A DNA stretch of 33,542 nt, from assembly GCA_029862005.1 (NCBI GenBank), contig JAOTYD010000035.1, forward strand, positions 1 to 33,542, in the 5' to 3' direction. The notes beneath the pieces were generated by a model, which did not search any database, was not told where the DNA came from, and saw only the letters and a list, made by a program, of their open reading frames with translations. Origin of the DNA: Gammaproteobacteria bacterium (lineage in GTDB: Bacteria; Pseudomonadota; Gammaproteobacteria; GCA-001735895). Position numbers and translations under genes: made by a program. This document shows positions 1 to 33,542 of the stretch, piece by piece; position 1 is the stretch's first letter; each line of letters starts with the position of its first letter.

Positions 1-201
1 GACCGCGTCAATGCCGTTTTTATCGATAATTCGCATGCCCTTGGCAGACAGGCGCAGCTTGACCCAGCGATTCTCGGAATCAACCCAGAACTTGTGGGTA
101 TGCAGGTTCGGCAGAAAGCGACGACGTGTCCTGTTATTCGCGTGCGACACATTGTTTCCGCTAACCGGTTTCTTGCCGGTTACTTGACAGACCCGAGACA
201 T
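1..201 (-). CDS. rpmB: 50S ribosomal protein L28 (3' end outside window)
   Basis: Reading the minus strand from the ATG at 199-201 gives 67 in-frame codons starting [16 protein letters not shown] and containing [11 protein letters not shown], the classic N-terminus of bacterial L28. L28 is a structural protein of the large ribosomal subunit. The family is about 78 residues long, so roughly ten C-terminal residues lie beyond the left edge. rpmG (L33) usually follows rpmB in proteobacteria but is not visible here. The gene is divergent from folB, so promoters for both should lie in 202-378. The overlapping plus-strand reading frame at 94-324 is a shadow of this gene. Confidence 0.97.
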
Positions 202-378
202 CGTGGAACTCCGTTGGTGCAAGATAAGCTTGAGGGCGCGAACTCTACCAGAAGCATATCGAGGATTCAAGCCGCTTCAGCCCTGATTATTGCTGTCTTT
301 GAGCGATTTGGCGTTTCCTTTTGAAACCCCCAGCAGCTAAGATTGCGGGCAGGCAAATATACCGGATTAAAAACCACC

Positions 379-738
379 ATGGACATTGTTTTTATTCATG
401 ATCTGCAAATTGATACCGTGATCGGAATATATGACTGGGAACGCAAAATCAAGCAAACCATCAGTCTCGATATCGAAATGGCGACCGATATCAGCAAGGC
501 GGCGAAAAGTGACGATATCGAAGATACCCTGAGCTACAAGACCGTGGCCAAGCGCCTGATTGAATTTATCGAGCAGAGCGAATTCGAGCTGGTGGAAGCG
601 CTCGCCGAAAAAATCTGCAGCATTATCCTGGACGAGTTTTCGGTGCCCTGGGTGAAACTGACCCTGCACAAAACTGGCGCGGTGCGCGGTTCGAAGTCGG
701 TTGGCGTCATGATCGAACGCGGTAGCAGGCCTGTATGA
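379..738 (+). CDS. folB: dihydroneopterin aldolase
   Basis: The protein has 119 residues, the normal FolB length. FolB converts 7,8-dihydroneopterin to 6-hydroxymethyl-7,8-dihydropterin and glycolaldehyde in cytoplasmic folate synthesis. Seen: MDIVFIHDLQIDTVIGIYDWER at the N-terminus (the conserved L-x-[IV]-x-[TC]-x-[IV]-G-x-x-x-x-E pattern), a central D-T-L-S-Y-K segment, and a C-terminal LHKTGAVRGSKSVGV segment carrying the catalytic Lys region. I chose the ATG at 379 because the family starts right there; an upstream in-frame start at 343 would add unconserved residues. The stop overlaps the folK start by 4 bp (ATGA), which implies translational coupling. Confidence 0.95.
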   Translation: MDIVFIHDLQIDTVIGIYDWERKIKQTISLDIEMATDISKAAKSDDIEDTLSYKTVAKRLIEFIEQSEFELVEALAEKICSIILDEFSVPWVKLTLHKTGAVRGSKSVGVMIERGSRPV

Positions 739-1226
739 GCGCCCGCGTATACGTAAGCCTGGGCAGCAATCTCGATCGCGAGGCCAAGATACGACAGGCA
801 GTCGCAATGCTGCGTGAGCACTTTGACAACATTGAATTGTCGCCAGTATACGATTCCGCCGCCGTGGGTTTCGATGGCAGCAACTTTCTTAACCTGGTGG
901 CAGGATTTGATACCGAACTTGGGGTCGAGGATGTGGCGTTGATTTTTCGTGATATCGAGGGTCGGTTAGGGCGCGATCGCACACTACCCAAGTTTGCCAG
1001 TCGTCCGATCGACCTGGATATCCTGATATACGATGACCTGGTCCTCGATATTCGGGGGATCCGCATACCGCGCCCCGAAATTCTGCACAATGCTTTCGTG
1101 TTAAAACCGTTGCAGGATATCGCGCCGGACAGCCTGCATCCGGAAAAAGGCGAGAGCTACGCGGCGCTATGGCAACAAATGGTTGTTACCGCTCCTCGCC
1201 TGGACCTGGTTACGCTAGATCTCTAA
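735..1226 (+). CDS. folK: 2-amino-4-hydroxy-6-hydroxymethyldihydropteridine pyrophosphokinase
   Basis: The protein has 163 residues. FolK transfers pyrophosphate from ATP to 6-hydroxymethyl-dihydropterin, the step after FolB. Seen: YVSLGSNL near the N-terminus (pterin/ATP site) and the signature GRDRTLPKFASRPIDLDIL in the middle, with the two Asp residues that bind Mg2+. The start ATG overlaps the folB stop, so folB-folK is a two-gene folate operon. A pteridine reductase on the other strand (5510-6265) belongs to the same pterin theme but is a separate unit. Confidence 0.96.
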   Translation: MSARVYVSLGSNLDREAKIRQAVAMLREHFDNIELSPVYDSAAVGFDGSNFLNLVAGFDTELGVEDVALIFRDIEGRLGRDRTLPKFASRPIDLDILIYDDLVLDIRGIRIPRPEILHNAFVLKPLQDIAPDSLHPEKGESYAALWQQMVVTAPRLDLVTLDL

Positions 1227-1584
1227 GCATATCGCTCTACATCAGCGAACGGATCGGAATCCTGGAAAATAACCTGCCATCCGGGGCAATGTTCACTGTT
1301 TACCAGAATTTTGGTCTGCGGATACCCGGATTCGTGGCCGCTTGTCGCATGGCGAAAGCGACTGATCTTGAGACGGGGCCCTGGTTCGGCTCCCAGTCAG
1401 GTAAGACTGCATTTGTAGCTATCCAGCGAGCGAGTTACATCTGCAGTAATACAATGCATCGCCTGGAATTGACCTGGGTCAACTTCTTCGACTTGAAAGC
1501 TGCATACTTGATCCTAAATAGAAAAGTCAGAAGCCGCCTGATATGCGCGGTGCATACTAACCCGCAATGATTTAGGAGAGTGAT
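1227..1584. other. 358-bp intergenic region upstream of hsp20
   Basis: A reading frame at 1169-1570 crosses this gap, but it overlaps the folK end, has no recognisable domain and shows no family-like composition, so I do not call it a gene. The gap carries a candidate RpoH promoter (listed separately) and a short palindrome, TTGACC-TG-GGTCAA, at about 1469-1482. Nothing else was recognised. Confidence 0.5.
1492..1520 (+). promoter_or_regulatory. candidate RpoH (sigma-32) promoter of hsp20
   Basis: CTTGAAA at 1492-1498 is a perfect match to the RpoH -35 element. After a 14-nt spacer comes CCTAAATA at 1513-1520, a fair match to the -10 element CCCCATNT. Transcription would start near 1527, about 58 nt before the hsp20 start. 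Heat-shock control of a small heat-shock protein is expected, so motif and context agree. No start site has been mapped. Confidence 0.6.
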
Positions 1585-2163
1585 ATGAACTTAGAGAAGC
1601 TTAAACCCTGGAACTGGTTCAAACACGAGGAAAATGGCAATAGCAAGGGACATCAAATTCCGGTAAGCCGCGACGAGGCAGAAAAATTTCCACTGGCGGG
1701 GCCCGGGTCCCTGATGAGCCTGCATCGCGATATGGATCGCTGGTTTGACGATGCATTTAAGTCATTCGGAATGCCGACCCTGGCTTCAAATCTGGAGTCG
1801 AGAGGTTTGTTTGGAAAACAGTTGTCGAATTTCTATCGCCCACAAATTGATGTTTCTGGTGATGCGAACTGTTACCAGATCAGCCTCGACGTACCGGGCC
1901 TGACCGAAGACGATATAACGCTCGAGCTAAAGGACGACGTATTGACCATCAAGGGGCAAAAGGAAGAGCGAAGTGAAGACAAGGATAAGCACTACTATCG
2001 TGTAGAGCGCAGCTATGGGTCGTTCCAGCGTACCCTGGCGCTGCCCGAAGACGCGAATGCTGACGAAATCAAGGCTAATCTTGATAAAGGCGTATTAAGG
2101 CTCGAAATTCCGCGACGTGAAACCACGAATCAGGAAGTCAAACGCATATCTATCAATTCATAA
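1585..2163 (+). CDS. Hsp20 / alpha-crystallin family small heat-shock protein
   Basis: The protein has 192 residues. Small heat-shock proteins hold unfolding cytoplasmic proteins without using ATP. Residues 1-85 form a variable N-terminus with a W-F-x-H-E start and a MDRWFDDAFKSFG segment typical of the class-A bacterial type. The alpha-crystallin domain follows (about 88-178), with the conserved VPGLTEDDI, LTIKGQKEE and GVLRLEIPR stretches. The C-terminus has the I-x-I anchor as RISINS. The start ATG has a good ribosome site, TAGGAG, 7 nt upstream. It sits before an HtrA protease in the same direction, a protein-quality-control pairing, with a strong hairpin between them. Confidence 0.95.
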   Translation: MNLEKLKPWNWFKHEENGNSKGHQIPVSRDEAEKFPLAGPGSLMSLHRDMDRWFDDAFKSFGMPTLASNLESRGLFGKQLSNFYRPQIDVSGDANCYQISLDVPGLTEDDITLELKDDVLTIKGQKEERSEDKDKHYYRVERSYGSFQRTLALPEDANADEIKANLDKGVLRLEIPRRETTNQEVKRISINS

Positions 2164-2177
2164 ACAAACTCGCGAAC

Positions 2178-2204
2178 GGGGCTGGCCTGGTCCTGGCCAG
2201 CCCC
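2178..2204 (+). terminator. strong GC hairpin between hsp20 and htrA, no U-tract
   Basis: GGGGCTGGCC (2178-2187), loop TGGTCCT, GGCCAGCCCC (2195-2204): a perfect 10-bp stem placed 15 nt after the hsp20 stop. It is followed by GGGGAT, not a T run, so it is not a textbook intrinsic terminator. It could be an mRNA 3'-end stabiliser that raises hsp20 over htrA in a shared transcript, or a Rho-dependent end that is trimmed back to the stem. Confidence 0.6.
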
Positions 2205-2232
2205 GGGGATCAATAAATAGAGGCGGATTGTT

Positions 2233-3606
2233 ATGATCAGAACTAACAGTTATTCACTATTTTGGGTTTTCATTCTCACCCTGACCTGGCAAGGCGTACA
2301 GGCCGTTATTCCGGGTACGGATGCACAGGGCAGGCCTTTTCCCTCGTTAGCGCCAATGCTGAAACAGGTTAACCCTGCCGTGGTCAATATCTCGACTTAC
2401 TCCAGGCGGGAATCGAGCTATAACCCGTTACTGAATGATCCTTTCTTCCGCAAATTTTTTGATCTTCCCGATCAACCACAACCAGATCGGCAACTACCCA
2501 GTAAGCGCCAGCAGAGCGCGGGGTCCGGTGTCATAGTCAACGCAGGCGACGGGATCGTGATGACTAATTATCACGTTATCAGGAATGCCGACGAAGTGAA
2601 CGTGTCTCTGGTCGATGGTCGTAATTTCGAGGCCAGGATTGTCGGCACCGATCCCGAACTGGACATCGCGATACTCGAAATCGATGGCGATGAGTTAAGC
2701 GAGGTCAGCTTTGCCGATTCGAGCCAGCTGGAAGTCGGCGATTTTGTCGTCGCAATCGGCAACCCGTTCGGCCTCGGGCAGACCGTAACTACAGGGGTTG
2801 TTAGTGCGCTCGGTCGCAGCGGACTCGGCATCGAGGGATACGAGAATTTTATTCAGACAGACGCCTCAATCAACCCGGGCAACTCGGGTGGCGCCCTGGT
2901 TAATCTGAAGGGTGAGCTGGTGGGTATTAATACCGCGATTATATCGCCAGCAGGGGGTAATGTCGGTATCGGATTTGCGATTCCGGCAAACATGGCAAAG
3001 GCCAGCATGGGGCAGATTATCGAGTATGGTGAAGTTAAACGCGGGCAAATTGGTGTCGGAATCCAGAACATAACCCCCGATCTGCGCGATGCCTTTGATC
3101 TGGCCAAAGGTCAGTTCGGGGTACTGGTGACCAACGTGGTCGAAGACTCACCTGCCGCGAGCGCGGGAATCAGGTCGGGTGATATTATCATCGAGGTGGA
3201 CGGCCAAAAGACGAGTTCGACAGCCCAGCTGCGCAGCCGAATCGGTATCAAGGAGGTCGGTGACAAGGTCCGGCTTACCCTGCTGCGAAATGGCAATCCG
3301 TTGCAACTGACAGTCAAGATTGGCACCGTTAAAACTCAACAGGCGCAAGCGGACGCGCTTACTCCGCTGTTGCAGGGACTGCGCGTCGAGAACAATTCTG
3401 ACGGTGACGGCGTGCGCGTCGTTGCGGTTGCGCCTAACTCGGCAGCCGCCTACAGTGGATTGCGAGTGGGTGATGTCATCGTGGGTGCCAACAAACGCAA
3501 GGTATACGACATCGAATCGTTGAAAGCCGCCCTGAAACTAAGTACGACCTCGGTGTTGCTCCGGGTCGATCGCAACGGCGGTTCGCTGTTTATCGTGATT
3601 AGATAG
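2233..3606 (+). CDS. degQ: HtrA/DegP-DegQ family periplasmic serine protease
   Basis: The protein has 457 residues. It degrades or refolds damaged envelope proteins in the periplasm. Residues 1-24 are a signal peptide (short positive start, hydrophobic SLFWVFILTLTW core, A24 region). The trypsin-like domain carries His114 (TNYHVI), Asp144 (ELDIAIL) and Ser218 (NPGNSGGAL), the full catalytic triad. Two PDZ domains follow, at about 262-355 and 370-455, with GQIGVGIQ and GVLVTNVVEDSPAASAG in the first. The long Q-linker of DegP (LA loop) appears short, which favours DegQ over DegP, but I cannot separate them firmly. It follows hsp20 by 69 bp and is probably partly cotranscribed with it. Confidence 0.93.
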   Translation: MIRTNSYSLFWVFILTLTWQGVQAVIPGTDAQGRPFPSLAPMLKQVNPAVVNISTYSRRESSYNPLLNDPFFRKFFDLPDQPQPDRQLPSKRQQSAGSGVIVNAGDGIVMTNYHVIRNADEVNVSLVDGRNFEARIVGTDPELDIAILEIDGDELSEVSFADSSQLEVGDFVVAIGNPFGLGQTVTTGVVSALGRSGLGIEGYENFIQTDASINPGNSGGALVNLKGELVGINTAIISPAGGNVGIGFAIPANMAKASMGQIIEYGEVKRGQIGVGIQNITPDLRDAFDLAKGQFGVLVTNVVEDSPAASAGIRSGDIIIEVDGQKTSSTAQLRSRIGIKEVGDKVRLTLLRNGNPLQLTVKIGTVKTQQAQADALTPLLQGLRVENNSDGDGVRVVAVAPNSAAAYSGLRVGDVIVGANKRKVYDIESLKAALKLSTTSVLLRVDRNGGSLFIVIR

Positions 3607-3702
3607 TGTTACTACTGTTTTCGCCTTTAGCGTGATGCAATTCGCACCAATATGAGACCGGGCGCGTAAATAATGATGCGGTGTGCGTTTACGGGGCTTG
3701 CC

Positions 3703-3882
3703 ATGTTATATCCCGAAGACAATGAAGCAAAAGAAAATAACGGTACCAACGAGGATCAACAGCTGCTGCTGGATGGCACGGCGAACCTCGACTATGCCGA
3801 TGATGATCCAGTCCCCCGGGTTAAAGGCTTGATCGAATTGATCAACCAGTACTTTCGTAACAAACCAGGTCAGAGCCTTTAA
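3703..3882 (+). CDS. small acidic hypothetical protein
   Basis: A 59-residue frame beginning MLYPEDNEAKENNG, rich in Asp, Glu and Asn in the first half and ending with an amphipathic LIELINQYFRNKPG helix-like stretch. I prefer the ATG at 3703 (ACGGGG six bases upstream) to the in-frame ATG at 3673, which would add a Cys-containing segment. No family is recognised. It stands alone between htrA and another small gene, with gaps of about 100 and 190 bp that hold no other gene. It may be a real small gene or a chance frame. Confidence 0.4.
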   Translation: MLYPEDNEAKENNGTNEDQQLLLDGTANLDYADDDPVPRVKGLIELINQYFRNKPGQSL

Positions 3883-4074
3883 TCCATCTGTTGCTTGACC
3901 TGCCTCCGGTAACTTCTGTTCAGGTCTCATCCACGCGTAACATCCGCTTTGGCGTCATAAATCTGTCGCCGTGGCGGTCGCATATGTTTTATTGATTGGT
4001 ATTGATAAAAGCACTGGTTTAGGCTTGTCTTGCAGTAATAATAGAGTTCATTCGCTGGGTTAAGGGGTTGCATC

Positions 4075-4383
4075 ATGTCAGATAACGCGGAGGAAGGTAT
4101 TGCCCGGGTGCAGATGGCACAGAAAGACGGGCTGCAAAACTATCACAAACGAAGTGTACTGCATCTCGATGATCGTATTCTTACGGCAATATTTGCACTG
4201 GCTTTCCTGGGTTTGATCGTGGTATGGGCGACAGCGACCTCTCCGTACATAATTTATGGATCACTGGTGGCGAGTATTTTGATTGTAATTTTGTGGGGCG
4301 TGGTACGGGTAAAAAAGATTCAACAGATCAAGGAACAAAGAGAACTTCAGGTAAAACAAATGCAATCTGGATCCGGCGAATAA
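4075..4383 (+). CDS. small membrane protein of unknown function
   Basis: The protein has 102 residues. A soluble N-terminus (1-38) is followed by two hydrophobic segments (about 41-57, AIFALAFLGLIVVWATA, and 60-80, IIYGSLVASILIVILWGVV) and then a charged, coiled-coil-like tail, VKKIQQIKEQRELQVKQMQ. The ribosome site AAGGGG lies 8 nt before the ATG. It looks like an inner-membrane hairpin protein with both ends in the cytoplasm. No family is recognised. The next gene (hisC) converges on it. Confidence 0.7.
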   Translation: MSDNAEEGIARVQMAQKDGLQNYHKRSVLHLDDRILTAIFALAFLGLIVVWATATSPYIIYGSLVASILIVILWGVVRVKKIQQIKEQRELQVKQMQSGSGE

Positions 4384-4426
4384 TACAGACATACACCACC
4401 GGTCGGTACGATTCCGGCGCGGGTGA

Positions 4427-5500
4427 TCAAGAACGACTTTCCTGGTTGATGATCTTCTTAAGCGCAGCGATGAGCGCGTCGCACTCGGGATCGCTGCCGA
4501 TCGAAATGCGCAGGCAGTTTTCGATGCGCGCCTTGTTAAAGTAACGTACCAGGATGCCGGCCGCTTTTAATTCAAGGTAAAGCGCTTCCGCCGGCTGTCC
4601 ATCATGGCGCACAAGAACGAAGTTACTGCTCGATGGAAATACCTCAAAGCCAAGTTGCTGAAGTTCTGCGCTTAAACGATCGCGGCTGGCAATCACGCGC
4701 TTTCGGCATTCCTGGAAATAGTCTTTATCTGCAATTGAGGCCATGGCGACCGCGCTGGTAAGACAGTCGATGGGATAGGAATTGAAAGAGTTTTTTACGC
4801 GCTGCAGTGCCTCGATCAGATCCTTGTGACCGAGCGCATAACCGAGCCTCAGCCCGGCGAGGCTGCGCGACTTGGAGAAGGTCTGCACCACCAGCAAGTT
4901 GGGAAATTCCGGAATCAGCTGGCAGGCCGAGTCGGCACCATAGTCGACGTAGGCTTCGTCGATAACGACCACTGATTCGGGATTATCGGCGAGTAATTCG
5001 CGAATCGCCGCGATCTCGAGGGCGATACCGGTAGGGGCGTTGGGATTCGGTACGATAATACCGCCATTGGTTGACGCATAGTCTCGAATACTGATGCGAA
5101 ACTCGTGGTCGAGCGCAGGTTGTCGGTACTCGATCTGGAACAGCTTGCAGTAAACCGGGTAAAAACTGTAGCTGATATCGGGAAACAGGATCGGGTCGTC
5201 CTGTTTGAAAAACGCCTGGAAGGCATGAGCGAGCACTTCGTCAGAGCCGTTTCCGACAAAAACCTGGTTCGATTGCAGGTCGTGGTAGGTAGCCAGCGAT
5301 TCGATCAATTCCCTGCTTTCGGGATCGGGGTAACGGCGCAGGCGATTTACCTCGTAATTCCGCAATACACCGGCAATCGCGGGCGAGGGTGGATAGGGAT
5401 TTTCGTTGGTGTTGAGCTTGATGTATTGCTGGTCCTGGGGTTGCTCCCCGGGTGTGTAGGGATCGAGTGCCTCGATTTGTTTGCTCCAGTAACGATTCAT
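4427..5500 (-). CDS. hisC: histidinol-phosphate aminotransferase
   Basis: The protein has 357 residues, normal for HisC. This PLP enzyme converts imidazole acetol phosphate and glutamate to histidinol phosphate. Seen: LNTNENPYPPSP at the N-terminus, GNGSDEVLAHAFQAF, NPNAPTGI, VVIDEAYVDYG (PLP-pyridine Asp and Tyr), TFSKSRSLAGLRLGYALG with the Schiff-base Lys, and the C-terminal LRISIGSDPE carrying the substrate-phosphate Arg. It follows the pteridine reductase by 9 bp on the same strand, so the two are probably cotranscribed. No other his genes are in the window. Related aromatic or cobalamin aminotransferases are the main alternative. Confidence 0.92.
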   Translation of the reverse strand: MNRYWSKQIEALDPYTPGEQPQDQQYIKLNTNENPYPPSPAIAGVLRNYEVNRLRRYPDPESRELIESLATYHDLQSNQVFVGNGSDEVLAHAFQAFFKQDDPILFPDISYSFYPVYCKLFQIEYRQPALDHEFRISIRDYASTNGGIIVPNPNAPTGIALEIAAIRELLADNPESVVVIDEAYVDYGADSACQLIPEFPNLLVVQTFSKSRSLAGLRLGYALGHKDLIEALQRVKNSFNSYPIDCLTSAVAMASIADKDYFQECRKRVIASRDRLSAELQQLGFEVFPSSSNFVLVRHDGQPAEALYLELKAAGILVRYFNKARIENCLRISIGSDPECDALIAALKKIINQESRS

Positions 5501-5509
5501 CCCGGTTCC

Positions 5510-6265
5510 CTACGAAGTCAACAGCCGACCACCGTCGACGCGGATGACTTCGCCGGTGATATAGTCGTTCGTTGCCAGGAACAGTGCGGTATCGGCAATG
5601 GCCTCGGGTGTGCCCCGGCGCTTTAAGGGGACCTGTTCAAGCAGCTTTTGTTTATAATCCTGCTCATCACTGGTTTCGTCATTTGTCTCGTCGCCTGGCC
5701 ACAGGATTGCACCGGGGGAGATGCCGTTTACCCGGACCTCTGGCGCAAGTTCAAGTGCCAGCGACCTGACCAGCATCTGGTTGGCCGCCTTGGCGCTGCA
5801 GTAAACGCTGTGATGCTGCAGTGGTAGTGATGCGTAAATGTCGAGGAGGTTGATAATACAACCCGAAGTTAGCTTTATCAGCGGATAGCAAGCCTGGGAC
5901 AGAAACAGCGGCGCCCGGTAGTTGCTGGCGACCAGGTCATCCCAGGCCTGTAAATCAATCTGGCCAAACCGCGTGGGGTAAAAACTCGAAGCATTGTTGA
6001 CCAGTACGTGCAAACCATCGAATGCGTCAGCCGCTTTTGTGGCAAGCCCTTCGAGTTCTTCGAGCGAGCTCAAATCGGCACCGAGCGCAATCGCCGAGTT
6101 TCCCCGCAACTGGTTGAGGTCAGCCGCCAGTGCCTGTGCCGCGTCGGCTGAAGCGCGGTAATGGATAATGAGATTTGCCCCGTTTTGATGTAGAGTGCGG
6201 GCGATCTGCGCACCGAGGCGATTTGCCGCGCCGGTTACCAGCACGGATTTATCAGTTAACAACAT
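5510..6265 (-). CDS. pteridine reductase-like short-chain dehydrogenase (FolM type)
   Basis: The protein has 251 residues from the ATG at 6263-6265 (MLLTDKSVLVTGAANRLGAQIA); an in-frame ATG at 6295 would add ten non-conserved residues. It is an NAD(P)H-binding Rossmann SDR. The glycine motif TGAANRLG, the NNAS motif (LVNNASSFYPTRFG) and the catalytic Y-x-x-x-K as YCSAKAA are all present. The NxxSxFxPT run and the HYRAS NADPH-type loop are typical of pteridine reductases and FolM, which reduce dihydropterins or dihydrofolate. It forms a likely operon with hisC downstream and is divergent from midA, with 57 bp between starts. Confidence 0.85.
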   Translation of the reverse strand: MLLTDKSVLVTGAANRLGAQIARTLHQNGANLIIHYRASADAAQALAADLNQLRGNSAIALGADLSSLEELEGLATKAADAFDGLHVLVNNASSFYPTRFGQIDLQAWDDLVASNYRAPLFLSQACYPLIKLTSGCIINLLDIYASLPLQHHSVYCSAKAANQMLVRSLALELAPEVRVNGISPGAILWPGDETNDETSDEQDYKQKLLEQVPLKRRGTPEAIADTALFLATNDYITGEVIRVDGGRLLTS

Positions 6266-6322
6266 CAGCCTAGCGAAAGCGAAAAGTGCCATCATATCAT
6301 CCCCGCAAGCAGACGCTAGCCC

Positions 6323-7528
6323 ATGACTGAAAAACAGAAAGTGTCAATGAATTTTCCATCGGGGCATGATGCGCACGGCCTGGAGCTGCCGACCCCAGAC
6401 GACGATGCTATCGCGCACAGTACACGGCTCGCGGGGGTCATCGCTGACCGCATCGAGTCCCGCGGAGGGGTGATCGGGTTCGACGAATATATGCACCTGG
6501 CGCTGTATGAGCCGGGACTTGGATACTACTCGTCGACCACTCCCAAATTTGGAGCACAGGGTGATTTCGTAACCGCTCCGGAAATTTCACCGCTATTTGG
6601 ATTCTGTATCGCGCAGCAGATTGCAGCCGTAATTGCACAGGGATGCGGCGCCCGGGTACTCGAATTTGGTGCTGGTAGTGGCAAACTCTGTGCCCAGATT
6701 TTGAACGCATTACCCGGCCTCGAGGCATATCAGATACTCGATCTCAGTGCTGACCTGAGGCAGCGGCAGCAAGCGCAGTTGCAACAGGAACTTTCTGCGG
6801 AACTGTTTCACAAAATAGAGTGGTTGAGCAGCCTGCCGCAAGAATTTGATGGTATCGTGCTCGCCAATGAAGTACTCGATGCGATGCCCGTGCATATCCT
6901 GTCAAAGCAGGGGAATTGGCGCGAATGCGGGGTTGGTTATGATGGACAGCGCTTCAGCTGGCACAATTTTGCCCCGGAAGCGCCCGTGATGGACGCGATT
7001 CGATCGATCGAATCGCACCTGGGCGAATTTGCAGATGGCTACACCTGTGAATTGAATCTGAATTACCGTCCCTGGTTCAAGGCGCTCGCAGAGGTCTGTA
7101 AGCGCGCACTGGTAATGATTATCGATTACGGTTACGAGCAGGATCAGTATTACCACCCCACGCGCAAGCGCGGTACGCTGACCTGTCATTACCAGCATCG
7201 TGTACACGGCGATCCGCTGATCTACCCTGGACTGCAGGACATTACCGCGTTCGTCGATTTTGATGCCTGCGCCGATGCAGCCGAAGAAAATGGCTTCGAG
7301 CTGTCAGGGCTGGTTAACCAGGGGTCGTTCCTGATTGCCAATGGCCTGCTCGAGGAGTCGCAGCGCCTGGCAGACGAAAGCGATATTCAGGCGCGGATTG
7401 CAATATCAAAACAGGTGGGGACTCTCACCCTGCCACAGGAGATGGGCGAGAAATTCAAGGTGCTGGCGATGCAGAAAAATATCGCGCTGGAACTTCCGGC
7501 GATGCAGCGTAAGGGTGCCTATGGATAA
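6323..7528 (+). CDS. class I SAM-dependent methyltransferase, MidA/NDUFAF7 family
   Basis: The protein has 401 residues. The family includes mitochondrial NDUFAF7, which methylates an Arg in a complex I subunit during assembly; the bacterial substrate is not established. Seen: FDEYMHLALYEPGLGYY, FGAQGDFVTAPEISPLFG, the SAM-binding VLEFGAGSGKL, VLANEVLDAMPVH, and GTLTCHYQHRVHGDPL, all hallmark MidA segments in the right order. The 3' end overlaps the uppP start by 8 bp, so the two are translationally linked. Confidence 0.93.
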   Translation: MTEKQKVSMNFPSGHDAHGLELPTPDDDAIAHSTRLAGVIADRIESRGGVIGFDEYMHLALYEPGLGYYSSTTPKFGAQGDFVTAPEISPLFGFCIAQQIAAVIAQGCGARVLEFGAGSGKLCAQILNALPGLEAYQILDLSADLRQRQQAQLQQELSAELFHKIEWLSSLPQEFDGIVLANEVLDAMPVHILSKQGNWRECGVGYDGQRFSWHNFAPEAPVMDAIRSIESHLGEFADGYTCELNLNYRPWFKALAEVCKRALVMIIDYGYEQDQYYHPTRKRGTLTCHYQHRVHGDPLIYPGLQDITAFVDFDACADAAEENGFELSGLVNQGSFLIANGLLEESQRLADESDIQARIAISKQVGTLTLPQEMGEKFKVLAMQKNIALELPAMQRKGAYG

Positions 7529-8318
7529 CCTGCAAATTGTAATCCTCGCAATCGTGCAGGGGTTGACCGAATTCCTGCCGATATCGAGTTCGGCCCACCT
7601 GGTACTGGTACCGCAGATGCTGAACTGGCCGGACCAGGGACTGGTTTTCGACGTGGCGGTACACATAGGTTCGCTGCTGGCGGTACTTTACTACTTTCGG
7701 CACGAAGTAAAGCGCATGTCGGTATCCTGGGTACGCTCGGTCGCCGGGGGTGAGGCGAATCAGGACAGTTTACTCGCCTGGTGGGTGATTATCGGTACCG
7801 TGCCGGCAGTCCTCGTCGGTTTCCTGTTACAGGGACCCATCGAGGTAAAACTGCGTATGCCCTGGATCGTGGCGGCGGGCTCGATAATCTTCGGGCTATT
7901 GTTATGGTACGCCGATGCCAGTGCGCGCCATACGCGCAATGAATACCAGTTAAATCTCAAAGATGTATTAATTATCGGCGGTTTCCAGGTGTTGGCGCTG
8001 ATCCCGGGGATATCGCGCTCCGGTATCACGATAACACTCGGGCTGTTTCTCGGACTCACCCGCAAGGCGGCCGCGCGCTTCTCGTTTCTACTGGCGATTC
8101 CGATCATTCTTGCCAGCGGTGTCATGCAGAGCGTGCGTATGGTGATCGAGGTCAGCCCTATCGGTTGGGGCGATCTGATGTTGGGTGCCGCACTGTCAGC
8201 GATAAGTGCCGGTATTTGCATTCATTTTTTCCTGCGACTGATCGACCGCGTCGGCATGTTGCCATTTGTCGTGTACCGCGTGCTGCTTGGCGTTGCGATA
8301 CTGGTGATGCTGAACTGA
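7521..8318 (+). CDS. uppP: undecaprenyl-diphosphatase (UppP/BacA)
   Basis: The protein has 265 residues from the ATG at 7521 (MDNLQIVILAIVQGLTEFLPISSSAHL). It is an integral inner-membrane phosphatase that recycles undecaprenyl pyrophosphate, the carrier for peptidoglycan, and confers bacitracin tolerance. The family signatures QGLTEFLPISSSAHL and IPGISRSGITITLGLFLGL are both present, with about eight hydrophobic segments. An in-frame start at 7335 lies deep inside midA and adds a non-conserved Arg/Ser-rich stretch, so I reject it. It is cotranscribed with midA and probably with the VanZ-like gene 11 bp downstream. Confidence 0.97.
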   Translation: MDNLQIVILAIVQGLTEFLPISSSAHLVLVPQMLNWPDQGLVFDVAVHIGSLLAVLYYFRHEVKRMSVSWVRSVAGGEANQDSLLAWWVIIGTVPAVLVGFLLQGPIEVKLRMPWIVAAGSIIFGLLLWYADASARHTRNEYQLNLKDVLIIGGFQVLALIPGISRSGITITLGLFLGLTRKAAARFSFLLAIPIILASGVMQSVRMVIEVSPIGWGDLMLGAALSAISAGICIHFFLRLIDRVGMLPFVVYRVLLGVAILVMLN

Positions 8319-8329
8319 ACAAAACCTGG

Positions 8330-8737
8330 ATGACACAAACTAGTGATAATCCGCGATCCCCGTTAAGACTGGCGGCGGCCTGGTATGTTATCGGCGCGAT
8401 CATGCTGCTCGGTGTTGCCGTGGCCTCACTGGTACCAGTGCCAGATATCGGGGTCAGTGACAAACTGTCGCACCTGGTGACTTACTTCTTGCTGGCAGGC
8501 TGGTTCAGTCTGTTGGCCGCCAACCGTATTACCCTGGGCTGGACCGTGATTGGCCTGATCGCGTACGGGATGTTAATCGAGCTGTTACAGGGCATGACGT
8601 CTTATCGCTACCCGGAGTGGGGCGATGTACTCGCTAACGGAATCGGTGTCCTGGCTGGCATCCTGCTGTATTTTTCGCCGCTGTCGCGGTTGCTCCGATT
8701 CGTCGACTCCAGGCTAGCTCGACTGTGGTTGCAATAG
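8330..8737 (+). CDS. VanZ-like family membrane protein
   Basis: The protein has 135 residues. It has about four transmembrane segments and the family pattern SDKLSHLVTYFLLAGWF, then GMLIELLQGMTSYRYPEWGDVLANGIGVLAG, where the E-L-x-Q and D-x-x-A-N-x-x-G elements are diagnostic. VanZ itself gives low-level teicoplanin resistance; the role of the chromosomal relatives is unknown, but following uppP suggests a cell-envelope setting. I start at the ATG at 8330, since the longer frame from 8165 overlaps uppP and lacks similarity. The last 24 bp overlap the convergent 3' end of cca. Confidence 0.85.
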   Translation: MTQTSDNPRSPLRLAAAWYVIGAIMLLGVAVASLVPVPDIGVSDKLSHLVTYFLLAGWFSLLAANRITLGWTVIGLIAYGMLIELLQGMTSYRYPEWGDVLANGIGVLAGILLYFSPLSRLLRFVDSRLARLWLQ

Positions 8738-9952
8738 CGCTTTTTCGTGTTCGATTAAGCGCAACCGTTCCGCCTGAATCGCCTGTCCCATGGCCTTGCC
8801 GGTGAGTCCTTGCTGCTGGATACCGGTGACATCAAGATGGCGCAGCTTGTCCGCAAGCTGCAACAGGAAGTCGGCCTGTCGGTAAGGGTCGTCTTCAGAT
8901 CCCGCGCGACCGCGAATATCGGCGCGGCAGGCATCGAGCATTTTTTGAAATCGCAGCGGCTTACGCATGCTGTCTGCCCTGGTAAATAACTTCAACAGGG
9001 TCGATGCTTTAAGCTCCATCGCACGGTGTACCAGGAGATGAAATTCGGTCGTAATCAGGGCAAGCTCGGTATGTGCCCGCGGAACCCGCCAGCGCTTGCA
9101 AAATGCCTTGACCGGCTTCTTGCCGCGCGCCTCGTGGCCACGGTGACTCGGTAACACCGAGGCGGGAGTTGTTGCTTTACCCAGGTCATGCATCAGCACG
9201 GCAAAGCGGGTTTCGTTATCGTGGTCGAGTGCGGCGCTCGCCTGCAGCGCCATCATGACATGCACACCGGTATCGATCTCGGGATGGTATTTCGCATTTT
9301 GCGGTACACCGAAGAGGGTATCAATCTCGGGAAACAGGCGTACCAGCACACCACAGTCACGCAGGCTGGTAAAGAATACAGCGGGATCTGCCTCGTCGAG
9401 TGCGCGCGATAATTCGGACCATACCCGTTCCGGCACCAGGGCATCGAGTTCGCCGGACTCGCCGATTTGCCGAATCAGGTCGCGCGTATCCTCGGCAACG
9501 GTAAAACCCAGTTTATGAAATCGCGCCGCGAAGCGGGCAACGCGCAGCACCCGCAGCGGATCTTCGACAAATGCATCAGAAACATGTCGCAGGATGCGGT
9601 CTTCGATGTCCTTTTGACCGCCGTACGGATCGACCAGGTTGCCCTGATCGTCTTCCGCCATCGCGTTGATGGTCAGATCACGACGTAGCAAGTCCTGCTC
9701 GATCGTGGTTGCCGGGTCGGCGCTGATCTCGAATCCTTTGTAACCCGGCGCCGTTTTGCGCTCGGTGCGAGCCAGCGCGTATTCCTGCTTGCTTTCGGGG
9801 TGCAGGAAGACCGGGAAATCCTTGCCGATCGCCTTGTAGCCGGCGACCTGCATCTGTTTTGCGGTGGCGCCGGTTACCACCCAGTCGATGTCGTTAACCG
9901 GCAGTCCGAGCAAGCGATCGCGTACACAACCGCCGACACGGTATACCTTCAC
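8714..9952 (-). CDS. cca: multifunctional CCA tRNA nucleotidyltransferase
   Basis: The protein has 412 residues, the same length as the E. coli enzyme. It adds or repairs the 3'-CCA end of tRNAs. The N-terminal nucleotidyltransferase domain has VGGCVRDRLLGLPVNDIDWVV with the metal-binding D-x-D, then RRDLTINAMAED and DPLRVLRVARFAARF. A C-terminal HD phosphohydrolase domain is marked by LMHDLGKATTP and HRGHEARG, typical of gammaproteobacterial Cca with extra phosphatase activities. It is the last gene of a coupled unit rhlB, NDUFA9-like, cca, with a 4-bp overlap upstream. Confidence 0.96.
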   Translation of the reverse strand: MKVYRVGGCVRDRLLGLPVNDIDWVVTGATAKQMQVAGYKAIGKDFPVFLHPESKQEYALARTERKTAPGYKGFEISADPATTIEQDLLRRDLTINAMAEDDQGNLVDPYGGQKDIEDRILRHVSDAFVEDPLRVLRVARFAARFHKLGFTVAEDTRDLIRQIGESGELDALVPERVWSELSRALDEADPAVFFTSLRDCGVLVRLFPEIDTLFGVPQNAKYHPEIDTGVHVMMALQASAALDHDNETRFAVLMHDLGKATTPASVLPSHRGHEARGKKPVKAFCKRWRVPRAHTELALITTEFHLLVHRAMELKASTLLKLFTRADSMRKPLRFQKMLDACRADIRGRAGSEDDPYRQADFLLQLADKLRHLDVTGIQQQGLTGKAMGQAIQAERLRLIEHEKALLQPQSS

Positions 9953-10917
9953 AGATGGTCCTCGGGGTTGCCGGGTTGTGGGTATTCCTTGCGGAAACTG
10001 TCATAGTTGCGCTTGTTACCGAACATGGCTGGCAAACCCTTGAGGTACTGGCGCAGGCTGGTTTCGCAGAGATCGCCATCGTCGCAAACATTATCGGTCT
10101 GCAATGAGCGGTAATTATCCATGGTAAACAACTTGCCGGGCAGATTCTGCAGAATCAGTGCCTGCAAGCGCGATAGCCCGTTGCTCAGCGGCATGACGCG
10201 AACCGGGAGCTGCAACGTGTCGATGATTAACTCGAGGATCTGGCGTAACGTAAAAACCTCGGGTCCGCAAACCGTATAGCGTTTGGCACATGTTTCCCGG
10301 TTATCGATCGCGTTGACCATTTTTTCGACCAGGTCACCGACGTAGACCGGGGCCAGTTTGCTATTGGGGCAGGCGAGGGGGAAGTAACCGAAGAACAGTT
10401 TCAATATGCCGGCAAACCGGTTGATGAAATCGTCGTCCTTGCCAAACACGACCGAGGGTTGGAAACTGGTTACGTTCAGACCCCGCTGGCCAAAAGTGTG
10501 TAACAGGTTTTCACCCTCGCCCTTGGAGCGAAGGTAGAGGCTACTGCCGGTTGCCTGGTTAGCGCCGAGCGCGCTCACGTGCAACAGGCGTTTGATACCG
10601 GCTTCGCTGCAGGCTTCGACGACGGCCTTGATAAAATCAACGTGGTAGCGACGAAAATCACCCTTGCGCCGTTCATTCAGAATACCGACCAGGTTAATAA
10701 CGGCCTGCTGCCCTTCGCAGAGATTTTTTAATTCATTGCTGTCGGTAATGCTGGCTTCCAGCATGCGAATATTGGGGTGTACCAGCAGCGCACGATTTCG
10801 ATGCGGCCTGCGACTGGGTACGGTGACCTGCCAACCCCGATTAGCGAGCGCAAACGCCAGATGTTTGCCGATAAATCCGCTGCCGCCGAGCAATAGTATA
10901 TTGCGTTTATTACTCAT
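9949..10917 (-). CDS. NAD(P)-binding protein, complex I NDUFA9-like atypical SDR
   Basis: The protein has 322 residues. It begins SNKRNILLLGGSGFIGKHLAFALANRG, a Rossmann G-x-x-G-x-x-G with the spacing of the extended/atypical SDR group, followed by VTVPSRRPHRNR, VINLVGILNERRKGDF and RLLHVSALGANQATGSSLYLRSKGEGE. The Y-x-x-x-K pair survives as YLRSK. The family resembles mitochondrial NDUFA9 and ubiquinone-related NAD(P)-binding proteins; the bacterial function is not defined. Both ends overlap neighbours by 4 bp (rhlB upstream, cca downstream), so its synthesis should be coupled to RNA-metabolism genes. Confidence 0.88.
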   Translation of the reverse strand: MSNKRNILLLGGSGFIGKHLAFALANRGWQVTVPSRRPHRNRALLVHPNIRMLEASITDSNELKNLCEGQQAVINLVGILNERRKGDFRRYHVDFIKAVVEACSEAGIKRLLHVSALGANQATGSSLYLRSKGEGENLLHTFGQRGLNVTSFQPSVVFGKDDDFINRFAGILKLFFGYFPLACPNSKLAPVYVGDLVEKMVNAIDNRETCAKRYTVCGPEVFTLRQILELIIDTLQLPVRVMPLSNGLSRLQALILQNLPGKLFTMDNYRSLQTDNVCDDGDLCETSLRQYLKGLPAMFGNKRNYDSFRKEYPQPGNPEDHL

Positions 10918-12212
10918 ACCGCCTTTTTTCTGTTTTGATTATGGTGACGCGGTGGTCGCTTTTTGTGCTTGTGGCGCTGTGGTTTACCGCTGCCGGGCTT
11001 CGGCTTTAATCGGCCACCTTTCATTTTAATCGGGGGTTTTGGCTTGATCAGCAGATCGTTACTGATCGACATGGTGGGAATAGGGCGTCGAGTGTAGGCC
11101 TCGATATCGATAAGGTTCATTGCAAGGTCTTCACAGGCAAAGCTGATCGCGACACCCGATTTACCGGCTCGCGCGGTGCGCCCTACCCGATGCACGTAGT
11201 CTTCGCCGAGTTCCGGCAGGTCATAGTTGAATACATGCGTGACGTCGGGAATATGCAATCCACGCGAGGCGACATCGGTCGCCACCAGGATCGAATATTC
11301 GCCATCGTGGAATTTCTTCAGCAGCGACTCGCGCTTGTTTTGATGGATGTCCCCGGAAATGATCGCGGCCGAAATGCCGTTACCCTGCAGGTATTCCCAG
11401 ATGCGAATCGTGGCATGCTTGGTGTTGGCAAAGATGATGCTGCGCTGCGGCTGCAGTTTCTTTATCAGGCCCAGCAACAGGGGTATCTTTTCATGATTGG
11501 CCGGGTGGTAAACGCTTTGTTCGATCCGGTCCACCGTGGGCGAGTCAGCATCGATCTTGATCAATTGTGCCTGGTTCATATGCTCGTAGGCGAGCTCCAT
11601 CACTTTTTGTGCCATGGTCGCCGAAAACAGCATGTTGAGACGCTTTTCGGGCTCGGGCAGGCGTCTTAGCATGAAGCGCACGTCGGCAATGAAACCCATA
11701 TCAAACATGCGATCGGCCTCGTCGAGCACCATCGCTTCAACGGCCTTGAAGTCGAATAATCGCTGTTTAAAGAAATCGATCAGGCGCCCAGGGGTGCCGA
11801 TCAGGATATCTACCGGCTCGTCGAATTGACGCTTTTGTTGTTCGTAGGCCTTGCCACCGTAGCAGATCGCAAGCCTGAGCGGTAAATTGCGCAGCAGTCT
11901 TTCCGCATCCTTGTGGATTTGAATGGCCAACTCGCGCGTCGGTGCCAGGATTAAAGTGCGGGGTTTGCCCGGGGCCGTCGCGGGTTTGTCCGAGTGCAGG
12001 ATCCGCTGCGCACAGGCGAGCAGAAATGCCAGTGTCTTGCCGGTGCCGGTCTGTGCCTGTCCGGAGACATCTTTACCTGACAGTAGCAGGGGTAGTGCTT
12101 GCTGCTGTATCGGGGTGCAGTAAACCATATCGATCTCTGCGAGTGCATCGAGCAAGCGTTGGTCGAGCGCCAGTGAGCTGAACTGCTGCTCGGTTAAGTG
12201 TTGTTGCCCCAT
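10914..12212 (-). CDS. rhlB: ATP-dependent DEAD-box RNA helicase RhlB
   Basis: The protein has 432 residues. RhlB unwinds RNA for the degradosome in E. coli. Motifs in order: Q motif YCTPIQQQALP (31-41), motif I AQTGTGKT (53-60), PTRELAIQ, GTPGRL, DEAD, SAT, FANTKH, ATDVASRGLHIPDVTHVFNYD, and motif VI HRVGRTARAG. The linkage to trxA and rho is as in E. coli, which supports RhlB over RhlE or SrmB. The C-terminal tail (about 395-432) is very rich in Lys, Arg and Pro and is probably disordered and RNA-binding. It is the first gene of a coupled three-gene unit and is divergent from trxA. Confidence 0.93.
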   Translation of the reverse strand: MGQQHLTEQQFSSLALDQRLLDALAEIDMVYCTPIQQQALPLLLSGKDVSGQAQTGTGKTLAFLLACAQRILHSDKPATAPGKPRTLILAPTRELAIQIHKDAERLLRNLPLRLAICYGGKAYEQQKRQFDEPVDILIGTPGRLIDFFKQRLFDFKAVEAMVLDEADRMFDMGFIADVRFMLRRLPEPEKRLNMLFSATMAQKVMELAYEHMNQAQLIKIDADSPTVDRIEQSVYHPANHEKIPLLLGLIKKLQPQRSIIFANTKHATIRIWEYLQGNGISAAIISGDIHQNKRESLLKKFHDGEYSILVATDVASRGLHIPDVTHVFNYDLPELGEDYVHRVGRTARAGKSGVAISFACEDLAMNLIDIEAYTRRPIPTMSISNDLLIKPKPPIKMKGGRLKPKPGSGKPQRHKHKKRPPRHHNQNRKKAV

Positions 12213-12287
12213 GCTATCGCGTATTCTCTCAGGTTAAATGCTTAATCGGAGTATGGTAGCAAATTGCATGAAAACCTGCGCTGTGAT

Positions 12288-12315
12288 TTGAAAAAGCTGA
12301 TTTCGATCCCCATAT
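12288..12315 (+). promoter_or_regulatory. candidate RpoH (sigma-32) promoter of trxA
   Basis: TTGAAA at 12288-12293, a 14-nt spacer, then CCCCATAT at 12308-12315, a near-perfect RpoH -10 element. The start site would be near 12322, leaving a leader of about 110 nt before the trxA GTG. It lies in the 222-bp divergent region between rhlB and trxA. The match is stronger than the one before hsp20. It is a motif call only. Confidence 0.6.
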
Positions 12316-12434
12316 CTAGAATCAGGGCAGGCGGATTCCTAGCATTTTTTCGCCACATTTGCATTATTGACAGTTAAAACTGATACGACTAAATTGTTGG
12401 TCCACTTGATTAAGCCATGGGGCTGGAGACACGC

Positions 12435-12761
12435 GTGAGTGAGAAAATTGTATACCTTTCGGATGAAAGCTTTGAGTCGGATGTGCTGCAGGCAGATCAA
12501 CCAGTGCTCGTTGACTACTGGGCGGAATGGTGTGGACCCTGCAAGATGATTGCTCCGATCCTGGAAGAGATAGCCGATGAATACGACGGTCGACTCACCG
12601 TAGCCAAGCTCAATATCGACGACAATGCCAATACCCCACCCAAGTATGGCATTCGCGGTATCCCGACACTGATGCTGTTCAAGGGTGGCGCTGTCGAGGC
12701 GACCAAGGTCGGCGCATTGTCGAAATCCCAGCTAACCGCCTTCCTGGACAGTAATATATAG
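12435..12761 (+). CDS. trxA: thioredoxin 1
   Basis: The protein has 108 residues against 109 in E. coli TrxA. It is the cytoplasmic dithiol reductant for ribonucleotide reductase, PAPS reductase and others. The active site WCGPC sits with cysteines at 33 and 36, the cis-Pro is in [11 protein letters not shown], and the N-terminus [17 protein letters not shown] aligns with the E. coli start. I choose the GTG at 12435 because GGAGA lies 6 nt upstream and the homologous N-terminus begins here; the ATG at 12417 would add six residues. It lies between rhlB (divergent) and rho (same direction), the usual gammaproteobacterial order. Confidence 0.96.
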
Positions 12762-12792
12762 TCGCTCACAGCCCCTGAAATGATTGAAAAAA

Positions 12793-12818
12793 GGGTCGTT
12801 GATTGAGGTAGACGACCC
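12793..12818 (-). terminator. hairpin in trxA-rho gap with a T-run on the minus side
   Basis: GGGTCGT (12793-12799), 12-nt loop, ACGACCC (12812-12818): a perfect 7-bp stem. Read on the plus strand it is followed by TGAATTA, which is not U-rich. Read on the minus strand the stem is followed directly by TTTTTTC, so it is shaped as an intrinsic terminator for transcription coming from inside rho towards trxA. No minus-strand gene is present to need it, so it may stop antisense transcription or only act as a 3' stabiliser of trxA mRNA. Confidence 0.5.
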
Positions 12819-12888
12819 TGAATTACTGTGCTAACCTCTTCTTGATCGTTGCCGTATCTCCGCGGCATTCTTGACCAAAAAAACAAAT

Positions 12889-12918
12889 ACATTTCCTGAC
12901 ATTTCCTGACATTACCTA
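12889..12918 (+). repeat. 10-bp tandem repeat in the rho leader
   Basis: ACATTTCCTG is repeated twice exactly (12889-12898 and 12899-12908) and followed by a partial third copy, ACATTACCTA. The array ends about 53 nt before the rho start. It is C-rich and unstructured on the RNA, as a Rho-binding leader would be. Rho is autoregulated in E. coli by attenuation in its leader; whether these repeats take part is inference. Confidence 0.6.
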
Positions 12919-12971
12919 TAGGCCGTCCTGACGTCTTTATTCCCCAACCCTGCATATAGGGCACTCTCAAA

Positions 12972-14228
12972 ATGAATCTAAACGAGCTCAAGCAACATAC
13001 CGTCCCCGACTTAATCGAAACTTTGAAATCAATGGGTGGTGACCACTCGGCGCGCATGCGACGCCAGGACATCATCTTTAGCATCCTAAAGTCCCAGGCC
13101 AAGAAGGGCGAAGATATCTTCAGTGAAGGGGTACTGGAAATCCTGCAGGACGGATTTGGATTTTTGCGGTCTGCCGACAGTTCGTACTTGGCCGGCCCGG
13201 ACGATATCTACGTGTCGCCAAGCCAGATCAGGCGCTTCAACCTGCGCACCGGCGATACCGTCAGTGGCAAGATCAGGCCACCGAAAGACAACGAGCGTTA
13301 CTTTGCCCTGTTAAAGGTCGACCAGATCAATTTTGACCTGCCGGAAAACGTCAAGCACAAGGTTTTGTTTGAAAACCTGACCCCGCTGCACCCCAATTCC
13401 CGCATGGTGCTTGAGCGCGGAAACGGCAGCACCGAGGATATTACCGCGCGGATTATCGACCTGGTGTCGCCCATTGGTAAGGGTCAACGAGGCCTGGTGG
13501 TATCGCCGCCGAAAGCGGGCAAGACATTGATGCTGCAGAACATCGCCCAGAGTATTGCGAGCAACCATCCCGAGTGCTACCTGATCGTTCTGTTGATCGA
13601 CGAACGTCCCGAGGAAGTCACCGAGATGGAACGCATGGTCAAGGGTGAAGTGGTGGCCTCGACTTTTGATGAACCGGCCAGTCGCCATGTCCAGGTCGCC
13701 GAAATGGTCATCGAAAAAGCCAAGCGCCTGGTTGAGCACAAGCGAGATGTTGTCATCCTGCTGGACTCGATAACGCGCCTGGCCCGTGCCTATAACACCA
13801 CGATACCCTCTTCCGGAAAGGTTCTTACCGGTGGTGTCGATGCGCATGCACTGCATCGCCCGAAACGTTTTTTTGGTGCGGCGCGAAATATTGAAGAAGG
13901 CGGTAGCCTGACGATACTTGCAACCGCGCTGATTGAAACCGGTTCCAAGATGGATGAAGTCATTTACGAAGAATTCAAGGGTACCGGTAACATGGAAATT
14001 CACCTCGATCGACGTATTGCTGAAAAACGCGTATTCCCGGCGATCAACATCAACCGCTCCGGTACCCGCCGCGAAGAACTTTTGATCGATCAGGAGGAAC
14101 TGCAAAAAGTCTGGATCCTGCGTAAATTTCTGCACTCGATGGATGAGATTGAGGCGATGGAATTTGTGCTCGGACGCATGCAATCCAGCAAGACCAACCT
14201 GGAATTCTTCGATCAAATGAAGAAATAG
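12972..14228 (+). CDS. rho: transcription termination factor Rho
   Basis: The protein has 418 residues (419 in E. coli). Hexameric RNA-dependent ATPase that ends transcription. The N-terminal [16 protein letters not shown] helix bundle is followed by the RNA-binding cold-shock fold with DGFGFLRS, then Walker [13 protein letters not shown], the catalytic [12 protein letters not shown], Walker [18 protein letters not shown], the Q-loop TGGVDAHAL and the R-loop GTGNMEI. The ribosome site is weak (AGGG 12 nt before the ATG), which fits a tightly controlled gene. A DNA glycosylase gene follows after 7 bp. Confidence 0.98.
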
Positions 14229-14235
14229 GTGTCGC

Positions 14236-14745
14236 GTGACCCGGGTTCGATCGTTTGAACCGATTATTGGTCGCCGTCCCCGAATCCTGATTCTCGGCAG
14301 TATGCCCGGCGTGGCTTCACTTGAAGCCATCCAGTATTATGCGCATCCGCGCAATGCATTCTGGCCGATCATGAGCGAATTGTTTGGTATCGATCATCGG
14401 GCCGATTACGAAGCGCGCGTGGCCGAGCTTACTAAGCAGCCGCTGATACTCTGGGATACCCTGCAGGCCTGTCAACGACCCGGCAGTCTCGATTCGAATA
14501 TTGATGTCAAAACGGCAAGTGCCAATGATTTTGCTGCTTTGCTGCAACGATTTCCCGGGATTCGTGCAATCCTGTTCAATGGTGCAACTTCTGAAAGGTA
14601 TTTCAGGCAGCTGGTGCTGCCGACTTTGCCGACAACACTCGAACTGGCGCTTTTGCGGATGCCATCCACCAGTCCGGCACACGCGGGGATGAGCTTTGAA
14701 CAAAAGCTTGCCGCCTGGCGTCAACTGCTTGATTTTATTGGCTAG
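14236..14745 (+). CDS. DNA-deoxyinosine glycosylase, uracil-DNA glycosylase superfamily
   Basis: The protein has 169 residues. It resembles UDG family 6 enzymes that remove hypoxanthine (deaminated adenine) from DNA. Seen: ILILGSMPGVASLEAIQYYAHPRNAFWPIM, with the G-S-x-P-G and Y-Y-x-x-P-x-N-x-F-W motif diagnostic of this branch, ILFNGATSERYF, and MPSTSPAHAG as the DNA-intercalating motif. It starts with GTG, 7 bp after the rho stop, so it is probably cotranscribed with rho. The stop overlaps the convergent peptidase gene by 4 bp. The alternative is a mismatch-specific (Mug-like) glycosylase. Confidence 0.85.
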   Translation: MTRVRSFEPIIGRRPRILILGSMPGVASLEAIQYYAHPRNAFWPIMSELFGIDHRADYEARVAELTKQPLILWDTLQACQRPGSLDSNIDVKTASANDFAALLQRFPGIRAILFNGATSERYFRQLVLPTLPTTLELALLRMPSTSPAHAGMSFEQKLAAWRQLLDFIG

Positions 14746-15686
14746 GACTTGAGCAGTTTTTTACGCACGTGTGCCATCGGCGCATCATCGTTGTAAACCA
14801 CCTGGTCGTTTTGGAGGCTTACCCCGAGCGATGTCCACAATGCGTCCAGATCAACCGGGTAGGGGTCTGCTTTCGTCTTCAGGTATAAAGGCACGAGAAC
14901 GTCGAGACCAATAGCACGATCGGCCGATTCAAATACTTCCATCGCACTCGAACTGGCATGCATGGACAGGCCGGCGTCGAGAATTCCACGCAGTGCATCA
15001 CGCAGGCTCAGGCGGTTATCGGACAGTTTTCGGATTTCGATATCGGCGAGCATGCAGAAGATGGCACCACCCCAGTAGGTGCGTCCCCAGGTAGGGGTTC
15101 GGTCCAGTCCGCGGTCCCCGTTTTTGGGCAGCCCCTGTGGCATACGGTTAATGAAACCGTTCCAGACAAATTCCTCGCTCAGATGCCCTTGTTGCGCGCG
15201 CGCAATCGACTCGACATAGGTCGCGAGCCCCTCGAGCCACCAGCGATGGGCATAGGGCACGTCGGCCATCGCCAGGTGGACCATTTCATGCACCAAGATC
15301 CAGTCCTTGCGCAGCATCGCCGGCGTAATATTTTCACCCACCACGATACGCATTGAGGGTGAATCGCCACCGAAGGCCTGGCCGAAGCGCACCGTATGAC
15401 CATCTGTCACTTGCAGATCGATGTGCACGTTTGTTACCGGAAAGCGGCCATAGTATTGATGCACGGTTTTGGATGAGTAGAGGACCCACTCGAGCAACAT
15501 GTCCTTCTTGCCGCGTAACACGCGATCACGGATTTCGACGCTAATATGGCTACCATCGATGTTGAAGGCAAATTCTGTATCACTGACGGTTTCAATTTCT
15601 GGCTCGGCCGCGTATAGCACGCCTGAGTAAACCAGCAGCAAGATAAGCAGCGGTTTCACGAAGACTCCCGTTATTATTTTATTCAT
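14742..15686 (-). CDS. secreted gluzincin-like metallopeptidase (peptidase MA type)
   Basis: The protein has 314 residues. Residues 1-27 form a signal peptide (MNKIITGVFVKPLLILLLVYSGVLYAAE), so it acts in the envelope or outside. The zinc site is HEMVH, with His133, Glu134 and His137, and a likely third ligand Glu152 in WWLEGLATYVES, the gluzincin arrangement. The rest (a beta-rich N-terminus, an AFGGDSPSMRIVVGE stretch) has no further known domain. The substrate is unknown. It is monocistronic and convergent with the glycosylase gene. Confidence 0.8.
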   Translation of the reverse strand: MNKIITGVFVKPLLILLLVYSGVLYAAEPEIETVSDTEFAFNIDGSHISVEIRDRVLRGKKDMLLEWVLYSSKTVHQYYGRFPVTNVHIDLQVTDGHTVRFGQAFGGDSPSMRIVVGENITPAMLRKDWILVHEMVHLAMADVPYAHRWWLEGLATYVESIARAQQGHLSEEFVWNGFINRMPQGLPKNGDRGLDRTPTWGRTYWGGAIFCMLADIEIRKLSDNRLSLRDALRGILDAGLSMHASSSAMEVFESADRAIGLDVLVPLYLKTKADPYPVDLDALWTSLGVSLQNDQVVYNDDAPMAHVRKKLLKS

Positions 15687-15713
15687 TCTGTGACTTCACC
15701 GGGTGACAAAGGT

Positions 15714-16127
15714 TCATTCGTCGGGACCCTGTTCTTTATGCTGCGCATTCAAACCCGCATCATACCAGCCGGCGCGGTCCCGCCAGAAAATATTATCTTC
15801 CGGCTCGATACCCGGTTCCTGGCTCAGGGATCCGGCGGGAATAACCAGCTTGCCGCTTTTAAGGCTGGTGTAAGGCACCAGCGAACCGCAATGGGTACAA
15901 AAACATTTCGATATAACACCAGGTTTATCAGGGGTGTAACGTTTGATCAGCTCCTCCCCGGCAAGCCATTCGATGCGATCGGCACTGGTGAAAATATTGG
16001 CTGCATGGGCCGTGCCGGTGGAGCGCCGGCACTGACTGCAGTGGCAGAGATGGAACTCGTCGAAGGGTCCGGTGACCTGGTACTGGACCTGTCCGCACAG
16101 ACAGGCGCCTTTTAGCGGTTGATTCAT
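15714..16127 (-). CDS. GFA/CENP-V family zinc-binding protein
   Basis: The protein has 137 residues from the ATG at 16125-16127, preceded by GAGGGTG at about 7 nt. Family zinc sites are intact: GACLCGQVQYQV, HLCHCSQCRRSTGTAHAANIF and KCFCTHCGSLVPY. These proteins share the fold of glutathione-dependent formaldehyde-activating enzyme (Gfa), but most have no proven substrate. It follows the aminotransferase by 10 bp on the same strand and is likely cotranscribed. A plus-strand frame at 15690-16115 is its shadow. Confidence 0.9.
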   Translation of the reverse strand: MNQPLKGACLCGQVQYQVTGPFDEFHLCHCSQCRRSTGTAHAANIFTSADRIEWLAGEELIKRYTPDKPGVISKCFCTHCGSLVPYTSLKSGKLVIPAGSLSQEPGIEPEDNIFWRDRAGWYDAGLNAQHKEQGPDE

Positions 16128-16137
16128 TTTGACACCC

Positions 16138-17295
16138 TCATATTTGTTGGCTTGCAATTAATCTCTGGATGACGTCCTCGAAATGACGTTCGTGCACGTT
16201 GGCATAGGCAAAGCGGATGAACTGTTCCTGGTCCTGGCCGAAATAACTTCCCGGCAGGCTGATGATTTCGTGATCCTGAATCAAGCGCTTGACGACATCC
16301 CGGGCCGGAGCGTCGAAAGGGTGCTGGATATAGGCGAAGTAGGCGCCGGCGCTGATCAGGCGGTAGTCCAGATCGGGATGCTCGAAGGCCTGTTTGATGG
16401 CGATGGCGCGTTGCGCCAGTTCATCTGATTTTTCCAGCTTCCAGGCGTGCAGATTATTGAGGCCGTAAAGTGCCGCAAGCTGGCCCGCATGCGGGGCACA
16501 GATCGCGGTGCAATCCTGGATCTTCTTGAGCTGCTCGAGTAATGCCTGGCTCGCCGCGACCGCGCCGGTACGAAATCCGGTCAGGCTGAATACCTTGGAA
16601 AAGCTATATAAATGAACCAGGGTATCGCGCCAGTCAGCACGCGAAAACAGGCGATGCGGCAACTGCTCGATATCGATGAAATCACGGTAAGTTTCATCCA
16701 TGATCAGCGCAAGTTCATGCTCGCGGGCGAGTTCGAAGAATTGATCAATACATTCGTGGCTGTAGATGGCACCGCTGGGATTATTCGGCGTCACCAGCAA
16801 GATCGCCCGGGTACGCTCGTTGATCAGTGAGCGAGCTTCCTGTGGATCGGGCATCGCGGTATCGGCGTTAAACGACAGGTAGCGTGGCACCACGGCGCGG
16901 GTTGTGAGCCACATCTGGTGATTGAAGTAACAGGGCAGCGGCACGATAACCTCGTCGCCGGACTGGCACAGGGTGTCCACGACCGAGCAAAACGCCTGGT
17001 TACAGCCCGCGGTAATGAGGATGTCATCGGCGATTACCGTGCCCTGGTAGCGTTCGCTGATATTACCCGCCAGGGCCTCACGCAAAGCCGGGATGCCGCG
17101 GATATCGGTGTAGGTAGCCCCTTCACCCGCCTTGATCGCCTCGGCGAGATAATCCCTGAGCGACTGCGGCGGCAGGTGCGCTGGAACCGCCTGGCACATG
17201 TCGATCAGCTTGTCGGACCCGGGAGTGGTTACCCAGGACCAGGCTTCGGCGATTGGTGCCGCGGCGCAATCGAGCACATTTGGATTGAAATTCAT
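16138..17295 (-). CDS. PLP-dependent aminotransferase, class I/II
   Basis: The protein has 385 residues. Fold-type I aminotransferase: YTDIRGIPALREALA (substrate-side loop), ITAGCNQAFCSVVDTL, LVTPNNPSGAIYS, LIMDETYRDF and the Schiff-base Lys in LYSFSKVFSLTGFRTGAV, with a C-terminal QFIRFAYANVHE carboxylate-binding Arg. The substrate cannot be told from sequence; aspartate/aromatic-type and arginine:pyruvate-type enzymes are candidates. It is upstream of the GFA gene and divergent from gloA, 107 bp apart. Confidence 0.85.
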   Translation of the reverse strand: MNFNPNVLDCAAAPIAEAWSWVTTPGSDKLIDMCQAVPAHLPPQSLRDYLAEAIKAGEGATYTDIRGIPALREALAGNISERYQGTVIADDILITAGCNQAFCSVVDTLCQSGDEVIVPLPCYFNHQMWLTTRAVVPRYLSFNADTAMPDPQEARSLINERTRAILLVTPNNPSGAIYSHECIDQFFELAREHELALIMDETYRDFIDIEQLPHRLFSRADWRDTLVHLYSFSKVFSLTGFRTGAVAASQALLEQLKKIQDCTAICAPHAGQLAALYGLNNLHAWKLEKSDELAQRAIAIKQAFEHPDLDYRLISAGAYFAYIQHPFDAPARDVVKRLIQDHEIISLPGSYFGQDQEQFIRFAYANVHERHFEDVIQRLIASQQI

Positions 17296-17402
17296 AGCAA
17301 TTACCGGGTCATTTGAACCGATGTTAGTGAATTCCTGCCTGCCTTACCAGCCTTGGGAAGCTATGACATAATACGCGGCGAATTTAACGCCGGGATACGT
17401 CG

Positions 17403-17843
17403 ATGAAATACTTACATACCATGGTGCGTGTGCACGATCTGGAGGCCTCGCTTGGATTCTACTGTGACCTGCTTGGCCTGGTTGAGACCGATCGCTATGA
17501 AAGCGAGGAAGGCCAGTTTACGCTGGTTTTTCTCGCGGCACCGGAGGACCTTGTACAGGCTAAGACCAAACGTGCGCCGCTGGTGGAGTTGACTTACAAC
17601 TGGGATGGAGAGGAATACCAGGGAGGCCGTAATTTCGGTCATCTGGCCTACGCCGTGGATGACGTATACGCCGTTTGCCAGAAAATGATGGACGCTGGAG
17701 TTACGATCAACGTTCCGCCCCGCGATGGTCACATGGCGTTCTTTCGTTCACCCGATAACATTTCGATCGAGTTGCTGCAAAAGGGTGAGCCGCTGGCGCC
17801 TGCCGAACCCTGGGCATCGATGCCGACCACCGGTGAATGGTAG
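17403..17843 (+). CDS. gloA: lactoylglutathione lyase-type glyoxalase I (VOC family)
   Basis: The protein has 146 residues. Glyoxalase I converts the methylglyoxal-glutathione adduct to S-lactoylglutathione in the cytoplasm. The four metal ligands typical of GloA are all visible: His5 (KYLHTMVRV), Glu in PLVELTYNW, His in NFGHLAYAV and Glu in SIELLQKG. The C-terminus is about ten residues longer than in E. coli GloA ([17 protein letters not shown]). A likely -10 sequence, CATAAT, lies at about 17365. The last codons overlap the SDR start by 7 bp. Confidence 0.87.
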
Positions 17844-18619
17844 CCGTGGAGCGATATCTCGAGGGAAGGATCGCAATCATTACCGGCGGCTTTGCCGGAA
17901 TCGGTAAAGCGATTGCAATCGCACTGGCCGAACGCGGCGCCATCATCGCGGTTGGTGCACGGCGCCAACCCGAGGCTGCAATAGCGGAGCTCAAGGCCGC
18001 CAGCGATGCGTTGTTTTACCGGCAACTCGATGTCGCCGACGTCGATAGTGTTGAGGCGTTTGTCGACGCACTGGCAAGCAAACACGGCCATGCCGATATC
18101 CTGGTGAATTCAGCCGGTGTTACCGCGCATGAGCTGGTTTGTGGACACGATGAGCAATCCTGGCTCGACGTCATCGATATCAACCTGTCGGGCCCATTTC
18201 GGATGATACGTGCTTGCCTCCCGAAAATGATCGAACACCGCTGGGGCCGCATTATCAACATTGGCTCGACCGCGGCGACCACCGCGGTTGCCGATCATGC
18301 CGCTTACTGTGCATCCAAGTCGGGTCTATTGGGATTGAGCCGCGCGGTTGCGCTCGAGGGAGCGCCGCATGGTGTCAGTTCGGTTGTCATCAGTCCGACC
18401 TGGGTGCAAACCGAAATGTTCGATAACAGCATGGAAATCCAGGCGCGCAGGGCGGGGCACAGTGTCGATGCAGAAATCGGCAAACTCATTGCCGAACAGC
18501 CGCAGCAGCGCCTGGTGCAACCGCAGGAGCTCGGTGCACTGGCAGCCTTTCTGTGTCGCGATGAGGCACTTGGTATCACCATGGAAGACATCCAGCTCAA
18601 TGCGGGCGCACTGTGGTAG
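17837..18619 (+). CDS. short-chain dehydrogenase/reductase (FabG-like)
   Basis: The protein has 260 residues. Classical [11 protein letters not shown] (16-23), LVNSAGVT (Ser replaces the second Asn of NNAG), and catalytic Tyr157-x-x-x-Lys161 in [11 protein letters not shown]-terminal [32 protein letters not shown] follows the usual layout, although the final GxxxxVDGG motif is altered to [11 protein letters not shown]. The start overlaps gloA by 7 bp, so they are coupled; an alternative GTG lies at 17846. The substrate is unknown; the gloA context may hint at aldehyde or ketone handling. Confidence 0.85.
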
Positions 18620-18628
18620 CATGACACC

Positions 18629-19072
18629 ATGTCGATTCTGAATTTACAGGCCAGCTACTTTTCGATTGCTAACCCGGTGCAGATGCTGGAGCGTAGCTTC
18701 AATGGGTTCCTGCATAATCAAGATGTACGCATTAACCAGCGTGAGGTGGATGTTTGCTGGACCGACCGTGCCGAGGCTGCGTTGCGGGCCAGCGATCGGC
18801 CGTTAATCGTCGAACTGCAGCTGTATTTTTCCTGCGTGGTTAAAAAGCGGGTGCTGTTCCACCGAAGCGCTGAATTCGATACCACGATAGTCAATGACAA
18901 GCTTGAACTTGCGTTTCGACCGATCGGGTCTGCGGTTTGTGACCCACGGGAATTTGCCCTCAATCATCCTGCGGGTACTGACCTGTCGCAGGGTGTCGCG
19001 CTGCGCATGGTTCCGAGACGTGTTGAAATCGATTTTCGTCGGGGCGCATGGACTGGCCAGTTTTACTATTGA
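18629..19072 (+). CDS. hypothetical protein
   Basis: The protein has 147 residues and starts 9 bp after the SDR stop, so it is likely the third gene of the gloA unit. No signal peptide or transmembrane segment is seen. The composition is that of a soluble alpha/beta protein, with a beta-rich stretch LIVELQLYFSCVVKKRVLFHR in the middle and a basic C-terminus MVPRRVEIDFRRGAW. Codon use matches the neighbours. No family is recognised and no ribosome site stands out. Confidence 0.7.
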   Translation: MSILNLQASYFSIANPVQMLERSFNGFLHNQDVRINQREVDVCWTDRAEAALRASDRPLIVELQLYFSCVVKKRVLFHRSAEFDTTIVNDKLELAFRPIGSAVCDPREFALNHPAGTDLSQGVALRMVPRRVEIDFRRGAWTGQFYY

Positions 19073-19132
19073 TTGATCAGGTCGTCGGCTCCAGGTAAAT
19101 CCCTGACAAGTCTGGTTCACCTCAACCGGCAA

Positions 19133-19555
19133 TTAAAAAGTGCTTTCGGGTCTGGAAAACTTTGCGTGAATCATACCGATAATTGCACCGCCAATGCCTT
19201 GTTCCAAAAGTGCCCAGGCGGGGTCGATCAACAGACTCTGGGCTGGAAATCGGTAAACGCCGTGCAGAACCAGGGCTTGGGGCAACAGCCATGCGATGCC
19301 CGCAACCATGCCGAACAGGAAGCCCGTCCGGATCGAGTATGACGGTTGGCTGACCACGCGCGGATATATCAGAGTCATGAGCAAGGCAAGCAGTGCATAG
19401 CCCAGTGCTATCAGCGCGAGGTTCGGGGATTCCAGCAGCATCTCAGGATCGATATTTTCACTGACGAACTGGTTGACTACCAGCCCGTTAAAAAGACCAG
19501 CCAGGACAAACATGACCAGGAAGGCTAACAGTAGCGAGATAATTTTGATTTTCAC
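19133..19555 (-). CDS. small integral membrane protein of unknown function
   Basis: The protein has 140 residues and about four hydrophobic segments: residues 5-26 (ISLLLAFLVMFVLAGLFNGL), 46-65 (LALIALGYALLALLMTLIYP), 78-97 (GFLFGMVAGIAWLLPQALVL) and 112-130 (AWALLEQGIGGAIIGMIHA). The start overlaps the upstream membrane-protein gene by 4 bp, so they should be made together and may interact. No family is assigned. It converges on the hypothetical gene ending at 19072. Confidence 0.8.
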   Translation of the reverse strand: MKIKIISLLLAFLVMFVLAGLFNGLVVNQFVSENIDPEMLLESPNLALIALGYALLALLMTLIYPRVVSQPSYSIRTGFLFGMVAGIAWLLPQALVLHGVYRFPAQSLLIDPAWALLEQGIGGAIIGMIHAKFSRPESTF

Positions 19556-20190
19556 GGATGTTTCCCCGGGGTGGCATTAAAGTTTTGATTTTGCAGCATG
19601 GCACTGATACCAACCGCGACCAGCGCTGCACCAAACACAGCCGCGGTAATGCGCGCCGCTTCGATTTCGCCAGCCGGGCTTAGGCCCACGCCAAAAGCGA
19701 TGGCCGACAGGATCAGAAAAATACCGAGATAGCCCGGGACTATTCGGGATCTTGTCCATGCCGCGCCCAGCAGTGCGTAGCCGACTACCGTCAGTAAGCC
19801 GGAAAGCGGGAATGCGAACGCAACCATACCCATGGCGTCGCCAGCACCGTGGTCGTTAATCACGGCCGGGTAGTTTGTTGCCAGGAAAGGGGCGATTAGT
19901 ATCTCGTAGTAGTCGAGTCCAAAAATCATCATCATGCCGATAAACAGCATGACGTATCCAATCAGCCCGAGTCGGCCGGCGCGCAGTGCCGTAACCGTGT
20001 AGAGGGCTGTCGTGCCCAACAGGCCGAGTACCAGGGAAACCGCGAACAGGATATGTATTAGTATCCAGGACGTCGAGGCAATCACATCCGGCGGCATATG
20101 GTGCGGGTGCGAGATATAGGAGTAACCAAGCGCGAGTCCGCTGATGATCATCAGCAGGCCACCTGCGCGAATGAACAGCAGTACCGTCAT
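19552..20190 (-). CDS. integral membrane protein of unknown function
   Basis: The protein has 212 residues with about six transmembrane segments spread over the whole length. The segment SYISHPHHMPPDVIASTSWILIH, a His/Pro-rich loop between the first two helices, could bind a metal or haem, but this is speculation. No domain is recognised. It is the first gene of a two-gene unit with the 140-residue membrane protein (4-bp overlap). Confidence 0.8.
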   Translation of the reverse strand: MTVLLFIRAGGLLMIISGLALGYSYISHPHHMPPDVIASTSWILIHILFAVSLVLGLLGTTALYTVTALRAGRLGLIGYVMLFIGMMMIFGLDYYEILIAPFLATNYPAVINDHGAGDAMGMVAFAFPLSGLLTVVGYALLGAAWTRSRIVPGYLGIFLILSAIAFGVGLSPAGEIEAARITAAVFGAALVAVGISAMLQNQNFNATPGKHP

Positions 20191-20319
20191 TTTCAGCCCC
20201 CGACCTGAAAGTCCACATTATAAGCCATCCCACTCTGATCGTCAGGCCGGCCGGATAATGCTGTTAACGGTGATACCCGGGTAACGCCTGTTGTATGCGG
20301 CAGCATTTTGGTTATATCT

Positions 20320-20339
20320 ATATTAGGATTAACTAATAT
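20320..20339. promoter_or_regulatory. palindromic operator-like site upstream of the DUF2892 gene
   Basis: ATATTAG (20320-20326), spacer GATTAA, CTAATAT (20333-20339): a perfect 7-bp inverted repeat, 44 nt before the start at 20384. A further AATCTAATTTAG lies just downstream. AT-rich palindromes of this kind are the usual targets of ArsR-family repressors, and DUF2892 genes are often under such repressors together with sulfur-transfer genes. No ArsR gene is in the window, so the regulator is unknown. Confidence 0.55.
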
Positions 20340-20383
20340 AAAGAAAATCTAATTTAGTATGAAGTTATTTGACGGAGAGTGAC

Positions 20384-20588
20384 ATGAGTATTGACCGTAT
20401 TGTAATGATGTTTGCCGGAACCGTGATACTTGTCAGCACCATAATTGTCTCAGTTACATCAGGTTTACTGGCTGTTTTTAACCGGGTTTGTCGGAGCGAA
20501 CCTGTTACAGGCGTCTTTCACCGGCTTTTGCCCGCTGGCCAGTATCCTAAAGTCACAGGGTATCAAACCGGGCCAGGCCTTTTCCTAG
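20384..20588 (+). pseudogene. DUF2892 (YgaP-type) small membrane protein, frameshifted
   Basis: The first frame begins MSIDRIVMMFAGTVILVS, the normal DUF2892 N-terminus, with ribosome site GGAG 7 nt before the ATG at 20384. The family sequence then continues in another frame, [11 protein letters not shown] followed by [20 protein letters not shown] and [16 protein letters not shown], ending at the TAG at 20586-20588. The join lies at 20438-20444, where seven bases (ACCATAA) replace the six expected, so a single-base insertion explains it. Read through, the product would be about 68 residues, the usual family size. The unshifted frame runs on to 20617 as junk. It could be a real pseudogene or an assembly error. 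Confidence 0.88.
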
Positions 20589-20620
20589 GTAAATCTGTTC
20601 CAGGCACAAATCGATAATCG

Positions 20621-20651
20621 CCGGGTCACCGCTATCGCGATACCCGGTGAC
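20621..20651. other. competing stem-loops between DUF2892 gene and comD
   Basis: GTCACCG (20625-20631) pairs perfectly with CGGTGAC (20645-20651), while CCGGGT (20621-20626) can instead pair with ACCCGG (20642-20647). The two stems exclude each other. There is no T run after them. Further on, TGCCAT-TT-ATGGCA (20680-20693) is a perfect 6-bp palindrome 46 bp before the comD start and may be an operator. No regulator can be named. Confidence 0.4.
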
Positions 20652-20739
20652 TACCCCCCAATTATCCCCTTCGCTCGGCTGCCATTTATGGCATCATGCG
20701 CCGCTAGTAATGAGAGAATAAGGTTCGGGGGAATTACAG

Positions 20740-21237
20740 GTGTCGGTAAATGAAACAATCGTTACGGATTTGATCAATAACGGGATCGAGTTTGTGACAA
20801 CAGTCCCCTGCAAGCAGCTGGCGGGCGTCATCGAGAAGGTCGATCAAAGCGACAAGATTTTTCATATACCGTCCAACAAGGAGGATGAGGGTATGGGGCT
20901 ATGCGCGGGTGCCTTCATGGGTGGAAAACGCTCTGCGATCATCATGCAGAATACGGCGATCGGCGTAACCATCAATACGCTGGCCACGTTGATCCAGTAT
21001 TACCATATCCCACTACCGATGCTGATCAGCTATCGCGGTGAGATCGGCGAACCGGTCGCCTGCCAGGTCGAAATGGCGGTACATACGAAGGCATTGCTGG
21101 CGCAACTGAGTATACCGACCTACCATTTTCACCATCCGGATGATGTGAATGAGCTGGACGCCATTCTCAAGCACTGTTTCATGTGCAAAAAGCCCGTTGC
21201 CATTTTGACCGATGCCAGTTTCTGGAAGGCGGCCTGA
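20740..21237 (+). CDS. comD: ThDP-dependent sulfopyruvate/phosphonopyruvate decarboxylase, alpha (PYR) subunit
   Basis: The protein has 165 residues and starts with GTG at 20740. It matches the N-terminal pyrimidine-binding half of ThDP enzymes in the ComD group: FVTTVPCKQLAGVIE, then SNKEDEGMGLCAGAFMGGKRSAIIMQ, with Glu48 in the place of the cofactor-activating Glu, and PMLISYRGEIGEPVACQVEM. In archaea ComDE decarboxylates sulfopyruvate to sulfoacetaldehyde for coenzyme M; in bacteria related pairs act in sulfolactate breakdown. Phosphonopyruvate decarboxylase is the close alternative. The beta-subunit gene begins 1 bp after the stop. No suyAB, xsc or pepM is in the window to settle the substrate. 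Confidence 0.82.
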   Translation: MSVNETIVTDLINNGIEFVTTVPCKQLAGVIEKVDQSDKIFHIPSNKEDEGMGLCAGAFMGGKRSAIIMQNTAIGVTINTLATLIQYYHIPLPMLISYRGEIGEPVACQVEMAVHTKALLAQLSIPTYHFHHPDDVNELDAILKHCFMCKKPVAILTDASFWKAA

Positions 21238-21238
21238 G

Positions 21239-21805
21239 ATGATTCGCAGCGAAGTATTAAAAATAATGATTCCCGTTATTTCCGATAAGCTGGTGATCTG
21301 CAATATCGGTTTGCCCAGCCAGGAACTACATCTGCTCGATGACCAGCCGAGCAATTTCTACATGCTCGGAACCATGGGGCTGGCATCGTCGATTGGGCTT
21401 GGCCTGGCCCTCGCGCAAAAAGACAAAGTCATTGCGATCGATGGGGACGGCTCGGTATTGACTAATTTCGGCACCCTGCCGACGATTGCCAACAACGTGG
21501 CGGATAATTTCATCCTCCTCATTATCGATAACGGCAGCTATGGCTCCACCGGGGATCAACCCACCTACGCGGGCGGCAAAACTTCACTGGCCGCGGTGGC
21601 GAAGGCCTGCGGTTGTGAAAATGTTATCGAGTGCCGGGCCGAGGAAACCGCGGCGATGCTGCAAGACGCACTGGACTCGAATAAAATGACGATCATTGTC
21701 TGCAAGTGCGAGTCGGGAAACATTCAGGTACCCGTCATCGATATGGACCCGGTCGTGATCAAGGACCGTTTCATGAAAGAGGTTCAAGTCAGAAACAATA
21801 ACTAA
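21239..21805 (+). CDS. comE: ThDP-dependent sulfopyruvate/phosphonopyruvate decarboxylase, beta (PP) subunit
   Basis: The protein has 188 residues from the ATG at 21239. It is the diphosphate-binding half: NFYMLGTMGLASSIGLGLALAQ, then AIDGDGSVLTNFGTL with the metal-binding GDG (69-71) and the closing DNGSYGSTGDQPT. Size and split match archaeal ComE. Alpha and beta must assemble to make one active site, and the 1-bp spacing suggests coupled translation. An upstream in-frame start at 21212 lies inside the alpha gene and is not conserved. Confidence 0.82.
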   Translation: MIRSEVLKIMIPVISDKLVICNIGLPSQELHLLDDQPSNFYMLGTMGLASSIGLGLALAQKDKVIAIDGDGSVLTNFGTLPTIANNVADNFILLIIDNGSYGSTGDQPTYAGGKTSLAAVAKACGCENVIECRAEETAAMLQDALDSNKMTIIVCKCESGNIQVPVIDMDPVVIKDRFMKEVQVRNNN

Positions 21806-22022
21806 TTGGTGAATACTTTTAACCTGCAGTATTCAATTGTTAGCGTCTAAAGCGGGCATTTGAAATCATGGATTGGCCGTCAGAGAACGCCATTTGCGGA
21901 CTCCAAAGTATCTAAAAAAGTCCGTTTCAAATTCCACCTGAAACCCGCAGCGCATTTTGCTACTAGTTATGTCGACATATATACTCAGGCCTTCCAACAA
22001 TAATTTTATGGAGGGTATCGAG

Positions 22023-22289
22023 ATGCATTTCATGGTTGTCTGGACTTTCAAGCCAGATCACACTAAGAGCGCGATAGCACGGTTTAATGAAACCGGAGGT
22101 GCGCCTCCTGACGGAGTCAAAATGGTTGCCAGATGGCACGATGTTTCCGGTTCGCGGGGCTTTGCAATTGCTGAGACGGATGATGCCGTCGCCGCGTCGA
22201 AATGGTGTCATGACTGGTCTGATCTATTATCGTTTGAAGTGATACCCGTTCTGAATGATGAACAGCTTGTCCAAGTTATCGGGCAATAA
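22023..22289 (+). CDS. DUF3303 family protein
   Basis: The protein has 88 residues from the ATG at 22023, which has GGAGGG 7 nt upstream and begins MHFMVVWTFKPD, the typical DUF3303 start. The family is a small ferredoxin-like (dimeric alpha/beta barrel) cytoplasmic protein of unknown role; the pattern R-W-H-x-x-x-G-x-x-G-F-A-I-x-E is seen in MVARWHDVSGSRGFAIAETDD. It is monocistronic. A longer frame from 21957 has no support. Confidence 0.85.
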   Translation: MHFMVVWTFKPDHTKSAIARFNETGGAPPDGVKMVARWHDVSGSRGFAIAETDDAVAASKWCHDWSDLLSFEVIPVLNDEQLVQVIGQ

Positions 22290-22307
22290 TGATAATTCCG
22301 ACTCATT

Positions 22308-22333
22308 GAGACCTTGGCTTGCACCAGGGTCTC
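22308..22333. terminator. stem-loop after the DUF3303 gene
   Basis: GAGACCTTGG (22308-22317), loop CTTGCA, CCAGGGTCTC (22324-22333): a 10-bp stem with one G-U pair, 18 nt after the DUF3303 stop. There is no T-run on either side, so it is a candidate 3'-end structure, not a canonical intrinsic terminator. Confidence 0.5.
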
Positions 22334-22454
22334 CACTCGGGATTCGAGTGCACGTTATCTCAATAACAGACACTCGTAATCGCGATATGGGCTTCTGAGA
22401 ACAGCCCTTAGCGGAGGCTCGATGAACCGTGCAATTCTTGAAAACTTTTTGACT

Positions 22455-23057
22455 TTAAATCAGTTCTAGCCCCTTATCTCGGATAAATTCGAGTAACATT
22501 CGCGCGGGTAAGTAATCGGGATCATAGCTGAGCGAACGCGTAAGGGACTGCTTGGCATCTGACACACGCCCTTGCATGAGTAGGACGCGGCCCAGGTTGA
22601 AATACGGGTACTGGTAACAGCAATAGCGTTTTGCCTCGATGGCCTTTTTCAACCAGGAAATTGCTTCTTCAGGTCGACCGAGGTCTATGAGGTATACACC
22701 AATGTCGTTGTACGGGTTTCCGTATTCAGGGTCAAGCTCAATAGCCATCTTGCATTCGGCGATAGCCTCCTCGATGCGGCCGAGCTCGCTGAATGACCAA
22801 CCGCGAAACGTGTAGGCTTCGGCAGTCGGGTACAAATCGATGGACTTGCTGAATAATTTAATTGCTTTCTCGTACTTGCCAATAGTGTGCAAGTAGTAAC
22901 CCTTCTTCCAGAGCAACTTAGCCTCTTGAGAGGACGCTGGCTTTTCAGACTCCCCGGCATAAAGCAGCGAGACAGTGCACATGCACATGAGTGCGAATGA
23001 GACCAGAATCTTTCGAGAACCATGACGCCAGTTCATATACATATAGATGAACCGCAA
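22455..23057 (-). CDS. secreted tetratricopeptide-repeat protein
   Basis: The protein has 200 residues. After a basic start, residues about 16-35 (KILVSFALMCMCTVSLLYAGE) form a signal peptide, so it is exported. Three to four TPR units follow from about residue 45: AKLLWKKGYYLHTIGKYEKAIKLFSK, AEAYTFRGWSFSELGRIEEAIAECKMAIELDP, GNPYNDIGVYLIDLGRPEEAISWLKKAIE and YFNLGRVLLMQGRVSDAKQSLTRSL. TPRs mediate protein contacts. The frame can start at TTG 23057 (GAGAGG 7 nt upstream) or at ATG 23042 or 23036; I give the TTG because of the ribosome site. Partners are unknown. Confidence 0.85.
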   Translation of the reverse strand: MRFIYMYMNWRHGSRKILVSFALMCMCTVSLLYAGESEKPASSQEAKLLWKKGYYLHTIGKYEKAIKLFSKSIDLYPTAEAYTFRGWSFSELGRIEEAIAECKMAIELDPEYGNPYNDIGVYLIDLGRPEEAISWLKKAIEAKRYCCYQYPYFNLGRVLLMQGRVSDAKQSLTRSLSYDPDYLPARMLLEFIRDKGLELI

Positions 23058-23433
23058 CCGGACACCTCTCCTTCATATTCGGATGAGAAGATTAGATCTT
23101 TTTAGCGGATATCATTGTATAACTGTCCGGCCTGGATTCAAACTGGAGGTCTCGTAAGAGACTAAATGAAGGCTCTGGGCGCGAAGTAATCCCGGAAAAC
23201 TCAATATTAAATATCGGTTGTGGGTTGAATTTCGCCCCTGTATTCGAGGTATTGAGGGTATGTTTTCCCCAAGTCAGACGCTCAAATGTGCCTGCTGGGT
23301 TGTGGGAATCGATCAGAATCGGACGTTTGCAATTTGGATACAGCGAGCATCATTTTCAGGCGCTTCGGCATATAATTAATCACGTTTAATAACCTTTCGA
23401 TACCGATTCTTAACTCAAGGGGGAGCTTGTAAG
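23058..23433. other. 376-bp gap with one dispersed-repeat copy
   Basis: No reading frame with coding character was found. The gap should hold divergent promoters for the TPR gene and the hypothetical gene at 23434. It also holds the most diverged copy of the dispersed repeat at 23261-23327, listed separately. Confidence 0.5.
23261..23327 (+). repeat. dispersed intergenic repeat, copy 1
   Basis: TGTTTTCCCCAAGTCAGACG, then CTCAAATG, and after a variable middle GGGAATCG and CAGAATCGGAC. It shares the order of blocks (TTTTCTCGTAAGGAGACGCT, variable part, CGGCCAGGAACGGACA) with six other copies up to 30.7 kb. It is the most diverged from the family and closest to copy 5. Confidence 0.55.
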
Positions 23434-24117
23434 ATGGAGAAAACTGTTCCATTTGCCAGTCATGAGGTTCGATGGTTTTTTAATGGGACGTCCGATCAAT
23501 ATGAGCCGCTAAGGCGTTGGTTTAAGACAGTAGCGCCCTTTCCAAAAAATCCGAGTGTTGGCCCACCAGTTTGGCAAGGTCGGCTTGATGATCAACCTGA
23601 CATCTATTTGATCATACCTGGCAGCATTGATATGGGAATTAAGTGGCGCGAGGGCGAACTGCAAATCAAGGGTTGTATAGCCTCACTCGGCACGCAGGTT
23701 TATTGCGGACGACACCAAGGCAATGTTGAACACTGGATGAAGTGGTCATATCCGAATATGCCGCAGACTTATAAGAACTTGTTTTTGATTGGACACGAGC
23801 AGGATTTGCAGACCATTGCGGTGAAAAAAGTTCGCGCGTTGCGTAAGATTCGCGTCAATACCATTACCGGCCAGCCAGAAGAAGTCGAATCGACCACCCA
23901 GATTGATCGTGGTCTCGGGATCGAGCTGACGGATCTGCAAATCAAAGGTAATACATACTGCTCGCTCGCAGTCGAAGCATTTCCCGATGACTCTGCAATG
24001 AGCAGCGCATTCACCGAGGTTGTCGAGGCTTTTCTTAGCGATCTGACTGATATTGATCTTGACGCTGCACATTCGAAGTCTTATCCCGCGTGGTTAGATA
24101 CCATTATCGGTCTCTGA
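23434..24117 (+). CDS. conserved hypothetical protein with CYTH-like pattern
   Basis: The protein has 227 residues, no signal peptide and no membrane segment. It begins SHEVRWFFNG after eight residues, then has IPGSIDMGIKWREGELQIKG (about 66-85), VEHWMKWSYPNM, IAVKKVRALRKIRVN and GIELTDLQIKGNTYCSLAVEAFPDD. Alternating charged beta-strands of the type E/R-x-W-F, W-R-E-G-x-L-x-I-K and a late I-E-L-T with a following A-V-E-A resemble CYTH (triphosphate-tunnel) proteins, though the ExExK signature is degenerate, so activity is doubtful. It lies 123 bp before a SixA-like phosphatase in the same direction. The fold assignment is inference. Confidence 0.7.
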   Translation: MEKTVPFASHEVRWFFNGTSDQYEPLRRWFKTVAPFPKNPSVGPPVWQGRLDDQPDIYLIIPGSIDMGIKWREGELQIKGCIASLGTQVYCGRHQGNVEHWMKWSYPNMPQTYKNLFLIGHEQDLQTIAVKKVRALRKIRVNTITGQPEEVESTTQIDRGLGIELTDLQIKGNTYCSLAVEAFPDDSAMSSAFTEVVEAFLSDLTDIDLDAAHSKSYPAWLDTIIGL

Positions 24118-24240
24118 CTTCAGGGATATATTTCATCACAATAAAAGGTTCGGTAGTGTTACCTTTAGGTGTTTCGGTACAGGATAAATGGCGCGGTTGG
24201 ATGGTCGCTATTCTGAATATATTATTATAAAGAGGCTAAG

Positions 24241-24714
24241 GTGACGGATATGAAAATATACTTGGTACAACACGGCGAGGCGGTGGCCAAAGAGTTTGAC
24301 CCAGAACGTCCGCTAACCGAACAAGGTATGACGGATGTACAACGCGTTGCCAGGGCGCTCAAACATGCTGGGGTGGAGATAAAGCGGGTGATCCACAGCG
24401 GCAAGCTGCGTGCTCAGCAAACCGCAGAGATATTGGCCACCGAGATCGCGCCCATGCTGCAACTAGAGACCAGCGATCTGATTAATCCAAACGACAATCC
24501 AGGTGCGTTTGACTTGCAAACAGCCAGCGGGAGCGTGGATACTATGGTGGTCGGTCATCTGCCGTTTATGGCAAAACTGGTATCACACCTGGTAACTGGT
24601 GATGACAACTATATGCTTGTAGCCTATCAACCGGGGAGTGCCGTCTGCCTCGAATTAATTGAAAATGATAGCTGGCAGATCAACTGGATGGTAAGGCCGG
24701 AGTTACTGGGTTAA
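24241..24714 (+). CDS. sixA: SixA-like histidine phosphatase with QHG motif
   Basis: The protein has 157 residues from GTG 24241, or 154 from the ATG at 24250. Histidine-phosphatase superfamily: KIYLVQHGEA, RPLTEQGMTDVQRVARAL, VIHSGKLRAQQTAEIL and VGHLPFMAKLVSHLV. The catalytic His is kept (His11), as are the second Arg in LRAQQT and the GHLP His, but the Arg of the usual RHG motif is Gln. SixA removes phosphate from the HPt domain of ArcB or of phosphotransferase proteins in E. coli. Variants with QHG exist in the wider family. It is followed by a 343-bp gap, then the lysine-rich protein. Confidence 0.85.
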   Translation: MTDMKIYLVQHGEAVAKEFDPERPLTEQGMTDVQRVARALKHAGVEIKRVIHSGKLRAQQTAEILATEIAPMLQLETSDLINPNDNPGAFDLQTASGSVDTMVVGHLPFMAKLVSHLVTGDDNYMLVAYQPGSAVCLELIENDSWQINWMVRPELLG

Positions 24715-25057
24715 CTGGTTACTGGTAAAACATCTATAGGCCAATTTGGTAATGCTTTTTTCCTCGGCGGTGAGGATCTAATTTTCGATATTTTGAAGTC
24801 TGTTTTCTCCAACGGAGAAGCTGAAAAATGTGCACTGAGCTTAGTACTTCGGCCAGAGGCGGGCACCAAATTACCGTGTTACTTGTATTAGGCATTTCTG
24901 AAAAATAAATTGATTTCTGCGAGGCCGTGCAACAAAATCAGGTCTGGAGTTACCTGCAAGCTGGTTAGTATGAATCAATTTGGAGACAAGGAGTCATTGT
25001 CGAAAATAAAAATACGGTTAGAGACAAACTTTTCAACGTAAAATAGGAGTGATGAAA
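24715..25057. other. 343-bp gap with one dispersed-repeat copy
   Basis: No coding frame is supported. The repeat copy at 24801-24867 lies in the middle, and the 3' part (about 24960-25050) should hold the promoter and ribosome site of the lysine-rich protein gene (AGGAG at 25045-25049). Confidence 0.5.
24801..24867 (+). repeat. dispersed intergenic repeat, copy 2
   Basis: TGTTTTCTCCAACGGAGAAGC, then after a gap TGAGCTTAGTACTTCGGCC and AGAGGCGGGCACC. Upstream, TGAGGATCT matches the same position before copy 3, so these two copies share a longer left arm than the rest. Confidence 0.65.
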
Positions 25058-25537
25058 ATGGCTGTAAAGAAAAAAGTCGCAAAGAAAAAGAAGCCTGCTG
25101 CTAAGAAGAAGGCAGCTACGAAAAAGCCTACCAAGAAAAAGGTAGTTGCAAAGAAAAAGAGACCTGCTGCCAAGAAGAAGGTAGCTAAGAAGAAGAGGCC
25201 TGCAGCTAAGAAGAAGAGGTCTGTTGCCAAGAAGAAGAGGCCTGCAGCTAAAAAGAAGGTAGCTAAGAAGAAGCCTGCCAAGAAAAAGAGGCCTGCTGCC
25301 AAGAAGAAGGCAGCCAAGAAGAAGCCTGCCAAGAAAAAGAGGTCTGCTGCCAAGAAGAAGAGGCCTGCAGCTAGGAAGAAGGTAGCCAAGAAGAAGCCTG
25401 CCAAGAAGAGAGCAGCTAAGAAGAAGCCGGCCAAGAAAAAGAGGTCTGCTGCCAAGAAGAAGAGGCCTGCAGCTAAGAAGAAGGTAGCCAGGAAGAAGTC
25501 TGCCAAGAAAACGGCAGTCAAGAAGAAGCGCAAGTAA
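25058..25537 (+). CDS. lysine/alanine-rich histone H1-like (AlgP-type) nucleoprotein
   Basis: The protein has 159 residues and is nearly all Lys, Ala, Pro, Arg and Ser, in repeats of the type KKRPAAKKK, KKPAKKKR and KKVAKKK. I start at the ATG at 25058 with AGGAG 8 nt before it. Such proteins (AlgP of Pseudomonas, the histone H1-like Hc2 of Chlamydia) bind DNA non-specifically and condense it. At DNA level, AAGAAG-rich units of 24-60 bp are repeated, so the gene is prone to length change. The opposite strand is also open (Leu/Phe/Ala-rich), a mirror effect. An intrinsic terminator follows directly, so it is monocistronic. Confidence 0.9.
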   Translation: MAVKKKVAKKKKPAAKKKAATKKPTKKKVVAKKKRPAAKKKVAKKKRPAAKKKRSVAKKKRPAAKKKVAKKKPAKKKRPAAKKKAAKKKPAKKKRSAAKKKRPAARKKVAKKKPAKKRAAKKKPAKKKRSAAKKKRPAAKKKVARKKSAKKTAVKKKRK

Positions 25538-25543
25538 GTCAAC

Positions 25544-25572
25544 AAAAAGCCCTCCCCCGTTGAGGGTTTTTT
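25544..25572 (+). terminator. intrinsic terminator of the lysine-rich protein gene
   Basis: AAAAAG, then CCCTC (25550-25554), loop CCCCGTT, GAGGG (25562-25566), then six T (25567-25572). It lies 13 nt past the stop codon. With A/T runs on both sides it can work in both directions. Confidence 0.85.
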
Positions 25573-25669
25573 GTCGTCTACGGCACTACTTTCTAAGCCT
25601 TTCGGATGAGAAGCACTGAGAATCCGAGAAGGTTCGAACTCGGAAGCCTATTTTTCCGTAATGAGGATC

Positions 25670-25735
25670 TGTTTTCTCGTAAGCAGACGCTGAAACGCTA
25701 ACGCTGAGCTTTGTAGTACGGCCAGAAACGGACAC
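25670..25735 (+). repeat. dispersed intergenic repeat, copy 3
   Basis: TGTTTTCTCGTAAGCAGACG, GCTGAGCTTTGTAGTACGG and CCAGAAACGGACACTGG. It lies between the lysine-rich protein terminator and the SDR at 25781, and shares TGAGGATCT immediately upstream with copy 2. Confidence 0.7.
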
Positions 25736-25780
25736 TGGCGTTAAGTTGATGAGTAGCTCAGCTCAGGCGAACATACGATT

Positions 25781-26581
25781 ATGTCAATTCCTCCCCGAAG
25801 CCGATTCGCACTCATAACCGGAGCCACGAGTGGCATCGGGAATGGGTTCGCGCATGTGCTTGCTCAAGATGGTATAAATCTGGTCATCATAGCGAGGAAC
25901 GCGACTCGGCTTAAGGAAGTCAAGAATGAGCTCGAAGCCAAGTATTCGATCAAAGTAAAAATCATACCCAGGGACCTCGCTAATCCTGAAACCCCTTCAG
26001 AAATCTTTGAAATCTTGAAGCAAGAGGGAATCGTTCTGAGCGTACTCGTGAATAATGCAGGCTTTAACGTTTATGGTACTTTCGAAGAAACAAATCTTGA
26101 AGAAGAGATTAAGATGATACGACTTCATATCATCGCGGTGACTCATATGACGAAGCTGTTTTTGAGGCAGCGCTCTCAACAGGGGGGGAACGAAATACTC
26201 AATGTGGCTTCGATTGCTGGACTCGTGCCCGGTCCTCTGGTTTCCGTGCATTTTGCGACACGCGCTTACATTTTGAGCTTTTCACTTGCGCTTAGCAACG
26301 AGTTCCAGGGATCAGATGTACATGTGACCTGCCTTTGCCCAGGCCCGACTAAAAGTGCCTTTTTCGGCCGTGCCAACATGAGTGATGTAAGACTGGCAAG
26401 TGGCAAACCGATAAAACTAATGGAAGCGCAGACAGTCGCAGCGAATGGATACAAGGCATTGAAGAAGCGGAAGGTGATTGTTGTTCCGGGCTATCGAAAC
26501 AAAATTCTTGCATTTATGGCTGCGGTTGTACCGCGAGCATTGGCGATCAGGATAACTAGGTGGTTGATGGAGCGCAAATAG
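25781..26581 (+). CDS. short-chain dehydrogenase-like protein lacking catalytic Tyr and Lys
   Basis: The protein has 266 residues. The cofactor motif TGATSGIG (13-20), LVNNAGFNVYG and the active-site Ser144 (NVASIAG) are intact. The Y-x-x-x-K pair is not: where the family reads roughly VYYATKAYVLSFS, this protein has VHFATRAYILSFS, so His157 replaces Tyr and Arg161 replaces Lys. The fold should persist, but normal SDR chemistry is unlikely. The C-terminus (LAFMAAVVPRALAIRITRWLM) is hydrophobic and amphipathic and may touch a membrane, as in 3-ketoacyl or sterol-type SDRs. No strong ribosome site is seen. It could be a pseudoenzyme or an early pseudogene. Confidence 0.85.
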   Translation: MSIPPRSRFALITGATSGIGNGFAHVLAQDGINLVIIARNATRLKEVKNELEAKYSIKVKIIPRDLANPETPSEIFEILKQEGIVLSVLVNNAGFNVYGTFEETNLEEEIKMIRLHIIAVTHMTKLFLRQRSQQGGNEILNVASIAGLVPGPLVSVHFATRAYILSFSLALSNEFQGSDVHVTCLCPGPTKSAFFGRANMSDVRLASGKPIKLMEAQTVAANGYKALKKRKVIVVPGYRNKILAFMAAVVPRALAIRITRWLMERK

Positions 26582-26608
26582 AAGTCTAAAGTCGTTGGCT
26601 ACGAACCT

Positions 26609-26672
26609 GGTTCCTTGAAAGAAGACGCTGAGGGGTACCCGCAGAGTTACGTAGTACGGCCAGGAACGGATC
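26609..26672 (+). repeat. dispersed intergenic repeat, copy 4
   Basis: GGTTCCTTGAAAGAAGACGC, TGAGG, then GTTACGTAGTACGG and CCAGGAACGGATCTC. It lies just after the catalytically altered SDR gene. The right half is the best match to copy 3 (GTAGTACGGCCAG(G/A)AACGGA). Confidence 0.7.
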
Positions 26673-26762
26673 TCTAAATTCAAAGACCAATACATCTGGA
26701 GTTCTTTTTATATCGGCCTGTATGTGTCAAAACCACATACGGAGCGTTAAGATTACGTTCTG

Positions 26763-27524
26763 ATGAGAAAGGATAGTACAGAGCAGCTTGCCCGAGAACA
26801 TCACCCAGAGCATATAAGATTACGCCTGCAGCAGGCACCCAAATCTCAAAACGTATCTGATGCTGTTCTTGGGGGCATAGACGGATGTGTGACTACTTTT
26901 GCAGTAGTCTCAGGTGTTGTTGGTGCGGGATTACCCTCATCGGTCGCCGTGATACTTGGTTTTGCTAACCTCGTGGCCGATGGATTTAGCATGGCTGTAA
27001 GTAATTATGAATCACATCGATCAAAGCAAGAATTTATAGAAAGCGTTAGACGATCAGAAGAAAGACACATTGATTTGGTTCCCGAGGGCGAACGAGAAGA
27101 GATACGTCAGATATTCAGGGAAAAGGGTTTCGAGGGGGATGTTCTTGAGAAGATTGTATCCACGATTAGTGAAGATAAAAAGTTATGGGTAGACACTATG
27201 CTCACGGAGGAACATGGCATACATAAAATTTCACCAAGCCCATGGGCATCTGCTGGAGCTACATTTTCGGCATTCGTCGTCGTAGGGGCAGCGCCATTGC
27301 TGCCTTTTATTACGTCAACATTGCAAATACAACAGAAATTCTTCGCCAGCGCCTGTGTTGCAGGAATCATGTTCTTTATGATTGGAATGCTTAAAAGCTA
27401 CGTATTCGACAAACCTGCGATTTCGTCGGGATTTCGTACCCTACTAATCGGTGGTATTGCCGCGGGATTGGCGTTTTATACAGGATATTTACTTAGAGAG
27501 ATGTTTGGAGTAATTGGTGTTTAA
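26763..27524 (+). CDS. VIT1/CCC1 family metal-ion transporter
   Basis: The protein has 253 residues. Eukaryotic relatives load iron or manganese into vacuoles; bacterial ones are taken to export Fe/Mn. Seen: SDAVLGGIDGCVTTFAVVSGVVGA (first membrane helix), GFANLVADGFSMAVSNYES (second), a charged cytoplasmic segment rich in Glu (about 85-160, REEIRQIFREKGFEGDVLEKIV) that corresponds to the metal-binding region, then three C-terminal helices. The ATG at 26763 is used. It is flanked by intergenic gaps and looks monocistronic. Confidence 0.88.
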   Translation: MRKDSTEQLAREHHPEHIRLRLQQAPKSQNVSDAVLGGIDGCVTTFAVVSGVVGAGLPSSVAVILGFANLVADGFSMAVSNYESHRSKQEFIESVRRSEERHIDLVPEGEREEIRQIFREKGFEGDVLEKIVSTISEDKKLWVDTMLTEEHGIHKISPSPWASAGATFSAFVVVGAAPLLPFITSTLQIQQKFFASACVAGIMFFMIGMLKSYVFDKPAISSGFRTLLIGGIAAGLAFYTGYLLREMFGVIGV

Positions 27525-27601
27525 ACTTTTAGTCGCTGTTCCCGTTTTGCAGGGCTTTAAAGGCCAACTAAATTTGGTTTTTATTATGCAGGAGCAATAA
27601 T

Positions 27602-28228
27602 GTGGGCAAATCGCATGAAGGGCATTCAGGGAGGGTAAGCCTCCTACGTCGAGTCCTCTTTCTGGGTCCTCACACCTGCCCGTGGTGGTTTGCATACACT
27701 TTCGATAACCCCTTACGTAGGTTTATTCACGATCCTGTTGCAATTCTGGGCGCCTTTGTTAAGCCCGGTAATACGGTCGTTGATATTGGCTGTGGCCTGG
27801 GGTACTTCAGCCTTGCGCTTGCCGAACTTGTTGGGCCTGCTGGAAGAGTCGTGGCGCTGGACGTGCAGCCACAAATGATAGAGCGCGCTAGACACCGTGC
27901 CGAGCGACAGGGTTTAGCGAATCGTATTGAATTTCAGGTTTGTGCACCTGACAAACTTGGTGTTACCTGCCTTGTGGACTTTGCTTTGGCCTTTTGGGTT
28001 GTCCATGAAGTTGGAGATCCAGAAAGCTTACTGAGCGAGGTGCGATCGTTTCTCCAGCCGCACGGTCATCTCTTGATTGCAGAGCCGAAGGGGCATGTAT
28101 CAGCTGATCGATTTGCTGCGTCAACCAAGCTGGCTAGCTCGGTAGGTTACGCGGTGTCGGAGGGTCCGCCAGTTCAATTTAGCCGATCTGCTATATGCTC
28201 TCCAGCGCCCGAAAACATTCAGCTATAG
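27602..28228 (+). CDS. class I SAM-dependent methyltransferase
   Basis: The protein has 208 residues and starts with GTG at 27602, with GGAG 7 nt upstream. The Rossmann motif I is VVDIGCGLGYFSLALAELVG; DVQPQMIERARHRAERQG is post-I and ALAFWVVHEVGDPESLLSEV is motif II. The HDPxxxL and CPWWFAYTFDNPLR start is typical of a UbiE-like group of unknown substrate. The C-terminal QFSRSAICSPAP is in the usual place for the family, so it seems full length. It lies 77 bp after the metal transporter gene; cotranscription is possible. Confidence 0.85.
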   Translation: MGKSHEGHSGRVSLLRRVLFLGPHTCPWWFAYTFDNPLRRFIHDPVAILGAFVKPGNTVVDIGCGLGYFSLALAELVGPAGRVVALDVQPQMIERARHRAERQGLANRIEFQVCAPDKLGVTCLVDFALAFWVVHEVGDPESLLSEVRSFLQPHGHLLIAEPKGHVSADRFAASTKLASSVGYAVSEGPPVQFSRSAICSPAPENIQL

Positions 28229-28593
28229 CTCCTGCCAAGCGCCTCAGTTAATAACGAAGTTCATGTCGAATGCTTCCTGTGGGCAAACAAGTTGGGCTGT
28301 AGCCAGGGTCTGCTTCGGGTCGGTTATTGCCGCCAATTCATCGATTTTGAGCGGCAGTTTTCTCGTAAGGAGACGCTCAATTGGATGAGCTTGGCTGCAG
28401 GAATCGGCCGGGAACGGGCACCCAGGAAATTAGCTACTGTGGGATTTTCAAGAAGATTATGCTCGGAGGTGAAATGCTCCCGACCCAGGCGATCGTCCAG
28501 GCTGTCAGTTCGCAATATCCAAATCTTTCATGCACCTATCTGTGTGAGCGAGGGCTTGTCCATCTGGTAAGTCATGCGGGATAGTCCGTGAAG
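28229..28593. other. 365-bp gap with one dispersed-repeat copy
   Basis: Several short open frames exist but none has a domain, a good ribosome site or protein-like composition. Copy 5 of the dispersed repeat lies at 28347-28420. Confidence 0.5.
28347..28420 (+). repeat. dispersed intergenic repeat, copy 5
   Basis: GAGCGGCAGTTTTCTCGTAAGG, AGACGCTCAA, TGAGCTTGGCTGCAGG and AATCGGCCGGGAACGGGCACC. A left extension, ATCGATTTTGAGCGGCAG, is shared with copy 7 (ATCGAATTTGAGCGTCAG). It is the clearest full-length copy. Confidence 0.7.
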
Positions 28594-29664
28594 TTAGACT
28601 TTGCCCTGTGAGCGGGAAAATTCAAGCATACGCTCGATCGGCTTCAGCGCTTTCTTGCGTATCGACTCGTCGATATGGATCTCATGGCTAACATCATGCT
28701 CATCTTCGAGAACCGCGGCAAGGTTATCCAGGCTGTTCATTGCCATCCACGGACAATGGGCACAACTGACACAGGAGGCGCTGTCACCACCTGTTGGCAC
28801 AGCAATCAGTTTTTTACCGGGAGCCGCTTCGTGCATCTTATGAAAAAGGCCAAAATCGGTTGCAACGATCAGGGTTTTCGCTGTGGATGCTTTCGCAGCA
28901 TTGATCAGCTGCGTCGTGGAACCGACCACACTCGCCATATCAAGCACCTCGGTAGGCGACTCCGGGTGCGCAATAACCTCGGCATCAGGATGCTCCTGCA
29001 TTAGTTGTCGCAGTGAGTTTGCCTTGAACTCATCATGTACGACACAGAAACCTTGCCAGTTGAGAATGTCGGCACCGGTCTGCTTCTGCACATAATTGCC
29101 GAGATGACGATCGGGCGCAAATATAATCTTCTCGCCTCTGGCGTGCAGGTGGGCCACGATATCGACGGCATTTGATGAAGTAACCACCCAGTCAGAGCGC
29201 GCCTTGACCTCGGCACTGGTGTTGGCATAGACCATCACGGTCCTGTCGGGGTGCTGGTCGCAGAGGGCACTGAAGCTCTCGATCGGACAGCTCAGATCGA
29301 GCGAGCATTCCGCGGCCAGATCCGGCATGATTACGCGTTTTTCCGGGTTGAGAATCTTTGCTGTTTCGCCCATGAAACGCACTCCTACTACGACTAGCGT
29401 GGTTGCAGAATGGCGATTACCGTAATCAGCCATACCCAGCGAATCACCGACGTAGCCACCGGTGGCATCTGTCAGGATCTGCAGCTGCTCATCGACATAA
29501 TAATGCGTGATGAGTACCGCATTCCTCTTTTTGAGCAAGATCTTGATTGTCTCGAACAACGAGTCGCGTTGCTTTGGCGTCAAACTGCGCGGCTTGGCCG
29601 CGTGCAACGCCTTGCTACGTATATCATCGATAAGCTCAAGCGGAATTGTGGATGCTTTACCCAT
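28594..29664 (-). CDS. nadA: quinolinate synthase A
   Basis: The protein has 356 residues from the ATG at 29662-29664; a TTG at 29676 would add four. NadA condenses iminoaspartate with DHAP to quinolinate for NAD synthesis, using an oxygen-sensitive [4Fe-4S] cluster. The three cluster cysteines are in place: [22 protein letters not shown] and [10 protein letters not shown]. Also seen are [36 protein letters not shown] and [11 protein letters not shown]. NadB and nadC are not in the window, so it is a stand-alone gene here. Confidence 0.97.
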
Positions 29665-29823
29665 AAACAACTTCAAACGAGATAAGGATCTAGGCAGAAT
29701 AAACGACTGTTTTTAATTAAGCCATGGATTTCGATAAACCGCAATCCCGGACAAACCACTCGCTGCGCAAATTCTTAGCGCCCATTTTTGGGTGATTTCG
29801 GAAGCATTTAATCGCTTATGGGG

Positions 29824-30113
29824 GACTGATTTCTCGAAAGGAGACACTCAGTAACTGGGGTGGGAGGCAATCTTCGGCCTATTCTGTTGAAAAACTCTAA
29901 ATTTTTCTGGATGAGAAATTTATTTTCGATATTACGAATTTTAATATTTAACATACGGTTGGGAGACTAAGAACTAACGATCTCTTCCGACAAGGCAACT
30001 GGTGAGCTTACATAGTCAGTGCTAAGAGAAGTTTAGAATGCTTTGCTATATTGCAGAAAAATAGCCTTCCATTTTTATCGAGTTTTTCAACAGAATAGGC
30101 CACAAGCGGACAT
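29824..30113 (+). repeat. dispersed intergenic repeat, copy 6, split by an insertion
   Basis: Left part: GACTGATTTCTCGAAAGGAG, ACACTCAGTAACTGGG, GGAGGCAATCTTCGGCC (to 29879). Right part: GGCCACAAGCGGACATT (from 30098). Joined at one GGCC the two parts give a normal family copy, comparable to copy 7 (GAAGGCAATCTTCGGCC, then CCAATAGCGGACATT). The 218 bp in between are the inserted element. Confidence 0.7.
29880..30097. mobile_element. MITE-like element with perfect terminal inverted repeats
   Basis: The 218-bp segment begins TATTCTGTTGAAAAACTC (29880-29897) and ends with its exact reverse complement GAGTTTTTCAACAGAATA (30080-30097). GGCC flanks it on both sides, as a 4-bp target duplication would; because GGCC is palindromic, it could instead extend the inverted repeats to 22 bp. 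The AT-rich interior codes for nothing. Short length, perfect ends and insertion inside a repeat that exists uninterrupted elsewhere point to a non-autonomous element moved by a transposase encoded elsewhere. Confidence 0.7.
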
Positions 30114-30168
30114 TCATCTACTCAATTAATACCAACTATTTAGATATACGCCTATTTTTAATGCCAAC

Positions 30169-30462
30169 CTAAGCGCTCCAGGATTGACACCAGCCCCTGG
30201 CGTTAACAAGCTTCCCTGAGAATATCGCGCACCGCCCCCATTTAGCAGTCCTTGAGCCTTTGAAGAGTTGACATTCGGCACATCGTCTTGTTGCATATGG
30301 GGATTCATGGACATACTCAAGCGCTTTTGCGGCGGGACCCTCAGGATCTAGTTTCGAGTTTTCGGCCGCCAATGCAATCCCCTGGTGGGTTATATTGCTT
30401 AACGGTAAAGCAATTACCCCCGTACCAAGTACGCGTAGAAATAATCTGCGGGATTTTGTCAC
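30169..30462 (-). CDS. hip: high-potential iron-sulfur protein (HiPIP)
   Basis: The protein has 97 residues. HiPIPs are small periplasmic [4Fe-4S] electron carriers, often between the bc1 complex and a reaction centre or terminal oxidase. Residues 4-33 form a Tat signal (SRRLFLR, then VLGTGVIALPLS, cleavage near ALAAEN), as expected because the cluster is inserted before export. The four cluster cysteines are Cys61, Cys64 (C-x-x-C), Cys78 (WGRCAIF) and Cys92 (GWCQSW). Its presence hints at a respiratory chain with a HiPIP branch. It stands alone, between two large intergenic regions. Confidence 0.95.
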   Translation of the reverse strand: MTKSRRLFLRVLGTGVIALPLSNITHQGIALAAENSKLDPEGPAAKALEYVHESPYATRRCAECQLFKGSRTAKWGRCAIFSGKLVNARGWCQSWSA

Positions 30463-30835
30463 CGTGGATTCTCCTTAATATTCATTCAAATCGCCGGGTG
30501 AGGATAACATGTAATTTTGGTTTAACCTGTTGATTTATCAATACACTTTCATCTCTATGCCTTCATTGTCGCCTATGGGTCGGATATCGCCGCTGATCAA
30601 TCGAATTTGAGCGTCAGCTTTCTCAGTAACGGACTCTCATAGAACCCAGGTAGAAGGCAATCTTCGGCCAATTGATTCGGCCAATAGCGGACATTGCCAT
30701 GGCTCGGCTTGATTAAAACTCCAAAGGTAAATCGGCTTCCCAAATTTGTACCGGGGACTCTTCAACTGCATCGTTTAAACGACTCATCGTCCCGGACTGA
30801 ATGAAACAATGATTGAGGCATATAGGTCCTGGTGG
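30463..30835. other. 373-bp gap with one dispersed-repeat copy
   Basis: No gene is supported. It contains the hip promoter region and repeat copy 7 (30605-30695). Confidence 0.5.
30605..30695 (+). repeat. dispersed intergenic repeat, copy 7
   Basis: TTTGAGCGTCAGCTTTCTC, GTAACGGACTCTCA, GGTAGAAGGCAATCTTCGG, then a local duplication of TTCGGCCAAT (two copies 3 nt apart), ending AGCGGACATTGCC. It serves as an approximate empty-site model for the split copy 6. Confidence 0.7.
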
Positions 30836-31291
30836 TCAGGACGGATTATCGAATTCGATAAGGGCATCTGCCAGGCTATGAATCGTCACCACGCCCAAGT
30901 AACATTCCCCGTCAACAACAAATAAGTAACTGGTATCGCTTCGTTCCATAATCGCCAATGCCTTAACGGCAGGAGAATCGGGAGTAATCGAGAGATGGGG
31001 CTCCTGAACATAGGTATCAGCCGGACTATCGAACAGATGCCTGGTCTCGGTGCCCATGTCTTGCATGTGGGACAACTCATCTCCCAGAACCATGGCCAGT
31101 TCCACCATGAACTCCGGAAGGCAGGAACGCTTGAGGATATTTTTTAACGTAACACGCCCGACGATACGGCCGCTATCGTCACAAAACGGGAGACTGGGAG
31201 TGTTGGCACGGGAACATTCCTCGAAAATTTCTCTGACTGTCGTTCCTGGCTTCGCGACCCTGGTGGGAATCAGCACCTGCTTTACGTTCAT
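30836..31291 (-). CDS. two-CBS-domain protein
   Basis: The protein has 151 residues. Two CBS motifs form one Bateman module: residues about 1-60 (VLIPTRVAKPGTTVREIFEECSRAN, then LPFCDDSGRIVGRVTLKNIL) and 90-150 (LSITPDSPAVKALAIMERSDTSYLFVVDGECYLGVVTIHSL). CBS pairs bind adenine nucleotides and control partner proteins. The partner here is most likely the adjacent transporter, whose stop lies 23 bp upstream of this start; all three genes 30836-33236 run the same way. Confidence 0.87.
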   Translation of the reverse strand: MNVKQVLIPTRVAKPGTTVREIFEECSRANTPSLPFCDDSGRIVGRVTLKNILKRSCLPEFMVELAMVLGDELSHMQDMGTETRHLFDSPADTYVQEPHLSITPDSPAVKALAIMERSDTSYLFVVDGECYLGVVTIHSLADALIEFDNPS

Positions 31292-31314
31292 GGAAATTTA
31301 CCTGTCGTCATTGT

Positions 31315-32658
31315 TTAGAGATACCGGAAATAGACGTAAAAACTAGCGATACCGATACTCAGCAACATCATTGGAAAAGCCATCAGCATGAAGGGCAGGA
31401 ACCGGATGCGGTGACCCGCGCGCTCGGCGAAACCGGCCACGATAAGGTTGGCGCTTGCCCCGACGAGGGAGCCATTGCCTCCCAGGCATGCACCCAGCGC
31501 CAGCGACCACCACAGCGGCATGAGGGATTCGGCACCACCAAAAGGCGATGCCATGGATTTAATAACCGGGATCATGGTTGCCACGAACGGTATGTTATCG
31601 ACAACCGCAGAGGCGACTGCTGAAATCCAAAGAATGGCAAGCGCAGTTACGGTAAGGTCGCCGTCGGTGTAGTTGATGACGAGATTCGCAAGAATTCGCA
31701 ATACACCGGCCTCCTCGATCCCCTTGACCGCGATGAACAGGCCGATGAAGAAAAAAATGGTTATCCACTCGACGTTTCCGAAGGTCTTGTTTACTTCCTC
31801 TGACTGCTCCTCGGCATCGTTCTTCAAATTAGACAGGAGCAGCAACAGGGCTGCACCGAACATAGCGATCGTAGCAGGTTCAAGTCGAAGCGGGTGCGCC
31901 AGCACAAAACCCGAGATCACCAGCACAAGCACAAACATTGACTGCTTCAACAGTCTCACATCCGTTATCGCATCCTTTTCCTTGAATTTCATAATTCGCT
32001 CACGCGCGTCCGTGGTGGCTTGCATACTGCGCCCCCAGACCAGGTAAATAATTCCCATCGTGACAGCGAAGATAAAAGGAATGATGGGCGCGAGGTTGAG
32101 CAGAAAATCGTTGAACGACAGGCCAACGGCCGAGCCAATCATGATGTTAGGTGGATCACCGATCAGGGTAGCGGTGCCGCCAATATTCGACGCAAAAATC
32201 TCGGCAAATAGGAAAGGATACGGATTGATTTTGAGTTCATGGCAGATCAGGAGAGTAACCGGTGCAATCAACAGCACGGTTGTGACATTATCAAGCAGTG
32301 CGGAAAATATCGCTGTAACCAGCGAAAGCATGAACAATATACCCCAGGGGCTGGCGTTGACCTTCTTGGCCGACCAGACCGCAATAAACTGGAAGATACC
32401 GCTACCCCGGGTAATGGCGACGATTACCATCATTCCGGTCAGGAGCCCCAGTGTATTGAAATCGATACCCGAGATCGCGGTTTCCTGGTTCAGAACCCCG
32501 AGCGTTACCATCAGACCTGCACCTATCCCGGCTACGATCGCACGGTTAATTTTCTCGGAGACAATGAGTACGTAGGTTGCTACGAACAGTATCGATGAAA
32601 CCCAGAGCGGGTCCCAGCCGAAGATCACCTGGGCCGCAAGTTCACTTTCACCGTGCAT
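31315..32658 (-). CDS. ArsB/NhaD-type ion transporter (IT superfamily)
   Basis: The protein has 447 residues and about 11-12 membrane segments. Signatures of the ion-transporter superfamily: LLTGMMVIVAITRGSGIFQFIA, SALLDNVTTVLLIAPVT (the D-N-x-T-T half-site), AEIFASNIGGTATLIGDPPNIMIGSA, and the second half-site VASAVVDNIPFVATMIPVI with LGACLGGNGSLVGASANLIVAG. The D-N pairs and G-D-P-P-N are shared by NhaD Na+/H+ antiporters and ArsB arsenite carriers. No arsenic genes are nearby, and CBS neighbours fit a sodium or anion transporter regulated by energy state. The substrate is not provable from sequence. Confidence 0.9.
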   Translation of the reverse strand: MHGESELAAQVIFGWDPLWVSSILFVATYVLIVSEKINRAIVAGIGAGLMVTLGVLNQETAISGIDFNTLGLLTGMMVIVAITRGSGIFQFIAVWSAKKVNASPWGILFMLSLVTAIFSALLDNVTTVLLIAPVTLLICHELKINPYPFLFAEIFASNIGGTATLIGDPPNIMIGSAVGLSFNDFLLNLAPIIPFIFAVTMGIIYLVWGRSMQATTDARERIMKFKEKDAITDVRLLKQSMFVLVLVISGFVLAHPLRLEPATIAMFGAALLLLLSNLKNDAEEQSEEVNKTFGNVEWITIFFFIGLFIAVKGIEEAGVLRILANLVINYTDGDLTVTALAILWISAVASAVVDNIPFVATMIPVIKSMASPFGGAESLMPLWWSLALGACLGGNGSLVGASANLIVAGFAERAGHRIRFLPFMLMAFPMMLLSIGIASFYVYFRYL

Positions 32659-32714
32659 TGTTGACGCTTACGCAGCGACTTGTCGCATACTTTGCTGAGT
32701 ATTTTTTCTTTTGA

Positions 32715-33236
32715 TTACTCATCTTTCTCTGCGGATTCGTTCGCATCATTTTGGTTAATCAACCGTCCCATGATGATCCCTTCAAGAACATCCCAGGTAG
32801 ATACCATCCCAACGAGCTTTTTGCTTTTACCTTTGACGACAATAACCGGCAGGCTTGTATCTTTACTTTCATCGAGTAAAGCCAAAAGCTCTGGAAAAGC
32901 TGTTTCCGGTGAACAGAAAAGCAGTTTCTTTTCCTTTTCCAGGAAATTTTCTACCGGCTGGTCAGCAATCTTATGCCAGCGATCTCCCATCTGGACAACT
33001 TCGTCCGGTAGAAAGTGGAGATTAGAAATACTGTGCTCTCCAAGGTTCAATGCTGCCTTGGGCAGCAACAGGTGACTCAATCGTCGCAGGCCAAACAATC
33101 CAATAAATGCGCCTGATTCATCCACGACCGGGAGATTGCGCACGTGATGTTCATGCATGAGGGACATGGCATGGGCGACTGTATCTGACGGCTTTATCGT
33201 GAACAAACCGGATGTCATGATGCTTTCTGTGGTCAT
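32715..33236 (-). CDS. CBS-domain protein
   Basis: The protein has 173 residues from the ATG at 33234-33236 (MTTESIMTSGLFTIKPSD); a GTG at 33254 would add six. The first CBS motif is MTSGLFTIKPSDTVAHAMSLMHEHHVRNLPVVDESGAFIGLFGLRRL and the second, near 105-155, includes ALLDESKDTSLPVIVVKGKSKKLVGMVSTWDVLEG. It ends 56 bp before the transporter start and looks like the first gene of a CBS / transporter / CBS operon. It likely binds ATP/AMP as a heteromeric or paired sensor with the second CBS protein. Confidence 0.87.
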   Translation of the reverse strand: MTTESIMTSGLFTIKPSDTVAHAMSLMHEHHVRNLPVVDESGAFIGLFGLRRLSHLLLPKAALNLGEHSISNLHFLPDEVVQMGDRWHKIADQPVENFLEKEKKLLFCSPETAFPELLALLDESKDTSLPVIVVKGKSKKLVGMVSTWDVLEGIIMGRLINQNDANESAEKDE

Positions 33237-33542
33237 GTCACAAAACTCAATCACTTAGAAGGATTCGAAAAGATGATACATTGGCTTGTTCGGTGATAGC
33301 AATAAATAGCGAAATAGCGCAGATGCCTTAAAGCACGATCGTCATGACGTCGCGTCACCTCGCGAAGATGTGAATACAACAGTACTGGTCATATAACTTC
33401 AACGATCCGATTGGTTTAAACGCGGGAACCTGGGCTTGGAACAAAGGTGACAGTTAACTTAAATCATAAGGCGAGTCGTGCACGCAGATCACTTTATTTC
33501 GGGAATCGCTAGACCATAACTCATACAAAAGTGAGCGTCTCA

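Follow-up and report, generated by a model that had tools for sequence, protein, structure and literature searches.

Only two systems close to the element described here, MITEPye1 and the ISMac2-linked MITEs, were found in the open-licence literature. MITEPye1 of Paracoccus yeei is a 159-bp element linked to the IS1182 family (PMC11578231), while the MITEs of 160 and 169 bp found in the archaeon Methanosarcina acetivorans are partnered by ISMac2, also of the IS1182 family (PMC3852290). Within this family, ISPse1 has a length of 1653 bp, terminal inverted repeats (TIRs) of 16/16 and 4-bp direct repeats (PMC3281130), and some IS1182 members target palindromes (Siguier et al., cited in PMC5678879). 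A preference for palindromes is also known for IS1397, ISKpn1, IS621, ISPpu9, ISRm22 and others, which target REP sequences (PMC1525189), the latter being recognised by a GTAG or CGTC tag and a RAYT transposase (PMC3733652). No description of the 218-bp family reported below was found in the open-licence literature, although ISfinder may list a longer relative, nor was any description of its palindromic intergenic repeat found in paper searches; literal searches with the letters of the TIR and of the target gave no relevant match, as judged by the titles listed.

Here, we analysed a stretch of 33,542 bp from a gammaproteobacterial genome (contig JAOTYD010000035.1), hereafter designated as the window, which contains a 218-bp element that is very probably, as judged from comparative sequence data, a non-autonomous transposon (MITE) of IS1182 type. 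This assignment is based on the 18-bp ends shared with IS1182 elements, the 4-bp duplication, the palindromic target and an empty orthologous site; counted against it are the single complete copy in this genome and the absence there of any match to the IS1182 transposase used as query. The MITE family to which the element belongs is constant in length, palindrome-targeting and presumably old.

The element and its genomic context

The sequence-only reading of the window had proposed a 218-bp MITE-like insertion at 29880-30097, with perfect 18-bp TIRs, GGCC on both sides and no gene of its own. Our analysis confirmed the coordinates and each of these properties, and supported an insertion into a dispersed repeat with a 4-bp duplication. 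The features of the locus are as follows (coordinates in the window, strand, description and basis):

29880..30097, plus: 218-bp element, very probably a MITE, without ORF of at least 60 aa (sequence, ORF scan, copies in relatives)
29880..29897, plus: left TIR, 18 bp, TATTCTGTTGAAAAACTC (same or nearly same ends on IS1182 elements)
30080..30097, minus: right TIR, 18 bp, perfect (TIR match)
29876..29879, unstranded: GGCC, left copy of the 4-bp target duplication (flanks, empty-site comparisons)
30098..30101, unstranded: GGCC, right copy of the 4-bp target duplication (flanks, empty-site comparisons)
29861..29879, minus: left half of the 34-bp palindromic target, read outward as GGCCGAAGATTGCCTCCCA, the weaker half (consensus GGCCNNNAGCNGNCNTTCR)
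30098..30116, plus: right half of the 34-bp palindromic target, GGCCACAAGCGGACATTCA (consensus, target score)
29829..29879, plus: left part of the dispersed repeat that the element interrupts, copy 6 (repeat comparison)
29916..29927, plus: subterminal block of the left end, AAATTTATTTTC, at 37-48 bp (family-wide block, partly kept here)
30050..30061, minus: subterminal block of the right end, at 37-48 bp (family-wide block, partly kept here)
28594..29676, minus: nadA (quinolinate synthase), downstream neighbour (PF02445, 352 bits)
30169..30462, minus: high-potential iron-sulfur protein gene, upstream neighbour (PF01355, 56.7 bits)

The element thus separates nadA from the gene for the high-potential iron-sulfur protein, lying about 200 bp upstream of the nadA start, and is probably without gene function at this site. 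Searched with up to 3 mismatches, the TIR 18-mer occurs at two places only in the window, the two ends of the element, and at none in 100 shuffles, and an ORF scan of 29880-30097 detected no ORF of at least 60 aa. Short, bounded by TIRs, devoid of a transposase gene, flanked by a target-site duplication and provided with a partner having the same ends (see below), the element displays these characteristic features of a MITE. Elsewhere in the window, positions 25049-25537 are occupied by a Lys/Ala-rich repetitive ORF with many short repeat units; it is histone H1-like in appearance and had no Pfam match.

Copies in the genome, in the genus and across proteobacteria

The genome that carries the window (3.99 Mb in 105 contigs, 97% complete) has one complete copy of the element. 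A lone perfect TIR was detected at G000:C34:24563-24580 (L002 1501-1518), adjoining a GACC tetramer; it has neither a second end nor a recognisable MITE interior, and is probably the remnant of a MITE or an IS. One further TIR site, with 3 mismatches, is at control level. The sequence-only reading had advised a search for the TIR and held that its proposal would fail if all relatives shared the same arrangement and no other copy existed. This was not the case, and other copies were found in relatives. Matches to the element at E<=1 occurred in 40 of 57 genomes (own genome included), many of them short. At E<=1e-28, they were found in 11 other genomes of the same genus (G028, G012, G011, G002, G001, G017, G025, G023, G013, G018 and G006), the best match per genome being 71-83% identical and some being cut by contig ends, and a partial match was also present in G030. 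Complete copies are mostly 214-218 bp in size. One copy, in G018 (L050 671-919), reaches 241 bp and contains an insertion of about 25 bp resembling the adjacent AT-rich stretch. The flanks differ between copies, which marks them as separate insertions, so that the occurrence of several copies, as expected for a MITE, is provided by the complete copy and the lone end in the own genome together with the differently flanked copies of the relatives.

A single scan of the GTDB collection, using the exact inner 14 bp of both ends separated by a gap of 170-200 bp (total size of 198-228 bp allowed, other lengths and variant ends being outside the count), revealed 101 stretches with 102 elements, every one of 215-223 bp. 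Record titles assigned 34 stretches to alpha-, 19 to beta- and 34 to gammaproteobacteria, 3 to other phyla and 11 to no class; the three from other phyla are all MAG records, in which a binning error is possible. In 39 host genomes, chosen for their match at gaps of 170-200 bp and thus all positive for it (39/39), the same pair of TIRs was found in none (0/39 each) at gaps of 139-169 or 201-231 bp. A plasmid search with the element returned weak matches in all of the best 20 of 100 matching records (E about 8), a plasmid search with a Rhodobacteraceae relative gave no match, and one matching stretch was found among viral contigs.

Target-site duplication and empty sites

The empty site that the sequence-only reading had proposed to look for, with a single GGCC, was found in G007, a genome of the same genus whose nadA is 96% identical. 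The G007 sequence aligns with window positions 29501-29879 at 88%, the alignment stopping exactly at the left edge of the element, and past this edge follow a single GGCC and the right repeat half. The best alignment score (579) was that of the one-GGCC join, as compared with two GGCC (570), zero GGCC (562) and the filled site (563). Since synteny with G007 ends right after the repeat, the right side of this empty site is defined by the repeat half only. In G009, the relative next in closeness (nadA 94% identical), similarity ends about 110 bp before the element, and four further nadA loci showed no similarity at the site.

The earlier proposal that a normal copy is restored once the flanks are joined at one GGCC agrees with the other repeat copies of the own genome. 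Of 30 other repeat-like sites, 29 yielded a locus for the join test; the one-GGCC join was uniquely best at 14, the zero-GGCC join at a single site (by 15 points vs 14) and the two-GGCC join at none, with 14 ties. Copy 7 (30649-30696), which had been suggested as an approximate empty site, proved a poor model, as it carries two GGCC 9 bp apart and is matched equally well by the join with one GGCC and by that with two (L120). Its sequence reads GGCC AATTGATTC GGCC, most own-genome copies looked at having one GGCC, and this double GGCC may be the excision footprint of a similar element.

The 4-bp palindromic target described from the window was upheld as far as its length and its sequence at this site are concerned, but the family tetramer need not be a palindrome, duplicated tetramers including GACC, AGCC, GGCT and TGCC. 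Identical 4-bp direct flanks were present in 62 of 92 MITEs (8 stretches near contig ends and 2 duplicates having been dropped from the 102), in 3 of 8 further MITEs of the genus and in 12 of 16 ISs, a count that leaves out L239 and L254 for their degenerate ends and becomes 12/18 with both; the remaining 30 of the 92 MITEs have no identical 4-bp flanks.

IS1182 elements with the same ends

An insertion sequence with the same ends, also on the list of proposed checks, was identified in relatives. IS copies having both ends with 0-1 mismatch occur in G029 (L036, L037, L038, L072 and L080) and G017 (L056); these ISs are 1.57-1.59 kb in size, with ends as in the MITE, and the right 28-33 bp of the element match the IS ends of G029 at 85-89%. 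The L038 transposase exhibits the Pfam domains DUF772, DDE_Tnp_1_6 and DDE_Tnp_1 and scores 392.7 bits against the IS1182 model NF033551, well above the cut-off of 270, which was also passed by all six further transposases checked. In L036, the gene is broken into several frames, its two long pieces scoring 192.4 and 137.6, below 270. With a partner transposase above the NF033551 cut-off and a 4-bp duplication as in ISPse1, the element has the attributes of the IS1182 type. The signature formed by its ends and flanks, previously judged recognisable but unassigned, fits the IS1182 family in both its ends and its 4-bp duplication.

When searched with the L038 transposase (E<=1e-10), however, the own genome gave no match; such matches were found in 3 of the 39 genomes searched, a set that includes the own genome and to which G029 does not belong. 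Of the 39 MITE-bearing genomes from the GTDB scan, 17 had a match to the transposase (E<=1e-40), and among 30 fetched transposase loci, 12 displayed both ends 1.3-1.9 kb apart (inner 14 bp, up to 3 mismatches); the reversed control 14-mer gave 4 single hits in 3 of the 30 loci. IS1182 copies with related ends (GATTCTGTTGAAAAAGTA) and GGCC beside both ends were also observed on plasmids of Azotobacter, Pseudomonas and Aeromonas (L273, L274 and L275), the L273 copy lying between two features annotated as EamA family transporter.

A palindromic target

Read outward from the element, the flanks follow the consensus GGCC NNNA GC N G N C N TTC R. Flank information falls to about background from position 20, so that joining the flanks yields a palindromic target of 34 bp centred on the duplicated tetramer, and it is at this centre that MITEs and ISs are mostly found. 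With a matrix trained on other loci only and excluding the tetramer, the two-sided target score exceeded the 99th percentile of 45,111 control sites for 75 of 91 MITEs (one MITE with an N in its flank being dropped), 6 of 8 genus MITEs and 15 of 16 ISs. The top control score was 22.3, and only 5 of 115 elements exceed it; some of the high-scoring control sites may be real repeats. The window site has a two-sided score of 12.8 (12.0 for its stronger half), reached by a fraction of 0.0004 of 2465 control sites.

The own genome contains 31 half-site matches, the interrupted copy included, vs 5 for the reversed control. When up to 3 mismatches are allowed, 21 of 57 genomes contain the full palindrome, with 57 copies vs 0 for the control in G046, 1 vs 0 in the own genome, and 26 vs 9 in the 56 genomes other than G046 taken together (own genome included). 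The palindrome is therefore frequent in certain genomes but scarce or degenerate in the majority. Of 27 sites with up to 5 mismatches in six stretches from G046 and G006, 22 fall outside ORFs of at least 90 aa, 2 overlap an ORF end and 3 are inside, and the target repeat is, like REP sequences, a dispersed, mostly intergenic palindrome. These stretches (L266-L271, from several contigs of G046 and from G006:C150) consist of dense, mostly intergenic arrays, some pairs of palindromes being tens of bp apart. An interpretation of the arrays as integron attC sites was set aside on reading the six stretches, in which attC core motifs were not visible.

A conserved interior

When the interiors of 93 elements were compared by blastn, they fell into 11 clusters of 2-19 members and 25 singletons. 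A profile grown from one cluster oriented 82 of 87 unique elements. With the cluster of each element left out of the model, 79 of the 82 scored above all of their own 20 shuffles, the failures being L130a, L143a and L197a, and 64 reached at least 10 bits, the highest score being 6.4 for shuffled and 3.1 for reversed controls; in this test the left-out cluster applied to scoring only, orientation and alignment having used all members. Among elements fetched later, outside the orienting model, 19 of 20 scored at least 20 bits and one (L211a) scored 0.5; this set includes some close kin of members, and one of its 21 stretches (L223) was dropped as a duplicate or at an edge. Overall, the interior family comprises 102 of 108 unique elements, the six that do not score being in L138, L151, L155, L168, L192 and L211, and median interior identity is 0.37 vs 0.26 for shuffled sequences.

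Each end has an AT-rich subterminal block at a distance of about 37-48 bp, and a G5/C5 block is located some 80 bp from one of the two ends. The motif AAATTTNNGCC, allowing up to 2 mismatches at 31-58 bp from the end, was detected at 39 of 102 left and 53 of 102 right ends, as compared with a mean of 3.5 and a maximum of 10 in a shuffled control measured on the left end. Compared at equal distances, the two subterminal profiles showed no significant mirror symmetry (the observed value was reached by 339 of 2000 permutations), and exact symmetry is therefore not claimed.

Alternative explanations

Two readings concern the flanks of the element and its mode of insertion. Once GGCC is counted with the 18-bp TIRs, the arms of the window element are perfectly complementary over 22 nt, which might suggest that GGCC is part of the element and that 22-bp inverted repeats insert without any target duplication. 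This is extremely improbable, as the identical 4-bp flanks are non-palindromic in 47 elements (38 MITEs, 1 genus MITE and 8 ISs) and are therefore direct repeats, a tetramer that is inverted rather than direct was seen in 6 of 116 elements only, and empty sites retain one GGCC; inclusion of GGCC in the TIR is refuted by these non-palindromic direct duplications. A replacement of an inverted repeat, as described for IS1272, would involve the same IS family and an inverted-repeat target (PMC5678879). That mode, however, produces no duplication and destroys the target palindrome, whereas both halves and a 4-bp duplication remain here; the IS1272-like mode is contradicted by the empty site and its probability is practically nil.

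Other readings concern the nature of the interior. An origin of the element by internal deletion of an IS1182 copy, as generally proposed for MITEs, is compatible with the terminal 18 bp common to element and IS, and with the extended match of the right end to the ISs of G029. However, the interior profile found no match in nine ISs, even at a loose threshold (the "left" IS end being unreliable for some loci, both ends were covered), the subterminal block was present in 1 of 32 IS ends, far below its occurrence at both MITE ends, and the interior family is common to three proteobacterial classes. As the interior does not match those of the ISs tested, a simple internal deletion is not supported, and we regard it as unlikely. 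A structured-RNA gene with the TIR pair as the base of a hairpin, the second circumstance under which the MITE proposal was to be abandoned, is very improbable. The whole element does fold better than its shuffles (z -4.63), and column-shuffle tests keeping the ends gave z of -4.3 and -6.1 on the two strands for a cluster of 13, -3.7 on one strand for a cluster of 5, and -2.0 on both strands for the window's own cluster of 14. Yet without its TIRs the interior has a z of -0.94 on the minus strand, 45 of 200 shuffles being as stable, which indicates that the whole element folds well because of its ends. Other clusters reached z values up to +0.8, the 82-element alignment yielded no interior consensus structure, and helix-like covariation (0.62) was hardly stronger than in a parallel-strand control (0.54), so that a conserved fold with compensatory changes was seen neither across the family nor in the window interior, although single clusters may have a fold of their own. 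Rfam gave no match at E<=1, and no sigma-70-like promoter or terminator match was found, where just 1.8 and 0.7 were expected.

Transposition and evolution of the family

Under the IS1182-type MITE interpretation, a DDE transposase of this family would have been supplied in trans by an IS since lost from the own genome or unassembled in it, and would have moved the element via its ends. The enzyme would recognise a palindrome of the form YGAANGNCNGCTNNNGGCCNNNAGCNGNCNTTCR and join the ends to it with a 4-bp stagger spanning the central GGCC, with gap repair then duplicating GGCC. The conserved interior would most likely act as cis DNA for transposition, providing, for example, extra contacts for the transposase or a host factor.

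The recurrence of length, ends, target and interior in three classes, together with an interior unlike that of the tested ISs, suggests a long-lived non-autonomous lineage. A broader proposal, to which we would give slightly less than an even chance, is that these elements are not decaying IS leftovers but an old lineage that parasitises successive IS1182 transposases, is aimed at a common 34-bp palindrome and carries in its interior a selected cis-acting device absent from its partner ISs. If so, one architecture of 215-223 bp, with 18-bp ends, a AAATTTNNGCC-like block about 37-48 bp from each end and an asymmetric G5/C5 block, would have been kept across alpha-, beta- and gammaproteobacteria while interiors diverged to a median identity of 37%; the interior might then be, for example, an assembly site for a host factor or a transposase that outcompetes the IS, or serve a second cellular function. 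Both the purpose of a MITE interior and the way in which a DDE transposase of IS1182 type selects the middle of a palindrome of 34 bp become testable, and the target consensus offers a handle on the intergenic repeat itself.

Comparison with known systems

The IS1182 ISs recognised by NF033551, with the same ends in relatives and a 4-bp duplication, are the likely mobilisers of the element. Unlike them, the window element lacks a transposase, and none of the nine ISs tested matches its interior. Insertion into dispersed extragenic palindromes is shared with the REP-targeting ISs, but those named in that work belong to IS3, IS110, IS4, IS256 and IS5, the terms "IS1182" and "MITE" being absent from its main text (PMC1525189). 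The ISMac2 MITEs are likewise short and non-autonomous with an IS1182 partner, and one table row of that source, whose values 26 and 4 we take as inverted and direct repeats, may list a 4-bp direct repeat (PMC3852290); they differ in their sizes of 160 and 169 bp and in their archaeal host. The closest named relative found is MITEPye1, which, according to its published description, also lacks an ORF, is intergenic, and has 18-bp TIRs akin to the ends of an IS1182-family element (ISPye18) and 4-bp direct repeats. Compared by that description only, it differs in size (159 bp vs 215-223 bp here), and it is described from one species, in a transposable-element section that reports neither a palindromic target nor interior homology (PMC11578231), whereas the present family combines both across three proteobacterial classes.
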